64,000 nucleotides of DNA from Tahibacter harae (GTDB lineage Bacteria > Pseudomonadota > Gammaproteobacteria > Xanthomonadales > Rhodanobacteraceae), in contig NZ_JANFQO010000002.1 in NCBI RefSeq assembly GCF_024437735.1, forward strand, positions 310,001-374,000, read 5' to 3'. Positions 1 through 64,000 of this stretch are shown here, in pieces; within the stretch, counting starts at the first letter, position 1; each line of letters opens with the position of its first letter. A program made the position numbers and the translations under genes. Under the pieces are notes generated by a model. It ran no database searches and was not told the DNA's origin. It saw only the letters and a list, made by a program, of their open reading frames with translations.

Positions 1-1
1 A

Positions 2-235
2 GCAGCAGCGAAGAAAGCGCCGGCGAAGAAGACCGCGGCAAAGAAAACAGCTGCGAAGAAGGCGCCAGCGAAGAAAGCAACAGCGAAGAAAGCCACGACC
101 AGACGTGCCGCGGGCAAACGCGCCGGTTCCCGTGCCACGAAGAAGACTGCGGCACGCAGCAGTGCGCGCAAGTCAACGGCCCGCAGGACCAGTTCCGACC
201 GCAAGCGCACAGGCCGCCGCAGCGCTGCGAAATAA
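2..235 (+). CDS. Histone H1-like Lys/Ala-rich protein, C-terminal part (5' truncated)
   Basis: Frame 2 is open from the left edge and ends at TAA 233-235. It encodes about 77 residues made almost only of Ala, Lys, Arg, Thr and Ser, built from repeated AAKK and APAKK units and ending in an Arg/Ser-rich stretch. This composition is typical of bacterial histone H1-like DNA-binding proteins and of the basic tails attached to some other proteins in Lysobacterales. The N-terminus lies outside the window, so a folded domain fused upstream cannot be excluded. A role in nucleoid binding is inferred from composition only. The DksA at 38.5-39.5 kb has a similar basic tail, but at its N-terminus. Confidence 0.7.
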   Translation, partial: AAAKKAPAKKTAAKKTAAKKAPAKKATAKKATTRRAAGKRAGSRATKKTAARSSARKSTARRTSSDRKRTGRRSAAK

Positions 236-562
236 GCCGGTGCGCACAAAGAAACCGCGACTTGATCACGTTCCTGCGGCACACCCGACGCTGACCTCAG
301 GACGCTTCATGCGCAAGAGTTCATTGGCCAACCGCGCCGGCGCAAAGCCCAACTATGCCTGCGAGCGGCGAGGCCATCCGCACAGGGCGAGAGAGACTTG
401 GCCGCCGAAGCGCCTGACCGGCCGGTAGGGATGCATTGACGTCGAGCGGGAATGGCGCCCCTGGCGCCACCACCCACAGCGCCCGGTCCGCCCAACTTCC
501 GGTACATGCATGGCCGCTACCCAGCCAGCACACTCGTAGGAACAAAGGACGTTCCTGTACCT
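236..562. other. Intergenic stretch, no gene recognised
   Basis: About 330 bases lie between the H1-like gene and the small membrane protein. Open frames on both strands here have the low-complexity Arg/Pro/Ala composition of chance frames in GC-rich DNA, and none has a convincing ribosome binding site. No tRNA, strong hairpin or repeat was recognised. It presumably holds the promoter of the downstream gene. Confidence 0.4.
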
Positions 563-1042
563 ATGACAATTTTGACAGTCTTCAGCGCAAACCGCTTCCT
601 GCTGCTCCGCCGGACGGTTATCTGCGTCCTGGCCGGACTACTGATCTTCTACCACTGCACTGTCCTCTACGAACTCTATCTTGGCGGAGGCAACTACGAG
701 GGGCTGTACGACAGGTCACTGAACGGGACGCCGAAGTCCTACGAATACATCCAGTCGGCACTGCGTCTGCTCATCGTCACCAGCCTGATCCTGGTGGCCT
801 GCGGCATCCGCAGCGCCCTGTGGCTGATGTGGACGAGCATAGGCACACTGGTTGTTACCCACTACTGGGCGTATTTCGGCGATATCCCGGTCGCCTTTGT
901 CGCAGGGCGTCATCCGCTCTCCTACCTGAAGGGTTTTATCTTCCCGACGATCATCACACTGATGATGCTGCTGCCGTCCCGGCCGGCACGCCCTGGTGCC
1001 GCGCTTTCGCAGCAATCGGCGTCCATCTCCCCGACGGAATGA
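563..1042 (+). CDS. Small integral membrane protein of unknown function
   Basis: The product has 159 residues with about four hydrophobic segments, at roughly residues 15-37, 65-85, 90-110 and 125-145, so it should sit in the inner membrane. I chose the ATG at 563, which starts MTILTVF, because the longer in-frame extension from 452 is Pro-rich and looks untranslated. An AAAGGA motif lies about 13 bases upstream, which is rather far. I do not recognise the family. The gene stands alone and the next gene starts 157 bases downstream. Function unknown. Confidence 0.6.
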   Translation: MTILTVFSANRFLLLRRTVICVLAGLLIFYHCTVLYELYLGGGNYEGLYDRSLNGTPKSYEYIQSALRLLIVTSLILVACGIRSALWLMWTSIGTLVVTHYWAYFGDIPVAFVAGRHPLSYLKGFIFPTIITLMMLLPSRPARPGAALSQQSASISPTE

Positions 1043-1199
1043 CGCGGGCGGCGCATCGAAGACATCGAAACCGTCGTTCTCCCGGCGCTTGCTGCAGGCC
1101 TGACGCGGCCCGAGGCGAAATCCGCCATCCCGGCGGAATCCCCACTGCGCAGCGCAGCGGTCCGTGGCACCATCGACCGGTCAACGACAGGACCTGCGC

Positions 1200-1658
1200 A
1201 TGCGCCGCGAATCCGATCTGATCGAAACCTTCTACCAGGCCTTCCAGCGCCGCGACGGCGCAGCCATGGCCGCCTGTTACGCGCCGGATGCGAATTTCCG
1301 CGACCCGGTGTTTGAACTGCGCGGCGCCGATGTCGGCCGCATGTGGCGCATGCTGTGCGAGCGCGGCAAGGATCTGCGCGTGGAATACAACGCCGTGCAG
1401 GCAAATGGCGATCGCGGCAGCGCCAACTGGCAGGCCTGGTACAGCTTCAGCAAGACCGGCCGCCCGGTGCACAACCTCATCCATGCCGAATTTGAATTCC
1501 GCGACGGCCGCATCGCCCGGCATGTGGACAGCTTCGATTTCTGGCGCTGGTCGCGCCAGGCGCTGGGGCCGGCCGGACTGCTGCTGGGCTGGACGCCGCT
1601 GCTGCGCAACAAGGTGCGCGCCGAGGCGCGGCGCGGACTGGAAAAATTCACCGGGTGA
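1200..1658 (+). CDS. SnoaL/NTF2-like fold protein
   Basis: The product has 152 residues from the ATG at 1200, preceded by an AGGA-type ribosome binding site. The N-terminal pattern ESDLIETFYQAFQRRD, then ACYAPDANFRDPVF, and the later FRDGRIARHVDSFDFWRW are typical of the SnoaL-like/NTF2 cone fold, which includes small polyketide cyclases, isomerases and many uncharacterised proteins. Substrate and role cannot be read from the sequence. It sits alone between a membrane protein and a convergent LysR gene. A second protein of the same general fold, but with a signal peptide, is encoded at 4854-5366. Confidence 0.75.
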   Translation: MRRESDLIETFYQAFQRRDGAAMAACYAPDANFRDPVFELRGADVGRMWRMLCERGKDLRVEYNAVQANGDRGSANWQAWYSFSKTGRPVHNLIHAEFEFRDGRIARHVDSFDFWRWSRQALGPAGLLLGWTPLLRNKVRAEARRGLEKFTG

Positions 1659-1796
1659 AAACGGCGGCCGGCACCGCGCGGCCCCGGAGGCGCTTGGAGG
1701 CCGGCGTCGCCGCAAACCGGCGGCCGGTCAGAAATACGGCGGTGCGCAGCGCATTCCGCTGCCGTCCGGCCGCAGTCCCGCCACAGTCCGCGAAAT

Positions 1797-2702
1797 TCAA
1801 TCCGGCTGACAGCCCTCCAGCTCGCCGCGCCGCGCCAGCAGGAAATCGATCAGCGCGCGCAGCGCCGGCGAAACCCGGCGCTCGGTATAGACCAGGTTCA
1901 AGGGCACGGCCTCGCCCACCCACTGCGGCAGCACGCGCTGCAGGCGGCCGGCGCGCACGTCCTGCACTACGTCGGCCCAGATGCGATAGGCCACGCCGCG
2001 GCCCTGGACGGCCCAGCGGCGCACCATTTCCGCATCGTTGAAGGTCCAGCGCGGTGCGACCTGGACTTCGCATTCCTCCGCGCCGCGCACGAAGCGCCAG
2101 CGGTCGGCCGGACGCTGCTGGCGCATATAGCAGACGGTATCGTGCGCGGGCAGTTCCTGCGGCTGCAGCGGCAGGCCGCGGCGCGCGATGTAGTCCGGCG
2201 CCGCGCAGGCCACGCGCAGCAGCTGCGCCAGCGGCAGCGCGATCAGGCTGGAATCGACGGGATGGCCGTAGCGCAGGGCCAGGTCCACCGGCGCGGCGTA
2301 GAAGTCGGCGATGGCATCGTCCAGGGTGATCTGGAAGCGCACCTGCGGATGCAGCGCGGCGAATTCGTCCAGCCAGCCGGCCAGACGGTTGCGGCCGAAA
2401 TCCGCCGGCGCGGTGATGCGTACCAGGCCGCCGCCGTCGGCGCCCGCGGCCAGCGCCAGGCGGCCGGCGCCCAGCGCCGCCAGTGCCTCGCGCGCATGCG
2501 GCAGGTAGCGTTCGCCCTCGGCGCTCAGGCGCAGGCTGCGCGTGGTGCGCAGGATCAGGCGCGCGCCCAGCTGGGCTTCCAGCCGCTTCAGTGCCGCGCT
2601 GGCCACGGCCAGGGTGATGCCCAAGGCGCGCGCGGCGTGGCTCAGGCGGCCACTGTCGGCGCAGGCGACGAAGACGGCGATGTCGGACAGGGATTCGCTC
2701 AT
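1797..2702 (-). CDS. LysR-family transcriptional regulator
   Basis: The product has 301 residues. The N-terminal winged helix-turn-helix (about residues 3-62) has the usual pattern for the family: FVACADSGRLSHAARALGIT followed by VASAALKRLEAQLGARL. An effector-binding domain covers roughly residues 90-295. I used the ATG at 2702, which starts MSESLSDIAVF, because this matches the usual LysR N-terminus and the upstream extension is Arg-rich filler. It is transcribed divergently from the MFS transporter at 2801, with 98 bases between the starts, so the transporter is the likely target. The co-inducer is unknown. Confidence 0.9.
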   Translation of the reverse strand: MSESLSDIAVFVACADSGRLSHAARALGITLAVASAALKRLEAQLGARLILRTTRSLRLSAEGERYLPHAREALAALGAGRLALAAGADGGGLVRITAPADFGRNRLAGWLDEFAALHPQVRFQITLDDAIADFYAAPVDLALRYGHPVDSSLIALPLAQLLRVACAAPDYIARRGLPLQPQELPAHDTVCYMRQQRPADRWRFVRGAEECEVQVAPRWTFNDAEMVRRWAVQGRGVAYRIWADVVQDVRAGRLQRVLPQWVGEAVPLNLVYTERRVSPALRALIDFLLARRGELEGCQPD

Positions 2703-2800
2703 TCTCAACTGCGGATTGATTCTGTGTCGGCGCCGCCGCCGCTGTCGCGACGATACGCCCATCGCTACCCTGGCCGACAGTTCCGCTTTTGCCGCCGCCG

Positions 2801-4072
2801 ATGAAGCCAAGCACCCTGCCCGATTCCCCCTCCACCGCCGGCGGCTGGACCCGCGCCGCACTGATCGCGATTGCCTGCGGCGCCCTGATCGTCACCCTGA
2901 GCATGGGCGTGCGGCAGAGCTTCGGCCTGTTCATGCAGCCGGTAGGACGCGACTTCGGCATAGGCCGCGAGTATTTCGGTTTCGCCATCGCGGTGCAGAA
3001 CCTGCTGTTCGGCCTGGCCCAGCCCTTCGTCGGCGCCGTCGCCGACCGCTACGGCGTGCGCCGCGTGCTGGTAGTCGGCGCGCTGGTGTACGTGGCCGGC
3101 CTGGCCCTGGCTGCGGTGGTGCTGGCGCCGGGCGGCATCATGCTCAGCCTGGGCGTACTGGTCGGGCTGGGGCTCAGCGGCACCACCTTCGTCGTCGTGC
3201 TGACCGGCGTGGCCCGGCTGGTGCGGCCGGAACAGCGCAGCATGGCCTTCGGCCTGGTCACCGCCGGCGGTTCCTTCGGCCAGTTCGCCGTGGTGCCGCT
3301 GGCGCAGGCACTGATTGCCAGCTGGGGCTGGCGCCACGCACTGTTCGGCCTGTGCGTGCTGATCCTGGCCACGGCCGCCGCCGCCGTCGGCCTGCGCAAG
3401 CCCGCCGCCGGCAGCGCCGCGGCCGGCCCGGCCGGGGACAGCTACGGCAGTCTCTCCGCTGCGCTGGCGCGCGCTGCGGCACATCCGCACTACTGGCTGC
3501 TCAATGCGGGCTTCTTCGTCTGCGGCTTCCATATCGCCTTCATCGCCACGCATTTCCCGGCCTATCTGGTCGACCAGGGCATAGCCGCCAGCGTGGGCGC
3601 GACGGCGCTGGCCCTGGTCGGGCTGTTCAATATCGCGGGTTCGTACCTGTTCGGCCTGTGGGGCGGACGCCATTCGCGGCCGCGGCTGCTGGCGGCGCTG
3701 TACGCGGCGCGCGCCCTGGCCATCGCGGTATTCCTGCTGGTGCCGCTGAGCGCGGCTTCGGCGCTGGTGTTCGCTGCGGTATTCGGCTTCCTCTGGCTGG
3801 GCACGGTGCCGCTGACCAATGGCGCGGTAGCGAGCATGTTCGGCGTGCGCTACTTGTCCACCTTGTACGGCATCGTCTTCCTCAGTCACCAGGTCGGCAG
3901 CTTCGTCGGCGCCTGGGTCGCCGGCCGTCTCTACGACAGCAGCGGCAGCTACGGCCCGATCTGGGTCGCCAGCATCGCCCTGGGCCTGCTCGCCGCTGCC
4001 GTGAGCTGGGCTACACGCGACGAATCCGTGCCGGCGCAGGCGCCGCTGCGTGCGGCGGAATCCACGCCGTGA
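2801..4072 (+). CDS. MFS transporter
   Basis: The product has 423 residues with about 12 membrane segments, split by a polar loop near residues 200-225. The motif between TM2 and TM3, GAVADRYGVRRVL, is the major facilitator signature. The overall pattern, with an N-terminal SMGVRQSFGLFMQP and WGWRHALFGL in TM5, resembles MFS members near the oxalate/formate antiporter group, but the substrate cannot be assigned. The ATG at 2801 starts MKPSTLPDS. A TACCCT hexamer at 2766-2771 may be its -10 element. The gene is divergent from a LysR regulator and overlaps a small ORF at its 3' end. Confidence 0.88.
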   Translation: MKPSTLPDSPSTAGGWTRAALIAIACGALIVTLSMGVRQSFGLFMQPVGRDFGIGREYFGFAIAVQNLLFGLAQPFVGAVADRYGVRRVLVVGALVYVAGLALAAVVLAPGGIMLSLGVLVGLGLSGTTFVVVLTGVARLVRPEQRSMAFGLVTAGGSFGQFAVVPLAQALIASWGWRHALFGLCVLILATAAAAVGLRKPAAGSAAAGPAGDSYGSLSAALARAAAHPHYWLLNAGFFVCGFHIAFIATHFPAYLVDQGIAASVGATALALVGLFNIAGSYLFGLWGGRHSRPRLLAALYAARALAIAVFLLVPLSAASALVFAAVFGFLWLGTVPLTNGAVASMFGVRYLSTLYGIVFLSHQVGSFVGAWVAGRLYDSSGSYGPIWVASIALGLLAAAVSWATRDESVPAQAPLRAAESTP

Positions 4073-4200
4073 CTCCGCGCCGCTGGCATCGCGGCGGCTG
4101 GCTCGCGGCGGTGCTGCTGGCCCTGGCCGCGCTGGCGGCACTGTGGCTGCGCTGGGGCGAGGCCGTATTCCTCAATCAGTTAGGCGCGATGCTGTGCTGA
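4069..4200 (+). CDS. Small single-pass membrane protein, translationally coupled to the MFS gene
   Basis: A 43-codon frame starts with GTG at 4069, overlapping the MFS stop codon in a GTGA arrangement, and ends at TGA 4198-4200. It has a short basic start (TPRRWHRGGW), one strong hydrophobic helix rich in Ala and Leu (about residues 12-29), and a short polar tail. The overlap, the positive-inside pattern and the single TM segment suggest a real small protein co-translated with the transporter. It has no recognised family. A chance frame remains possible in such GC-rich DNA. Confidence 0.45.
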   Translation: MTPRRWHRGGWLAAVLLALAALAALWLRWGEAVFLNQLGAMLC

Positions 4201-4207
4201 ACGCCGC

Positions 4208-4242
4208 GCCGTCACCGGCGCCGCATTCGCGCCGGTGACGGC
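4208..4242. terminator. Perfect 14-bp stem-loop between convergent genes
   Basis: Arms at 4208-4221 and 4229-4242 are perfectly complementary (GCCGTCACCGGCGC and its reverse complement), with a 7-base loop. It lies between the convergent MFS/small-ORF unit and the DUF411 pseudogene. There is no T-run on either side, so it is not a canonical intrinsic terminator. It may still act as a transcript end or a 3' stabiliser. Confidence 0.4.
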
Positions 4243-4304
4243 AATCGCGCTGCGCCGCAGACCGCCGCGCGGGCAGCCTGCGGCCATGTCCGGCGCGACC
4301 GCGC

Positions 4305-4857
4305 TCAGCGCGAACCGTGCTGGCTGAAGGCGGACACGCTGCCGTCCTCGCCCACCAGTTCCACGGTATGCGGCGCCACCCGCCCATCCGGCATCTCCAT
4401 GCCCGGCGAACCCGGCGGCATGCCCGGCAGCACCAGGCCGCGCGCGCGGGGTTTCTCCTGCAGCAGGCGCCGGATATCCGCGGCGGGCACGTGGCCTTCG
4501 ACCAGATAGCCCCCGACTTCCGCGGTATGGCAGGAGCCTTTCCCCACCGGCACGCCCAGCCGCGCCTTGACCGCGCTGAGATCGTCGCTGTCGTGGACCT
4601 CGACCGGGAAGCCGGATTGCTGCAAGTGTTCCACCCACAGATGACAGCAGCCGCAGGCGGCGGTTGTGCACGACGACGCGCGGCAGCGCGGATCCGGCCG
4701 GGGCCGCGGCGTGCTTTGGCGCCGCCGCCGCAGCGCCGGCCTTCTGCGCCGGCAGCGGATGTCCGGGTTCCGCGGCGCGCGCATTCACGCCGGCCAGCAG
4801 CAGCGCGCCCAGTCCGGCAGCAAGGAAGGCGCTGAAGAATCGCCGGGAAAAATTCAT
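4305..4857 (-). pseudogene. DUF411 metal-binding periplasmic protein, frameshifted
   Basis: The frame starting at ATG 4857 encodes a signal peptide (MNFSRRFFSAFLAAGL, then an ARA cleavage region) and reads to ALPRVVVHN. The conserved DUF411 body continues in another frame: CGCCHLWVEHL, then PVEVHDSDDLSAVKARLGVP, SCHTAEVGGYLVEGHVPA and PGMPPGSPGMEMP, ending at 4305. The two parts join if one base is skipped near 4662, which is equivalent to a two-base loss inside a V-H-N-[D]-A-A-C-G-C-C motif. Neither frame has a stop at the junction, so translation from the start would run on as nonsense to 4180. DUF411 proteins occur in copper/silver resistance clusters, and CGCC is the presumed metal site. 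It could be a true mutation or a sequencing error. It overlaps the preceding gene by ATGA. Confidence 0.75.
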
Positions 4858-5366
4858 CGCTGCGCCCTCGACGACCAGTGGATGTGGACGATCTTCCAGC
4901 CCTGTGCGGTCTTGCGCAGTACGGCGGTTTCGCTGGAGGAAATCGCCAGCGGCTTGCCGTCCTTGCTGGCGCGGATCTCGCTCTCGCTGCCGACCCAGAC
5001 CAGGTCGCCCGAAGCCTGGGCGGTGCGCCGCTTCAGCGCGACATGGGCGGTCTTGAGGAATTCGGCGTCGTGCTTGGCGTGGCCGCCGAGATAGTCCTCG
5101 CGCGAATGCTCGGCGCCGCCGCTTTCGAGAATCAGCACCGCCGGATCGAGTTCCGCCGCAGCGCGGTCGAGTTCGCCCTGGCCCAGGGCCGCGGAGAAGC
5201 GCTCCAGCGCCGCCACCGCAGCGGCCGCGGCGGGCGCGATAGTCAGCATGGCGCCGGCGGTGTCGCGGCCGGCGGCGATCTGCGCCGTGTGTTTTTCATT
5301 GCCGTGGGCCCAGGCCTGCGGCGCGGCCAGGGTCAGGGCCAGGACGAGCGAAATCATTCGTATCAT
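4854..5366 (-). CDS. Secreted NTF2-like (SnoaL/DUF4440-type) protein of the copper island
   Basis: The product has 170 residues. A signal peptide ends at about residue 20 (LTLAAPQAWA), followed by a His-containing N-terminus (HGNEKH) and an NTF2-like domain: FSAALGQGELDRAAAELDPAVLILESGG, then HAKHDAEFLKTAHVALKRR, and a C-terminal GWKIVHIHWSSR. The last element is characteristic of SnoaL/DUF4440-type periplasmic proteins found beside copper genes. Its start is 48 bases downstream of the cytochrome c stop, and its stop overlaps the DUF411 start. The exact role is unknown. Context suggests periplasmic metal handling. Confidence 0.8.
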   Translation of the reverse strand: MIRMISLVLALTLAAPQAWAHGNEKHTAQIAAGRDTAGAMLTIAPAAAAAVAALERFSAALGQGELDRAAAELDPAVLILESGGAEHSREDYLGGHAKHDAEFLKTAHVALKRRTAQASGDLVWVGSESEIRASKDGKPLAISSSETAVLRKTAQGWKIVHIHWSSRAQR

Positions 5367-5414
5367 GGTGTAAATCTCCCGTAGTGAAGAGGCGCTGTGC
5401 CTCGAAATGCGAAC

Positions 5415-6074
5415 TCAGTGTTGGTGGCCGTCATCGGCCTGGGCACCGCCGTCGGCGGGCGCGGCCATGGGATCGTCCACGGGTTCGAAGGAAGAGCGCG
5501 GCGCGTCGTGGGCGTGAGGCCCGCGGCGATCGCCGCCGCCCACGGCGGTCTCGCCGCCGCCGTGGCTGTGGCCGTCGCTGGCTGCGACCTGGGCGCGGTA
5601 CTGCGCGGCGTCCATGCGCGGAAACTGCTGCAGGAAGGCGACCATGCCCCACAGATAGCGGTCGTCCATGCTTTTGCCCCAGGCCGGCATGCCGGAAGCC
5701 TTGATGCCGTGCTTGAGCGCCCAGAACGCCGCGCGCGGATCGACCTGCCCCAGCGCATCCCAGCGCGGCGGACGCGGATACAGGCCGGCGCTGAGTTCGG
5801 TCTCCGCCGCACCGGGGCTGAGATGGCAGCTCACGCACATCGCGTCGTAGTTGCCCGCACCGCTGCGGATCAGCGCGGCATCCGTCAGATCCGGCGGCAC
5901 CAGCGCCGCGGCACGCACAGCGATGGAACGCTGACGGGCGATGTCGAGCAGTTTGTACGTCGCCGGCCAGTGCGGCGTATCGGCACCGACATCGTAGACG
6001 CCGGACCCGATCACGCCGGCGATGGCGGCCGCGCCGGCGAAGGCCAGCAGCAGCAAGGTCCTCAGCAGTTTCAT
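5415..6074 (-). CDS. Monoheme c-type cytochrome with His-rich C-terminal tail
   Basis: The product has 219 residues. An N-terminal hydrophobic segment (about residues 4-24) is an uncleaved anchor or signal sequence. A single CVSCH heme-binding motif lies at residues 80-84, and GMPAWG near residue 128 probably provides the axial Met. From about residue 165 the tail is low-complexity and rich in Gly, Asp and His, ending in GHQH, which suggests metal binding. It is exported and faces the periplasm. Its ATG overlaps the stop of the upstream small gene (ATGA at 6071-6074). Cytochromes of this kind are seen next to copper-resistance genes, but the electron partner is unknown. Confidence 0.85.
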   Translation of the reverse strand: MKLLRTLLLLAFAGAAAIAGVIGSGVYDVGADTPHWPATYKLLDIARQRSIAVRAAALVPPDLTDAALIRSGAGNYDAMCVSCHLSPGAAETELSAGLYPRPPRWDALGQVDPRAAFWALKHGIKASGMPAWGKSMDDRYLWGMVAFLQQFPRMDAAQYRAQVAASDGHSHGGGETAVGGGDRRGPHAHDAPRSSFEPVDDPMAAPADGGAQADDGHQH

Positions 6075-6274
6075 GGACGCATCCTCCCGCGCGTTTCGCG
6101 CTGCGGCGATGCGGCGTTTGCGCCGGCAGTGGATTGGCTGCCGCGCCAGCCGGCAGGCGCACGGCCGGCACAGTCGCTTTTTGTGCCGGCAGGCGGCGGG
6201 AATGCGCGGCCGGCACAGCCGGCAAGCGGCGATACCGCCGCGGCAGGCGCGACGGCGAAAAACGGAAGTGGCAT
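6071..6274 (-). CDS. Small Ala/Pro-rich exported or lipoprotein-like protein
   Basis: A 67-codon frame starts at ATG 6274 behind a strong ribosome binding site (GAGGAA, about 6 bases away) and ends in an ATGA overlap with the cytochrome c gene. The N-terminus is hydrophobic, followed by SPLAGC, which resembles a lipobox with Cys at residue 20, although the basic n-region expected of a lipoprotein is absent. There is a second Cys at residue 35. No family is recognised. The good ribosome binding site and translational coupling are the main reasons to call it a gene. Confidence 0.5.
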   Translation of the reverse strand: MPLPFFAVAPAAAVSPLAGCAGRAFPPPAGTKSDCAGRAPAGWRGSQSTAGANAASPQRETRGRMRP

Positions 6275-6374
6275 GGGATCTTCCTCACGGGCCATGCGGC
6301 GCAGGCAAAGCGCGCCGCAGGCATGGCTGCGAAGGCGGACGTGCACAGGCACGCCGCAGAAGAGCGTCAGCCGC

Positions 6375-6776
6375 TCAAGCCGCGGGAGGTCGGAAAGGCG
6401 GCGTGTCGTGGCCGGGCGGCGAGCGCCGCGCCGGCAGCGGGAAAACGAGGAATGCGAGCGCCGGAGCGGCAGCGGCCGGTGCCGGCATGCCCAAGGCGGG
6501 CGGCAGTACGCAGCCGCAGGCACAGGCCGCGCCGTCGCAGCAGGAGCGCTCCGGGTCGGTGCAGGAGGTGTCGTTCTGTACGGGCGCGGCGCAGTCGTGG
6601 GATGCCGCCGGCCGGTCGTGCTGCGCATGGCCAGCATCCGCAGCCGCGCCCGCTGCAAGCACGGGCGGCGCCTGGCCGTGACCGGCATGGTTCATGCGCG
6701 CCATCGCCCAAGGCGCTGCAATCCCGTTGAGGACCAGTGTCATTGCAAGCAGCAGATGGAAGGCGAGGCGGCGCAT
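6375..6776 (-). CDS. copL: CopL-family metal-binding regulatory protein
   Basis: The product has 133 residues from ATG 6776. It has a signal-like N-terminus (MRRLAFHLLLAMTLVLNGI), then His/Met/Ala-rich sequence (ARMNHAGHGQ, GHAQHD), a Cys-rich cluster with CTDPERSCC and CACGC, and a hydrophobic C-terminal part ending PPFRPPAA. This is the layout of CopL, the small Cys/His-rich protein encoded upstream of copper-resistance genes in Xanthomonas and relatives and required for their copper-induced expression. It is the first gene of the leftward unit, divergent from the MerR regulator, and probably under its control. Confidence 0.75.
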   Translation of the reverse strand: MRRLAFHLLLAMTLVLNGIAAPWAMARMNHAGHGQAPPVLAAGAAADAGHAQHDRPAASHDCAAPVQNDTSCTDPERSCCDGAACACGCVLPPALGMPAPAAAAPALAFLVFPLPARRSPPGHDTPPFRPPAA

Positions 6777-6847
6777 CGGCCGGCTAGACTGCCCTGCGCC
6801 GGGGAAAGTTTCAACGCAGCCACGACAGTTCTTTTTTTGTCCGAGGA

Positions 6848-6879
6848 TTGACTCTGGACTTGAGTCCAGAGTGCAGACT
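6848..6879 (+). promoter_or_regulatory. MerR-type promoter/operator of cueR-copA
   Basis: TTGACT at 6848-6853 is followed by a perfect inverted repeat: arms ACTCTGGACT (6851-6860) and AGTCCAGAGT (6863-6872) with a 2-base spacer. A weak -10 hexamer (CAGACT, 6874-6879) lies 20 bases after the -35. The overlong spacer filled by a dyad is the hallmark of promoters that MerR/CueR proteins activate by DNA distortion. The start codon of the regulator is 22 bases further on, with AGGAG at 6891-6895. The same dyad lies 75 bases from the copL start, so it could serve both directions. Confidence 0.85.
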
Positions 6880-6900
6880 GACGCCTCACGAGGAGTAAGC

Positions 6901-7305
6901 ATGGCTTCTTTGAGCATTGGTCAGCTGGCGCAACAGGCGGGTGTCGCCATCGACACCGTGCGCTATTACGAACGCAACGGACTGCTGGCGCCGGCCGGCC
7001 GCCTGGCCTCGGGCTACCGCCGCTACGGCACCACGGAACTGCGCCGCCTGTGCTTCATACGGCGCGCCAAGGCACTGGGTTTTTCGCTGGATGACATACG
7101 CACCCTGCTGACGCTCAGCGACGAGCAGGACGTGAGCCGCATCCGCGAGGCGGCGCAGCGCAAGCGCGACGACATCGAACGGCGCATCGCCGAACTCGAA
7201 CGCATCCGCGCCGCGCTGGATACGCTGATCACCGCCTGCCCCGGCCATGGCCGCGCCGAAGCCTGCCCCATCCTGCGTGCCCTGACGCAAGAGGATTCCC
7301 CATGA
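6901..7305 (+). CDS. cueR: MerR-family Cu(I)-responsive regulator (CueR-like)
   Basis: The product has 134 residues. The N-terminal winged helix reads [24 protein letters not shown], then GYRRYG. A dimerisation helix covers about residues 80-112. The C-terminal loop has Cys113 and Cys122 in [13 protein letters not shown], matching the metal loop of CueR-type sensors, though with one more residue between the cysteines than in E. coli CueR. There is no Cys near residue 77-79, where divalent-metal MerR proteins carry one, which fits a monovalent copper sensor. The ATG at 6901 has AGGAG 5 bases upstream. Its stop overlaps copA by ATGA. Confidence 0.88.
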
Positions 7306-9995
7306 AACCCACGACGCAGAAAATATCCGGCTGCTGCGCGACTCCGGCTGCGGATGCGCAGGCCAGGCAATCGCCGCATCATCACGCCGATCCGGAAAAA
7401 GCCGGCGGCGCCTGCCACACCGGCGCGGACGCCGCGACGCAGGCGCAACCTGCCAGCTGCAGCGCAAGTTCCACCGCAGATCAGCAAACCGCGCATTCGC
7501 CGCAGCGTCACGCCGATCCGCACAAGGCCGGCGACGCTTGCCACACCGACGCACACACCGCAACGCAAACGCAATCCGCCAGCTGCTGCGCGCATTCCAC
7601 CGCGGAACCGCAGGCCGCGCACTCGCACCATCACCCTGCCGATCCGGGCAAGGCCGGCGGCACGTGCCACGCGGGCACGCACGCAACGGAACATTCGCAC
7701 CCTGCAGCAACCGCCGGCAGCGCCGGCGCCGGCGCGCTGCGCGATCCCGTCTGCGGCATGAGCGTCGCGCCGGATGCGCCGCATCGCGCCGGACACGGCG
7801 GACAGGAATACCGCTTCTGCTCCGCCGGCTGCCGCAGCAAATTCGTCGCCGCGCCGGACCGCTACCTCAATCCGGCCGCCGCGGCGCCGGCGCCGGCAGG
7901 CACGCGCTATACCTGTCCCATGCATCCGGAGATCGAACAGGATCATCCGGGCACCTGCCCTATCTGCGGCATGGCGCTGGAACCGCTGATGCCCAGCCTG
8001 GACGACGGCGAGAACCCGGAGCTGACCGATTTCCGCCGCCGCTTCTGGTGGACGCTGCCGCTGTCGCTGGCCGTATTCGTGATCGCCATGGCCGGCCACC
8101 GCCTGCCCGGCCTGTCGGCCACGCTGCGCACCTGGCTGGAACTGGTGCTGGCCGCACCGGTGGTGCTCTGGGCCGGCGCGCCATTCTTCCAGCGCTGGGC
8201 CCAGTCCATCGCCAACCGCAGCCCGAACATGTGGACCCTGATCGGCACCGGCGTGGGCGCGGCCTTCGGCTACAGCCTGGTGGCGACGCTGCTGCCGGAT
8301 CTGTTTCCCGCGGCCTTCCGCGAACATGGCCGCGTCGGCGTCTACTACGAGGCCGCCGCGATCATTGTCTCGCTCACGCTGCTGGGCCAGCTGCTGGAAT
8401 TGAAGGCGCGATCGAGCACCTCGGCCGCGATCAAGTCCCTGCTCGGCCTTGCGCCCAAGACCGCACGGCGGCTGCGCGATGACGGCGGCGAGGAAGACAT
8501 TCCGCTGACCCACGTGCATATCGGCGACCGTCTGCGCGTGCGTCCCGGCGAGAAGGTTCCCGTCGACGGCGAGGTGCTGGAAGGACGCTCGCCGGTGGAC
8601 GAATCCATGCTGACCGGCGAACCGGTTCCGGTGGAGAAGACACCCGGCAGCGCGGTGATCGGCGCCACCATCAACGGCAACGGCAGCCTGGTGATCCGCG
8701 CCGACCGTGTCGGTGCGGACACGGTACTCGCGCAGATCGTGCAGCTGGTGGCGCAGGCGCAGCGTTCGCGTGCGCCCATGCAGCGCCTGGCGGACAAGGT
8801 CAGCTACTGGTTCGTGCTCGGCGTGCTCGCGATCGCCGCGGCAACCTTGCTGGGCTGGGGACTTTTCGGCCCGCCGCCGGCCTGGACCTATGCCTTCGTC
8901 AACGCCGTCGCCGTGCTCATCATCGCCTGTCCCTGTGCGCTGGGGCTGGCCACGCCCATGTCGATCATGGTCGCCACCGGACGCGCGGCCCAGGCCGGCG
9001 TGCTGTTCCGCGACGCCGAGGCGATAGAGCGCCTGCGCACGGTGGATACCGTGATCGTGGACAAGACCGGCACGCTGACCGAAGGGCGGCCGGCCTTCCG
9101 CGAGATCGTCCCCTTCGGCAACTGGAGCGAGGCCGACGTGCTGGGCCTGGCGGCGAGCCTGGACCAGGGCAGCGAGCATCCGCTGGCCGATGCCATCGTG
9201 GCCGAAGCGCGCCGGCGCCAGCTGTCCTTGCAGCGCGTGGACGGCTTTGAATCGGTCACCGGCATCGGCGTACGCGGCCGCGTGGCCGGCCACGATCTGC
9301 ACCTGGGCAATACCGCGCTGATGCAGGAAGCCGGCGTGGCGACGCAGGCGGCGCAGGCGCAGGCCGAGCGGCTGCGCACCGAAGGCGCCAGCGTCATGCA
9401 TCTGGCCGTGGACGGCGCGCTGGCGGGACTGGTGGCCGTGGCCGATCCGATCAAGCCGAGCACCGCCGAAGCCATCGCCGCGCTGCATGCGGCGGGGCTG
9501 CGCATCGTGATGGCCACCGGCGACGGCCGCACCACTGCCGAAGCCGTGGCGCGGCAGCTGCACATCGACGAAGTGCACGGCGAAGTGCGCCCGCAGGACA
9601 AGGCCGCACTGGTGGCCCGCGCCCAGGCGCAGGGGCACCGCGTGGCGATGGCCGGCGACGGCATCAACGACGCGCCGGCGCTGGCCGCGGCCGACGTGGG
9701 CATCGCCATGGGCACGGGTACCGATGTCGCGATGTCCAGCGCCCAGGTCACCCTGGTCAAGGGCGATCTGCGCGGCATCGTGCGGGCGCGCCAGATCTCC
9801 CAGGCCGCCGTGCGCAACATGCGCCAGAACCTGGCCTTCGCCTTCGCCTACAACGCGCTGGGCGTGCCCATCGCGGCGGGGCTGCTGTATCCGGTATTCG
9901 GCGTGTTGCTGAGTCCCATGATCGCCGCGCTGGCCATGAGCCTGTCGTCGGTCTCGGTCGTGGCCAACGCGCTGCGCCTGCATAGCGGCCGATGA
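7302..9995 (+). CDS. copA: Copper-translocating P1B-type ATPase with His/Cys-rich repeat tail
   Basis: The product has 897 residues. The first ~145 are a His/Cys-rich low-complexity region with 42-residue repeats. A YHS-type metal domain (DPVCGMSV, about 148-190) and a heavy-metal-binding domain ([21 protein letters not shown], about 204-224) follow. The P1B core has the usual parts: TGEP near 437, the CPC permeation motif at 543-545, DKTGTLTEG with the phosphorylated Asp near 587, SEHPLA near 624, and GDGIND near 785. CPC and the HMBD/YHS pair indicate Cu(I) export from the cytoplasm. It overlaps the regulator upstream and an AraC gene downstream, each by ATGA. Confidence 0.93.
7383..7697 (+). 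repeat. 126-base coding tandem repeat in copA N-terminus
   Basis: Three units start at residues 28, 70 and 112 of CopA, exactly 42 residues (126 bases) apart. Each opens with H/P-A-D-P-x-K-A-G-x-x-C-H and continues with a Thr/Gln/Ala-rich part and a Cys pair; the third unit is cut short. The units differ by several substitutions, so they are not a recent perfect duplication. They multiply Cys and His residues that could bind copper. Confidence 0.85.
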
Positions 9996-10756
9996 TGCAA
10001 GATCCCGCTGCCAGGAATGGCGCGCCGTGGCACGGGCGCATTGCGCTCGGCGCCGGCTGGGGCCAGTTCCGCGGCCGCGCCGGCGACAGCCACGCCCACC
10101 GGCATCCGGCGCTGCAACTCGCGCTGGGCGACGGCCGGCCGGTGCGCGCCGAAATCGCAGGGGAAACGGTTGCAGCGCCCGGCCTGCTCATCGGCTCCGG
10201 CGTTGCGCACCGGCTATGGCCAGGGCCGGTATGGCTGCTCTACGTGGAGCGCGAATCCGATGCCGGCCGCCGGCTGTCGACGGCCGGCACGGACGGCCTG
10301 CGGCGTCTGCGCGCGCGGGAACGCGACCAGTTGCTGGCCCTGTGGCAGCGTCCCGCGCCGGACGCGGTGCGGCTGCAAGCCGTGATCGACGCACTCTGCG
10401 GCACGCCGGCTGCCGCCGTGCCGGAACGGATTTCGACGCGCCGCCTGCGCACCCTGATCGCCGCACTGCCGGCGCAGCCCGCCGCCGCGTGGACGCTACC
10501 GGCGCTGGCGTCCGCCGCGGCACTGTCGCCCAGCCGCTTCGCGCATGCCTTCCGCGCGCAGACCGGCATGGCCGTGCGTCCGTATCTGCGCTGGCTGCGC
10601 CTGGCGCGTGCGCTGGAAGGGGCGAGCCGGGGCGCAGGCCTCACCGCGGCCGCGCTGGATGCCGGCTTCGCGGATGCCGCGCATTTCAGCCGCACCATGC
10701 GCCGCCATTTCGGCGTGACGCCGAGCAGCATCCTGGCCGCGCTGCGGGAAGCCTGA
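9992..10756 (+). CDS. AraC-family transcriptional regulator
   Basis: The product has 254 residues. The N-terminal part looks like a small cupin sensor: [18 protein letters not shown], then the [12 protein letters not shown] region. The C-terminal ~100 residues hold two helix-turn-helix motifs of the AraC type: [21 protein letters not shown] and [20 protein letters not shown] followed by GVTPS. The start overlaps the copA stop by ATGA, so it is translated with the copper ATPase. An AraC regulator is not a usual partner of copA. It may act on the neighbouring hydroxylase gene or on other copper-related targets. The ligand is unknown. Confidence 0.87.
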
Positions 10757-10842
10757 GCCGCCGACTCAGCCACTACGTTCAAGCCGCGCCGCGCACCGGC
10801 CGGCCACACTGAGCGCCATCTTCCCCCGGCGCCGAGGCGGCC

Positions 10843-11709
10843 ATGCAATGGAGAACGATCGTGCGCTACGGCGCTTATCCGCTGGTATTCGGCGGCGCAG
10901 CCGCAGGTGTGTTCGCCGCCGCCGATGCGGCGCACACCGCGGGGCTGCGCTTGGCGCTGACCGCCGCCGGCGGCCTGCTCGCGGTGGCGCTGCTGGAACG
11001 TCTGCAGCCGTTCCGGCCCGAGTGGAACCAGGATCATGGCGATACCTGGACCGACGCCATCCATCTGCTGGTCAACCTCGGCCTGCTGTCGGCCGCGGCC
11101 GGCCTGCTGCACGCCCTGGCCGGTGCACTGCCGGCGACAGCGCCATGGCCGCGGCACTGGCCGGTCGGTGTGCAGATCATCGCGGCGGGCGCGGTAGTCG
11201 ATCTCGGTCTCTACGCCATGCACCGGCTCAGCCATCGCATTGCGTGGCTGTGGCGGCTGCATGCGATCCATCACAGCGCCGAACGCCTGTACTGGATGAA
11301 CGGCGAGCGCCGTCATCCACTGAGCGCGGTGCTGCTGGCCGGCCCGGGGCTGGCGGCCACGGCCCTGCTCGGCGCGCCGCCGGCCGTGGTCAGCGCCTGG
11401 CTCACCCTGCTGACCGTGCACCTGGCCTTCCAGCATGCCAATCTCGACTACTCGCTGGGTCCGCTGCGCGGCATCCTCGGCGTGGCAGAAAGCCATCGCT
11501 GGCACCACAAGCGCGAGTACGAGGACGCCGAGGTCAATTTCGGCGAGTTCTGGCTACTGTGGGACCGCCTGTTCGGCACCTACCGCGATCCGCGGACGCC
11601 GCTGGCGGCGAACGCGGTAGGTCTGCGCGAAGCCGGCTTTCCGGCCACGTATGCGGCGCAGTGGCGCTGGCCTTTCGCGCGGCGCACCGGCCGCCCGCCG
11701 CCCGCGTGA
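10843..11709 (+). CDS. Sterol desaturase/fatty acid hydroxylase family membrane protein
   Basis: The product has 288 residues with about six hydrophobic segments. The three His clusters of the non-heme di-iron hydroxylase family are present: HRLSH near residue 127, HAIHHS near 140, and HRWHH near 218, with a further HAN motif near 199. Such enzymes hydroxylate or desaturate lipids in the inner membrane with O2. The actual substrate cannot be told. The ATG at 10843 gives a basic start followed by TM1. It lies 86 bases downstream of the AraC regulator on the same strand. Confidence 0.85.
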   Translation: MQWRTIVRYGAYPLVFGGAAAGVFAAADAAHTAGLRLALTAAGGLLAVALLERLQPFRPEWNQDHGDTWTDAIHLLVNLGLLSAAAGLLHALAGALPATAPWPRHWPVGVQIIAAGAVVDLGLYAMHRLSHRIAWLWRLHAIHHSAERLYWMNGERRHPLSAVLLAGPGLAATALLGAPPAVVSAWLTLLTVHLAFQHANLDYSLGPLRGILGVAESHRWHHKREYEDAEVNFGEFWLLWDRLFGTYRDPRTPLAANAVGLREAGFPATYAAQWRWPFARRTGRPPPA

Positions 11710-11764
11710 ACCCGGGGCGGCGGCGGCGTTGCTATCCTGCGCCACCGCCACCGGATGAACCGCC

Positions 11765-12070
11765 ATGCCCGTGCTGATCCTGCTGACCGTGCTGTTCGCC
11801 GCCGTCGGCGTGTCTGTCTTTCTCGTGCTCATGCTCATGCTGATCATCGGCCTCAACGGCATGAGCGGCGCCGCGGCCCAGCCCTGGCTGATCGGCGCGG
11901 CGCTGATCCTGTTCGTGGTGCCCAACCTCGGCGCCGGCAGCCTGCTCAGCCTGATCTCGCGCAAGCTCGCCGGTCCGGGCTGGAGCGTGCTTGCGGCCAG
12001 CGGCTGGTCGGCGCTGGCCTTCATCGCGCAGTTGGGGCTCGCGGCGCTGCTGTGGCGCGGCCTGCGCTGA
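11765..12070 (+). CDS. Small three-helix membrane protein of unknown function
   Basis: The product has 101 residues with three strongly hydrophobic segments, at about residues 2-28, 38-60 and 78-97, separated by short polar loops; the second loop (SRKLAGPGWS) is basic. It should be an inner-membrane protein. A TATCCT hexamer at 11733-11738 may be its -10. An alternative start at 11755 lies in another frame. No family is recognised and the neighbours give no clear hint. Confidence 0.6.
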   Translation: MPVLILLTVLFAAVGVSVFLVLMLMLIIGLNGMSGAAAQPWLIGAALILFVVPNLGAGSLLSLISRKLAGPGWSVLAASGWSALAFIAQLGLAALLWRGLR

Positions 12071-12226
12071 CGCAGCGCAGGGCCGGAGCGCGGCCCAATG
12101 CGGACATTGCGCGTCCGCATACGGCCATTTCTGCGAATTGATCCGCGACATGCCGCAGCCGCATGTCGCCGCGCGGACAGCTTGGCTATGCTTGCCCGTT
12201 CCGGTCCAACGCCAGGCTACGCATCC

Positions 12227-13999
12227 ATGATCCGATCCGCCGCCTTCCTCGCCGTCTCGCTGCTGCTGGGCTCCGCCGCCACCGCCGCCGCGCCCAATGA
12301 TCTGCGCACCGTGTCGGAGCAGTCCGGCTTCAAGCGCACCGGCCGCTACGACGAAGTCATAGACCTGTGCGCGCGCTTCGCCGCGGCCTATCCCGATGCC
12401 GTGGCCTGCGAAGAATTCGGCCGCACGCCGGAAGGCCGGCCCATGCTGGCGCTGGTCGTCAGCAAGAGCGGCGCACGCACCGCGCAGGCCGCGCACGAAC
12501 AGGGCATTCCGGTCAGCCTGTTCCAGGGCGGCATCCACGCCGGCGAGATCGATGGCAAGGACGCGGGCTTCCTGCTGCTGCGCGAACTGCTGCAGGGCAA
12601 GGCGGGCAAGGGGCTGCTGGAAAAGCAGGTGCTGGTGTTCGTGCCCGTGTTCAACATCGACGGCCACGAGCGCTTCGGCGCGTGGAACCGGCCCAACCAG
12701 CGCGGCCCCGAGCAGATGGGCTGGCGCACCACGGCGCAGAACTACAATCTCAACCGCGATTATCTCAAGGCCGACGCCCCCGAAATGCGGGCCATGCTGG
12801 GCCTCATCAGCCGCTGGGATCCGCTGGTCTATGTCGATCTGCACGTCACCGACGGCGCCAAGTTCGAGCACGATGTGGCGATCCAGGTCGAGCCGCTGTA
12901 TTCCGGCGACGAGGAACTGAAAAAGCTCGGCCGCCAGCTGCGCGACGAGACCATGGCGCGGCTGGCCAAGCAGGGCTCGCTGCCGGTGGGCTTCTATCCT
13001 TCGTTCGTGGTCGGCGACGATCCGGCCTCGGGCTTCGCCGACGCGGTCGCGCCGCCGCGCTTCTCCACCGGCTACCTGCCGCTGCGCAACCGCTTCGCCA
13101 TGCTGGTGGAAACGCATTCGTGGAAGCCGTATCCGCAGCGCGTGCGCATCACCCGCAACACCATCCTCGACGTGATGCAGCTCGTGGCCGAACGCGGCAG
13201 GGACTGGCGCGTGGAACAGCGCACTGCCGACGAACGCGCCGCCACGCTCGGCGGCACGCGCGTGGCGCTGGACTACGCCGCGAGCGAGCAGGCCCGCACC
13301 GTCGAATTCCGCGGCTATGCGTATACGCGCACGCCGTCGGAGATCTCCGGCCAGCTGATGACGCGCTACGACGAGAAGAAACCGCAGATATGGAAAGTGC
13401 CGCTGCGCGACGACGTGCGCCCCAGCGTGCAGGTGGACGCGCCCAAGGCCGGCTACATCGTGCCGGCGGCCTGGGCGCAGCAGGTCGCTGCGCGGCTGGA
13501 CGTGCACGGCGTGAGCTACCGGCGCATCGAACGCGCCCTGCCCCAGCTGCCGGTGCAGACCTTCCGCGCCGCCAGCGCGACCTTCGCCAGCCGGCCGGTG
13601 GAAGGCCACAGCCGCGCCACCCTGCAGGGCGAATGGAAGGACGAGACCCGCGATCTGGCCGCCGGCGCCTTGTTCGTGCCGCTGGCCCAGGCGCGCTCGC
13701 GCATCGCGGTCGCCCTGCTGGAACCGCAGGCGCCCGATTCCCTCGCCGCCTGGGGCGAATTCAACGGCGCCTTCGAGCAGAAGGAATACATGGAAGACTA
13801 CGTAGCCGAGGACGTCGCGCGCGAACAGCTCAAGCGCGATCCCAGGCTGGCCGAGGAATTCCAGAAGAAACTCGCCAGCGACGCGGAGTTCGCCAAGGAT
13901 CCCGCCGCGCGCCTGCAGTTCTTCGCGCGGCGCCATGCGTCCTGGGACGAACGCTTCAACCTGTATCCGGTGGTGCGCACGGAGCGCGCGCCGGAGTAG
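12227..13999 (+). CDS. Secreted M14-family zinc carboxypeptidase
   Basis: The product has 590 residues with a signal peptide (MIRSAAFLAVSLLLGSAATA). The N-terminal catalytic domain has the zinc motif HAGE at residues 104-107 (in GGIHAGEIDGKDAG), NxDGHERF, NLNRDYLK and YVDLHVTDG with the third zinc His. VETHSWKPY near residue 300 completes the M14 fold. The C-terminal half (about 340-590) is an extra region seen in this bacterial subgroup. It would cleave C-terminal residues from peptides in the periplasm or outside the cell. I chose ATG 12227 because it begins the signal peptide. TATGCT at 12187-12192 is a possible -10. Confidence 0.9.
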   Translation: MIRSAAFLAVSLLLGSAATAAAPNDLRTVSEQSGFKRTGRYDEVIDLCARFAAAYPDAVACEEFGRTPEGRPMLALVVSKSGARTAQAAHEQGIPVSLFQGGIHAGEIDGKDAGFLLLRELLQGKAGKGLLEKQVLVFVPVFNIDGHERFGAWNRPNQRGPEQMGWRTTAQNYNLNRDYLKADAPEMRAMLGLISRWDPLVYVDLHVTDGAKFEHDVAIQVEPLYSGDEELKKLGRQLRDETMARLAKQGSLPVGFYPSFVVGDDPASGFADAVAPPRFSTGYLPLRNRFAMLVETHSWKPYPQRVRITRNTILDVMQLVAERGRDWRVEQRTADERAATLGGTRVALDYAASEQARTVEFRGYAYTRTPSEISGQLMTRYDEKKPQIWKVPLRDDVRPSVQVDAPKAGYIVPAAWAQQVAARLDVHGVSYRRIERALPQLPVQTFRAASATFASRPVEGHSRATLQGEWKDETRDLAAGALFVPLAQARSRIAVALLEPQAPDSLAAWGEFNGAFEQKEYMEDYVAEDVAREQLKRDPRLAEEFQKKLASDAEFAKDPAARLQFFARRHASWDERFNLYPVVRTERAPE

Positions 14000-14023
14000 C
14001 CGCAGGCGTCCCATCGCCTTGAA

Positions 14024-14039
14024 AAACCGGCGCCGGTTT
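14024..14039. terminator. Palindrome between convergent genes
   Basis: AAACCGGC followed directly by GCCGGTTT forms a 16-base perfect palindrome, followed within a few bases by more GGCGCC-rich dyad sequence. It lies between the M14 peptidase stop and the convergent YdeI gene. With A and T at its ends it may form a weak bidirectional terminator, although an ideal loop is missing. Confidence 0.3.
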
Positions 14040-14066
14040 CACGGCGCCGGCAGCGCCCGCGGCGCC

Positions 14067-14669
14067 TCAGCCCTGCATGTACTTCCAGTTGCGCGGCTTG
14101 CCCTCGGCCATCCATTCGACGGCCTGCGCCAGGCGTTTCTGCCGCGTTTCCTCGCGCTTGGCCTCGGTCAGCCATTCGATGTATTCGCGTTTGTTCGACG
14201 GGCTGAAGGCGGCGAACACGGCGGCGGCCTTGCGGTTCTTTTCCAGCGCGGCGGCGAGATCCCCGGGCACCTCGGCCGGCGGCCTGGGCGCGGCGTCCTT
14301 GGTCTTGCGCGCGGGCTGTACGCCGTCCTCGTTGAGTTTCATGGCCTGGCGGATATAGCCGGCCAGCACTTTCCTGCCCGGCGCTTCCTTGATCGCGGTG
14401 ATGCGGCCGAACTGGCCCATGGCTTCCGCGTTCTTCGCATCGGCGAGAAACAACGCGCCTTTCCAGAAGCCGAAGGCGCAGTGCTGCTTGAACGCCGCCA
14501 TATGGCAGAGCGGACCGCGGTAGTCGAAGAACGGCGAACTCCATTTGATGGTTTCCTGCACCTCGGGACAGTGCTGGTGCACCGCCTCGCGCAGGTATTC
14601 AAGTATGGGCCGGGCGAATTCGGCGGACCTGGCGATATAGGCGTCTACGCGCGGATCACGGGTTCCCAT
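14067..14669 (-). CDS. YdeI/OmpD-associated family protein (DUF1801 plus OmdA domain)
   Basis: The product has 200 residues. The N-terminal half has the DUF1801 pattern (CPEVQETIKWSSPFFDYRG, then GFWKGALF). The C-terminal half has the bacteriocin-protection/OmdA pattern (DLAAALEKNRKAAAVFAAFSPSNKREYIEWLTEAKR, split here only for description), ending in AEGKPRNWKYM. Proteins of this layout are common and cytosolic, and their biochemical role is not established. It stands 57 bases upstream of nothing in its operon apart from the GNAT gene at 14727, from which it is read separately. Confidence 0.85.
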   Translation of the reverse strand: MGTRDPRVDAYIARSAEFARPILEYLREAVHQHCPEVQETIKWSSPFFDYRGPLCHMAAFKQHCAFGFWKGALFLADAKNAEAMGQFGRITAIKEAPGRKVLAGYIRQAMKLNEDGVQPARKTKDAAPRPPAEVPGDLAAALEKNRKAAAVFAAFSPSNKREYIEWLTEAKREETRQKRLAQAVEWMAEGKPRNWKYMQG

Positions 14670-14726
14670 GGTTCATCCCGATGCAGTCGGCGAGGTGCGG
14701 CGGCGCCGGACGGCGGCGCGGTGGAC

Positions 14727-15011
14727 TCAGTTGCCGGCGAGCAGGTCGGCCTGCTGCGGATGGCGCTGGAACCAGACCCGGGCGTAGGAGCACAGCGGGC
14801 GTATCTTCCAGCCGCGTTCGCGCGCCGCGGCCGCGGCGGCTTCGGTCAGGCGCGCGGCGATGCCGCGGCCGCCGACGGCCTCGGGCACGCCGGTGTGGAC
14901 GATGCTCATGAGAGGGCCGGAAAGCTCGTAGTCCAGCTCGCAGCGGTGGCCGTCGACCCAGGCCTCGAAGCGGCGGGCAGCGGTGTCGTGGGTGATCGGC
15001 AGATCGTCCAT
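14727..15011 (-). CDS. Small GNAT-type N-acetyltransferase (YjdJ-like)
   Basis: The product has 94 residues. The central stretch VHTGVPEAVGGRGIAARLTEAAAAAARERGW contains the acetyl-CoA-binding loop (G-G-R-G-I-A). The following PLCSYARVWFQRHP matches the short single-domain GNAT family typified by YjdJ. The substrate is unknown. The start at 15011 is divergent from the cardiolipin synthase gene, with 127 bases between them. It may form a unit with the YdeI gene 57 bases downstream. Confidence 0.82.
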   Translation of the reverse strand: MDDLPITHDTAARRFEAWVDGHRCELDYELSGPLMSIVHTGVPEAVGGRGIAARLTEAAAAAARERGWKIRPLCSYARVWFQRHPQQADLLAGN

Positions 15012-15125
15012 GCGCAGGGCTCGGCGGCGGAGGGCCGGGCAACGCTACACCCTGGCCGCGCGGCTGACCAGGGCGTGCATTGGCATCGGCCGGCGCGACC
15101 ACATTTCCTGTACTGACTCAGCCGT

Positions 15126-15131
15126 TACACT
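15126..15131 (+). promoter_or_regulatory. Candidate -10 element of cls, close to the start codon
   Basis: TACACT at 15126-15131 ends only 7 bases before the ATG at 15139. If it is used, transcription would begin at or beside the start codon, giving a leaderless mRNA. No convincing -35 was found. Similar spacing occurs before phaR and the ABC-F gene. Confidence 0.4.
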
Positions 15132-15138
15132 CGGGCCC

Positions 15139-16575
15139 ATGTCCGTACCTGAATGCTTTCCCTCACCGCCCGCCTCGCCCTGGCGCCGCATGGCCGAACA
15201 GGCCTTCAGCCGCGCCGCCGGCGCGCCCCTGGTCGGCGCCAATGCGGTGGAACTGCTGATCGACGCCGAAGTGCATTTCCAGGCCTGGCAGCAGGCCATC
15301 TCCGGCGCGAAGAAATCACTATTTCTGGAAAATTACATAATCCGCGACGATTCCGTCGGGCGCCGCCTGCGCGACGCGCTGGCCGAGCGCGCGGCGGCCG
15401 GGGTCAAGGTCTGCGTGGTGCGCGACTGGCTGGGCTGCCTGGGCCTGGACGGCAGGCGCTACTGGCAGCCGCTGCTGGACGCCGGCGGCGAGGTGCGCTC
15501 CTACAATCCGCCGCGCTTCGCCAGTCCGCTGGGCTGGATCAGCCGCGACCACCGCAAGCTGCTGGTGATCGACAACGAACTCAGCTACATCACCGGCGTG
15601 TGCGTATCGGAGAAATGGCTGGGCGATCCGCGCAAAGGCATCGCGCCCTGGCGCGATACGGGCGTCAGCCTGCGCGGCCCGGCGGTGGCCGAGCTGGTGC
15701 TGGCCTTCGCCGATCTCTGGGCCCAGCTGGGTCCGCCGCTGCCGGCGGAATTGTTGCAGACCTCGGCAGAACCCGCCGGCGACGTCGACGTGCGCGTGAT
15801 CGCGACCCAGCCCAGCACCGCCGGACTGTTCCGCCTGGACCAGCTCATCGCCGCGATGGCGCGCGAGCGCCTGTGGCTGGCCGATGCCTATTTCGTCGGC
15901 CTGCCGCCGTACGTGCAGGCGCTGGCCGCCGCTGCCCGCGACGGCGTGGACGTGCGCCTGCTGGTGCCGGGCGCCAGCGACATCCCGGCCGTAGCGCGGC
16001 TGTCCCGCGCCGGCTACCGGCCGCTGCTGGAAGCCGGCGTGCGCGTGTTCGAGTGGAACGGTTCCATGATGCACGCCAAGACCGCCGTGGCCGATTCGCG
16101 CTGGGCCCGGGTCGGCTCCAGCAACCTGAACATCGCCAGCTGGATGGGCAACTGCGAGATCGATCTTGCCGTGGAAGACCGCGGCTTCGCCGCGCAGATG
16201 GAAGAGCAATACCTCAAGGATCTGAGCCTCTCCACCGAAATCGTGCTGCGCCGGAAAAAAGGCCACAAGGCCGCGCGCAGCAGCCGCCGTCACGGCGGCA
16301 GTTCCAGCCGCGCCGCCGCCGGCGTGATGCGCCTGGCGCACAGCGTCGGTGCCGCGCTCGGCGACCAGCGCGTGCTGGGCCGGGCCGAGGCCACGTCCCT
16401 GCCCTGGATCGCGCTGTGCCTGCTGCTGCTGGCCGGGCTGGGCCTGTACTGGCCCTGGCTGCTGGCCTGGCCGCTGAGCGTGCTGACCGGCCTGGCCGGG
16501 CTGAGCCTGCTCGCCCGCGCGCTGCAGGCGCGCAAGCGCAGCGCGCCGCCGCTGCAGACCGCGGACAAGGGCTGA
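15139..16575 (+). CDS. cls: Cardiolipin synthase (phospholipase D family)
   Basis: The product has 478 residues with two HKD motifs, HRKLLVID near residue 138 and HAKTAVAD near 313. Each is followed by the family's Gly/Ser/Asn context (GVCVSEKW and GSSNLNIASW). These catalyse phosphatidyl transfer that forms cardiolipin at the inner membrane. Residues 370-410 are basic and Ser-rich, and two hydrophobic helices lie near 415-460. This C-terminal membrane anchor differs from the N-terminal anchors of E. coli ClsA. The ATG at 15139 is preferred over upstream frames because it opens a typical cytosolic start. Confidence 0.88.
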   Translation: MSVPECFPSPPASPWRRMAEQAFSRAAGAPLVGANAVELLIDAEVHFQAWQQAISGAKKSLFLENYIIRDDSVGRRLRDALAERAAAGVKVCVVRDWLGCLGLDGRRYWQPLLDAGGEVRSYNPPRFASPLGWISRDHRKLLVIDNELSYITGVCVSEKWLGDPRKGIAPWRDTGVSLRGPAVAELVLAFADLWAQLGPPLPAELLQTSAEPAGDVDVRVIATQPSTAGLFRLDQLIAAMARERLWLADAYFVGLPPYVQALAAAARDGVDVRLLVPGASDIPAVARLSRAGYRPLLEAGVRVFEWNGSMMHAKTAVADSRWARVGSSNLNIASWMGNCEIDLAVEDRGFAAQMEEQYLKDLSLSTEIVLRRKKGHKAARSSRRHGGSSSRAAAGVMRLAHSVGAALGDQRVLGRAEATSLPWIALCLLLLAGLGLYWPWLLAWPLSVLTGLAGLSLLARALQARKRSAPPLQTADKG

Positions 16576-16718
16576 AAGCCGCCGCTTGCAGCCTGCGGAA
16601 ATCCGCATCGCGCTGCAGTCGCGCGGCTTGGCGCTGCTTTGCGGCGACGCGCGGCCGCACCGCACCCGGTACCGTCGCGCCGCAGTCCTGCGTCGTGTAA
16701 CCAGGCCGTCGCGATCGG

Positions 16719-19139
16719 CTACAGCACCGCGCCGGCGAAATCGAAGTCGAAATCCGCCAGCCAGTCGCATACCACCACGCCGTTGGCGTAGTGCGCGCCG
16801 CTGCGCAGCAGTTCGCCGATGTCGCTCATGTCCTGTACGCCGCTGGCAATCACGATCTTGCCCAGGGCGCGCACCGCGGCGAACGCATTAGCGCGCGCCG
16901 CCCAGGGCGAGCCCGGCCCATCCCCGGCCGGACGCTCGAAGCGCACCACACCGAAGGCCGCGTGCTGCAACCAGCGCTGGGCGCGCTCGCTGTCGTCGTT
17001 GGCGCGCAGGCAGAAGCGCGCGCCCACGCGCTGCAAGGCCTCTATCGCGGCATCGCCGGGTTGCTGTTCGATCAGGTCGGCGATGTCGAATTCCAGCGCG
17101 ATGGCCGCCGCCGGCACCGACTGGGCGCGCAGCTCGGTCGCGAGCCAGGGCGCGAAGGCCGGATCCAGCAGCGCCTCGGCGCTGATCGGCAGGAACAGGC
17201 GCAGTTCGTTCAGTGCGTTGGCATGGATATGCGCCTGGCGCAGGGCCAGGCGGATCAGGCGCTTGTCGACCTGGGCCACCAGGCCCAGGCCGCGCGCCAG
17301 CGGCAGGTATTCCTCGGTATCGATCAGGATGCTCTGCGAACTGCGCGGCGGCTTGAGCTGCATGCGCGCCAGGTACTGTCCGCTGAGGTTGCCGGCCAGC
17401 GGCGCGAACGGCTGGTAGGACAGCACCGAATTGCTGGCATCCGCCGGCGTGCGCAGGATGGCGCGTACCAGGCGCAGGCGCGGATCCTCGCTGGCCTGGT
17501 TGGGGTCGCGCAGTTCCAGGCTGGCGCCGTTGCCGCCAGCGGCCTGCAGGTTCAGCGCCTGCTGGCGCACGCGCCGGATCAGGCTTTCGGCGCGCTCGGC
17601 CGGCCCGCTCAGGCGCAGCGCGGCCAGGCTGAAGGACAGGCGCAGCGGATCGTCCGCCGACAGCCAGCTGCGCGCGGAGAGACGCTGGCGCGCCTGCTCC
17701 AGCGCCTCGCGCAGGGCCAGTTCATCCTCGCGCTGGGCCAGGGCCAGGAATACGTATTCGCCGTAGGCGCACAGCGGCCGCGCGAACGGCAGTTCCGCGG
17801 CGATGGCCAGGCCCAGCTGCTGACCCAGGGTGCCGGCCGTGACAAAGCCGACGCGCTCGCGCACCGATTCGATATCGTCCACCGCGAGGTAGACCAGGGC
17901 CGGACAGGCTTCGCCGCCGCTTTCCAGCAGGTTCTGCAGCTCCTGCAGGAATACGTCGCGGCCCGACAGCGTGCCGCGGCGCTCGCCGCGCGCGGAACCC
18001 GCGCTGGCCGACAGCGCGCGGGCGCGGCGTACGCGGCTCTCCACCGTCATCAGCAGATGGCGCGGCTTGACCGGCTTGGTGAGGAAATCGTCGCCGCCCA
18101 TGGAGATGGCGTCGAAGCGCCGGTCCAGGTCCTGTTCGCCGGAAAGAAACACCACCGGCAGGAAGGCGCAGCCCGGCTCGGCGCGGATCATCTGCGCGAC
18201 TTCGATGCCGTTGCCGTCGGGCAGGTAGAAATCCAGCAGCACCAGGTCGGGATGGAAGCTGTGCACGGCCTGGGTCACGCCGGCGGCGCTGGCGCAGACC
18301 TGGGTGGTGATGCCGCGGTGATGCAGTACGGATTCGCAGAACTTGGCCTGGGCCGGATCGTCCTCGACCACCAGCACGCGGTAGCCCAGGCTGCGGCGCT
18401 GCTCCAGCAGTTCCTCCAGCCGCGCCAGGATGGTTACCGGATCGCGGCTGGAAATCACCGCGTCGGCGCCGGCGCGCTGGGCGTAGAGCACGCGGGCCAG
18501 GTCGGCCGATTCGGCCAGCACCAGGCATACCGGCGGATCGCGCTGCGCTTCGCGCGCCCGCGCAAAGGCTTCCAGCACCGCGTGCAGCTGCGGCACGAAT
18601 TCGTCCTCGACCAGCAGCACGTCGGGCACGCTCTCGGCCATGGCCAGAAGCGGCGCGGCGTCCTCGAACGGGCGCACCAGGAAACGCTGTGCGCCCAAGG
18701 TCGGCGCCAGCGCCTCGATCGCACGCGCCGGCGACGCCAGGTAGTGCACCTGGCCGCGCACATGGCTGGCCACGGCGCGCCTGGCCGGGCTGCGCGGCGC
18801 CGGCCGCGGCGTATCGGACTGGGCCAGTTTGTCGATAAGACCAGCCAGCGCCTGGCGCTGAGCCGCGCTGGGAATCGCGCCGGTCTCGACGAAGGAGCAC
18901 AGGAACACGATCACTTCCAGCGTCGGCGCGGCGATCTCGGCCAGGTCCTGCGCCTCGGCCTCGGCGTTGATGCGTTCCAGTTCCTCGTGCAGCAGGCTGG
19001 CCTTGGCGCCGTCCCAGGCGCCGGACTGGCTGCTGCGCCAGTCCGCGACAAATGCCTCCAGGCGCTGACGCAGATTGCGCCCGCCCGCCGAAGCCCGCGG
19101 CGCCTCGGCTTCCGTCGTCGTATCGGCCATCGTGTTCAT
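16719..19139 (-). CDS. Response regulator with degenerate GGDEF and EAL domains
   Basis: The product has 806 residues. The N-terminal ~115 are helical and resemble a phosphotransfer-like bundle. A diverged receiver-like region spans about 130-245. A canonical receiver follows (about 253-375) with VEDD, the phosphoacceptor Asp in LVLLDFYLPDG, and FLTKPVKP. The GGDEF domain is degenerate (YGEYVFLAL in place of the GG[D/E]EF site), and the EAL domain lacks its EALLR signature (QYLARM there). It therefore probably senses or binds rather than makes or breaks c-di-GMP. It stands alone and is convergent with cls. Confidence 0.82.
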   Translation of the reverse strand: MNTMADTTTEAEAPRASAGGRNLRQRLEAFVADWRSSQSGAWDGAKASLLHEELERINAEAEAQDLAEIAAPTLEVIVFLCSFVETGAIPSAAQRQALAGLIDKLAQSDTPRPAPRSPARRAVASHVRGQVHYLASPARAIEALAPTLGAQRFLVRPFEDAAPLLAMAESVPDVLLVEDEFVPQLHAVLEAFARAREAQRDPPVCLVLAESADLARVLYAQRAGADAVISSRDPVTILARLEELLEQRRSLGYRVLVVEDDPAQAKFCESVLHHRGITTQVCASAAGVTQAVHSFHPDLVLLDFYLPDGNGIEVAQMIRAEPGCAFLPVVFLSGEQDLDRRFDAISMGGDDFLTKPVKPRHLLMTVESRVRRARALSASAGSARGERRGTLSGRDVFLQELQNLLESGGEACPALVYLAVDDIESVRERVGFVTAGTLGQQLGLAIAAELPFARPLCAYGEYVFLALAQREDELALREALEQARQRLSARSWLSADDPLRLSFSLAALRLSGPAERAESLIRRVRQQALNLQAAGGNGASLELRDPNQASEDPRLRLVRAILRTPADASNSVLSYQPFAPLAGNLSGQYLARMQLKPPRSSQSILIDTEEYLPLARGLGLVAQVDKRLIRLALRQAHIHANALNELRLFLPISAEALLDPAFAPWLATELRAQSVPAAAIALEFDIADLIEQQPGDAAIEALQRVGARFCLRANDDSERAQRWLQHAAFGVVRFERPAGDGPGSPWAARANAFAAVRALGKIVIASGVQDMSDIGELLRSGAHYANGVVVCDWLADFDFDFAGAVL

Positions 19140-19507
19140 CGCCCCTGATGTACGGCCGTACTATAGCGACTGCCACGGCGGTGCAGCGCGTCCGCAGCGG
19201 CGCGATATGAAATCGTGTGTGTCGGCAGCGGCGCAAGCTGAATCCGCGGACGCCGGAATTTCGCCGCCGTTCGCCGCGGCTGGCGGAAGATGGATCCGTC
19301 GCCGCCGCAGCGCACGACACGCCCGCAGCGCCGGCGACTGCCGGCCGCGCCAATCCGCCGCCGCAGACGCCGGCGTTTCCCTTCCGCGAATCAACCAGTT
19401 ACGCCGGCAGCACGGAAACCGGCCCAAGGCCTCGCACCGGCGCTGCGGCGCCGGCCTGCTAGACTCTGGAATCCGCCCGGCCCCGCCGGGCACTGCCCAG
19501 CTCATCG

Positions 19508-20857
19508 ATGTCCGAAGATCGCATCGACTACGCCAGCACGCGCGAGGTGCTGACGCCCTCGCAACTGACGCGGCGCGCCCGCGACCTGCTGGAGGACGAA
19601 TTCGGCCTGATCTGGCTGGCGGGGGAAATCTCCAATTTTTCGCGTCCGTCCTCAGGCCACCTGTACTTCAGCCTCAAGGATGGCAGCGCCCAGGTGCGCT
19701 GCGCCATGTTCAAGCCCAAGAGCACCTGGCTGCGCTTCCGTCCCGCCGACGGCATGCAGGTGCTGGCGCGGGCGCGGGTCAGCCTGTACGAGGCGCGCGG
19801 CGAGTTCCAGCTCATCGTCGAACACCTGGAAGAAGCCGGCGAAGGCGCGCTGCAGCGCGAATTCGAGCGGCTCAAGGCCCTGCTCGATGCCGAAGGCCTG
19901 TTCGCCGCCGCGCACAAGCGCGCGCTGCCGCGCCATCCGCGCCGCATCGCCGTGGTCACTTCGGCTTCCGGCGCGGCCGTGCGCGACGTGCTCAGCGTGC
20001 TGACGCGGCGCTGGCCGCTGCTGGCGGTCGACGTGGTGCCGGTGCCGGTACAAGGCAGGGAAGCGCCGCCGGCCATCGTCACCGCGCTGCGCCGGCTTTC
20101 CGCGGCGGCCGCGCACGACCTGATCCTGCTCACCCGCGGCGGCGGCTCGATCGAGGACCTGTGGGCCTTCAACGACGAAGGCGTGGCCCGCGCCATCCAT
20201 GCCAGCAGCCTGCCGGTGGTATCGGCCATAGGCCATGAAGTGGATTTCACCATCGCCGATTTCGTTGCTGACCTGCGCGCGCCGACGCCCTCGGCCGCGG
20301 CCGAACTGCTGGCGCCCGATGCCGCCGCGCTCGCCCGCGCGCTGCAGCAGCGCCAGCAGCGCCTGCACCTGCTGTGGCAGCGCCGGCTGCAGCGCGGACA
20401 GCAGCAGCTGGACCGCCTGCACGCGCAGTTGCAGGCGCGCAGTCCGGCCCAGCGCCTGGCGCTGGGCCGCAGCCGGCTGCAGGCACAGTCGCTGCGCCTG
20501 CGCCATGCCCTGGCCCAGAGCCGCCAGCGCAGCCGCGAGCGCCTGCATCTGCTGCACATGCGCCTGCTGCGCCGGCATCCGCGCGAACGCCTGCAACAGC
20601 TGCGCAGCGGGCTGGAGCGGCAGCAGCACCAGTTGCAGCAATGCCTGCGTTCCGGCGTGGACGCGCGCCGCGCACACCTGGCCGCACTCGGCCGCGCCCT
20701 GCACGCGGTCAGCCCGCTGGCGGTGCTGGCGCGCGGCTACGCCCTGCTGCAGCGCGAGGACGACGGCCGCGTGGTGCGCGCCGCCACCGATGCCGCGCCC
20801 GGCACGCGCCTGCGCGCACGCCTGGCCGAGGGCGAGCTGAAACTGCGGGTGGATTGA
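19508..20857 (+). CDS. xseA: Exodeoxyribonuclease VII large subunit
   Basis: The product has 449 residues. The N-terminal OB-fold (about 1-105) has LTRRARDLLEDEFGLIWLAGEISNF, and the catalytic region has VVTSASGAAVRDVL, LLTRGGGSIEDLWAFNDE and SAIGHEVDFTIADFVAD, all typical of XseA. A long Gln/Arg/Leu-rich coiled coil follows (about 270-400). With XseB it degrades single-stranded DNA to oligonucleotides. xseB is not in the window. TAGACT at 19460-19465 may be its -10 element. Confidence 0.95.
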   Translation: MSEDRIDYASTREVLTPSQLTRRARDLLEDEFGLIWLAGEISNFSRPSSGHLYFSLKDGSAQVRCAMFKPKSTWLRFRPADGMQVLARARVSLYEARGEFQLIVEHLEEAGEGALQREFERLKALLDAEGLFAAAHKRALPRHPRRIAVVTSASGAAVRDVLSVLTRRWPLLAVDVVPVPVQGREAPPAIVTALRRLSAAAAHDLILLTRGGGSIEDLWAFNDEGVARAIHASSLPVVSAIGHEVDFTIADFVADLRAPTPSAAAELLAPDAAALARALQQRQQRLHLLWQRRLQRGQQQLDRLHAQLQARSPAQRLALGRSRLQAQSLRLRHALAQSRQRSRERLHLLHMRLLRRHPRERLQQLRSGLERQQHQLQQCLRSGVDARRAHLAALGRALHAVSPLAVLARGYALLQREDDGRVVRAATDAAPGTRLRARLAEGELKLRVD

Positions 20858-20869
20858 CGTTTCTCCACA

Positions 20870-20899
20870 TTGACCGCTTCCCGCCGCGCGGCCGAGAAT
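20870..20899 (+). promoter_or_regulatory. Candidate sigma-70 promoter of the ThDP enzyme gene
   Basis: TTGACC at 20870-20875 and GAGAAT at 20894-20899 are separated by 18 bases. Transcription would begin near 20906, about 22 bases before the ATG at 20928, leaving room for the AAGGAG ribosome binding site. Confidence 0.5.
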
Positions 20900-20927
20900 C
20901 CGGCCTTGCTGCGCGAAGGAGCGAGCC

Positions 20928-22568
20928 ATGAAGGCGTCCGACCTGTTCGTAAAGGCGCTCGAAGCCGAAGGCGTGGAATACGTCTTCGGCCTGCCGGGCG
21001 AAGAAAACCTCGACCTGCTCGAATCGCTGCGCAAATCCCCGATCAAGCTGGTGCTGACCCGGCACGAGCAGGCCGCCGGCTTCATGGCCGCGACCTACGG
21101 CCGCCTGACCGGCCGCGCCGGTGTCTGCCTGGCCACGCTGGGGCCGGGTGCGACCAACCTGGTCACGCCGGCGGCCTACGCCAATCTCGGCGGCATGCCC
21201 ATGCTGATGCTGACCGGGCAGAAACCGATCAAATTGTCCAAACAAGGACATTTCCAGATTGTCGACGTGGTCGACATGATGCAGCCGCTGACCAAGTACA
21301 CGCGCCAGATCGTCTCGGCCGACAACATCCCGGCGCGGGTGCGCGAAAGCTTCCGCCGCGCCGAGGAAGAACGCCCGGGCGCCACCCACCTGGAACTGCC
21401 CGAGGACATCGCCCGCGACGACACCGATGCCATCGTGCTGCCGCGCAGCTACCACCGCCGTCCCATCGCCGACGACAAGGCCGTGGGCCACGCCGCCGCG
21501 GCCATACGCCAGGCGCGGCGGCCGCTGCTGATGATCGGCGCCGGCGCCAACCGCAAGACCTGCTCGCGCATGCTGCGCGAGTTCGTCGACGGCACCGGCA
21601 TCCCCTTCTTCACCACCCAGATGGGCAAGGGCGTCATCGACGAACACCACCCGCTTTGGCTGGGCAATGCGGCGCTCAGCGACGGCGATTTCGTGCACCG
21701 CGCCATCGAGCATTCCGACTGCATCATCAACTGCGGCCACGACGTGATCGAGAAGCCGCCGTTCTTCATGCGCCGCGGCCTGCGCACGGTGATCCACGTG
21801 AATTTCTCCAGCGCCGAAGTGGATACGGTGTATTTCCCGCAGATCGAGGTCGTCGGCGATGTGGCCAACTCGGTCTGGCAGCTGGGCCAGGCGCTGGCGC
21901 CGCAGGCGCACTGGGATTTCAGCTGGTTCGACACCGTGCGCGAGCATCTGGAACGGCATCTGCAGCGGGGTGCGGACGATGCGCGCTTCCCCATCCATCC
22001 GGTGCGCCTGGTCGCCGATACCCGCGCGGTAATGCCCGACGACGGCATGCTCTGCCTGGACAATGGCATCTACAAACTCTGGTACGCGCGCTACTACCGC
22101 TGCCGCCAGTCCAACACCCTGCTGCTGGACAACGCCCTGGCGAGCATGGGCGCGGGCCTGCCGTCGGCCATCGCCGCCAAGATCGTGCATCCGCAGCGCA
22201 AGGTGGTCGCAGTCTGCGGCGACGGCGGTTTCATGATGAACGCACAGGAGATCGAGACCGCGGTGCGCCTGGGCCTGGACCTGACCGTGCTGGTGCTGCG
22301 CGACGATGCCTACGGCATGATCAAGTGGAAGCAGGCACACATGGACTTCCCCGCCTACGGCATGGACCTGGGCAACCCGGATTTCGTGCGCTACGCCCAG
22401 AGCTACGGCGCCCACGGCCACCGCCCCGACTCCGCCGCCGCGTTCGCCCCGCTGCTGCGGCACTGCCTGGATACGCCCGGCGTGCACCTGATCGACCTGC
22501 CTATCGACTATTCCGACAACGACCGCGTGCTCAACCACGAGATCCGCGAACTCAGCGCGGCGATCTGA
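20928..22568 (+). CDS. Acetolactate synthase-like ThDP-dependent enzyme (large-subunit type)
   Basis: The product has 546 residues. The N-terminal Pyr domain has the catalytic Glu in LTRHEQAAGFMAATYGR and GPGATNLVTP. A central domain follows, and the C-terminal PP domain has the ThDP motif GDGGFMMNAQEIETAVR. The overall pattern fits catabolic or single-subunit acetolactate synthases, but related decarboxylases and carboligases share it. No small regulatory subunit gene is nearby. It is followed after 96 bases by an aldehyde dehydrogenase gene on the same strand, each with a strong ribosome binding site, so the pair may process a 2-oxo acid to an aldehyde and then an acid. The substrate is not certain. 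Confidence 0.82.
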   Translation: MKASDLFVKALEAEGVEYVFGLPGEENLDLLESLRKSPIKLVLTRHEQAAGFMAATYGRLTGRAGVCLATLGPGATNLVTPAAYANLGGMPMLMLTGQKPIKLSKQGHFQIVDVVDMMQPLTKYTRQIVSADNIPARVRESFRRAEEERPGATHLELPEDIARDDTDAIVLPRSYHRRPIADDKAVGHAAAAIRQARRPLLMIGAGANRKTCSRMLREFVDGTGIPFFTTQMGKGVIDEHHPLWLGNAALSDGDFVHRAIEHSDCIINCGHDVIEKPPFFMRRGLRTVIHVNFSSAEVDTVYFPQIEVVGDVANSVWQLGQALAPQAHWDFSWFDTVREHLERHLQRGADDARFPIHPVRLVADTRAVMPDDGMLCLDNGIYKLWYARYYRCRQSNTLLLDNALASMGAGLPSAIAAKIVHPQRKVVAVCGDGGFMMNAQEIETAVRLGLDLTVLVLRDDAYGMIKWKQAHMDFPAYGMDLGNPDFVRYAQSYGAHGHRPDSAAAFAPLLRHCLDTPGVHLIDLPIDYSDNDRVLNHEIRELSAAI

Positions 22569-22664
22569 GGCCGGCCTCCCTGGTCCCGGCCGCAACGCCG
22601 AATCCCGCGACGGCAGCCGTCGCCCACGAATCCCGCGGCCAACGCCGCCGCCAAGGAGGCTTCC

Positions 22665-24095
22665 ATGCTCGCAGCACGCTATCCCTACTACCTGGCCAGC
22701 AAGCCCGTCGCGGCCAATACCGGTCTGGAAGTCACCGACAAATACACCGGCAAGGTGGCCACGCGCGTCGCCCTGGCCGATGCCGCGGCCATCGACGCCG
22801 GCATCGCCGCCGCGGTGGCCGCGCAGGAAGCGCTGCGCCGCTTCGCGCCCTACCAGCGCCAGGCGGTGCTGGAACACTGCGTAAAGCGCTTCCGCGAACG
22901 CGCCGAGGAAATGGCCCTGGCCCTGTGCGTGGAAGCCGGCAAGCCGATCCGCGATTCGCGCGGCGAAGTCTCGCGCCTGATCGACACGTTCAAGGTCGCC
23001 GCGGAAGAAAGCGTGCGCATCGACGGCAGCGTCATCAACCTGGAAATTTCCGCCCGCGCGCGCGGCTACCGCGGTTTTTCCAGGCGCGTGCCCATAGGGC
23101 CGTGCTCGTTCATCTCGCCGTTCAATTTCCCGCTGAACCTGGCCGCGCACAAGGTCGCGCCGGCCATCGCGGCGGGCTGTCCCTTCGTGCTCAAGCCGGC
23201 CAGCCGCACGCCGATAGGTGCGCTGATCATCGGCGAAGTGCTGGCCGAGACGGATCTGCCCCAGGGCGCGTTCTCCATCCTGCCGGCGCACCGCGACGGC
23301 GCCGACCTGTTCACCACGGACGAGCGCTTCAAGCTGCTCTCCTTCACCGGCTCGCCGGCGGTAGGCTGGGATCTCAAGGCCCGCGCCGGCAAGAAGAAAG
23401 TGGTGCTGGAACTCGGCGGCAACGCCGCCTGCATCGTCGACGCGGACCAGCGCGAACGCCTGGATTTCGTCATCGAGCGGCTGGTATTCGGCGCGTTCTA
23501 TCAGTCCGGCCAGAGCTGCATCAGCGTGCAGCGCATCCTCGCCCATGCGGACATCTACGACGAGCTGCGCGAACGTCTGGTGGCGAAGGTGGAAACGCTC
23601 AAGAGCGGCGATCCGCGCGAGGAAGACACCTTCATCGGCCCCATGATCGACGAGCGCGAGGCGCAGCGCCTGGAAGGCTGGATCAAGGAAGCCGCCGGCG
23701 CCGGCGCGCGCCTGCTCTGCGGCGGCGCGCGCCAGGGCGCAATGCTGCAGCCGGCGGTGCTGGAAAATGTGGACCCGGCGCAGAAAGTGTCCTGCCAGGA
23801 AGCCTTCGGCCCGGTCGTGCTGCTGCAGCGCTATACCGATTTCGAGGCCGCCCTGGCCGAGGTCAACCACAGCGATTTCGGCCTCCAGGCCGGGCTTTTC
23901 AGCTTCGATACGCGCAAGGCCCTGCGTGCCTGGGACGTGCTGGAAGTCGGCGGCGTCATCGTCGGCGATGTGCCCAGCTTCCGCGTCGACAACATGCCCT
24001 ACGGCGGGGTCAAGGATTCGGGCCTGGGCCGCGAGGGCATACGCTACGCGATCGAGGACATGACCGAGTTGCGCCTGCTGGTGCTGCGGGACTGA
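22665..24095 (+). CDS. NAD(P)+-dependent aldehyde dehydrogenase
   Basis: The product has 476 residues. Family signatures are PFNFPLNLAAHKVAPAIAAGCP (cofactor domain), SFTGSPAVGWDL, the general base Glu in LELGGN near residue 247, and the nucleophile in GQSCISVQR near 286. CQEAFGPVV and YGGVKDSGLGREG complete the fold. It oxidises an unknown aldehyde to a carboxylate in the cytoplasm. AAGGAGG stands 6 bases before the ATG. It is probably co-transcribed with the ThDP enzyme upstream and the GH8 gene 10 bases downstream. Confidence 0.9.
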   Translation: MLAARYPYYLASKPVAANTGLEVTDKYTGKVATRVALADAAAIDAGIAAAVAAQEALRRFAPYQRQAVLEHCVKRFRERAEEMALALCVEAGKPIRDSRGEVSRLIDTFKVAAEESVRIDGSVINLEISARARGYRGFSRRVPIGPCSFISPFNFPLNLAAHKVAPAIAAGCPFVLKPASRTPIGALIIGEVLAETDLPQGAFSILPAHRDGADLFTTDERFKLLSFTGSPAVGWDLKARAGKKKVVLELGGNAACIVDADQRERLDFVIERLVFGAFYQSGQSCISVQRILAHADIYDELRERLVAKVETLKSGDPREEDTFIGPMIDEREAQRLEGWIKEAAGAGARLLCGGARQGAMLQPAVLENVDPAQKVSCQEAFGPVVLLQRYTDFEAALAEVNHSDFGLQAGLFSFDTRKALRAWDVLEVGGVIVGDVPSFRVDNMPYGGVKDSGLGREGIRYAIEDMTELRLLVLRD

Positions 24096-24104
24096 GGAGC
24101 AGCC

Positions 24105-25397
24105 ATGCGCCCGCTGATCATTCCCGCCTTCGCCGCCCTCGCCGCCCTCGCCAGCTCCGGCGTGCCGGCGCAGACACCGGCCCATCCGTTTCCGCAACAC
24201 CTGCCGTACGCCGCCGGCAGCATCCGGCCCAGTCACCGCAGCCAGGCGCAGCTGGACCAGGATGTGCGCGAGGCCTATGCACGCTGGAAGACGGCGTATC
24301 TGCGCACCGCCGGCAGCGACGGCGGGCTCACGCTGTACCGTGTGCTGTGCGATACCGACAGCGCGGGCAATACCGTGTCCGAGGGCCAGGGCTACGGGCT
24401 GGTCATCGTCGCGCTGATGGCCGGCGCGGAGACTGAAGCGGCGGCCATCAGCGCCGGGCTGTGGCGCTACGCGGACCTGCATCCCAGCGGCAACGACAGC
24501 CGCCTGATGAGCTGGAACATCAACGCCGCCGGCCAGGTGCAGCAGGGCAATACCAGCGCCTTCGACGGCGACAACGATCTCGCGCTGGGCCTGCTGCTGG
24601 CCGCGGCGCAATGGCCCGGCGGCGCGAACGGTGTGGATTTCCGCGCCCGGGCGCTGGAGGTGATTGCCGGCCAGGCCGCCTCGGCGATGGGGCCGGCTTC
24701 GTACCTGCCCCTGCTCGGCGACTGGGTGACGCCCAACGGCGCGCAGTACAACCAGTACACGGTGCGGCCTTCGGATTTCATGCCGGCGCACTTTGTGAAC
24801 TTCGCCGCCGCGGCGAACGCGCCGCTGTGGATGCAGGCTGTGGCCGCCGCACGCGCAGCGACCGAGCATCTGCAGGGCAGCTACGCGGCCAATACCGGCC
24901 TGATGCCGGATTTCGCGGTGCGCGAAAGCGCCGCGGTGACGACGCTGCGGCCGGCGGATCCAGGCTTCCTGGAAGGCGCCAACGACGGCAACTACAACTA
25001 CAACGCCGGCCGCGTGCCCTGGCGCCTGGCCACCCATGCCCTGCTCCACAGCGACGTCGCCAGCGCGCGTCAGGCGCGGCGCATTTCGCAGTGGGCGCAG
25101 GCCTCAACCGGTGGCGTGGCAACGAATATCCGCCCCGGCTATCGGCTCGACGGCACGCCGCTGGCGACCGACTATTTCAGCAGTTTCTTTGCCGCGCCCA
25201 TCGGCACGGCGGCCATGGTGACGCCAGCCCAGCAGAGCTGGCTCAACGCGATCTACGACAGCGTGCGCACGCGCCAGGAAGGCTATTACGAAGACAGCGT
25301 GGCGCTGCTGTCGCTGCTGCTGATGAGCGGCACGTACTGGGATCCGGTGGCCATGGACCGCCTCTTCGCCGACGGCTTGCAGCGCATCACGCCCTGA
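24105..25397 (+). CDS. Secreted glycoside hydrolase family 8 enzyme
   Basis: The product has 430 residues with a signal peptide (MRPLIIPAFAALAALASS, cleaved near PAQ). The GH8 hallmark is present: the proton-donor Glu in VSEGQGYGLVI near residue 92 and the substrate-binding DGDNDLALGLLLA near 153, followed by NYNYNAGRVPWRL. GH8 enzymes cleave cellulose, chitosan or xylan. No cellulose synthase gene is nearby, so a role as BcsZ is not supported by context. GAGGAG lies 6 bases before the ATG, and the gene is packed tightly behind the aldehyde dehydrogenase. Confidence 0.88.
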   Translation: MRPLIIPAFAALAALASSGVPAQTPAHPFPQHLPYAAGSIRPSHRSQAQLDQDVREAYARWKTAYLRTAGSDGGLTLYRVLCDTDSAGNTVSEGQGYGLVIVALMAGAETEAAAISAGLWRYADLHPSGNDSRLMSWNINAAGQVQQGNTSAFDGDNDLALGLLLAAAQWPGGANGVDFRARALEVIAGQAASAMGPASYLPLLGDWVTPNGAQYNQYTVRPSDFMPAHFVNFAAAANAPLWMQAVAAARAATEHLQGSYAANTGLMPDFAVRESAAVTTLRPADPGFLEGANDGNYNYNAGRVPWRLATHALLHSDVASARQARRISQWAQASTGGVATNIRPGYRLDGTPLATDYFSSFFAAPIGTAAMVTPAQQSWLNAIYDSVRTRQEGYYEDSVALLSLLLMSGTYWDPVAMDRLFADGLQRITP

Positions 25398-25479
25398 ACG
25401 GCGCGAGCGTTACAGCCGCGACCCGGCGGCGCCGCGCGCTGCAGCGGCCGCCGCTGCAACGCGGCCGCCGGTGCAGGCA

Positions 25480-25737
25480 TCAGACTTCGTCGAGGCGCTT
25501 GGCCGCGGCCACGCCGGCGGTCTGCAGCGCCGCGGCCGCGGCGCGGTCCGCCGCGTCCGGCACGACGACAATGGTCGGCAGCACGACGATGTTCTCGTAG
25601 CTCGGTGCGGCGGCGTTGTGCTGCACGTTAGGGGTGCCGGCGAACAGGCTGATCGTGGCCAGGCCCAGCGCGGTGGCGCAGGCGGCGGCGAACTTCGGCG
25701 GCAGAGTGGAAGAAGACAGGAAGCGATACGCAGTCAT
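25480..25737 (-). CDS. Small hypothetical protein with one hydrophobic segment
   Basis: The product has 85 residues from ATG 25737, with GGAG 7 bases upstream. A hydrophobic segment lies at about residues 18-34 (AAACATALGLATISLF). A Val/Ile-rich stretch (NIVVLPTIVVVPDAAD) and an Ala-rich helix follow. It may be exported or membrane-anchored. No family is recognised. It is convergent with the GH8 gene, and about 200 bases without a clear gene separate it from the end of proA. Confidence 0.5.
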   Translation of the reverse strand: MTAYRFLSSSTLPPKFAAACATALGLATISLFAGTPNVQHNAAAPSYENIVVLPTIVVVPDAADRAAAAALQTAGVAAAKRLDEV

Positions 25738-25940
25738 GGCGGTACTCCAGGGGGTTGCTGCACTTGCCCTGACTTGGATGAGCACCGGCATGAATCGGTT
25801 GCGTGGTTTTGCCCCAACTGATGGCAGGGTTCGCACGCTTCGGCGCAGCGCCGCGGAAACGGCATGACTTCCGGCCGCCTGTACGCCGCAGCCGCGGGCA
25901 TGACTTGCGGCACGGCAGCGTGCACTGCCGTGCCGCGCGA

Positions 25941-27194
25941 TCACTGCGGATGGCGTACCTGGCCCGTACCGCTGACCACGTAGCGTTCTATGGTCAGCGA
26001 TTCCGCGCCCATGGGCCCGTAGGCATGCAGGCGCGTGGTGGAAATGCCGATCTCGGCGCCCAGGCCCAGCTCGCCGCCGTCGCTGAAGCGCGAGGAGGCA
26101 TTGACCATGATTACCGCCGAACGCAGCGCCTGGATGAAGCGCTGCGCCTGGACCGGCTCGCCGGTGGCTATGACTTCGGTGTGGTCCGAACCGTAGCTGC
26201 GGATATGCGCAATCGCCGCGTCGAGATCGTCCACCACGCGCACCGCCAGCACCAGGTCGAGGAATTCCGCCGCGTAGTCCGCCTCGGTGGCCGGCCGGCT
26301 GCCGGCGAAGAAGTCGCGGCTGCGTTCGCAGGCGCGCACTTCCACGCCGCGCGCCTGCAGTGCCGCGGCCGCCAGCGGCAGGAACTGCGCGGCGATATCC
26401 GCGTGCACCAGCAGGGTTTCCAGCGCATTGCACACGGCCGGGCGCGTGGTCTTGCCGTCGATCAGCAGGCGCAGCGCCAGCGCGGTGTCGGCCGAGGCAT
26501 CGACGAACAGGTGGCATACGCCTTTGTAGTGCTTGATCAGCGGCACGCGCGCATGCTCGGCGGCGAAGCGGATCAGGCCTTCGCCGCCGCGCGGTATGGC
26601 CAGGTCGACGATGTCGCTGAGCTGCAGCAATTCGATGATGCTTTCGCGGCGCAGGTCTTCCAGCGCGCTGACCGCCGCGGCACCGATGCAGCAGGCTTGC
26701 AGCGCCCGGCCCAGCGATGCGGCGATGGCGCGGTTGGACTGCTGCGCCTCGGAACCGCCGCGCAGGATCACGCCGTTGCCGGCCTTGAGGCAGAGTGCGG
26801 CCGCATCGGCCGTCACGTTGGGCCTGGCCTCGTAGATCATTGCGATCACGCCCAGCGGCACGCGCACACGCTGTATGCGCAGGCCGTCGGCGCGCACGTC
26901 CTCGCGCGTGACCTGCCCCACCGGATCGGGCAGGCCGGCCACATGGCGCACGCCGGCAACCATGGCGGCGACGCGCGCGGCATCCAGGCGCAGCCGGTCC
27001 AGCAGCGCCGCCGCCGTGCCACGGGCCGCGGCGGCCGCCATGTCCTGCGCATTGGCGGCGAGGATCTGCGCTTCGTCCTGCTCCAACTGCGCGGCCATGG
27101 CCAGCAGCAGTGCGTTGCGCGCGGCGCCGTCGAGTTCAGCCACCTGCTGCGCGGCCGCGCGGCAGGCCAGGGCTTGTTCCTTTACCGTGCGCAT
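25941..27194 (-). CDS. proA: Gamma-glutamyl phosphate reductase
   Basis: The product has 417 residues. It carries the cofactor-binding pattern [29 protein letters not shown], the nucleophile region [11 protein letters not shown], and the C-terminal [28 protein letters not shown] typical of ProA. It reduces gamma-glutamyl phosphate to glutamate semialdehyde, the second step of proline synthesis. It is the last gene of the arg-pro operon. Its ATG overlaps the proB stop (TGATG). Confidence 0.96.
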
Positions 27195-28348
27195 CAGGCG
27201 CCGACTCCGCTGAGGGCGACCAGATCGTCGCGGTGGACCACGGTCTCGCCGTAGCTGTAGCCGAGCAGGCTCTCGATTTCGGCCGATTTGCGCCCGGCGA
27301 TGCGGCGCACTTCCGCGGCGGCGTACTGGCTGATGCCGCGGGCAATGCTGAAGACCTGGTCCTGCTGCTCAGTCTCGATTTCCACCATGTCGCCACGGGC
27401 GAATTCGCCGCGCACGCCGACAATGCCGCCGGGCAGCAGCGAAGCACCGCCGCTGCCCAGGGCGCGCGCCGCGCCCGCATCGACGCGGATGCAGCCGCCG
27501 GCCAGCGGCGCATGGCGCAGCCAGTATTTGCGCGCATGAAGGCGGGTTTCCGCGGCGCGGAAGCGGGTGCCGCGCAGGCGGTCCTGTGCCAGCAGGCGCA
27601 GCGCCTGCGCATCCGTGCCGTTAAACAGCAGCGTGCCGATGCCCGCGGCGGCGGCCTTCGTCGCCGCTTCCAGCTTGGTGCGCATGCCGCCGGTGCCGGC
27701 GCTGCTGCCGGCGCCGCCGGCCATGGCGAAGATGGCCGGCGTCACCGCGGCAACGTCGTCCACGGGCACGGCGGTGGGGTCGGTGCGCGGATTGGCCGAA
27801 TACAGGCCGTCGATATCGGTCGCGATAAGCAGCAGGTCCGCATCGACCAGGGCGGCGACGATGGCGGCCAGATTGTCGTTGTCGCCGAGTTTGAGTTCGT
27901 CCACGGCAACGGTGTCGTTCTCGTTCACCACCGGCAGCGCGCCCAGCGCGAGCAGTTCGCGCAGGGTGGCGCGGGCGTTGAGGTAGCGGCGCCGGTTGCG
28001 CAGGTCGTCATGGGTCAGCAGCACCTGGGCCACGGGCCGGTCGAAGAAGCGCTGCCACAGCGCAACCACCGTGGTCTGGCCCAGCGCCGCCAGCGCCTGG
28101 CGCGCGGCCAGGCCGTGCGCGGTCTCGGGCTGGGCGCGCACCAGCGCGCGGCCGGCGGCGACGGCGCCGGAAGAAACCAGCACCACCTCGCGCCCGGCGC
28201 GATGGCTGGCGGCGATGAATTCCGCCAGGCCCAGCGCGTAGCGCGTGCTCAGGCCGCCGCCGTTGGCGGCGAGCAGGCTGCTGCCCACCTTGAGCACGGC
28301 ACGGCGCCAGCGCGGCAGCTCCTGTTCGCTGTGGCGCCGCGCAGTCAT
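27194..28348 (-). CDS. proB: Glutamate 5-kinase with PUA domain
   Basis: The product has 384 residues. The kinase domain has [43 protein letters not shown] and [14 protein letters not shown]-terminal PUA domain covers about 285-384 ([26 protein letters not shown]). It phosphorylates glutamate, the first and feedback-controlled step of proline synthesis. The ATG at 28348 overlaps the argH stop by ATGA, and the stop overlaps proA. Confidence 0.96.
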
Positions 28349-29646
28349 GCGGCGCCGCCCAGCGCGGCCCAGCGCTGCTGCAATTCGTCCAGGCGCAGAT
28401 CCGCCGCGCCGCCCGGCGACACGCGCGCATCCAGGCTGGACTGCGGCGTGCGTCCCTGCCCCGCCTCGGTCGCGGCTTCGGCAGCGCGGCGATAGGCTTC
28501 GCGGAACGGCACGCCCGCGGCGGCCTGTTCTATGGCGACATCGGTGGCGTACATGCTGGGCTCGATCGCGGCTTGCAGCGCCGGGGCATTCCATTGCAGC
28601 GCCTGGAGCAGTCCCGGCAGCAACGCCAGCGCGCCCAGGCCGCGGCCGAAGCCGTGCACGATGGAGCCCTTGCTGAACTGCAGGTCGCGCTGGTAGCCGG
28701 AAGGCAGCGAAAGCAACTGTTCCACTTCGCAGCGTGCCGCGGCGACGGCGGAATAGCTCGCCCGCATCAGCTCGACCACATCCGGATTGCGCTTGTTCGG
28801 CATGATGGACGAACCCGTCGTATACGCCGCCGGCAGCTGCACGAAGCCATATTCGGCAGTGGTGAACAGGCTCAGGTCCCAGGCCAGGCGGCGCAGGTCC
28901 AGCAGGGCCGAGGCCAGCGCATCCAGCGCGGCCAGCTCGAACTTGCCGCGGGACAGCTGCGCATAGATCGGCGAAACCTGCAGCCGCGCGAAGCCGAGTT
29001 TCTGCGTGGTGAAATCGCGGTCCAGCGGCAGGTTGACGCCGTAGCCGGCGGCGGTGCCCAGCGGGTTGGCATCGATCAGGTCCAGCGTATCGGCGGCGCG
29101 GCGCGCATCGTCGATGAAGGCTTCGGCGAAACCGGCGAACCACATTGCCGTAGACGAGACTACCGCGCGCTGCAGATGGGTATAGCCCGGCATGGGCAGC
29201 GATTGCGCCGCGGCGCGGTCCAGGCAGACGCGCGCCGCAGCGCGGCAGTGTTCGATCAAAACGCGCAGCTGGGCCTTGAGCCACAGGCGCGAGGCGACCA
29301 GCACCTGGTCGTTGCGGCTGCGGCCGGTATGCACCTTGCGGCCGGCGTCGCCCAGGCGTTCGGTTAGGCGTGCCTCGATGGCGGAATGGCCGTCCTCGTA
29401 GCGCTCGTCCAGCACGAAGCGGCCGGCGCGGAAATCCTGCGCCAGCAGATCGAGTTCGCGCAGCAGCGCGCTGCATTCCTCGGTGCTGAGCAGGCCGATG
29501 CGGGCGAGGCCTTCCACATGCGCCTGGCTGGCTTCCACGTCGTACAGGAACAGCTCGCGGTCCAGCAGTACGTCGTCGCCCGCCAGGAAACGCATGATGC
29601 GCGGATCGACTTCCACGCCTTGCTTCTGCCACAACAGGCCGCTCAT
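28345..29646 (-). CDS. argH: Argininosuccinate lyase
   Basis: The product has 433 residues. The fumarase/aspartase superfamily signature [12 protein letters not shown] is present, together with [10 protein letters not shown] and PGYTHLQRA. It splits argininosuccinate into arginine and fumarate, the last step of arginine synthesis. It overlaps argC upstream and proB downstream by ATGA, so translation is coupled along the operon. Confidence 0.97.
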
Positions 29647-30602
29647 GCGTCGTCTCCGGTCAGGGGAATCGCCAGGTGCTCGGGCAGGCCCAGCGCGGTA
29701 TTGAGGTTCTGCAGCGCCTGGGTGGCGGCGCCCTTGAGCAGGTTGTCCAGCGTGGCCACGACGACGATGCGCTTGCCGCCAGGGGCCAGCGCGAACGCGC
29801 CGATCTCGGCGTGATGCTTGCCGGCGATGCGGCTGACCCAGGGGGCATCATCCAGCAGCCGCACCAGGGCTTCGCCTGCATAACGCTGCGCATACAGCGT
29901 GCGGATCGCGTCGCGCGTCGCGGGCTGCTGCAGCCACAGGTTGGCAGTCAGGGTGATGCCGCGGAAATGCGGCGCCACATGCGGCATGAATTCCACCGGC
30001 AGGCCCAGTTGCTCGCTGACTTCGCGCTCGTGCACATGGCCGGTGAGCGAATACGGCATCAGGTTGTCGCGCAGCTTTTCGACGTCGTTCTTGTCCGACG
30101 GCGTGGTGCCCGCGCCGGAATAGCCCGATACGCCGAAGCAGGCCGGCGGTGCGGCCAGCTGATCCCTGAGGGGTGCTATCGCCAGCTGCATGGCCGTGGC
30201 ATAGCAGCCTGGATTGCTAATGCGGCGCTGGCCGCGGTAGTTGTGCCGGGTCAGTTCGGGCAGGCCGTAATACCACTGCTTGTCGAAGCGGTAGTCCGCG
30301 GAAAGATCCACGATCACGCGCTGCGGCGCGACCGCATCGATCGCCGCCACGTACGGCGCGGCCTTGCCGTTGGGCAGGGCCAGCACCACGGCATCGACAG
30401 GCTGCTGCGCGGCGGCTTCGGCGTCGAGGTTGCTGTAGCGCAGTTCGCCACGGTAGCCGGCGACGTGATCGGCCACGCGCTGTCCATCCAGCTCGCGCGA
30501 GGAGACAAAGGCCAGCTCCAGCTGCGGATGGCCCGCAACCAGGCGTATGAGTTCGGCGCCGGTATGCCCACGCGCGCCGATGATGCCCAGGGTGTGTTTC
30601 AT
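29643..30602 (-). CDS. argC: N-acetyl-gamma-glutamyl-phosphate reductase
   Basis: The product has 319 residues. The NAD(P)-binding start is [18 protein letters not shown], and the catalytic Cys lies in [15 protein letters not shown] near residue 137. [17 protein letters not shown] and the later [12 protein letters not shown] are typical of ArgC. It reduces N-acetylglutamyl phosphate to the semialdehyde. It starts 8 bases after the argB stop and overlaps argH by ATGA. Confidence 0.96.
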
Positions 30603-30609
30603 GCCTGCC

Positions 30610-31926
30610 TCAGCCGATCAGGGTTGCGGGCCGCTCGCGGCAATGCGCGACACAGCGGGCGATCAGGTCGAAGTCGCCCAGTCCATACCAGAACACTTTC
30701 CATTTTTCCTGTTTGTAGCATCCGTCCGACTCGGCATAGTAGAACGGATTGACCAGGTTGCCGTGGCGCGAACGCCAGAACAGGCGCGGATTTTCCTCGC
30801 GCATGACCTGCCAGACGGCGCGGCCCAGGCCTTCGCCCTGGGCCTCGTCCAGTACGGCGAACTTGTCGAGATAGGTCAGACCTTCGGCCTCGGTCAGGAT
30901 TACCGCGGTGCGGTAGTTCTCGCTGACGTAGACCCGGAACGGCGTAGTGCGCGCGAAATAGTCCTCGACCAGGCGGCGGCCGAAACTGGATTCGATCAGG
31001 CCGCGCAGGCGCGCCTGATCCACGCCGTCCCAGCTGGTGAAACGCAGCACTTTTTCGCCGCGGCGGATCAGCGTGCCCGAACCCTTGTGGGTGAACAGCT
31101 CCTTGGCCAGTTCGGCCGGGCGCGTGATCGACACCGACGAGGCCAGCGGCAGGTTCTCCAGCAGATCCTTGATCTGCTCGATCTTCAGGCGCATGCCGCC
31201 GTTGATCCAGGGCTGGCTCATCAGATGATCGTATTCGGTGGACAGGTTGATCGAATCGATCACCTTGCCCTCGCCATCGAGCAGGCCGCCGGTGCCGGTG
31301 AGGAAAATGATCTTGTACGGCTGCAGCACCTGCACCAGTTCGTTCGCGGCGAAATCGGCGTTGATGTTGAGGATCTGGCCGCTGGGCGTCTCGCCCAGGC
31401 TGGCGATGACCGGGATGGAGCCGGCGTTGAGGCTGGCCTCGATCGGCGCCAGGTTCACCGCCTGCACTTCGCCGACCAGGCCCAGGCGTTCGGCATCGAG
31501 GAAACGCGATTCAAACACACCGCCGACCACCGAAGTCGCGCGCACATCCAGGGTCTGCAGCGATTCGACCAGGCGCAGGTTCTCGGTCTGCATCACCCGG
31601 CGCACGATGGCCAGGGCCTCGGGCGTGGTCACGCGCAGGCCGTCGACGGTCTGCTTGACGATGCCGGCGGCGGACAGCTGCTCGTCCAGCTGCGGCCCGG
31701 CGCCGTGCACCACGATGGGCGTAAGGCCGACCTGCTGCAGGAAGGCCAGCGACGACGTCAGCGCCTCCAGATCGTCGCGCAGCACCGCGCCGCCGACCTT
31801 GACCACGGCGAAGCGCTTGGCGTCGACCTGGGAGAAGCGCTTGAGATACTGGTGGATCTCCTTGGCGCTGGCCATGCTGGAGAGCAGGCGCACTATGGTC
31901 TGGCGGACGTCCTTATTTGCGGCCAT
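30610..31926 (-). CDS. argB: Bifunctional N-acetylglutamate kinase/synthase (ArgB with C-terminal acetyltransferase domain)
   Basis: The product has 438 residues. Residues 1 to about 285 are the amino-acid kinase domain ([29 protein letters not shown], then [16 protein letters not shown] and [14 protein letters not shown]). Residues about 290-438 are a vertebrate-like GNAT domain ([51 protein letters not shown]). This is the NAGS-K fusion known from Xanthomonas, which both makes and phosphorylates N-acetylglutamate and is inhibited by arginine. Its ATG lies inside the end of the deacetylase gene (14-base overlap). Confidence 0.94.
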
Positions 31927-33022
31927 TTTCGATTATCCGTACGTAGCTTTCGCAGACGCGCTGCAGTTGATCCAGGGCGACCCATTCGTCCGCCGTATGC
32001 GCCTGGGCGATGTCTCCCGGGCCGTAGACGAAGGCGGTGTAGCCGGCGGCGGAGAACAAGGCGGCCTCGGTCCAGAAATCCACCGCGTTGCCGATGGGCA
32101 GGCCGAGTTCGTCGGCGATATCGCGCGCCGCCAGACGGCGCGTTTCCGCCGCGGCGGTATCACCGGCCGGCAGCGACGCGCCGAAGAACGTAGGCTCGAA
32201 TTCCTCCGGGATATAAGGCCCGAGCTGGCGGAAGGTCTGCAGCAGTTCGTCCGTGTCCATGCTCGGCAGGGGGCGGAAGCCAAAGCGCACCTCGCAGCTG
32301 GGCGCAATCACATTGGCCTTGATGCCGCCTTCGACGCGGCCGATGTTGAAGCGCAGCCCGGTCAGGCCGCCGAAGCGGTGATGGGCCAGCGATTCCACAT
32401 GGTTCAGCGCGCGCTCGCCCCAGCGCAGAGCCTGGTGCACCGCGCTGTCGCCCGCGGCATTCGCACCCGAGGCATGTCCGGCACGCCCGGCGAAGCGCAT
32501 GCGCACCGAGCTGATGCCGCGGTGGGCCAGCACGGCCTCGGCGCGGGTGGGCTCGGCCACGAGCACGGCGTCGAAGGCGCGCGGCTGCTTGAGAAAACCG
32601 GCGATGCAGCGCGCATCGTTGGCTTCCTCGTCGGAAGAAAACAGGAAGGCGCAGTCGCCGTCGCTGGCGCGCGCGGCGGCGACCATGGCGGCGGCGGCGC
32701 CCTTGATGTCGCAGGCCCCCATGCCTATGGCGCGGTCCGCGGTAACCAGCAGGTCGAAGGGATCGCGCGTCCAGGTCGACGAAACCGGCACCGTATCCAG
32801 ATGCACATTGATCAGGAAGCGCGGATTGCCGCGCACCGAATACAGGCTGACCGCGCCGGCGCCGAAATCGGTCAGCTCGTGGCGGAAGCCCGGCAGCTGC
32901 GCCTGCAGATAATCGAAGATGCCGCCGGTGCCGATGGCCCGCGGCGGATTCTGCGTATCGCAGGCGACCAGCGCGCGCAGATGCGCGAGGCAGGCATCCA
33001 GCAGGGGTTGGCCGGTGCTCAC
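31913..33022 (-). CDS. argE: M20-family deacetylase, probably N-acetyl-L-citrulline deacetylase
   Basis: The product has 369 residues. M20 metal-binding features are the first His in [10 protein letters not shown], the bridging Asp in [11 protein letters not shown], and the Glu pair in [12 protein letters not shown] dimerisation domain lies at about 175-280. Orthologues in this operon context in Xanthomonas act on N-acetylcitrulline rather than acetylornithine, matching the AOTCase at 34278. That assignment rests on context, not on residues I can read. The start codon is GTG at 33020-33022, overlapping the argG stop. Confidence 0.88.
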
Positions 33023-34230
33023 TGGCGGTTGACCTCGGCCCAGAGCGTGGAACTCATGCCGTACAGGCGGATGAAGCCTTCGGCCTCGGCCACGCCCCAG
33101 TCGGCCGACTGGGCATAGGTCGCGCCCTTGGCGTTGAGGATATGCGGCGACTTGACCGCGACGGCGTGCACCGTGGCGCCCTGGGTTTCGAGCGTGACTT
33201 CGCCGTTGACGCAGGCCTGGCTGGAGGCCAGGAACGCTTCCAGATCGCGCTTGAGCGGATCGTGGTAGAAGCCTTCGTAGACCAGCTCCACCCAGCGCCG
33301 CGCCACTTCCGGCTTGAAGCGGTTCTGGTGGCGCGACAGCACGGCTTCTTCCAGCGCGCGGTGCGCGGCCAGCAGGGCGACCAGACCCGGCGCTTCAAAG
33401 ATGATGCGGCCCTTGAGGCCGATGGTGGTGTCGCCGGTATAGATGCCGCGGCCCACACCGTAGGGCGCGAGCAGCGCGTTGAGCCGGGCGAGGATGGCGT
33501 GGCCCGCCATGCGCTCACCGTCGAGCGCCACCGCCTCGCCCTGCTCGAAACTCAGGCGCACACGCAGCGCCTGCGCCGGCCATTCCGCGCGCGGCGCGCA
33601 CCAGCCGCGGGCGCCCTCGCCCGGCGCTTCCCAGCGGTCGATCTCGCCGCCGGACATGGTCAGGCCGAGCAGGTTCTCGTTGATGGTGTAGCTCTTCTGC
33701 TTGGCCCGTACTTCGTAGCCGCGTTCTTCCAGATAACGCTGCTCGTAGGCGCGCACCTCCTTGTGTTCGCGCTGGATCTCGCGGATCGGGGCGATGATTT
33801 CATAGTCGCCCAGGGCCTTGACCGCGAGGTCGAAGCGCACCTGGTCGTTGCCCATGCCGGTGCAGCCGTGGGCGATGATGCGGCTGCCGATCTCGTCGCA
33901 GCGGCGCAGCGCGGCCTCGACGATGAGATAGCGGTCGGACACCAGCAGCGGATACTGGCCCTGGTAGCCCTCGCCCGCCCAGACGAAGGGCTTGACGAAG
34001 CCGCTCCATATCGCCGGGCCGCCGTCGACCGTGACATGACTGGCCGCGCCCAGCTCCGCCGCGCGCGCCTCGATGTAGGCGCGCTCCTCCGCATCCACGC
34101 CGCCGGTGTCGGCGAACACGGTATGCACGGCGTAGCCGCGCTCCTTCAGGTAGGGAATGCAGAAGCTGGTGTCCAGGCCGCCGGAAAAGGCGAGCACGAC
34201 ATCCTTGGCGGCGCCGGTGGAATCGGTCAT
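33019..34230 (-). CDS. argG: Argininosuccinate synthase
   Basis: The product has 403 residues. The N-type ATP pyrophosphatase loop is [42 protein letters not shown] and [10 protein letters not shown] are typical of ArgG. It joins citrulline and aspartate with ATP. I chose the ATG at 34230, preceded by a GGAAAGG-like Shine-Dalgarno on the minus strand, rather than a longer Arg-rich extension. It lies 47 bases after the argF' stop and overlaps argE by GTGA. Confidence 0.95.
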
Positions 34231-34277
34231 GGGAAAGGTTCCAGGTTGGAAAAGGTGGATAAGAAGAAAGAATGGGC

Positions 34278-35285
34278 TCAGCGCTGCGCCAGCAGCGCGG
34301 CCATGACGGCTTTCTGCACGTGCAGGCGGTTCTCGGCCTCGTCGATGGCGATGCAGGCCGGCGAATCCATCACGCCGTCGGTGGCCTTGACGTTGCGCCG
34401 CAGCGGCAGGCAATGGCTGAACACGCCGTTGTTGGTCAGCGCCATCTTGGCTTCGTCGACCATGAAATGCCGGTGCGCCTCGCGGATCGGCTTTTCCTGC
34501 TCCCAGCGGCCGAAGAACGGCAGCGCGCCCCAGCTCTTGGCGTAGACCACGTCGGCACCGGTATAGGCGGTTTCGACATCATGGCTGATCGTGAGCGAGC
34601 CGCCGCTTTCGGCCGCATTGGCCTTGGCCAGCTCCATGTAGCGCGAATCCAGCACGTAGTCCGGCGTGGGGCACAGCAGCGTGACGTCCATGCCGAAGCG
34701 CGTGGCGATCAGCAGCGCGGAATTGGCCACGGCCGTATTCAGCGGCTTGGGGTGATAGGTCCAGGTCAGCACGTACTTCTTCTTGTCCAGCGTGCCGAAG
34801 TGTTCCTGCAGGGCGAGGATATGAGCCAGTTCCTGACAGGGATGGGTGATGGTCTCCAGGTTGATCACCGGCACCGTGGAATACTGGGCGAAGGCCTTCA
34901 GCACCAGATCCTCGCGGTCCACTTCCCACTGCTGGAACTTGGGAAAGGCGCGCACGCCGATCAGGTCCACATAGCGCGACAGGACGCGCGCGACTTCGGC
35001 GATGTGTTCCTCGGTATCGCCTTCCATCACCGCGCGCGGCGCGAACTCGATCGGCCAGGCGGCCTTGCCCGGCTCCAGCACCACGGCGTGGCCGCCCAGC
35101 TGGAAGGCGCCCAGCTCGAAGCTGGTGCGGGTACGCATGGAGGGATTGAAGAACAGCAGCGCGATTGACTTGCCGGCCATCTGCTGGCCCAGGCGGCTCT
35201 GCTTGAAGCGGGCGGCCTGCTGCAGCAGGGCGTCCAGCTCGGCGCGGGACCAGTCGTTGGTGTTGAGAAAGTGGCGCAGAGTCAT
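34278..35285 (-). CDS. argF': N-acetyl-L-ornithine carbamoyltransferase (AOTCase)
   Basis: The product has 335 residues. It has the carbamoyl-phosphate loop [26 protein letters not shown], and the C-terminal [13 protein letters not shown]. The Lys in that last motif corresponds to the modified lysine described for the Xanthomonas AOTCase, and ordinary ornithine carbamoyltransferases read HCLPA instead. It therefore makes N-acetylcitrulline from N-acetylornithine and carbamoyl phosphate. It is the first structural gene of the operon. The ATG at 35285 is preferred because the in-frame upstream extension runs through the terminator hairpin. Confidence 0.93.
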
Positions 35286-35343
35286 CGAAGTCCTCGGTGT
35301 GGGCGTTGCGGGCCTGGTGCCGGGAGTTCGCTGCTCGAACATG

Positions 35344-35370
35344 AAAAAACCCGGCGCTGGGCCGGGTTTT
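35344..35370 (-). terminator. Intrinsic terminator in the arg operon leader (putative attenuator)
   Basis: On the minus strand a 10-bp stem (AAAACCCGGC and GCCGGGTTTT) with a 5-base loop is followed by an unbroken run of T. It ends about 58 bases before the argF' start and 30 bases after a short Arg-containing frame. The 5' arm contains ACCCGGC, exactly complementary to GCCGGGT at 35403-35409 in the last codons of that frame. The two pairings are mutually exclusive, as in amino-acid operon attenuators. Confidence 0.75.
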
Positions 35371-35400
35371 CGTCGAAACACATGAAAGCTGTGCGACAAC

Positions 35401-35505
35401 CTACCCGGCTGATGTGGTCGGGAACGGTCGGCGCGCGCGCGAAGTCATGCCGGCGGCCATGCGGGCGCTGGTCAGGATCTCGGCGTCGGAATAGTTCGGA
35501 TTCAT
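35401..35505 (-). CDS. Putative Arg leader peptide of the arg-pro operon
   Basis: A 34-codon frame runs from ATG 35505 to TAG at 35401-35403. It has arginines at positions 15, 23, 25 and 26, with the run Arg-Ala-Arg-Arg eight codons before the end. Its final codons (GCC GGG TAG) carry the segment complementary to the 5' arm of the downstream terminator. A ribosome that stalls at the Arg codons would leave this segment free to form an antiterminator; one that reaches the stop would cover it. No clear Shine-Dalgarno is seen, and internal ATGs at codons 16 and 20 could also start translation. It might instead be an ordinary small protein. Confidence 0.5.
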   Translation of the reverse strand: MNPNYSDAEILTSARMAAGMTSRARRPFPTTSAG

Positions 35506-35532
35506 GGGTCGCGGTGTAGGAAAAGCGCGCCG

Positions 35533-35561
35533 ATGATGCACGGAAGTTTTCCGCGGCGCAA
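35533..35561 (-). promoter_or_regulatory. Weak candidate promoter of the arg leader
   Basis: On the minus strand, TTGCGC (35561-35556) and CATCAT (35538-35533) are 17 bases apart. Each matches the sigma-70 consensus at three or four of six positions. Transcription would begin near 35526, just before the leader frame. Confidence 0.3.
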
Positions 35562-35564
35562 CAA

Positions 35565-35600
35565 CACTAAGGAATAAGGGCCGGCATGGAAGCCGGCCCT
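35565..35600 (-). terminator. Terminator of the glycine-zipper gene
   Basis: Arms AGGGCCGGC (35577-35585) and GCCGGCCCT (35592-35600) form a perfect 9-bp stem with a 6-base loop. On the minus strand it is followed by TTATTCCTTAG. It lies between the gene at 35710 and the arg leader promoter and would separate the two units. Confidence 0.65.
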
Positions 35601-35709
35601 CTGGAAGCAGGGATTGCAGACTCGGGAGCTGGACCGCCGGGGGCGAAAACCTTGTCCGGCGCGCCACTGGATCTCCGGCTGGCAACGCCGAGAGCGTCCG
35701 GCTGCCGGA

Positions 35710-36252
35710 TCAGTCGGCTGGCGTGACGCTGACGCGGACGCGGATGCGCTCGCCTGGATCGAAGCTCAGCCGCGACATGTAGGTTTCGCCGCGGTAGCGG
35801 TATTCCACGTCGTAGCCGTTGATGCGGCGCTCTTCGTAGCCGCCGTCGACTTCGCGGCAGCGGCGCTCGCTGCTGACATAGGTTTCGTCGTCGCGGCGCG
35901 CGGCGCTGTTGCCGATGGCGCCGCCGGCCACGGCGCCGGCTATGGTCGCCGCCTTGCGGCCGTCGCCCTTGCCGACCTGGTTGCCCAGTGCACCGCCGAT
36001 GATGGCGCCCAGCACGGTCGCGCCGGCGTTGTTGCCGCGGCGGTCTTCGCGCCGGGTGACTTCCGTGTCGTAGCACTCGCGCTCGGGACGGCTGACACGT
36101 TCGTAGGTGTAGATCGGGTCGACGCGGACCACATCGGCCCAGGCAAAGTGGACGCCTTCATCGCCATAGTCGCGCCGCTCGTTCTGGGCGTAGGCGGTGG
36201 GCAGGACCGAAAGCAGTACAGCAGCAAGCAACAACGGGAACCGACCTGACAT
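35710..36252 (-). CDS. Exported glycine-zipper protein (17 kDa surface antigen-like)
   Basis: The product has 180 residues with a signal peptide (MSGRFPLLLAAVLLSVLPTAYA). A charged region with YTYERVSRPERECYDTEV follows. The glycine zipper (about 95-135) reads NAGATVLGAIIGGALGNQVG and then TIAGAVAGGAIGNS, the pattern of 2TM glycine-zipper envelope proteins. The C-terminal part has YEERRINGYDVEYRYRG. It probably sits in the envelope, possibly tied to the outer membrane; its exact role is unknown. The ATG at 36252 has GGAG 7 bases upstream. It is transcribed toward the arg operon but separated by a terminator. Confidence 0.85.
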   Translation of the reverse strand: MSGRFPLLLAAVLLSVLPTAYAQNERRDYGDEGVHFAWADVVRVDPIYTYERVSRPERECYDTEVTRREDRRGNNAGATVLGAIIGGALGNQVGKGDGRKAATIAGAVAGGAIGNSAARRDDETYVSSERRCREVDGGYEERRINGYDVEYRYRGETYMSRLSFDPGERIRVRVSVTPAD

Positions 36253-36474
36253 CTTGCATCTCCGAAAGGCTGGCGGAGCGCGCGGGCCGAGGCATCGGCT
36301 TGGGCCACGGGCTTCCGGCTGCCGGCCGGAAGGTGCGCGTTCCACCATAGACTTGATGAGAATTTAACCTCAACAGGCTGAATCGGCGATAAGGCAAACG
36401 CAAGCTCCGCCAAGCTGGCCGTGGACCTGAACGATGCCGGCCACCGCCCCGCCCAGGCGCCGCAGCCGGCCTGC

Positions 36475-36480
36475 TACACT
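36475..36480 (+). promoter_or_regulatory. Candidate -10 element of cysS
   Basis: CTGCTACACT ends at 36480, with TACACT as the -10 hexamer. Transcription would start near 36487, about 19 bases before the cysS ATG. The sequence resembles the GCTAGACT elements before xseA and the ABC-F gene. Confidence 0.45.
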
Positions 36481-36505
36481 TTGCCGTTCATCAAGGTCGA
36501 ACCGC

Positions 36506-37888
36506 ATGAACTTCCGTCTCCATAACAGCCTGTCCCGCCGCGTCGAAGACTTCGTTCCACAGGATCCGAACCGGGTCACGCTGTACGCCTGCGGTCCCAC
36601 CGTCTACAACTATATCCATATCGGCAACGCGCGCCCGGCGGTGGTGTTCGCCCTGCTCGCCCGGCTGCTGCGGCGGCATTTTCCCGGCGTGGTCTACGCG
36701 CGCAACATCACTGACGTGGATGACAAGATCAACGACGCGGCCCGCGCCGCCGGTGTGCCGATCAGCGCCATCACCGACCGCTACGCCGCCGCCTACCGCG
36801 AGGACATGGCCCGGCTGGGCGTCGACCCGCCCGATGTGGAGCCGCATGCGACCACGCACATCCCGCAGATCATCGCCATGTGCGAACGCCTGATCGCCGG
36901 CGGCCACGCCTACGCGGCCGAGAACCATGTGCTGTTCGACGTGTCCAGCTATGCGGATTACGGCCATCTGTCCGGCCGCTCGGTCGAGGACATGATCGCC
37001 GGCGCCCGCGTCGAAGTGGCGCCGTACAAGAAGAACCCGGCCGACTTTGTGCTGTGGAAACCCTCCAGCGACGACCTGCCGGGCTGGGACAGTCCCTGGG
37101 GCCGCGGCCGGCCGGGCTGGCACATCGAATGCTCGGCCATGAGCGAGGCCCATCTGGGCGAGACCATCGACATCCACGCCGGCGGCGTGGATCTGCAGTT
37201 CCCGCATCATGAAAACGAAGTGGCACAGAGCACCTGCGCCCACGGCGGCAAGGTGTTCGCGCGCTACTGGCTGCACAACGGCATGCTGACGCTGGAAGGC
37301 CGCAAGATGTCCAAGTCGGTCGGCAATACGCTGATCCTGCACGAACTGCTGGACCTTTATCCCGCCGAAGTGCTGCGCTTCGTGCTGCTCAAGGCGCATT
37401 ACCGCCAGCCGCTGGACTGGTCCGACACGGCGCTGCAGCAGGCGCGGGCAACGCTGGACGGCTGGTACGGCGTGCTGCGCGATCTGGCCGCGGTCGAAGC
37501 CACTGCCGAAACCCCGGTGCCGGCCGAATTTGAAGCCGCCTTGCTGGACGATCTGAACACCCCCGAAGCCTTCGCCCTGCTCGCCGGCATGGCCGACGCC
37601 GCCCGGCGCAGCCTCGGCAGCGACCAGGCCGGCGCCGCCAAGGCGCGGCTGCTCGCCGCCGCCGGCCTGATCGGCCTGCTGCGGCAGGATCCCGAAACCT
37701 GGTTCAAGCAGACCACCGGCGGCGCGGCCGTCGATGCGGCGCGGGTCGAGGCCCTCATTGCCGAACGCAATGCCGCGCGCGCGGCGCGCGACTTCGCCCG
37801 GGCCGATGCGATCCGCAAGGAACTGGGCGAGCTGGGCGTAACCATCGAGGACGGCGCCCAGGGCACGCGCTGGCGGGTGGGTGCATGA
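36506..37888 (+). CDS. cysS: Cysteinyl-tRNA synthetase
   Basis: The product has 460 residues. Class I signatures are HIGNARP near residue 33 and KMSKSVGN near 271. Zinc ligands lie in YACGPTVYN, then GWHIECSAM and [11 protein letters not shown]. It charges tRNA-Cys in the cytoplasm. The ATG at 36506 starts MNFRLHNSL, the usual N-terminus, and the upstream extension is Arg-rich noise. Its stop overlaps the sufE start by ATGA. Confidence 0.97.
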
Positions 37889-38319
37889 ACGAGACTTCGG
37901 CCGCCGCCGCCGAGGCGGCGCAGGACGCCATCATCGACGAATTCGCCTTCTTCGGTGACTGGACCGAACGCTATCAGTACCTGATCGACCTGGGCCGCAA
38001 GCTCGGCGATTTCCCGGCGGAGTGGAAGACCGAGGCAAACAAGGTCCACGGCTGCCAGTCTCAGGTCTGGCTGGTGCCCTCGGGCGACGCCGCGCGCATG
38101 GAATTCGCCGCGGCCAGCGACTCCTCTATCGTCACCGGCCTGATCGCACTGCTGCTGCGCGTGTATTCCGGCCGCTCCGCCGAAGCCATACTCGCGACCG
38201 AACCGCGCTTCGTGGAATCGATAGGCTTGGCCAGGCACCTCTCGCCCACCCGCTCCAACGGCCTGGCGGCGATGCTGCAGACGGTCAAGCAATACGCCCG
38301 TTCGGCGCTGGGCGGCTGA
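37885..38319 (+). CDS. sufE: SufE-family cysteine desulfuration protein
   Basis: The product has 144 residues. It has [16 protein letters not shown], the sulfur-accepting Cys in [11 protein letters not shown] near residue 57, and GRSAEAIL, all matching SufE/CsdE. It accepts sulfur from a desulfurase (SufS or CsdA) for Fe-S cluster assembly. It is coupled to cysS by an ATGA overlap. No suf operon is in the window, so it is a stand-alone sufE. Confidence 0.92.
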
Positions 38320-38480
38320 GCGCGCGCGGGGGGCGCCGCGCACAAGCCGTGCACATCCGCACGGCTCCGCATCGGTACCGCAACCGATCATGCGGCCGGC
38401 GCGTCACATGACCGGCGCCGACGCACAAGCGGCAGCCTGATCCAGGCACCGCGGCCGACGCAGCAAAAGCCACAAAGCAA

Positions 38481-38503
38481 GAGCCCCGCACAAGGCGGGG
38501 CTC
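38481..38503 (-). terminator. Terminator between sufE and dksA
   Basis: GAGCCCCGC and GCGGGGCTC form a 9-bp stem with a 5-base loop (38490-38494). On the minus strand the tail is moderately T-rich (TTGCTTTGTGG). It lies between the convergent sufE and dksA genes and probably serves dksA, perhaps both. Confidence 0.65.
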
Positions 38504-38528
38504 TGCATATGATACGGCGATACGTGGA

Positions 38529-39542
38529 TCAGTCGCCCATCTGGCGCTGGCGATGCTCCCAGCGTTCCTGCGCATCCAGACACAAGGTGGCGATGGGACG
38601 TGCTTCCAGACGCTCCAGGCCTATGTCCTCGTCGGTTTCCTCGCAGTAGCCGTAGCGGCCTTCCTCGATGCGCTTGAGCGCCTTGTCGATCTTCGCGATC
38701 AGCTTGCGGTAGCGGTCCCGCGTGCGCAGCTCGAGCGAGTTCTCGGTCTCGCGCGTGGCGCGCTCGGCTTCGTCGCCGATGTCACGCACTTCCTCGCGCA
38801 GGTTGTCGATGGTCTGCTTGGATTCTTCCACCAGCTGATCGCGCCATTCGCGCAGCTTGTTGCGGAAGAACGCCAGGTGCAACGGGTTCATGTATTCCTC
38901 GTCCGCACTCGGACGGTAGCCCGGCGGCAGCTCGATGTTGGTGGTGGCGGCCAGCGCGTAGCGCCCGCCTTCCATCGTGATGCCGGCTTCGGAGGCGGTC
39001 GGCGTGATGACGCCTTTGCGCGAATTCTTCTTGGCTTCTTCTGTAATCACTTGCTTGGTCGGTTTGCTGGAAGGGGCTGGTGTTGCAGGCGCTGCTTCGG
39101 CGGCGCTTTCCGCAGCCGGCGGCTGCGGCGTTTTCTTCGGCGCCGCCTTGGCGGACGGCGCAGACGACTCGATGCTAGCCGGCGCTTGTTTCACAACTGC
39201 GGAAGCGGCGCCGGTTTTCGCGGAACTCGTCACGGCCGGCTTCTTTGCCGCCGCCGGGGTTTTCTTCGCCGCGACTGCGGCGGGTTTGGCGGCAGGCTTC
39301 GCCGCCGTGGTCTTGACGCTGCTCGCCGCGGGCTTGCTCGCAGCCTTGGCCGGTTTTGCCGGCCTGGTGGCCTTGGGCGCCGGTTTCACCGTTTTCTTGA
39401 CTGCAGTCTTGGCCGCTTTGCCGGCTGTCTTGGCAGCAACCTTCCTGGCGGGCGCCGCTGCTTTCTTCACCGCCTTGGCGCCAAGGCCCGGCTTGCCTTT
39501 GGCGGCGGCTTTCTTTGCCGTACTACCCGTGCTTTTCGCCAT
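38529..39542 (-). CDS. dksA: DksA-type RNA polymerase-binding regulator with long basic N-terminal tail
   Basis: The product has 337 residues, against about 150 in E. coli. Residues 1 to about 185 are a Lys/Ala/Pro-rich tail resembling histone H1. The rest is DksA: EEYMNPLHLAFFRNKLREWR, a coiled coil with EEVRDIGDEAERATRETENSLELR, and DRYRKLIAKIDKALKRIEEGRYGYCEETDEDIGLERLEARP described in segments here. Of the four zinc Cys of classical DksA only two remain (CEET and CLDA). It binds the RNA polymerase secondary channel and works with ppGpp. A promoter lies at 39575-39603. Confidence 0.93.
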   Translation of the reverse strand: MAKSTGSTAKKAAAKGKPGLGAKAVKKAAAPARKVAAKTAGKAAKTAVKKTVKPAPKATRPAKPAKAASKPAASSVKTTAAKPAAKPAAVAAKKTPAAAKKPAVTSSAKTGAASAVVKQAPASIESSAPSAKAAPKKTPQPPAAESAAEAAPATPAPSSKPTKQVITEEAKKNSRKGVITPTASEAGITMEGGRYALAATTNIELPPGYRPSADEEYMNPLHLAFFRNKLREWRDQLVEESKQTIDNLREEVRDIGDEAERATRETENSLELRTRDRYRKLIAKIDKALKRIEEGRYGYCEETDEDIGLERLEARPIATLCLDAQERWEHRQRQMGD

Positions 39543-39574
39543 TTCCGTTCACCGTTGTGGCTAGGCGGCGGCGT

Positions 39575-39603
39575 GTTATAGCCTAAGTCCCCAGCACCGG
39601 CAA
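39575..39603 (-). promoter_or_regulatory. Candidate sigma-70 promoter of dksA
   Basis: On the minus strand TTGCCG (39603-39598) and TATAAC (39580-39575) are 17 bases apart. The start would be near 39568, about 26 bases upstream of the dksA ATG. Confidence 0.6.
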
Positions 39604-39655
39604 CCGCCGGAAATATGCGCCCCCGCGCAAGCCAAGTCCTTCGCTTCTCGCCTCC

Positions 39656-39916
39656 GTGTCACGGCTAATACTCTATTTGCTTGGCCTGTACAAGCGCTGG
39701 TTGAGCCCCTTGTTCGGTGCTCGCTGCCGCTATCATCCCAGCTGCTCCGACTATGCGCGCGTGGCGGTCGCGCGGCATGGCGCGGCGCGCGGCAGCCTGC
39801 TGGCGGCCTGGCGCCTGCTGCGCTGCAATCCCGCCAGCCGCGGCGGCTTCGACTACGTACCCGAACGCTTTACGTTCCGGCGGCAGCGCAGCGCTCCGCC
39901 CCGATCCGAGGACTGA
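39656..39916 (+). CDS. yidD: Membrane protein insertion efficiency factor YidD
   Basis: The product has 86 residues, starting with GTG at 39656. The family pattern is complete: [43 protein letters not shown] is its core, read here in parts, followed by [18 protein letters not shown]. YidD is a small peripheral inner-membrane protein that aids YidC-dependent insertion. Here it is not beside rpmH-rnpA-yidC but 2 bases upstream of pyrC. No clear ribosome binding site precedes the GTG. Confidence 0.9.
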
Positions 39917-39918
39917 TC

Positions 39919-41253
39919 ATGATGAACTGGCTGATCCAGAATGCCGAGCTGGTCAATGAAGGCCGCCGCACGGTCGCCGACGTGCGCCTGCGCAACGGCC
40001 GCATCGAGACGATAGCGGCGCAGCTGGATGCACAGCCCGGCGAGCAGTTGCTGGACGCGGCCGGCCGCTGGCTGCTGCCCGGCATGATCGACGATCAGGT
40101 CCACTTCCGCGAGCCCGGCCTGGAGCACAAGGCCGATTTCGCCACCGAATCGCGCGCGGCCGTGGCCGGCGGCATCACCAGCTACATGGAGATGCCCAAC
40201 TCCAAGCCGACCACTACCACGCTGGAAGCGCTGGAAGACAAATACGCCCGCGCCGCGGCGAAGTCGGTGGCCAATCACGCCTTCTATCTGGGCGCAACCA
40301 ACGACAACCTCGATGTGATCCGCGCGCTGGATCCGCGTGCCGCCTGCGGCATCAAGATCTTCATGGGCGCCTCTACCGGCAACATGCTGGTGGACAACCC
40401 GGCCACACTGGATGCGATCTTCCGCGATGCGCCGACCATCATCGTGACCCACTGCGAGGACACGCCGACCATCGACGCCAACCTCGCGCGCGAACGCGAA
40501 CGCTACGGCGAGGCGATTCCGGTGGAACGCCATCCCTATATCCGCTCGCGCGAAGCCTGCCTCAAGTCCTCCAGGCTCGCCGTGGAGCTGGCGCGCCGCC
40601 ACGGCACGCGCCTGCACATCCTGCACATCACCACGGCCGATGAGCTGGAACTGTTCCAGCCCGGTCCGCTCGCGGGCAAACGCATCACTGCCGAGACCTG
40701 CGTGCATTTCCTGCAGTTTTCCGAACGCGACTACGCCACGCTGGGCAATCAGATCAAATGCAACCCGGCGATCAAGGCGGAAAGCGACCGGCTGGCCATC
40801 ATCGCTGCGCTGGCCGAAGGCCGCATCGACGTGCTGGCCACGGATCACGCCCCGCATACGCTGGAAGAAAAGGCCCTGCCCTACGCCCAGGCGCCGTCGG
40901 GCCTGCCGCTGGTGCAATTCGCCCTGCAATGCGCACTGGAGCAGCATTTCTCCGGCGCCCTGCCGCTGGAGCGCATCGTCGAAAGCCTCACCCATGCGCC
41001 GGCGCAGCTGTTTGACGTGGCCGAGCGCGGTTTCCTGCGCGAGGGCTACAAGGCCGATCTGGTGCTGGTCGATCCGCACAAGCCGCATACGGTGCGGCGC
41101 GAGGAAGTGCTGTCGCGCTGCGGCTGGTCGCCGTTCGAAGGCCATACCTTCCGCAGCAGCATCGCCTCGACCTGGGTCAACGGCCGGCGCGTCTGGGACG
41201 GCAGCCAGGTCGACGACAGCGTGCGCGGCGAGCGCCTGGTGTTTGCCCGATGA
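39919..41253 (+). CDS. pyrC: Dihydroorotase
   Basis: The product has 444 residues of the class I amidohydrolase type. Metal ligands lie in DQVHFREPG near residue 58, the carboxylated Lys is in CGIKIFMGAS, further His are in VTHCED and LHILHITTADE, and the catalytic Asp is in ATDHAPHTLEEK. It closes carbamoyl-aspartate to dihydroorotate in pyrimidine synthesis. It sits 2 bases after yidD and overlaps the peptidase gene by ATGA. Hydantoinase-like relatives share the fold, but EPGLEHKAD and NQIKCNPAIK fit dihydroorotase. Confidence 0.92.
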   Translation: MMNWLIQNAELVNEGRRTVADVRLRNGRIETIAAQLDAQPGEQLLDAAGRWLLPGMIDDQVHFREPGLEHKADFATESRAAVAGGITSYMEMPNSKPTTTTLEALEDKYARAAAKSVANHAFYLGATNDNLDVIRALDPRAACGIKIFMGASTGNMLVDNPATLDAIFRDAPTIIVTHCEDTPTIDANLARERERYGEAIPVERHPYIRSREACLKSSRLAVELARRHGTRLHILHITTADELELFQPGPLAGKRITAETCVHFLQFSERDYATLGNQIKCNPAIKAESDRLAIIAALAEGRIDVLATDHAPHTLEEKALPYAQAPSGLPLVQFALQCALEQHFSGALPLERIVESLTHAPAQLFDVAERGFLREGYKADLVLVDPHKPHTVRREEVLSRCGWSPFEGHTFRSSIASTWVNGRRVWDGSQVDDSVRGERLVFAR

Positions 41254-42140
41254 AACATGTCGCTGTGCGGTTTCACCCTGCGGCTATCCGCGGCGCGCTG
41301 TTGCTCGCCATCATCCCTGCCCTGCTCGCCGTTCCTGTTTTCGCGGCGGGGCCAGCGGAAAAACACGCCGCCCCCGCGGCCACGGCTCCGCAAACGGCCC
41401 TGCCCGCGAGCGTGCAGCAGGGCCAGCTGGTAACCGCGACGGCCCAGCCCGGCAGCGAGGTCCGCGTGGGCGAGCGCCCGGTGCGCGTCGGCAAGGACGG
41501 CCGCTACGTGTTCGGCGTGGAGCGCGATGCGCCGGCTCAGCTGGAAATCAGCGTCCGCGGTCCCGACGGCCAGACCCGGCGCCATACCCTCGCGGTAATC
41601 CAGCGAAAATATAAAATCGAAAAGGTGGACGGCCTGCCGCAGCACACGGTAACGCCCGACCCGGAGCTGGCCAAGCGCATCGCCGAGCAGCAGGCCCGCG
41701 TCGCCCAGGCGCGCGAGCGCGACGATGAGCGCAACGATTACCTCGCCGGCTTCCTGCGCCCGGCCCAGGGCCGCATCAGCGGCGTCTACGGCAGCCAGCG
41801 CATCGACAACGGCGTGCCCAAGGCGCCGCACTACGGCCTGGATATTGCCGTGCCCACCGGCACGCCGGTGAAGGCGCCGGCCGCCGGCATCGTCAGCTTT
41901 GCCGCCGGCGACCTGATACTCACCGGCGGCACGGTGCTGATCGACCACGGCCACGGACTGAGCAGTTCTTTCCTGCACCTGAGCCGCATCGACGTGAAGG
42001 CAGGCGATGTGGTGAAGCAAGGCCAGGTCTTCGCCGCAGCCGGCGCCACCGGCCGCGCCAGCGGACCGCACGTGCACTGGGGCTTCAATTGGTTCGACGT
42101 GCGGCTGGATCCGGCGCTGCTGCCGCAATCGAATAAATAG
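41250..42140 (+). CDS. Periplasmic M23-family (LytM-type) peptidase
   Basis: The product has 296 residues with a signal peptide ending near residue 32 (PVFAAG). A small beta domain (about 55-120) precedes the peptidase domain. That domain has the zinc residues in HYGLDIAVPTGTP and, near the end, HVHWGFNW, which is the LytM H-x-H motif. It would cut peptidoglycan cross-links or act as an amidase activator. Active-site residues are intact, so it is probably catalytic. It is coupled to pyrC by an ATGA overlap. Confidence 0.9.
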   Translation: MKHVAVRFHPAAIRGALLLAIIPALLAVPVFAAGPAEKHAAPAATAPQTALPASVQQGQLVTATAQPGSEVRVGERPVRVGKDGRYVFGVERDAPAQLEISVRGPDGQTRRHTLAVIQRKYKIEKVDGLPQHTVTPDPELAKRIAEQQARVAQARERDDERNDYLAGFLRPAQGRISGVYGSQRIDNGVPKAPHYGLDIAVPTGTPVKAPAAGIVSFAAGDLILTGGTVLIDHGHGLSSSFLHLSRIDVKAGDVVKQGQVFAAAGATGRASGPHVHWGFNWFDVRLDPALLPQSNK

Positions 42141-42290
42141 CGCGCGGCAGCCGCCTGTTCGGTCCGCCCGGTCGGCGCGCTAACAACGCCGGCCGCAGCA
42201 CGACTTCAGCAGCGCCGCAGCGCAGCCAGTTTCAGCCAGTCTTTCTCCCGCGCACTCGACCGTCCCACGGTGCGACTTGCCTTTTCGCAC

Positions 42291-42322
42291 GAAAAAAAGA
42301 AGGCCCCGCTTGCGCGGGGCCC
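42291..42322 (-). terminator. Terminator of the TonB-dependent receptor gene
   Basis: GGCCCCGC (42302-42309) and GCGGGGCC (42314-42321) form an 8-bp stem with a 4-base loop. On the minus strand it is followed by TTCTTTTTTTC. It lies 30 bases past the receptor stop codon. Confidence 0.85.
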
Positions 42323-42350
42323 TCGACTTGCACGACCAGAACTGTCCCGA

Positions 42351-45275
42351 TCAGAAGCTCTGGTGGTACCGGACGTAGTAGAACCGGCCAATATCGAACG
42401 CGCCGTAGTACGGCGTGCTGGACGAGGCGGGGTTCGAGTAGTTCAGACCGGCCTGGTGGTCAAACACGTTGTTGGCACCCAGCGAGATCGTTGCCTTCCA
42501 CGGTGCATTCCAGCGGACCTGCAGATCGTGGAACGTGTTGGCGCCGACGCGGTTGATGGGACGGGTGTCAGACGGGTTGTACGCGATGTAGCCCGGATCG
42601 CTGCACTCGTTCGGGAAGTTGACTGCGCTCAGGCAGGTCTCCTTCGAGCTGGAGAAGTAGCGAGAACCCCAGGTGGCGCCGAAATCGCCGTAGTCCCAGC
42701 TGAACGTCGCAATCGAACGCAGGCGGAAGTTGATGCCGGCGCTGTTGGAGAACGAGTTGAACTGGCTCGGACGGGTAGTCGGATCGTCCGTCGACTTGGA
42801 TTCCAGGCTGGACACGTAGGTGTTCTGCCAGACCACGCCGAAGGTACCCCAGTCGGTCGGCAGGCGGTAGGACAGGTCGAAGTCGAAGCCCTTGGTCTCG
42901 ACGTAACCGGCATTGCGGTTGCCGAAGGTCAGGCTGTTGACGTAGCCCAGTTCCGGATCACGCGTGAAGCCGTTGCAGCGGGCCGCGTTGCCGTCGACGT
43001 AGCAGTCGTTGAGCTTGGTGGTCGGATCGTCCGAGACAATCGTGTTGTCGATGCGGATCTTCCACCAGTCCAGGCTCATGTTGAGGTTTTCGGAGAACTC
43101 CGGACTCCACACCACGCCCAGCGTGCTGGAACGCGATTCTTCCGGCAGCAGGTTCGGGTTGGAACCCGAGACGAAAGCAACCGGCGACTGCGCGTTGGCC
43201 ACCGTGGTCGGGACGAAGCCCTGGCCCAGCTGGCGGAACGTGGCGGCGTTCTGGATGTCCTGGCCGCAGCGCGCGCGGACCGCGGCGTTGCTGGCTGCCG
43301 CGCCGTACACGGTGTCGCAGGGATCGGTGTAGAACGGGAAGGTCTGCGAGCCGCCGCCGTACAGGTCGGCGATGGTCGGCGCGCGGAAGCCGTCGGCGCG
43401 GGTGCCGCGGAACAGCAGCTGGTTGATCGGCTTCCAGGTGAAGCCCACCTTGTTGTTCGTCGTCTTGCCGAAGGTGTCGTAGTCGGAGTGACGCGAAGCG
43501 ATGCTGATGTTCAGGTCCTTGGCGAACGCGACGTCCTTCAGGATCGGCACGAACACTTCGGCGTACAGCTCGTCCACCTTGTAGCTGCCGCCGGTCGGGC
43601 CGGCCGCCAGGTTGGTCGAACCGCCAGTCTGCGACAGCGCGTCCGGCAGGAACTCGCCGTTCTCGGAGCGGTGTTCGGCACCGAAGGCGAACGAGAGGTC
43701 GCCGGCCGGCAGGGTCACGATCGGACCGGTCAGGTTGGCCGAGTAGATCTTGGTCTCGGTCATGCCCGTGGTGTGCTCTTCCTGGAACAGGTAATTCTGC
43801 AGTTCCGGGTTGTTATAGAGCCCACCGTCGCCCGTGCGGCCGTACGGCAGGAACGGGTTCCACGGCACGCAGGTCGAGAACGGGATCGGGTTGGCGGCGG
43901 TACCGCACTGCACGCGGCCGGCGCCGTTGAGGAACGACGGACCGACGGCCTGGGCCACGCGGGCCAGGTTCAGGTTGCCGTAGGCGCGCTGGTTCAGCTT
44001 GTTCTGCGAGTACAGGTAGCTGACATCCCAGTCGAAGGTGCGGTCGGCCAGCTCGAACGAGCCTTCCAGGCCGAGGGTGGCGCGGAAGTTCTGCAGGCTG
44101 CTGGTGGTGACGCGCGGCACTTCCCAGGTACGGCGCTGGAAGCTGGCCGCAGCCGGGGTGGCTGCACCGTGATGGCTGCCGATCGGGTTGAAGTAGCTGT
44201 CGCGCGACATGGTGGTGCCGGGGAACGACGCGCTCTGGAACGGATAGCCGGCGACCTGGCGGCTGGAGTCGCGGTCGCTGTACATCACGTCGCCGCGGAA
44301 GCGCACATAGTCGCTGATCTGGTAGTCGCCGGAGACGAACAGGTTCTTCGTTTCCAGCGGCGTGCGCAGATCGGTCACCATGTTGGTGTTGGTGACGTCG
44401 CCGTTCGGCGCCGAGGCGTTGGTCGGATGGTAGTTCGTGATGTCGTACGGGTTGCCGCCGCGGTCCAGCACGACGTTGCCGCCGTTGGCCGCCGTGCGCA
44501 CCAGCACGCCCCACTGGCTGACCGTGGTCCAGCCCAGGTACGGGTGGAACTGGCCGCGCGGATAGCGCGAGAACTCGCGATCGGAACCGTGGACGACCTT
44601 TTCCTCGCTGTATTCGGCAACGGCAATCAGCGAACCGCGATCGCCCTTGTAGCCGATGGTGGCGTCCCAGCGCTGGATGTCGCCGTCGCCTTCACTGTAC
44701 TGGCCCCAGTAGCCGTTGGCTTCCATGCCTTCGAAGTTGCTGCGCGTGATGAAGTTGATCACGCCGCCGATGGCATCGGAACCGTACACGGACGAGGCGC
44801 CGTCCTTGAGGATTTCCACCGACTGGATGATCGCGGTCGGGATCGTGCTGACGTCCTGCAGGCCATTGGTGTTGATGCCCAGGCGCTTGCCGTTGACCAG
44901 GACCAGGGTGCGCTGCGGACCGAGGTTGCGCAGGTCGATGAAGGAACCGCCCGGCGATTCACCGGCGGACAGCGGTTCAGCGCGGCTGATGGCCGGCGAG
45001 CCGGTGGCCGACACGTTCTGCAGGATGTCGGCGACGGACTGGAAGCCCTGACGCTGGATTTCGGCGCGGTCGATGACGAGCACCGGCTGGGCGGTTTCCA
45101 GGTCGACCTTGCGGATGCGCGAACCCGTGACTTCCACGCGTTCGAGCTGGGCCGGTTCGTCCGAAGCAGACGGCGTCTGCGCGAAAGCGAAAGCCGGCGC
45201 CAGGACCATGCCTGCAGAGCCGGCCACCAGCGCATAGCGGACGGCGCGTACAAGCACATTCTGATCAACTGTCAT
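42351..45275 (-). CDS. TonB-dependent outer-membrane receptor
   Basis: The product has 974 residues. A long signal region ends near residue 32 (AFAFAQ). The TonB-box region is LERVEVTGSRI. The plug domain (about 45-165) has GFQSVADILQNV, DLRNLGPQRTLVLVNGKR and ILKDGASSVYGSDAIGGVINFIT. A ~22-strand barrel follows and ends in FYYVRYHQSF, with the terminal Phe typical of outer-membrane barrels. It imports an unknown ligand with energy from TonB. It resembles the large xanthomonad receptors for carbohydrates or peptides rather than classical siderophore receptors. AGGAGA lies 7 bases before the ATG. It is a single gene with its own terminator. Confidence 0.93.
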   Translation of the reverse strand: MTVDQNVLVRAVRYALVAGSAGMVLAPAFAFAQTPSASDEPAQLERVEVTGSRIRKVDLETAQPVLVIDRAEIQRQGFQSVADILQNVSATGSPAISRAEPLSAGESPGGSFIDLRNLGPQRTLVLVNGKRLGINTNGLQDVSTIPTAIIQSVEILKDGASSVYGSDAIGGVINFITRSNFEGMEANGYWGQYSEGDGDIQRWDATIGYKGDRGSLIAVAEYSEEKVVHGSDREFSRYPRGQFHPYLGWTTVSQWGVLVRTAANGGNVVLDRGGNPYDITNYHPTNASAPNGDVTNTNMVTDLRTPLETKNLFVSGDYQISDYVRFRGDVMYSDRDSSRQVAGYPFQSASFPGTTMSRDSYFNPIGSHHGAATPAAASFQRRTWEVPRVTTSSLQNFRATLGLEGSFELADRTFDWDVSYLYSQNKLNQRAYGNLNLARVAQAVGPSFLNGAGRVQCGTAANPIPFSTCVPWNPFLPYGRTGDGGLYNNPELQNYLFQEEHTTGMTETKIYSANLTGPIVTLPAGDLSFAFGAEHRSENGEFLPDALSQTGGSTNLAAGPTGGSYKVDELYAEVFVPILKDVAFAKDLNISIASRHSDYDTFGKTTNNKVGFTWKPINQLLFRGTRADGFRAPTIADLYGGGSQTFPFYTDPCDTVYGAAASNAAVRARCGQDIQNAATFRQLGQGFVPTTVANAQSPVAFVSGSNPNLLPEESRSSTLGVVWSPEFSENLNMSLDWWKIRIDNTIVSDDPTTKLNDCYVDGNAARCNGFTRDPELGYVNSLTFGNRNAGYVETKGFDFDLSYRLPTDWGTFGVVWQNTYVSSLESKSTDDPTTRPSQFNSFSNSAGINFRLRSIATFSWDYGDFGATWGSRYFSSSKETCLSAVNFPNECSDPGYIAYNPSDTRPINRVGANTFHDLQVRWNAPWKATISLGANNVFDHQAGLNYSNPASSSTPYYGAFDIGRFYYVRYHQSF

Positions 45276-45969
45276 GCGTAATTCTCCTACTCGTATAGGT
45301 GTTCGGTACGGGCCGGAAATTACAGACCGTACCGCTCCCCAGATCACCCATTGACGTCCACAGGCTCACTGCCGACGCCAACCGAGTGGTGCGGATCGTG
45401 GTGGTAAACGGAGCTAAAAACCCCAGGCCAAACTACCGTGCAGGTGCCGCAATTATTGTACGAAGCTCGACGTAGTCCGCTCCGGGGCGAGCAGCCCGTG
45501 CAGCGCTCGCGCTTCGAGGGCATAGGCCCATAGAAGGACACGATTGCAGGCATGGCTGCGGCCCGAGGCATAACGACTGCTGCATCGGTAGGTTAAGCGT
45601 ATATAACCTCGCCAACATTTCTGCAACATCTGAGTGATGTTGCGAAGCAACAGCACGGATTTCCCAAGCAGATTTTCGCCGCACTTTCCAGTGCAAGAGC
45701 TCATCGCCACAGGAAAAACAGCCCAGTTTGCGGAAATTGCGCAGTGTTACGGCACTGATGCGCAGGCACGCGAAAGTGTCGCGTACACGCAACGGCAGCC
45801 GCCGCAGCCATGGCGGAAACGCCACTAGGCATTACGACGGAGGTTGCGGATATTGCCGGCAAGTGTTGCGACAATTGCGCGCACGAGGGCGCGGATAGGT
45901 GCGGAAGCGGGCACGCCGGCAGGCAGGCGCGGGCAGTCGCCCTCGCCCGACCTGCTCAGGAAAATGGCC
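45276..45969. other. 694-base intergenic region upstream of the TonB receptor, with several dyads
   Basis: No frame here has a ribosome binding site and plausible protein composition. The region is somewhat richer in A and T than its surroundings. It has an 8-bp dyad (GCAACATC 45623-45630, GATGTTGC 45636-45643) overlapping a second one (GTTGC-GAA-GCAAC, 45639-45651). Smaller dyads are CAGTG/CACTG (45742-45757) and CGCGA/TCGCG (45769-45783). On the minus strand TACAAT at about 45460-45455 could be a -10 for the receptor, which would then have a leader of about 175 bases. I could not match it to a known riboswitch. Confidence 0.5.
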
Positions 45970-46938
45970 TCAGCGCAGCGGCGCGAACGTATCCATGCCG
46001 CCGCTGTAGCCGCCGGGCAGGCCTTTGGTGGCCACGGCCACGGCGTTGTGCGGATGCAGGCTTTCGTAGTGGGAGGCACGCACCCAGAAGTCGACGATGC
46101 GTTCGTCCGCATCCAGCGCATGCTGCACGCGGCGTGCGGCGTCCTCGCAGAACATCAGATTCTCGCCGTTGAGGCGGGCGAAGGCCTGTTCGTCGACGCG
46201 CTTGACCGCGGTCTGTACCGGCGTCTGCAGGGCATCCTCGACCCGGTCGATCAGCTCGATCAGCGGGAAATCGAAGCCCTGTACCAGCTTGACGCGAACC
46301 TCCGCCGAACTGCGCTGGCTGTGCGGCGTGGCGCAGATGCCCTGCTCGCTGCCCAGCCAGGCCAGGACCTGGTCATAGTCAAGCGTCTTGCCGCGGGCGA
46401 AATCCTCGCCGAAACGTTCCTGGATCAACTGCCGCGCCAGCGCGGCGGAACAGGGACAGGTGCTGGAATAGACCACTTCATAGGCCAGCTCCAGGCTGAA
46501 ATGGCCGCGGTCCATCAGCGCAGTGAGCATGACCGGGTAGGACTTCCAGCCGCTGTTATCGCTGACCAGGGCGCGTCGGCGCACCAGATGATCGAAGCGG
46601 ATGCGCACCAGGGCACGATCGGACAGCTCGGCGTGGGAATCCAGGAAATCCTTGAGCAGGCGGCGCAGCGAGCACGGCGTCAGCGGCTCGTTGGACAGCG
46701 ACTTGTCCACGTGCAGATAAAGCCGGGACATGTGGATGCCGCGCGCCTCGGGCCGGGTCAGGTTCACATAGGCCGTGACGCGGGCGCCGGACTGCACCGT
46801 ACGGCCGTCAGGGCTGTTCAGGCTGATCGGCACCTCGATCTCGCCCATGCCCACCCACTCCAGCGCACCGGCCACGTGGGGGCGGGCGTCGTTGGCGACA
46901 TCGGGCATGGAACGGACGGTGTTTTCACTGCTGCGCAT
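45970..46938 (-). CDS. folE2: GTP cyclohydrolase I, type IB
   Basis: The product has 322 residues. It matches FolE2 rather than FolE: VGMGEIEVPISL near the start, GIHMSRLYLHVDKSL, the catalytic Cys in YSSTCPCSAALARQLI near residue 160, and the C-terminal FVRASHYESLHPHNAVA-type motif (WVRASHYESLHPHNA here). It converts GTP to dihydroneopterin triphosphate for folate or queuosine. Type IB enzymes can work with metals other than zinc and are often induced by zinc shortage. AAGGA lies 7 bases before the ATG at 46938. Confidence 0.95.
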   Translation of the reverse strand: MRSSENTVRSMPDVANDARPHVAGALEWVGMGEIEVPISLNSPDGRTVQSGARVTAYVNLTRPEARGIHMSRLYLHVDKSLSNEPLTPCSLRRLLKDFLDSHAELSDRALVRIRFDHLVRRRALVSDNSGWKSYPVMLTALMDRGHFSLELAYEVVYSSTCPCSAALARQLIQERFGEDFARGKTLDYDQVLAWLGSEQGICATPHSQRSSAEVRVKLVQGFDFPLIELIDRVEDALQTPVQTAVKRVDEQAFARLNGENLMFCEDAARRVQHALDADERIVDFWVRASHYESLHPHNAVAVATKGLPGGYSGGMDTFAPLR

Positions 46939-47066
46939 ACGGAATCCTTGCAGAAACGGTTGCCGCCGCGGCGCAAAAGCGCCGCCGCCGCAGGGTTTGC
47001 CCCCTCGCCGGCCGTGCGGGCACCGGAATTGGTGCAGGTGGGGCCGCTTCGGCGCGGGTCAATAGC

Positions 47067-47891
47067 TTAACAGCCGCCGCGGCGGGCCTCGCGCCAGGCC
47101 AGCCAGGCGGTGTTCCAGGGGACTCGGTCCAGCCGCGGCCAGAGTTGCGCGAACGGATCGCCTGGCGCCAGCGGGCGGGCGCGCCAGCGTTCGCAGCGCG
47201 CGCGCAGGCGCAGGATCCAGCTGCCGCCGGCGGGCAGCGCCAGATCGCTCAGGGCCGCCGCGATCCGCGCCAATTGTTCGCGCACCAGGGCGTCGCGCGC
47301 CGGACCGGCCGTGGCCAGTTCGGCGCCGCCCAGCTGGTGCCGCGCCAGCAACTGCATGGAAACTGCCGGGCCGCCGCTGTCATCGTCCAGCGGCAGCCGC
47401 GCCAGCTGGCGCAGCAGATGGCTGAGCGCCCGCAACTCGGCCTGGGCCTGGCTGCCCTGCCCGGCCGCGCCCAGCAGCGGTTCGCGCCAGTGCTCCAGGG
47501 CGAGGAAAACCGGCCGCAACTGGGCCAGCTGAGCGCTGAAGTCCGACGCCGGTGCCGCCTCGTGCACATGGTTGGCCGCGGCCAGCAGCGGCGCAAAGGC
47601 GGCGCGATCCCAGCGCGTCGCCGGCACCCGGCCCAGCCGGCGCGTCAGCGGATGACGCGCCTCGCCAGCGACGCAGCGCTCCAGTTCCTCGGCCCACCAC
47701 TGCAACTTGCCGGTCGCTACCACCGGCTCGGGCAGATGGAACACGGCCTGGGTCAGTTCGTGCGCGATGCCTTCAAAGGCCAGCCGGGCCGCCCCGGCCG
47801 GCGTGCGCAGATACGGCTGCAACAGGCGGAATTCGGGATAGGCCTGGACCAGCTTGGCGACGAAAGCGTCTTCGGCTTCGGTCTCGCTCAT
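47067..47891 (-). CDS. Squalene/phytoene synthase-superfamily protein, probably non-catalytic
   Basis: The product has 274 residues. The fold is indicated by an N-terminal helix pair (LLQPYLRTPAGAARLAFEGIAHELTQAVF, given in part), then GKLQWWAEELERC and HPLTRRLGR, then a helical C-terminal half ending PWNTAWLAWREARR. The two Asp-rich motifs that bind diphosphate in true phytoene synthases (DxxxD) are not evident; only EELER stands in place of the first. It resembles NDUFAF6-like relatives. It ends the mtaD-ubiG-gph operon and overlaps gph by ATGA. Function unknown. Confidence 0.7.
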   Translation of the reverse strand: MSETEAEDAFVAKLVQAYPEFRLLQPYLRTPAGAARLAFEGIAHELTQAVFHLPEPVVATGKLQWWAEELERCVAGEARHPLTRRLGRVPATRWDRAAFAPLLAAANHVHEAAPASDFSAQLAQLRPVFLALEHWREPLLGAAGQGSQAQAELRALSHLLRQLARLPLDDDSGGPAVSMQLLARHQLGGAELATAGPARDALVREQLARIAAALSDLALPAGGSWILRLRARCERWRARPLAPGDPFAQLWPRLDRVPWNTAWLAWREARRGGC

Positions 47892-48562
47892 GCGGCGAGC
47901 AGTTCCAGCGCCGCGTGCAGCTCCTGCGCCGACCGGGCCACCCAGTCGGCCGCCCAGGCCTGCGGATCCTCGCCATCCAGATAGCCCCAGGCGGCCGCGA
48001 CCGTGAGCATGCCGGCGGCGCGGCCGGCCTCGATATCGCGCAGGTCGTCGCCGACGTAGGCACAGCGCTGCGGTGCCACGCCGGCCAGCTCGCAGGCGCG
48101 CAGTATCGGCGCCGGATCCGGCTTCTTCACTGCCAGGCAGTCGCCGCTGACCAGGGCCGCGCTGCGCGTGCTCCAGCCCAGTTGCTGCAGCAGCGGCCGC
48201 GCCAGCCAGCCGGGCTTGTTGGTAACCACGCCCCAGCGCGCGCCGCGCGCCTCGATGGCGCGGATCAGCGCATCCACGCCGTCGAAAGGCCGCGACAGCT
48301 GGGCGATATCGGCGGCGTAGAGGTCCAGGAAACGCGGCAGCAGCGCGTCGTAGCGCGCATCGTCCAGGCCCGGCAGGCCGCGCCGCAGCATGGCCCGGCC
48401 GCCCTTGGACACGGCGGCGCGCACGCCGGCCGTATCCGGCTCGGGCTGGCCCAGCTCGCGGCACAGGCGCTGCATCGCGGCAACCAGGTCCGGTGCGGAA
48501 TCGACCAGGGTGCCGTCCAGGTCGAACAGCACCGCATCCAGATCGCGTCCGAGCAGCCTCAT
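47888..48562 (-). CDS. gph: Phosphoglycolate phosphatase (HAD superfamily)
   Basis: The product has 224 residues. HAD motifs are present: the nucleophile in [16 protein letters not shown] near residue 11, [25 protein letters not shown], and [16 protein letters not shown]. It removes phosphate from 2-phosphoglycolate formed during DNA repair. In Xanthomonas and Pseudomonas gph commonly follows ubiG, as here. It overlaps ubiG and the next gene by ATGA. Related mucP/pyrophosphatase activities cannot be excluded from sequence. Confidence 0.9.
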
Positions 48563-49278
48563 GCAGGCTTCACCGCGCTGACCAGGTAGTTCACGGCGAC
48601 CGAAGCCTTGAGACTGGCGCGGCGGGTCAGCGGGTTGTAGTCCAGGCCGCGCAAGTCTTCCAGTTCCAGCCCCGCCTGGCGCAGGGCCGCGGCCATTTCG
48701 CTGGGCTTGATGAACTGGCTGTAGTGATGCGTACCGCGCGGCAGCAGGCGCAGCAGGTATTCCGCGCCGACGATGCCCAGGGCGAAGGCCTGCGGCGTGC
48801 GGTTCAGGGTGGAGGCGAAAAACCGCCCGCCGGGCCTGAGCAGGCGTGCGCAGGCCTCGACCACGCTGCCGGGATCGGGCACGTGTTCAAGCATTTCCAT
48901 GCAGGTGACGGCGTCGAAGCCGGCCGGCATTTCCGCCGCCAGGGCCTCTACGCTGATCTCGCGGTAATCCACCGTCAGGTTGGATTCGTACAGATGCAGC
49001 CGCGCCACGTCGAGCACGCCGGGGGCGAGGTCGATGGCGGTGACCTGGGCGCCGGCGGCGGCCAGGGCCTCGCTCAGCAGACCGCCGCCGCAGCCCACAT
49101 CCAGTACGCGCGCGCCGCGCAGGCTGCAGCGTTCGGCCACGTAGGCCAGGCGCACCGGATTGAGGTCATGCAGGGGGCGGGATTCGCCGTTGGGGTCCCA
49201 CCACCGACTGGCCAAGCGGTCGAATTTGGCGGTCTCGCTGCGATCGACGTTCTCGCGTTTTTCCACGGCACTATTCAT
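48559..49278 (-). CDS. ubiG: Ubiquinone biosynthesis O-methyltransferase UbiG
   Basis: The product has 239 residues. The N-terminus has [26 protein letters not shown] and the SAM-binding loop [27 protein letters not shown] and [11 protein letters not shown] are typical of UbiG. It performs both O-methylations in ubiquinone synthesis at the inner-membrane face. I prefer ATG 49278, with a GAGG-like site about 10 bases upstream, over a TTG at 49287. It lies 12 bases after the deaminase gene. Confidence 0.95.
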
Positions 49279-49290
49279 CACGTTCAAACC

Positions 49291-50619
49291 TCAGCCACGC
49301 AGCCGCCCGCCCCACTCGCGCGCCTTGGCGCGCAGTGCGGCGGGGTCCATATCGACCAGCACGCCCGCGGCCAGCTTGGGTACGCCGGCGATCCACACAT
49401 CGCTGACCTGGTGGCGGCCGCAGGCGTAGATCAGCTGCGAAGTCACGCTGAATACGGGCAGGGTTTCCAGCGCATCCAGGCGCACCGCGGTGAGGTCGGC
49501 CAGCTTGCCCGGCGCTATCGAACCCAGCCGGTCGCCCCAGCCCAGGGCGCGGGCGGCGTTCAAGGTAGCCGCACGCAGGGTGGAGGCGGCATCGAGGGCG
49601 CTGGCATCGCCGGAGACGCCCTTGGCCAGCAGCGCCGCCGTGCGCATCTCGCCGAACATGTCGAGATCGTTGTTGCTGGCGCAGCCGTCGGTGCCGATGG
49701 CGATGTTCACGCCGGCCTTGCGCAGTTCCTCGGCCGGGCAGAAGCCGCTGGCCAGCTTGAGATTGGATTCGGGACAGTGCACTACCGATACGCCGGCCTC
49801 GGCGCAAAGGCGGATCTCCGCCTCGTCGAGCTGGGTCATGTGCACCGCGATCAGATGGTCGTTGACCAGGCCCAGGCCCTGCAGCCGGGTCATGGGCCGC
49901 ACGCCGTGCTCGCGGCGCGAATCCTCGACTTCCTGGGCAGTCTCGTGCACGTGCATATGCACCGCCAGATCGAGCTGGTCCGACAGCATGCGGATGCGTT
50001 CAAAGCTGGTATTGCTGACGGTATACGGCGCATGCGGCGCGAAGGCGGTGCCGACCAGGGCATCGTCGCGGTATTCGTCATGCACCGCCAGCGCCTTGTC
50101 CAGGTATTCGTCGGGGCTGCGCGCCCAGGCGCTGGGGAATTCGATCACCGGCAGGCCGACCATGGCGCGGAAGCCGTAGCGCCGGTAGGTCGCGGCCTGG
50201 GCGTCGGGGAAGAAGTAGTTCTCGTTGCAGCAGGTGGTGCCACCGCGCAGCATCTCGGCGATGGCCAGCTCCACCCCGTCGTGGACGAATTCGGCGCTCA
50301 TCGCACGCGCCTCGGCCGGCCAGATATGTTCCTTGAGCCAGGTCATCAGCGCGAGATCGTCGGCGATGCCGCGCATCAGGGTCATGGGGTTGTGGGTATG
50401 CGCATTGATAAGGCCCGGGATCAGCGCGTGTTCGTCCAGGCGGCAGGTCTCGCGCGGCGCGTACTTCTGCCGCGCCTCGGCGATCGGCAGCAGGTCGAGG
50501 ATACGTCCGCCGGCCAGCGCCACCGCGTGCTGCTCCAGCACCACGCCATGGGGTTCCACCGGCACCACCCAGCGCGCCTCGATCAGAGTGTCTATCTTGA
50601 CTTGTGTGGTCGGACTCAC
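49291..50619 (-). CDS. mtaD: Methylthioadenosine/S-adenosylhomocysteine deaminase (TRZ/ATZ family)
   Basis: The product has 442 residues of the amidohydrolase superfamily. Metal ligands are in INAHTHNPMTLMRG, HMHVHETAQEVED and CPESNLKLASG, and the Asp is in IGTDGCASNNDLDMFGE. This fits the MTA/SAH deaminase group that precedes ubiG in many gammaproteobacteria. It deaminates adenosyl-type nucleosides to inosyl forms. The start is GTG at 50617-50619 with AGGAG 6 bases upstream; the longer frame would read into a terminator. Confidence 0.88.
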   Translation of the reverse strand: MSPTTQVKIDTLIEARWVVPVEPHGVVLEQHAVALAGGRILDLLPIAEARQKYAPRETCRLDEHALIPGLINAHTHNPMTLMRGIADDLALMTWLKEHIWPAEARAMSAEFVHDGVELAIAEMLRGGTTCCNENYFFPDAQAATYRRYGFRAMVGLPVIEFPSAWARSPDEYLDKALAVHDEYRDDALVGTAFAPHAPYTVSNTSFERIRMLSDQLDLAVHMHVHETAQEVEDSRREHGVRPMTRLQGLGLVNDHLIAVHMTQLDEAEIRLCAEAGVSVVHCPESNLKLASGFCPAEELRKAGVNIAIGTDGCASNNDLDMFGEMRTAALLAKGVSGDASALDAASTLRAATLNAARALGWGDRLGSIAPGKLADLTAVRLDALETLPVFSVTSQLIYACGRHQVSDVWIAGVPKLAAGVLVDMDPAALRAKAREWGGRLRG

Positions 50620-50664
50620 GTCCGGCTCCTGGCGTTGACGATCCGCGCATGATGGGGGCGGATA

Positions 50665-50700
50665 CGAAAAAGGGAAACCCGGCGCGGCCGGATTTCCCTT
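50665..50700 (-). terminator. Terminator downstream of efp
   Basis: AAGGGAAA (50671-50678 region) pairs with TTTCCCTT, and an inner CCGGC/GCCGG pair is interrupted by one mismatch. The long stem on the minus strand ends with a run of five T (TTTTTC). It would end efp transcription just before the mtaD promoter. Confidence 0.75.
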
Positions 50701-50810
50701 GCGAATGCGGAATCTGTGTCCGCGGCCGCAGCGGTGCGCCGGGACTCCGCCGCGCCGCCGGAGCACGGCCGCTGCAGCGGATCCGGCCCTTCCAGCGCCG
50801 CCGCGCCGCC

Positions 50811-51377
50811 TTACTTGACGCGGGAGACGTATTCGCCAGTGCGCGTATCGACGCGGATCTTCTCGCCCTGGGCCACGAACAGCGGCACGCGCACCACGGC
50901 GCCGGTTTCCAGCTTGGCCGGCTTGCCGCCGCCGCCGGAGGTGTCGCCACGCACGCCGGGGTCAGTCTCAGTGATTTCCAGTTCGACGAAATTCGGCGCC
51001 GCCACGGTCAGCGGGCTGCCGTTCCACAGGGTCACCACGCAGGTCTCGTTGCCCTTGAGCCACTTGGCCGCGTCGGCCATGGCGGCCTCCTCGGCACCGA
51101 CCTGCTCATGGGTTTCCGGATGCATGAAGTGCCAGAACTCGCCGTCGGAATAGAGGTATTCCATGTCGGTATCCATGACATCGGCCGGTTCCAGCGAATC
51201 CGTCGCCTTCATGGTCAGTTCGACCACACGGCCGGACTTGATGTTGCGGTAGCGCACGCGGGTGAAGGCCTGGCCCTTGCCCGGCTTGACATATTCGGTT
51301 TCGGTGATGACGCACGGCTCGTTGTTCACGATGATCTTCATGCCGTTCTTGACGTCATTCATGCCATAGCTGGCCAT
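50811..51377 (-). CDS. efp: Translation elongation factor P
   Basis: The product has 188 residues from ATG 51377. Domain I has [18 protein letters not shown], with the Lys at position 34 as in E. coli EF-P, where beta-lysylation occurs. Domains II and III follow, with [17 protein letters not shown] and [22 protein letters not shown] typical of EF-P. It relieves ribosomes stalled at polyproline. The divergent neighbour is epmB, which makes the beta-lysine used for this Lys. Confidence 0.97.
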
Positions 51378-51416
51378 GGGTCGCTCCTGCAAAGAGAATC
51401 GCCGCCGATCTGCGGC

Positions 51417-51422
51417 TACAAT
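51417..51422 (+). promoter_or_regulatory. Candidate -10 element of epmB
   Basis: TACAAT at 51417-51422 matches five of six consensus positions. The start would be near 51429, about 29 bases before the epmB ATG. No clear -35 was found in the 80-base divergent region shared with efp. Confidence 0.45.
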
Positions 51423-51457
51423 GGTCGATTGGCCGTAAAGCCGGAAAGTAGCCAGCA

Positions 51458-52468
51458 ATGATAACCGCTAACCGCCGGCGCGCGCAGCCACCGGCCCGCA
51501 ACTGGCAGCAGCTGTGGCGCGAGGCCGTCACCGACCCGCTGGAGCTGCTGCGCCTGCTCGGCCTGCAGCACCGGGCCGCCGAGCTGCTGCCCGGACGCGA
51601 CACTGGTTTCGCCCTGCGCGTGCCGCGCGGCTTCGTCGCCCGCATGCGCCCCGGCGACCCGGCCGACCCGCTGCTGCGCCAGGTGCTGCCGCTGGCGGCG
51701 GAGCTGGAGGCTACGCCAGGGTACAGCATCGACGCGGTCGGCGACCTCGCCGCCCGCTCCGCCCACGGTGTGCTGCAGAAGTACGCCGGCCGCGCCCTGC
51801 TGATCGCAACCGGCTCCTGCGCGGTCAACTGCCGCTACTGCTTCCGCCGCCATTTTCCCTATGCCGAGGAGACCGCCGCCGCCAATCACTGGCGCGAGGC
51901 CCTGGCCGCCGTCACCGCCGATACCAGCATCGACGAGCTGATCCTGTCCGGCGGCGATCCCCTGTCCCTGTCCAACGCCAAGCTGGTCGAGCTGGGCCAG
52001 GCGCTGCAGAGCCTGCCGCACGTGACCCGGCTGCGCATCCACAGCCGCCTGCCGGTGGTGCTGCCGCAGCGGGTGGACGAGGGCCTGACCGGATGGCTGG
52101 CCGCGCTGCCGCTGCAGAAAGTGGTGGTGCTGCACGCCAACCACGCCAACGAGTTCGATGCCGAGGTCGACGCTGCCTGCGCGCGCCTGCGCGAGGCTGG
52201 CTGCACCCTGCTCAACCAGGCCGTGCTGCTGCGCGGGGTCAACGACGACGCGGATGCGCTCGCCGCGCTGTCGCAGCGCGGCTTCGCCGCCGGCGTGCTG
52301 CCCTACTACCTGCACCAGCTCGACCGCGTGCTCGGTGCGGCCCATTTCGAGGTCGACGATACGGTCGCGGCCGCCCTGGTCGAAGCCCTGCGCACACGCC
52401 TGCCGGGCTATCTGGTGCCGCGCCTGGTGCGCGAGATCGCCGGCGAAAAATCCAAGACGCCAGTGTGA
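51458..52468 (+). CDS. epmB: EF-P beta-lysylation protein EpmB (lysine 2,3-aminomutase)
   Basis: The product has 336 residues. It is a radical SAM enzyme with [15 protein letters not shown] near residue 125. [13 protein letters not shown] and [16 protein letters not shown] are typical of lysine 2,3-aminomutases, and the short length fits EpmB/YjeK rather than catabolic KamA. It converts lysine to (R)-beta-lysine for EF-P Lys34. It is divergent from efp by 80 bases. epmA, needed for ligation, is not in the window. Confidence 0.95.
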
Positions 52469-52649
52469 TGCGCCACTCAGGCAACCGGATCCGCTGTGGA
52501 AATAACCGGATGAATCCGGTAAAAACGGCGACAAGCGGTTGCTCGCCATGCCTCCGTAATTCATACCCAGGAATGAACCCGCCAGATGCCGACCCACGCC
52601 GGGATCCCGTCCCGGCCGCTGCCGGCACTCGCCCACCCCCAGAGCGGAC

Positions 52650-54722
52650 ATGAGTAAACAGGACAGCGTCATCAGGTTGTTGCTGATCGAGGATTCGGTC
52701 GAAGACGCCGAACAGCAAATCAGTGTTTTGCGCAACGGCGGCATCGCCGTGCGCCCGGGCCGGGCCGGCAACGAAGCCGAACTCGAAGACCAGATCGTCC
52801 AGAACACCCCCGATGTGATCCTGGTCAATCTCGCGGCGAAGTCGCTGCGTCTGGAACAGGTCGCCGACGCCGCCAACCGCGGCGGCAAGGACATCGCCAT
52901 CGTCGGCAGCGCGCTGGCGCCGAGCGAGGACACCATTGTCAACGCCTTCCGCAGCGGCGCCCGCGCCATCGCCCTGCGCACCCGCCCGGATCACACCCAG
53001 ATGATCGTGCGGCGCGAATTCGAAAGCCTGCTCATGCGGCGCAACGTGCGCAAGCTCGAAGCCGCACTGCGCGAGACCGAGCGCCGCTGCGACTCGCTGC
53101 TGGATTCCTCGCGCGATCCCATCGCCTATGTGCACGAGGGCATGCACGTGCGCGCGAACAAGGCCTATCTGGAGATGTTCGGCTTCGACGAGTTCGAGGA
53201 CATCGAGAGCATGTCCATCCTGGACATGATCGCGCCCGACGACGCCGACGATTTCAAGGCGCTGCTGAAGAAGCTGTCCAAGGGCGAGAAGCCGCCGCAG
53301 AAACTCAACCTCAAGGCACAGCGCTCCAACGGTTCCACCTTCGACGCGGTGATGGAATTCGCCGAGGCCACCTACGAAGGCGAGCCCTGCCAGCAGATCA
53401 TCTTCCGCCAGCAGACCAGCAATCCGGAGCTGGAAAAAGAACTCGACGCGCTGCGCTCCAAGGACCTGGTCACCGACCTGTTCAACCGCCAGCACCTGCT
53501 GGTGGAACTGGACCGCACCGTCGCCGCCGCGGCCGCCGGCGCCAACGACCGCTGCCTGCTGCTGCTGGAGCCGGACAATTTCAAGAAGGTGCTGGACACC
53601 ATCGGCATCGGCAACGCCGACCTGCTGCTGGGCGACCTGGCCAACCTGATGCGCCGCCACCTGGCCGAGGCCGACGTGGCCGCACGCTTCGCCGACCACA
53701 CCTTCGCCGTGCTGCTGATCGGGCGCGACCAGGAAAATTCCAAGAAAGTCGCCGAGGTCCTGCTCAAGGCCTTCAACGAGCGCATCTTTGAAGTCGGCAA
53801 GCAGTCGATCAATGTCACCATGAGCGTGGGCGGCTGCCTGATCGGCGAGAAGAACGCCAATGCCCAGGCCATACTCGGCCAGGCCAACACCACCCTGCGC
53901 GCGGCCCAGACCGAGGGCGGCAACCGCGTCAACGTGTTCGACCCTGCCGCGCAGGACAAGGCGGCCGAGGAGAAGCAGCGCCACTGGCTCAAGCTGGTGC
54001 AGGACGCGCTGGCCAACAACGGCTTCGTGCTGTTCAACCAGCCCATCATCAGCCTGCACGGCGCCGACGGCGACTTCTTCGAGATCCTCCTGCGCATGCA
54101 GGGCCCCAAGGGCGAGATCACGCCGAACTTCTTCCTGCCCATCGCCGAACAGCACGGCCTGATGCCGCAGATCGACCGCTGGGTCATCGCCCACGCGATC
54201 AAGGCCCTGGTCGAGCGCGAGAAGAGCGGCATCAAGACCACCTATTTCATCAAGCTCACGCCGCAGTCGCTGGAAGACCAGACCCTGCTGCCGTGGATCG
54301 CGCAGCAGCTCAAGAACGCGCGCCTGCGCGGCGACGCGCTGGTGTTCGAAATGCCCGAGAGCAAGGTCGTCACCAGCCTCAAGCCGGCACGCACCTTCGT
54401 CGCCGGCCTCAAGCAGATCCACTGCGGCTTCGCCCTGGAGCAGTTCGGCTCCGGCCTGAACTCGATGCAGCTGCTCAAGCACATCGACGCGGACTATCTG
54501 AAGCTGGACCGCAGCTTCATGGCCGACCTGCCCAAGCACAAGGAAAACCAGGAAAAGCTCAAGGAGCTCTGCGACCAGGCCCACCACTCCGGCAAGCTCA
54601 CCGTGGCGGAGTTCGTCGAGGACGCGGCCAGCATGTCCATCCTCTTCAGCTGCGGCGTGAACTTCGTGCAGGGCAACTTCCTGCAGGAACCCGAGAAGGT
54701 GATGGTCCACGATCTGCACTGA
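52650..54722 (+). CDS. fimX: FimX-like protein (REC-PAS-degenerate GGDEF-degenerate EAL)
   Basis: The product has 690 residues. The receiver-like domain (1-130) has LLIEDSVEDAEQ but Asn where the phosphoacceptor Asp should be (VILVNLA). A PAS domain covers about 140-260. GGDEF (about 270-430) is degenerate (FADHTFAVLL), and EAL (about 440-690) has EILLRMQ and AEFVEDAAS in place of EALLR and AEGVE. This domain order and length match Xanthomonas FimX, which binds c-di-GMP without hydrolysing it and with PilZ controls type IV pilus assembly. It is a single gene ending in a strong terminator. Confidence 0.88.
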   Translation: MSKQDSVIRLLLIEDSVEDAEQQISVLRNGGIAVRPGRAGNEAELEDQIVQNTPDVILVNLAAKSLRLEQVADAANRGGKDIAIVGSALAPSEDTIVNAFRSGARAIALRTRPDHTQMIVRREFESLLMRRNVRKLEAALRETERRCDSLLDSSRDPIAYVHEGMHVRANKAYLEMFGFDEFEDIESMSILDMIAPDDADDFKALLKKLSKGEKPPQKLNLKAQRSNGSTFDAVMEFAEATYEGEPCQQIIFRQQTSNPELEKELDALRSKDLVTDLFNRQHLLVELDRTVAAAAAGANDRCLLLLEPDNFKKVLDTIGIGNADLLLGDLANLMRRHLAEADVAARFADHTFAVLLIGRDQENSKKVAEVLLKAFNERIFEVGKQSINVTMSVGGCLIGEKNANAQAILGQANTTLRAAQTEGGNRVNVFDPAAQDKAAEEKQRHWLKLVQDALANNGFVLFNQPIISLHGADGDFFEILLRMQGPKGEITPNFFLPIAEQHGLMPQIDRWVIAHAIKALVEREKSGIKTTYFIKLTPQSLEDQTLLPWIAQQLKNARLRGDALVFEMPESKVVTSLKPARTFVAGLKQIHCGFALEQFGSGLNSMQLLKHIDADYLKLDRSFMADLPKHKENQEKLKELCDQAHHSGKLTVAEFVEDAASMSILFSCGVNFVQGNFLQEPEKVMVHDLH

Positions 54723-54784
54723 AGACGGGATTCGGGATCGGGGATCTGCAAAAGCAGCGTGCTCCCATCACGAATATCCAATCC

Positions 54785-54816
54785 AAAAAAAACGGCCCCG
54801 CAGGGCCGTTTTTTTT
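54785..54816. terminator. Strong bidirectional terminator between fimX and htpX
   Basis: A 14-bp perfect stem (A8 then CGGCCC, and GGGCCG then T8) encloses a CGCA loop. It has T-runs in both directions and serves the convergent fimX and htpX. The htpX TAA stop lies inside the T-run. Confidence 0.92.
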
Positions 54817-55675
54817 ACGCCGCAGACTGGAGGGCGGCGATGCGATCCTCGATCGGCGGATGGCTGGCGAACAGCTTGCCCCAGGCGCCGCTGATGCCGA
54901 ACGCGGCCACTTCCTTGGGCAGGGTCGAGGCGCCGTGACCGTCGGCCAGGCGGCGCAGGGCGGCGATCATGGCGCCCTTGCCTTCCAGATGCGCCGCGCC
55001 GGCATCGGCGCGGAACTCGCGCCAGCGCGAGAACCACATCACGATCAGCGAGGCGAACAGGCCAAGCACCAGCTGGGCCACCATCACGGTGATGAAATAG
55101 CCTATGCCAGTGCCGCCTTCGCGATCGTTGCCGCGCAGGAAACCATCGACGACCGAGCCTATGATGCGAGCCAGAAAGATCACGAAGGTGTTCAGCACGC
55201 CCTGGATCAGGCCCATGGTCACCATGTCGCCATTGGCCACATGGCTGATCTCGTGGGCCAGCACGGCTTCGACCTCGCGCCGGTCCATGTTGTGCAGCAA
55301 GCCTATGCTCACGGCGACGAGCGCGTTGTTCTTGCTCATGCCGGTGGCGAAGGCGTTCATCTCCGGGCCGTCGTAGATCGCGACCTCGGGCATGCCTATG
55401 CCGGCCTTCTCGGCCTGGCGCCGCACGGTGGTCAGCAGCCACTGCTCCACTTCGTTCTGCGGCTGGGTGATCACCTGCGCGCCGGTTGCGCGCTTGGCCA
55501 TCCACTTGGACAGGGCCAGCGAGATGAAGGAACCGCCCATGCCGATGACGCCGGCCATGATCAGCAGCGAAGTCAGATTGGTGCGCGCGGCCGCGTCCAG
55601 CCCGAACAGCTTGATGACGATGCTGAGCAGAAACAGGATGGCAATATTGGTGGCGAGATAAAGAAGGATGCGCAT
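54815..55675 (-). CDS. htpX: Membrane zinc metalloprotease HtpX
   Basis: The product has 286 residues from ATG 55675. Two N-terminal TM helices lie at about 4-24 and 34-54, the zinc motif HEISH is near residue 140 in AVLAHEISHVANGDMV, two further TM helices lie at about 155-210, and the third zinc ligand is the Glu in REFRADAGAA. It degrades misfolded inner-membrane proteins. The catalytic residues are intact. An upstream in-frame extension is rejected because it lacks the family N-terminus (MRILLYLATNIAI). Confidence 0.95.
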   Translation of the reverse strand: MRILLYLATNIAILFLLSIVIKLFGLDAAARTNLTSLLIMAGVIGMGGSFISLALSKWMAKRATGAQVITQPQNEVEQWLLTTVRRQAEKAGIGMPEVAIYDGPEMNAFATGMSKNNALVAVSIGLLHNMDRREVEAVLAHEISHVANGDMVTMGLIQGVLNTFVIFLARIIGSVVDGFLRGNDREGGTGIGYFITVMVAQLVLGLFASLIVMWFSRWREFRADAGAAHLEGKGAMIAALRRLADGHGASTLPKEVAAFGISGAWGKLFASHPPIEDRIAALQSAA

Positions 55676-55802
55676 GGCGACAGATATCCGTAATCCGAAT
55701 CCGACTGCAGCCCTAGTTATGTCCGATCCCGGCCAGTTCAAGCAGCCGAGCCCGACCCGGACATCGCGGCCGACCCTCGCGGCAGGCGGCTGAGTCTTTC
55801 TC

Positions 55803-56717
55803 ATGATCAACCTGGACATGGCAACGGGATGTGATTACCGCGGCCGCTTCGCCCCCTCGCCCACCGGCGCGCTGCATTTCGGCTCCCTGGTCGCTGCCCT
55901 GGGCAGCTGGCTGCGCGCGCGCAGCCAGGGCGGCCGCTGGCTGCTGCGCATCGAGGACCTGGACCCGCCGCGCGAGATCGCCGGCGCCGCCGCCGGCCAG
56001 ATCGCGACCCTGGCCGCGTTCGGCATGGAATCCGACGAGGCCGTGGTCTGGCAGCACACACGCGGCGAGGCCTATGCCGCGGCCCTGGCCGCGCTGTCCG
56101 CCCGCGGTCTGGCCTTTCCCTGCTGGTGCAGCCGCAGCGACCTGGCGCGCAGCGACGGCCTGCATCGCGGCGCGTGCCTGGCCGCACCCGATCCGGCGCG
56201 CACGCCGGCCTGGCGCGCGCGCGTCCCGGCCGCAACCATCGCCTTCGACGACGGTGTCGCCGGCCGCTGCGTGCAACAGTTACAGGACGAGGTCGGCGAC
56301 TTCGTGCTGCGCCGGGTCGAAGGCTATTTCGCCTATCAGCTGGCCGTGGTCGTCGACGACGCCTGGCAGGGCGTCAGCGAAGTCGTGCGCGGCGCCGACC
56401 TGCTGGATTCCACGCCGCGCCAGATCTGGCTGCAGCGCGAACTGGGCCTGCCCACGCCGGCGTATGTGCACCTGCCTTTGGCGCTGGGCCCGGACGGGCG
56501 CAAGCTGAGCAAGCAGGACCGCGCCTTGCCGGTGGACGCGGCCGAGCCGCTGCCGGCGCTGCGCGCGGCGCTGCGCTTCCTCGGCCTGCCGCCGGCGCTG
56601 TGTGCGTCCGCGGGCAGCGTTGCCGCACTGCTGCGTGCCGCGGTGCCGGCGTTCGATCTCGCTGCGCTGGCGCATGCAGCAAAAACAAATGTGCAGCTGC
56701 ACCATGGCAATGCATGA
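55803..56717 (+). CDS. gluQ: Glutamyl-Q tRNA(Asp) synthetase
   Basis: The product has 304 residues. It is a truncated GluRS-like class I enzyme with GRFAPSPTGALHFGSLVAALGSW (HIGH region), LRIEDLDPPRE, a zinc-binding CWCSRSDL region, and KLSKQ in place of KMSKS. It lacks the anticodon-binding domain, as GluQ-RS does. It attaches glutamate to queuosine in tRNA-Asp. The folE2 nearby supplies a queuosine or folate precursor, but no link is implied by position. In many gammaproteobacteria gluQ follows dksA; here they are 16 kb apart. Confidence 0.93.
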   Translation: MINLDMATGCDYRGRFAPSPTGALHFGSLVAALGSWLRARSQGGRWLLRIEDLDPPREIAGAAAGQIATLAAFGMESDEAVVWQHTRGEAYAAALAALSARGLAFPCWCSRSDLARSDGLHRGACLAAPDPARTPAWRARVPAATIAFDDGVAGRCVQQLQDEVGDFVLRRVEGYFAYQLAVVVDDAWQGVSEVVRGADLLDSTPRQIWLQRELGLPTPAYVHLPLALGPDGRKLSKQDRALPVDAAEPLPALRAALRFLGLPPALCASAGSVAALLRAAVPAFDLAALAHAAKTNVQLHHGNA

Positions 56718-56800
56718 CGCTTGTGTAGAATCGCGCGAAGTCCGCGTCACGCGGCTTTCCCGCGTTGCGACGGATCACAACGACAAACTGGGAGTGGAGC

Positions 56801-57541
<741 letters not shown>

Positions 57542-57559
57542 CGGCCGCTGCCGGAGCAG

Positions 57560-57652
57560 TCCGCGCGCGGCGGTAAAAGCGCAGCGCGCGGACCTGCGCC
57601 CGATATGACGATGAATGTCCGCGGTCCCGGGACGACGATCTGCCGGGACCGC
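57560..57652 (+). terminator. Two tandem hairpins after the first phaB
   Basis: Hairpin one has TCCGCGCGC (57560-57568) and GCGCGCGGA (57584-57592). Hairpin two has GCGGTCCCGG (57621-57630) and CCGGGACCGC (57643-57652). Both stems are perfect. A pure T-run is missing, so efficient intrinsic termination is uncertain. Confidence 0.5.
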
Positions 57653-57670
57653 TTCCGCCCCCGCTGCTTT

Positions 57671-57754
57671 CTGCAGCGCAGCCGGGCGCACACTGCAACA
57701 TTGGTCTCGGACCAACGCCACGCACCACCCCTGCCATAGGTAATGCTGCGCAGC
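57671..57754. promoter_or_regulatory. TGC/GCA-rich dyads upstream of phaR (candidate PhaR operators)
   Basis: CTGC-N3-GCAG at 57671-57681 and the palindrome GCTGCGCAGC at 57745-57754 lie 44-127 bases before phaR. The first matches the CTGC-N3/4-GCAG type of site I recall for PhaR of Paracoccus. A further dyad, TTGGTC-N3-GACCAA, is at 57701-57715. Autoregulation by PhaR is inferred. Confidence 0.45.
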
Positions 57755-57785
57755 AAACCGGCTGGTGCGTCGCCGCAAGCCGTGC

Positions 57786-57791
57786 TAGCTT
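57786..57791 (+). promoter_or_regulatory. Candidate -10 element directly before phaR
   Basis: TAGCTT in the context GTGCTAGCTTCGC ends 6 bases before the phaR ATG. If functional it would start transcription at the ATG. The same TAGCTTCGC string precedes the second phaB at 58351. Confidence 0.35.
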
Positions 57792-57797
57792 CGCTGC

Positions 57798-58283
57798 ATG
57801 GCACAAGTCCGAGTCATCAAGAAGTACCCGAACCGCCGCCTCTACGACACCGAGATTTCCAGCTACATCACGCTGGAAGAAGTCCGGCAGCTCGTGGTGG
57901 ATGGCGAGGAATTCGAGGTACGCGACGCCAAATCCGGCGAAGAACTGACCCGCTCCGTCCTGCTGCAGATCATCGCCGAGCACGAGGAACGCGGCCAGCC
58001 CATGTTCACCACCCAGCTGCTGTCGCAGGTGATCCGTTTCTACGGCGATTCCCTGCAGGGCTTCATGGGCGGCTATCTGGAGCGCAGCCTGCAGGTCTTC
58101 CTCGACCAGCAGCAGCAATTCCGCAGCCAGCTGAACACCATGATGGGGCAGACGCCCTGGTCCATGCTCAACGATCTGACCGAGCGCAACATGGACATGT
58201 GGAAGTCCCTGCAACAGGGTTTCCTCAACGCCGCCAGCAGCTCGATGAAGCCGCCGGGCAGCGGCAACAAGGACAAATCCTGA
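57798..58283 (+). CDS. phaR: Polyhydroxyalkanoate synthesis repressor PhaR
   Basis: The product has 161 residues. The N-terminal DNA-binding domain reads IKKYPNRRLYDTEISSYITLEEVRQLV, followed by RDAKSGEELTRSVLLQII and the PHB-accumulation regulatory region with FTTQLLSQVIRFYGDSLQGFMGGYLE. PhaR binds both DNA and PHA granules and represses phasin genes and itself. The C-terminal part is Gln/Met-rich. It stands between two phaB genes. No Shine-Dalgarno is seen before the ATG. Confidence 0.93.
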   Translation: MAQVRVIKKYPNRRLYDTEISSYITLEEVRQLVVDGEEFEVRDAKSGEELTRSVLLQIIAEHEERGQPMFTTQLLSQVIRFYGDSLQGFMGGYLERSLQVFLDQQQQFRSQLNTMMGQTPWSMLNDLTERNMDMWKSLQQGFLNAASSSMKPPGSGNKDKS

Positions 58284-58385
58284 TCGTCGCGGCGCGGCCG
58301 CGCCGCGCCGGCATCCGCCTGCGCTGACAGCGCCGCCTGCTGCGGCGCAATAGCTTCGCGTATGCAGCAATTTCCAGGGGAAGCA

Positions 58386-59132
58386 ATGAATCAGCGCATC
58401 GCATTGGTCAGCGGCGGCATCGGCGGCCTGGGCACGGAAATCTGCCGCCACCTGGCCGCCTCCGGGCATTTCGTCATCGCCGCCGACCTGGGCGTACGCA
58501 CCGAGCGCATCGCCGCCTTCCGCGAGGAAACCGCCGACCTGGGCGACCGCATCCGCTTCGAGCCGCTGGATATCGCCAGCTTCGACGCCTGCGCCGAACT
58601 GATACAGCGCATTGAGGCCGGGCACGGCCGCCTGGACGTGCTGGTCAATGCCGCCGGCATCACCCGCGACACGACCCTGCGCAAGATGAGCCAGGAACAG
58701 TGGCACAGCGTGCTGACGGTGAATCTCGACGGCGTGTTCAACCTCTGCCGCAACGCCGTGGAAGGCATGTGCACGCGCGGCTATGGCCGCATCGTCAATA
58801 TTTCCTCGGTCAACGGCCAGACCGGCCAGTTCGGCCAGACCAACTACGCCGCCGCCAAGGCCGGCATGCACGGCTTCACCATGGCGCTGGCGCGCGAAGT
58901 GGCGCGCAAGGGCGTGACCGTCAACAGCGTGTCGCCGGGCTATTGCGAGACCGCAATGGTGATGCAGATAGCGCCGGAGATCCGCGCCCAGATCATCGAG
59001 GACGTGCCAGTGGGCCGCCTGGGCAAACCGTCGGAAATTGCCCGCGTGGTGGATTTCCTGGTCGCGGCGGATTCGGGCTTCATCACCGGCGCGAACATTC
59101 CGGTGAACGGCGGCTACTTCATGGATTTCTGA
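58386..59132 (+). CDS. phaB: Acetoacetyl-CoA reductase (second copy)
   Basis: The product has 248 residues. It has VSGGIGGLGTEICRHL, NAAGITRDTTLRKMSQEQW and ISSVNGQTGQFGQTNYAAAKAGMHG, again with the PhaB-type NGQ-x-GQ-x-GQ signature. It is clearly a diverged paralogue of the gene at 56801, differing at many positions. ATG 58386 has AGGGGAAG just upstream; an earlier ATG at 58362 is less likely. TAGCTT at 58351-58356 could be its -10, and CTGC-N3-GCAA just before it resembles the dyads upstream of phaR. Confidence 0.9.
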   Translation: MNQRIALVSGGIGGLGTEICRHLAASGHFVIAADLGVRTERIAAFREETADLGDRIRFEPLDIASFDACAELIQRIEAGHGRLDVLVNAAGITRDTTLRKMSQEQWHSVLTVNLDGVFNLCRNAVEGMCTRGYGRIVNISSVNGQTGQFGQTNYAAAKAGMHGFTMALAREVARKGVTVNSVSPGYCETAMVMQIAPEIRAQIIEDVPVGRLGKPSEIARVVDFLVAADSGFITGANIPVNGGYFMDF

Positions 59133-59162
59133 GACGGCGCGAACACGCAGGCCCAACGAAGC

Positions 59163-59195
59163 AAAGCCGCGCGGGGCAGCCCGCGCGGCTTTTTC
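59163..59195 (+). terminator. Terminator after the second phaB
   Basis: A 13-bp stem (AAAGCCGCGCGGG, 59163-59175, and its complement at 59180-59192) has a GCAG loop and is followed by TTCG after a run of five T. It also lies against the end of the convergent DUF2058 gene and may act for both. Confidence 0.88.
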
Positions 59196-59198
59196 GTT

Positions 59199-59843
59199 TC
59201 ACCAGATCAGATCCGCCGGCACGTCGTCCTCGACCGGTGCGTTCGGATCCACCAGCAGCACCAGCGCCTCGGCGGAAACCGCCTTCACCTGCTGCGCGAG
59301 TTCGGCGCCCACCAGCAGGTAGCGGCCGTTCTGCTGCACCACGGCCAGTTCGCCCTTGTTGAGCGCGGCCAGCTGATCCTGGGTGCAGTAGACACGGCGG
59401 ATCTTGCCGCCGTGCTCGAAATGCCGCGCGTGCTCGGCGTCGGCCACGTTCAGCGCCTTGCCGTTGAGCAGGCGCGCGACCTGTTCCTTCTTCTCGCGCT
59501 TCTCGCGCGCCTTCTGCTCGGCTTCGCGCTGGCTGCGTTCGCGGTCTTCGCGTTCGCTGCGCGCGCGCAGCGCATAGGCCTGGGCCAGATCGGGCTCGCC
59601 GCCGGCGGCGGGCCGGCCCTCGGCTGGCTTGCCCTGCCCCGGACGCCCCCCGGCGGGCCGGCCCTGGCCCGGCCTGCGCTGTTCGCCGGGTTTGGCACCG
59701 CCGGGCCGGCCCTGTGGCGGGCCGCGGCGAGCGTCGTCGGAGCGGGCTGGCTTGGCCTGCGGCGCGGACGCCGGCTTGGCCTCGGCTTTCAACTTCTGGA
59801 CCAGTCCACTTTTCAACAACTGGTCACGCAGGGAATCGGCCAT
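59199..59843 (-). CDS. DUF2058 family protein (YaiL-like)
   Basis: The product has 214 residues. The start MADSLRDQLLKSGLVQKLK is the signature of DUF2058 proteins. A low-complexity Gly/Pro/Arg region (about 38-82) with GRPGG/GRPAGG units follows. A charged helix (about 95-122) precedes the conserved C-terminal domain (LNVADAEHARHFEHGGKIRRVYCT and YLLVGAELAQQVKAV). The molecular role is not known; nucleoprotein association has been suggested from its charge. It follows slyX by 41 bases on the same strand. Confidence 0.85.
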   Translation of the reverse strand: MADSLRDQLLKSGLVQKLKAEAKPASAPQAKPARSDDARRGPPQGRPGGAKPGEQRRPGQGRPAGGRPGQGKPAEGRPAAGGEPDLAQAYALRARSEREDRERSQREAEQKAREKREKKEQVARLLNGKALNVADAEHARHFEHGGKIRRVYCTQDQLAALNKGELAVVQQNGRYLLVGAELAQQVKAVSAEALVLLVDPNAPVEDDVPADLIW

Positions 59844-59884
59844 GGTCGATCTTCACTTGCTATGGCGTGGAGAAAACGCGGGTT

Positions 59885-60106
59885 TCAGTAATGCGGCGGC
59901 GGCGGCTCGGAAGCCGGGTCGTGGCTCAGCGAGGAACGCACCGCACCCAGTTCGCTGCGCAGGCGGCGGAACTCCTCGCGCATGTCGCCGAGCAGGCGGT
60001 CGTGCGCCGCGACGGTACGGTTGAGCACGGCGACCGTATCCTCCAGGAAGGCGAAGCGCACTTCCAGTTCGGTCAGGCGTTCTTCCAGCGTGGTTGCGAG
60101 CGTCAT
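59885..60106 (-). CDS. slyX: SlyX-family protein
   Basis: The product has 73 residues. ERLTELEVRFAFLEDTVAVLNRTV is the heptad-rich coiled coil typical of SlyX, and the C-terminus is the Pro-rich EPPPPHY found in this family. The function is unknown. It starts 1 base after the gmd stop, so it is in the same transcription unit. Confidence 0.88.
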   Translation of the reverse strand: MTLATTLEERLTELEVRFAFLEDTVAVLNRTVAAHDRLLGDMREEFRRLRSELGAVRSSLSHDPASEPPPPHY

Positions 60107-60107
60107 G

Positions 60108-61232
60108 TCAGCCCAGCTTCTCGATCAGGTGGCGGCCGTGACGCGATCCTACCAGCCCCTGCGCCTCACGTTCGGCCAGGCGGCGGTCGGCTTCGGCCAT
60201 TTCGGCGACCAGGGCGGAAAAATCCGTGCGCGGCTGCCAGCCCAGCTCGTGCCGGGCCAGGCTGGCGTCGCCGACGAGGGTATCGACCTCGGCCGGACGG
60301 AAATAGCGCGGATGGATGCGGACGACGACGTCGCCGGGCACCAGTTGGCTGCCGGCGAGGCCGCAGCGCACGACGCGGGCGTATTCCGCTTCGCCTTCGC
60401 CGCAGAATTCCAGCTCGATCTGCATGGCCAGGGCCGCCAGTTGCACGAACTCGCGCACGGTATGCTGCTCGCCAGTCGCGATCACGTAATCGCGCGGCTG
60501 CGCCTGCTGCAGCATCAGCCACTGTGCCTCGACGTAGTCGCGCGCATGGCCCCAGTCGCGCCGGGCGTCCAGGTTGCCCAGGTAGACGCACTGCTGCAGG
60601 CCATAGGCGCAGCGCGCCAGGCCGCGCGTGATCTTGCGCGTGACGAAGGTTTCGCCGCGCAGCGGCGACTCGTGGTTGAACAGGATGCCGCTGCAGGCGA
60701 ACAGGCCGTAGGCCTCGCGGTAATTCTGCGTGATCCAGTGCGCGTAGAGCTTGGCCACGCCGTAGGGCGAGCGCGGGTGGAACGGCGTGGTCTCGCTCTG
60801 CGGCGTGGCCCGCACCTGGCCGAACAGTTCCGAAGTCGAGGCCTGGTAGAAGCGGCAGCGCCCGCCCAGGCCCAGCACACGCATTGCCTCAAGCAGGCGC
60901 AGCGTGCCCAGCGCATCGGCATTCGCGGTGAACTCCGGTTCCTCGAACGAGACCGCGACATGGCTCTGCGCGCCGAGGTTGTAGATTTCATCGGGCTGCA
61001 CCTGCTGCAGCACGCGCAGCAGGCTGAGCGAATCGGTGAGGTCGCCGTAGTGCAGATGCACCTTGGGCACGGCCTCGTCCAGCTCGTGGTAGAGATGGTC
61101 TATGCGCTCGGAGTTGAACGACGACGTGCGCCGCTTGATGCCGTGCACTTCATAGCCCTTGCCCAGCAGCAGTTCGGCCAGATACGCGCCGTCCTGGCCG
61201 GTGATGCCGGTAATCAAAGCTCGTTTGGACAC
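60108..61232 (-). CDS. gmd: GDP-mannose 4,6-dehydratase
   Basis: The product has 374 residues of the extended SDR family. It has [37 protein letters not shown], the catalytic region STSELFGQV and [11 protein letters not shown] (Tyr/Lys), and [18 protein letters not shown]. It makes GDP-4-keto-6-deoxymannose, the precursor of GDP-fucose, GDP-rhamnose or GDP-perosamine. The start codon is GTG at 61230-61232. It lies 28 bases after ugd. No GDP-fucose synthase or rmd gene is adjacent, so the end product is open. Confidence 0.96.
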
Positions 61233-61260
61233 TGCGCCGTTCCCCCGCCGGTTTGCCGTG

Positions 61261-62604
61261 TCAGCGGCTGTGCGCGACGCTGCGGCCGCGGCCTATGCCG
61301 TAGTAGGCGATGCCGGCGGCCTCGACCGCCGCCGGATCGTAGATATTGCGGCCGTCGAAGATCACCGGCTGCTTCAAAGTTGCGGCCAGACGCTTGAAAT
61401 CGGGGCTGCGGAAAGCCTTCCATTCGGTGACCACGGCCAGCGCATCGGCGCCGGCCACCGCTTGCTGGGCCTGCTCGCACAACACCAGGTCGGCGCGTTC
61501 GCCGTAGATATGACGCGCCTCCTCGCGCGCTTCCGGATCGTAGGCGCGCACCGTGGCGCCGGCCTGCCACAGCTGTTCCAGCAGGCGCCGGCTCGGCGCT
61601 TCGCGCATGTCGTCGGTATTCGGCTTGAAGGCCAGGCCCCACAGCGCGATGGTGCGGCCGGCGAGATTGCCACCGAAATGCTGCGCGATCAGCTCGAACA
61701 GGCGATTCTTCTGCGCAGCGTTGACCTGCTCCACCGACTGCAGCAGGCGCGCCGTGTAGCCATGGTCGCGGGCAATGCGGTCCAGCGCCTGCACATCCTT
61801 GGGAAAGCAGGAGCCGCCGTAGCCCACGCCGGGATAGATGAAGTGATAGCCGATGCGCGGATCCGAACCGATGCCATGGCGCACCAGCTCGATGTCGGCG
61901 CCGACCCGCTCGGCGATATTGGCCATCTCGTTCATGAAGCTGATCTTGGTCGCCAGCATCGCATTGGCGGCGTACTTGGTCAGCTCGGCCGAACGCACGT
62001 CCATCAGCACGATGCGGTCGTGGTTGCGGTTGAACGGCGCATACAGGCGGCGCAGCACCGCGACTGCGGCCGGGCTGCTGCTGCCGATGACAATGCGGTC
62101 GGGACGCATGCAGTCGTTGACCGCGTCGCCTTCCTTGAGGAATTCCGGATTGGAGACCACGTCGAAGCCGATGTCCACGCCGCGCTCGCGCAGCGCCGCG
62201 GCGATGGTGTCGCGCACGCGGTCGGCGGTGCCGACGGGAACCGTGGATTTGTTGACGATGATACTGGCCGCCCCCAGGTGCAGGCCTATGGTGCGCGCCA
62301 CGGCGAGCACATGGCGCAGATCGGCGCTGCCGTCCTCGTCCGGCGGCGTGCCGACGGCGATGAAGATGACGTCGCCGTGGGCGATGGCCGGCGCAGGGTC
62401 CGTGGTGAAGGCGAGCCGGCCGGCAGCATGGTTGGCCAGCACCAGCTCTTCCAGGCCGGGCTCGTAAATCGGGATCTGGCCCTGGTTCAGGCGCTCGACC
62501 TTGGCCGCGTCCACGTCGACGCAGACCACCGTGTTGCCCATCTCCGCCAGGCAGGTTCCGGTGACCAGACCCACGTAACCGGTGCCGAAGACGGTGACGT
62601 TCAT
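61261..62604 (-). CDS. ugd: UDP-glucose 6-dehydrogenase
   Basis: The product has 447 residues. The NAD-binding start is [34 protein letters not shown] follows, and the nucleophile Cys lies in [17 protein letters not shown] near residue 260. A C-terminal domain has [16 protein letters not shown]. It oxidises UDP-glucose to UDP-glucuronate for exopolysaccharide or lipid A modification. It heads the leftward unit ugd-gmd-slyX-DUF2058 and is transcribed away from the FKBP gene's terminator. Confidence 0.96.
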
Positions 62605-62671
62605 GCGCGGCCGATTCCTTGATCGAAGAGGAGGATTCTAGCAGTCCGCCCGCCCGGAGCAGCCCGCAACG

Positions 62672-62701
62672 AAAAAGGGCGCGGCGATGATCGCCGCGCC
62701 C
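62672..62701 (-). terminator. Terminator of the FKBP isomerase gene
   Basis: An 11-bp perfect stem (GGGCGCGGCGA, 62677-62687, and its complement at 62691-62701) has a 3-base loop and is followed on the minus strand by TTTTTC. It separates the FKBP gene from ugd. Confidence 0.88.
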
Positions 62702-62722
62702 CCGGTGCAACAGGTATCGCGA

Positions 62723-63478
62723 TTACTGCTTCTTCTCAGCCGGCTTGGCGGCGGCTTCGGCCGGCTTGGCCGTCTCGGCCGGCGGCACGATCTTGAGCAG
62801 CTCGACCTCGAAGGTCAGCATGGCGTTCGGGCCGATCGGCGGCGGGCCGCTCTCGCCATAGGCGAGGTTGGACGGAATGTAGAACTTGTACTTGGAACCG
62901 ACCGGCATCAGCTGCAGGCCTTCGGTCCAGCCCGGGATCACGCCCTTGAGCGGGAAGGTGGCCGGCTCGCCGCGGTCGACCGAGCTGTCGAACTTGGTGC
63001 CGTCCAGCAGAGTGCCGGTGTAGTGCACCTGCACGGTGTCGGTGTCCTTCGGCTTGGGACCGGTGCCGGCCTTGACCACTTCGTACTGCAGGCCCGAGGC
63101 CGTGGTGGTCACGCCCTTCTTGCCCTTGTTCTTGGCCAGGAACTCGTCGCCGGCCTTCTTGTTGGTCTCGGCCTTGGCCTTCTCTTCCGCCGCACGCTTG
63201 GCCTGCAGCTTGGTCATGAAGTCCTGGCGGACCTTGAGCGCCTCTTCCTGGGTCAGCGCGGTCTTCTCGCCCTTGACCGAGGCGTTCAGCGCCTGGATCA
63301 CCACGGCCATGTCGATCTCGTCCTTGATCGAAGCCAGGCCCTTGCCCACGTCCATACCGACCATGTAGCTGACCTTGTCCTTCTCGGTCTTGAGCTCCTG
63401 GGCGAACGTGGCGCCCGCGGTGCCCAGCGCCGCGACGACGGCGGCAGCGGTCAGGCTCTTGCGCAAAAACTTGCTCAT
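62723..63478 (-). CDS. Periplasmic FKBP-type peptidyl-prolyl isomerase
   Basis: The product has 251 residues from ATG 63478, with AGGAG about 7 bases upstream. A signal peptide ends near residue 26 (GATFAQ). The N-terminal dimerisation domain (KVSYMVGMDVGKGL, then KGKKGVTTTASGLQYEVV at its end) and the C-terminal FKBP domain (about 120-225: VQVHYTGTLLDGTKFDSS, IPGWTEGLQLMPVGSKYKFYIPSNLAYGE in parts) match FkpA/Mip. The tail is Ala/Lys/Pro-rich. It helps fold envelope proteins. Confidence 0.93.
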   Translation of the reverse strand: MSKFLRKSLTAAAVVAALGTAGATFAQELKTEKDKVSYMVGMDVGKGLASIKDEIDMAVVIQALNASVKGEKTALTQEEALKVRQDFMTKLQAKRAAEEKAKAETNKKAGDEFLAKNKGKKGVTTTASGLQYEVVKAGTGPKPKDTDTVQVHYTGTLLDGTKFDSSVDRGEPATFPLKGVIPGWTEGLQLMPVGSKYKFYIPSNLAYGESGPPPIGPNAMLTFEVELLKIVPPAETAKPAEAAAKPAEKKQ

Positions 63479-63809
63479 CAATTGCTCCTGGATGAATTGT
63501 GTAGGCGGCCCGACGGCCGCTAGGCGCTACGGGGCGGCGTATTGTGTAGACGCCGCGGGTCGAAGGCAAACGTCCGGCGGCCTGCGACCCGGTGCCCGGC
63601 AGGAAGTTCCCGGCCGGCACAAATCGTTCTGCAGGACCGTCCGCCCGAGGCCGCCACGCTCCGGCAAGCCGAAGCCGAACCGCAGATCGCCGGTTCCGGC
63701 AGCCTGAAGCGGCGCGGCCCGCCGGAACCCGTACCTTGCCAGGCCCGCGTCTCACGCGCCGTGACCGCGGCCACCCGCCCGCCGCCGCCGCGGCTGCTAG
63801 ACTAGGCGG
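63479..63809. other. Intergenic region between FKBP and ABC-F genes
   Basis: About 330 bases hold no gene I can support. ATTGTGTAG followed by [AG]CG occurs twice, near 63497 and 63542, a short direct repeat of unknown meaning that could belong to the FKBP promoter. At the right end TAGACT (63798-63803, in GCTGCTAGACT) is a likely -10 for the ABC-F gene and ends 6 bases before its ATG. Confidence 0.45.
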
Positions 63810-64000
63810 ATGCTCAGATTCGATTCGGTCACGCTGCGGCGCGGCAGCAAGCTGCTTTTCTCCAACGCCAGTGTGCAGCTGCATGCGGGCTGGCGGGTCG
63901 GCGTTACCGGGCGCAATGGTGCGGGCAAGTCCAGCCTGTTCGCCCTGGTCGCCGGCGAGCTGCAGGCCGACGCAGGCGAATTCGCCCGGCCGCGCGACTG
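63810..64000 (+). CDS. ABC-F family ATP-binding protein (N-terminal fragment)
   Basis: Only 63 residues are inside the window. They open with MLRFDSVTLRRGSKLLFSNA and contain the Walker A motif GRNGAGKSSLFALV near residue 36, the normal start of an ABC-F protein of the YheS/Uup type. These cytoplasmic ATPases act on ribosomes and have no membrane domain. The gene continues past the right edge, so linker and second domain cannot be seen. No Shine-Dalgarno is evident, and the -10 element is only 6 bases upstream. Confidence 0.85.
   Translation, partial: MLRFDSVTLRRGSKLLFSNASVQLHAGWRVGVTGRNGAGKSSLFALVAGELQADAGEFARPRD

Follow-up and report, generated by a model that had tools for sequence, protein, structure and literature searches.

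A probable arginine-sensing leader-peptide attenuator ahead of argF'GEBCH-proBA in Tahibacter harae and related Lysobacterales

Ahead of argF' in Tahibacter harae there is very probably a transcription attenuator of the ribosome-mediated kind, which would sense the charging of tRNA-Arg and regulate argF'GEBCH-proBA. In the 64,000-nucleotide stretch of DNA analysed here (the window), the support consists of a short leader frame, its codons, a promoter-like motif, two alternative stems, their conservation among relatives and the order of folding in silico; ribosome stalling and a response to arginine are what we infer. As in known attenuators, a short frame lies upstream (judged from codon conservation) and contains a cluster of codons for the end product, arginine. 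An intrinsic terminator precedes argF' and, on sequence and folding, an antiterminator shares its 5' arm and excludes it.

In the proposed mechanism, transcription would start just ahead of the short leader frame. With tRNA-Arg(ACG) charged, the ribosome would reach the stop codon, which overlaps segment 2, and would cover GCCGGGT; with segment 2 covered, segments 3 and 4 would form the terminator. With tRNA-Arg(ACG) uncharged, the ribosome would wait on CGN codons, above all CGA, where its front edge would stop short of segment 2. Segment 2 would then be free to pair with segment 3 once the latter is made, and RNA polymerase would read into the operon.

The first-pass annotation of this DNA had proposed the logic of the his/trp/leu attenuators and stated that attenuation of an acetylcitrulline-type arg operon by an Arg leader was not known to be described. 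The conserved frame, the Arg codons and both stems lend the former support at the level of sequence. As to the latter, the literature searched, which many subscription papers fall outside, offered no account of an arg biosynthetic operon under a leader-peptide attenuator specific for arginine, and no measurements of the arginine response of this leader.

Leader frame, likely promoter and downstream genes

Direct reading of the minus strand agreed with the annotated arrangement in every part (Table 1). The 34-codon frame runs from ATG 35505 to TAG 35401, and eight codons separate the Arg-Ala-Arg-Arg run (35439-35428) from its end. After a gap of 30 bases from the stop comes the terminator hairpin with its T-run (35344-35370), whose stem comprises ten pairs (35370-35361 with 35355-35346), and then argF'. 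GCCGGGT (35403-35409) pairs exactly with ACCCGGC of the terminator 5' arm (35361-35367), again as annotated. A plain consensus scan returned 2 terminator-like sites, the terminator region among them, versus 0.8 expected.

Table 1 Features of the leader, its likely promoter and the downstream genes in the window
Feature	Position	Strand	Basis
Leader peptide frame, 34 codons, MNPNYSDAEILTSARMAAGMTSRARRPFPTTSAG	ATG 35505 to TAG 35401 (35401..35505)	minus	direct reading and conservation
Control codons CGC GCG CGC CGA (R-A-R-R)	35428..35439	minus	Arg kept in 151/151 unique leaders
Segment 2, GCCGGGT, covering the final two sense codons and first stop-codon base	35403..35409	minus	
Segment 3, ACCCGGC, complementary to segment 2	35361-35367	minus	
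Predicted antiterminator hairpin (segments 2 and 3 paired, and an inner stem)	35361..35409	minus	folding
Predicted intrinsic terminator (segments 3 and 4), T-run 35349-35344	35344..35370	minus	sequence, pairing, folding
Likely promoter, TTGCGC (35561-35556), 17 nt, CATCAT (35538-35533)	35533..35561	minus	weak, 7/12 consensus matches
argF', N-acetylornithine carbamoyltransferase, first structural gene	34278..35285	minus	NF003384, 607.5 bits, cut-off 288
argG, argininosuccinate synthase	33019..34227	minus	NCBIfam
argE-type deacetylase (NCBIfam name: acetylornithine deacetylase)	31913..33022	minus	
argB, acetylglutamate kinase, resembling the Xanthomonas bifunctional enzyme	30610..31926	minus	NCBIfam
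argC	29643..30602	minus	NCBIfam
argH	28345..29646	minus	NCBIfam
proB, start codon unsettled	27194..28363	minus	NCBIfam
proA, final gene of the run	25941..27194	minus	NCBIfam

Because most of the eight genes overlap or almost touch, argF'GEBCH-proBA is likely to be cotranscribed in full as a single predicted operon. In the accessible part of PMC1865377, the Xanthomonas acetylglutamate kinase enzyme is bifunctional, and the pathway given there suggests acetylcitrulline as the substrate of the argE-type deacetylase.

The -10 element of the likely promoter ends 27 nt before the leader ATG. Upstream of the ATG, the pattern TTG-N16-18-NANNNT was found in 133 of 151 unique leaders (defined below) versus 5% of shuffles. 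Of the 82 promoter sites that agreed with the consensus at 7 or more of 12 positions, 63 had the window's arrangement, a spacing of 17 nt and a -10 ending 24-27 nt before the ATG. A stricter general consensus scan of the window gave no promoter-like site ahead of the leader. Between the upstream gene and the leader promoter stands a strong GC hairpin (GGGCCGGC/GCCGGCCC, 35577-35598, minus strand), probably the terminator of the upstream PRK11280-type gene (35710-36348).

Conservation, control codons and range

Leaders were collected by two routes. Through argF', the best 80 of 199 named relatives were fetched, giving 81 loci with the window, and every one of the 81 has, ahead of argF', an open MTSRARR frame closed by a stop codon. 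Further leaders were collected through the exact MTSRARR motif in genomes of the order. Pattern-bearing loci numbered 171; five (L134, L144, L151, L155 and L156) had no argF' alongside, were not leader-like and were dropped as coincidental. In all 166 kept leaders, argF' lay 106-414 nt downstream on the same strand, compared with none of the five dropped loci. An automatic rule found a terminator in 164 of the 166, L120 and L072 (which has a stem with a short T-run) being left out, and removal of duplicates reduced these to 151 unique leaders. The leader counts are not independent because the named-locus and genome sets overlap; L063 and L150, for instance, lie on contigs of equal length.

Met-Thr-Ser-Arg-Ala-Arg-Arg was unchanged in all 151 unique leaders; the pattern-collected ones had to match, whereas the 81 collected through argF' did not. 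Beneath this fixed peptide, codons varied synonymously (Thr with four codons, Ala with three, the first Arg with three), which points to a translated frame, and on this codon-level conservation the leader is presumably translated. The residue after RARR varied (P in 139, L in 4, R in 3 and others in 5 of the 151).

Among 299 genomes of the order, 165 contained the MTSRARR pattern and 2 a backward control pattern, the latter counted by eye. Sorted by eye from the pattern table, part of whose matching loci were fetched, MTSRARR was present in 76/76 genomes of the window's family (f1), 77/78 of f2, 3/3 of f3 and 8/10 of f4; a single match in f10 was coincidental. Elsewhere in the class, none of 271 genomes carried it (control pattern, 1). 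The host genome contains no further exact copy, and by eye no other Arg leader was obvious there before carA, argS or argD.

Codon choice in the leader core departs from that in argF'. The core Arg codons are CGT, CGC or CGA in 452 of 453 cases; the remaining three Arg codons (CGG, AGG, AGA) form ~10% of those in argF' versus 1/453 in the core. CGA is the last core Arg codon in 146/151 leaders and accounts for 1.6% of the 1361 argF' Arg codons of the 80 named loci, and the first core codon is CGT in 105/151 leaders versus 11% in argF'. All 46 tRNA matches in the host genome (99.5% complete) were typed, giving one tRNA-Arg each with anticodons ACG, CCG, CCT and TCT and none with TCG; with this set, the control codons are those read by tRNA-Arg(ACG). 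We take A34 of this tRNA to be inosine and CGA to be read slowly. Rare control codons are shared with the leu attenuator, whose CUA, in the accessible part of PMC1183508, exemplifies the biased or rare control codons known elsewhere.

The element proved broader than the first-pass annotation assumed, extending to many families of the order with differing peptides. With a threshold of E 1e-20, 138 of the order's 151 sampled genomes had an argF' match, those lacking one being mostly of f9; identity was ~60% or more in genomes of each of f1-f11 and 39-45% in f12. Upstream regions read in 20 genomes of f5-f11 encode differing peptides, and in most of them Arg runs precede a similar terminator. An automatic rule that asks for three or more Arg within five codons, followed by a terminator, accepts 31 of 38 argF' upstream regions from families without MTSRARR; 13% of 680 shuffles from the 34 terminator-bearing regions also pass, so chance may account for some of the 31. 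The rule missed L161, L164, L166, L168, L169, L171 and L246, and in L161 an Arg run that it rejected is visible by eye.

Peptides around the run in these families (RRRR, RRLRR, RRERR, RRRPRPR) have nothing obvious in common but arginine, and the occurrence of Arg runs before argF' in families with unrelated peptides makes arginine the shared feature. Codon choice is biased here as well: counted in 14 of 15 leaders (the Arg motif of L229 was missed by the script, and the argF' background includes L229), with leaders of one family not being independent, 61 of 63 Arg codons are CGT, CGC or CGA, CGA is enriched (20/63 versus 21/245 in argF'; Fisher p 1e-5) and CGG, AGG and AGA are depleted (2/63 versus 75/245; p 9e-7). 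In four f10 regions (L166, L168, L171 and L246) the rule detects no Arg leader, nor is a convincing terminator of this type present. No ArgR match was found in f10 among the genomes sampled, and its argF' control may have been lost or replaced.

In f1-f4, MTSRARR (window 35428-35448, minus strand) is frozen as a whole, although attenuation needs Arg only, and its Ser codon is TCG in 146/151 leaders versus 39% in argF'; together these suggest an additional RNA or peptide constraint. The frozen peptide is more than simple attenuation requires and counts against it, and it remains odd in these four families. One possibility, which we regard as doubtful, is that MTSRARR of f1-f4 has a second job, with the nascent chain helping to hold the ribosome, or the released peptide or terminated RNA (Xoo5, below) acting in trans. 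Trans action would parallel peTrpL, which is reported to act in this way in the accessible part of PMC7298713. If the nascent chain helps to hold the ribosome, one leader would sense both uncharged tRNA-Arg and a ligand.

It is improbable that the leader belongs with TnaC, SpeFL and the fungal arginine attenuator peptide as a nascent-peptide arrest leader, in which the MTSRARR chain itself would stall the ribosome upon free arginine or another ligand. Invariance in 151/151 f1-f4 leaders, including the Arg-free Met-Thr-Ser, argues for such an arrest peptide, but the residue after RARR is unfixed, and in the other families (f5-f11, without MTSRARR) the Arg run occupies the same place within unrelated peptides. 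Synonymous Arg codons are under selection, in other families too, and this better fits tRNA sensing.

Competing stems and order of folding

Compared with shuffles of the interval that keep its composition, pairing between segments 2 and 3 was stronger at p<=0.05 in 126 of the 151 leaders, and at p<=0.01 in 81 of them. In silico, the emergent RNA formed at least 5 such pairs in 146/151. Segment 2 begins 17-19 nt past the last Arg codon in 138/151 leaders, and the stop lies 24 nt past it in 119/151.

We aligned 69 of the 151 leaders, at no more than 90% similarity and with L067 and L135 excluded beforehand. The helix of segments 2 and 3 has standard pairs in 95.9% of cells; its third pair (columns 45/111) is C-G in 31 leaders, U-A in 30, U-G in 6 and unpaired in 2. 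For the antiterminator's inner stem the paired share is only 71.5%, and each pair has gaps in 25-40 rows. In the terminator, 99.0% of cells are paired, and the column pair 111/123 is G-C in 37 leaders and A-U in 32. A one-column shift of partners lowered pairing from 90.3% to 48-49% for the segment 2-segment 3 helix plus inner stem and from 99.0% to 57-67% for the terminator.

For phylogenetic placement, 131 argF' proteins were reduced to 122 with states and to 88 after thinning. The key position of the segment 2-segment 3 helix is a Watson-Crick pair in 115 of the 122 loci, a wobble pair in 4 and mismatched (C-A) in 3. On the 88-protein tree, segment 2 changes 4 times and segment 3 changes 5 times; pairs were too scarce for an independent-pairs test to be decisive. 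Judged from the sequences, the co-change of the stems is real, though few events underlie it. Both comparative checks proposed in the first-pass annotation thus came out in its favour: the frame and its Arg codons are kept (81/81 loci; 151/151 unique leaders), and the two alternative stems stay paired while their bases change, albeit through only 4-5 changes.

The computed folding energy in the window is -23.7 kcal/mol for the antiterminator hairpin and -15.6 kcal/mol for the terminator. Folding was followed in silico with the RNA freed ~10 nt past a ribosome on CGA, the ribosome edges being assumed. Pairing of segments 2 and 3 dominated, with P(2:3) = 0.98, until the 3' arm of the terminator was nearly complete, and then fell to 0.76 at 35349 and 0.04 at 35346. 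With the 3' arm complete, even a ribosome on CGA leaves the terminator preferred at equilibrium (P(3:4) 0.95-0.99). Antitermination would therefore have to be kinetic, the usual case in the his/trp/leu class of attenuators. With the ribosome at the stop codon, only the terminator formed, and the untranslated window leader folded to the terminator (P(3:4) 0.89 by 35352). In the model, this order of folding supports the annotated expectation that a stalled ribosome would allow the antiterminator and a ribosome at the stop codon the terminator.

The orphan RNA Xoo5 and arginine control without ArgR

In a permissive search of 441 bases, Rfam RF02242 ('Xanthomonadaceae sRNA Xoo5') matched the window leader over its full length with 27 bits (E 0.0013). 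The score is below the gathering cut-off of 50 bits, and the window leader is not a formal member; by position and sequence it is the same leader. At the gathering threshold, Rfam gave no match in the whole window. Weaker sub-threshold matches within the 441 bases, to rnk_pseudo, anti-hemB and P9, were taken as chance. Among 20 relatives tried, 13 reached the RF02242 cut-off at full length, and the leader core lay inside all 13 matches. In the Rfam consensus, pairs are placed around UCCCA and the UGGGU of segment 2, which bears on a possible protector hairpin of segments 1 and 2 that would bring about termination in the absence of translation. In all nine loci checked, the match starts two bases ahead of the leader AUG, making the frame nearly leaderless in those loci; in L037 and L051 the -10 box ends 8 nt before the ATG.

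In the accessible parts of Liang et al. 2011 (PMC3039613), Xoo5 of X. oryzae lies between PXO_00354 and PXO_00353, the latter an N-acetylornithine carbamoyltransferase in the proteomics table. There the RNA was seen by RACE, which mapped its 5' end, and by Northern blot, and its expression was unchanged without Hfq. The authors class it as a non-coding sRNA and assign it no function; in those parts nothing links it to arginine, and the main text contains none of the words arginine, argF and leader. Its reported size is 124 nt by RACE and cloning, with Northern bands of ~130 and ~100 nt (PMC3039613, accessible parts). The terminated RNA predicted in nine Xoo5-type loci is longer, at 155-162 nt; processing or incomplete cloning is our guess for the difference. 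By sequence and place (the Rfam matches in relatives and the X. oryzae neighbour gene), Xoo5 appears to be the same RNA as the Arg leader, typed by Rfam as an sRNA gene rather than an attenuator leader, and the Arg leader probably explains this orphan sRNA family.

The Rfam class and the Northern signals would also suit a trans-acting sRNA with its own promoter and terminator, merely located before argF'. We consider this very improbable: the RNA carries a conserved frame, and the control residue of that frame fits the product of the operon; it is reported as Hfq-independent in the accessible parts of PMC3039613, and 166 of the 171 pattern loci precede argF' on its strand, the other five not being leader-like. 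That an ordinary terminator without regulatory use follows a chance frame is scarcely credible, as nothing was found in its favour, frame, codons, spacing and pairing are conserved, and Arg runs recur in other families.

Like the his/trp/leu attenuators of enteric bacteria, the proposed arginine attenuator combines codons for its own amino acid, a terminator before the first gene and a competing antiterminator. It differs from them in its arginine specificity, in control by CGA and other tRNA-Arg(ACG) codons, in the overlap of segment 2 with the stop codon and in a peptide core that is invariant in four families. The speF leader, unlike the Arg leader, controls polyamine synthesis. In Salmonella, arginine likewise acts via this bacterial leader region, according to the accessible part of PMC6386406. 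The cysS leader uORFC-8-2 of Rhodobacterales is also a predicted attenuator with tandem codons of the regulated amino acid, but it concerns cysteine, a tRNA synthetase gene and another order (PMC8632094, accessible part).

Of 151 genomes of the order searched with PF01316, for which E. coli and B. subtilis served as controls and were both positive, 8 contained ArgR, and these belong without exception to f12, one of twelve families sampled; the other 143, including the host genome, gave no match. ArgR is a DNA-binding protein that represses arg genes. It performs the same physiological task as that proposed for the Arg leader, but by protein rather than leader RNA, and among the genomes sampled it is found only in f12. 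With no PF01316 match, the host genes would not fall into an ArgR regulon. In the two f12 regions read (L264, L265), argF' directly follows another gene and no leader is present. An ArgR-like gene lies near the more distant argF' (39-45% identity) of this family.

With the Arg leader, arginine would join the amino acids that leader-peptide attenuators are known to sense, and reading the leader as an attenuator would give the orphan Rfam RNA Xoo5 a job. The near-fixed CGA as last control codon, together with the enrichment of CGA in leaders with other peptides, offers a sharp test of selective-charging theory. The leader is also a possible answer to how most sampled Lysobacterales control arginine synthesis without ArgR.
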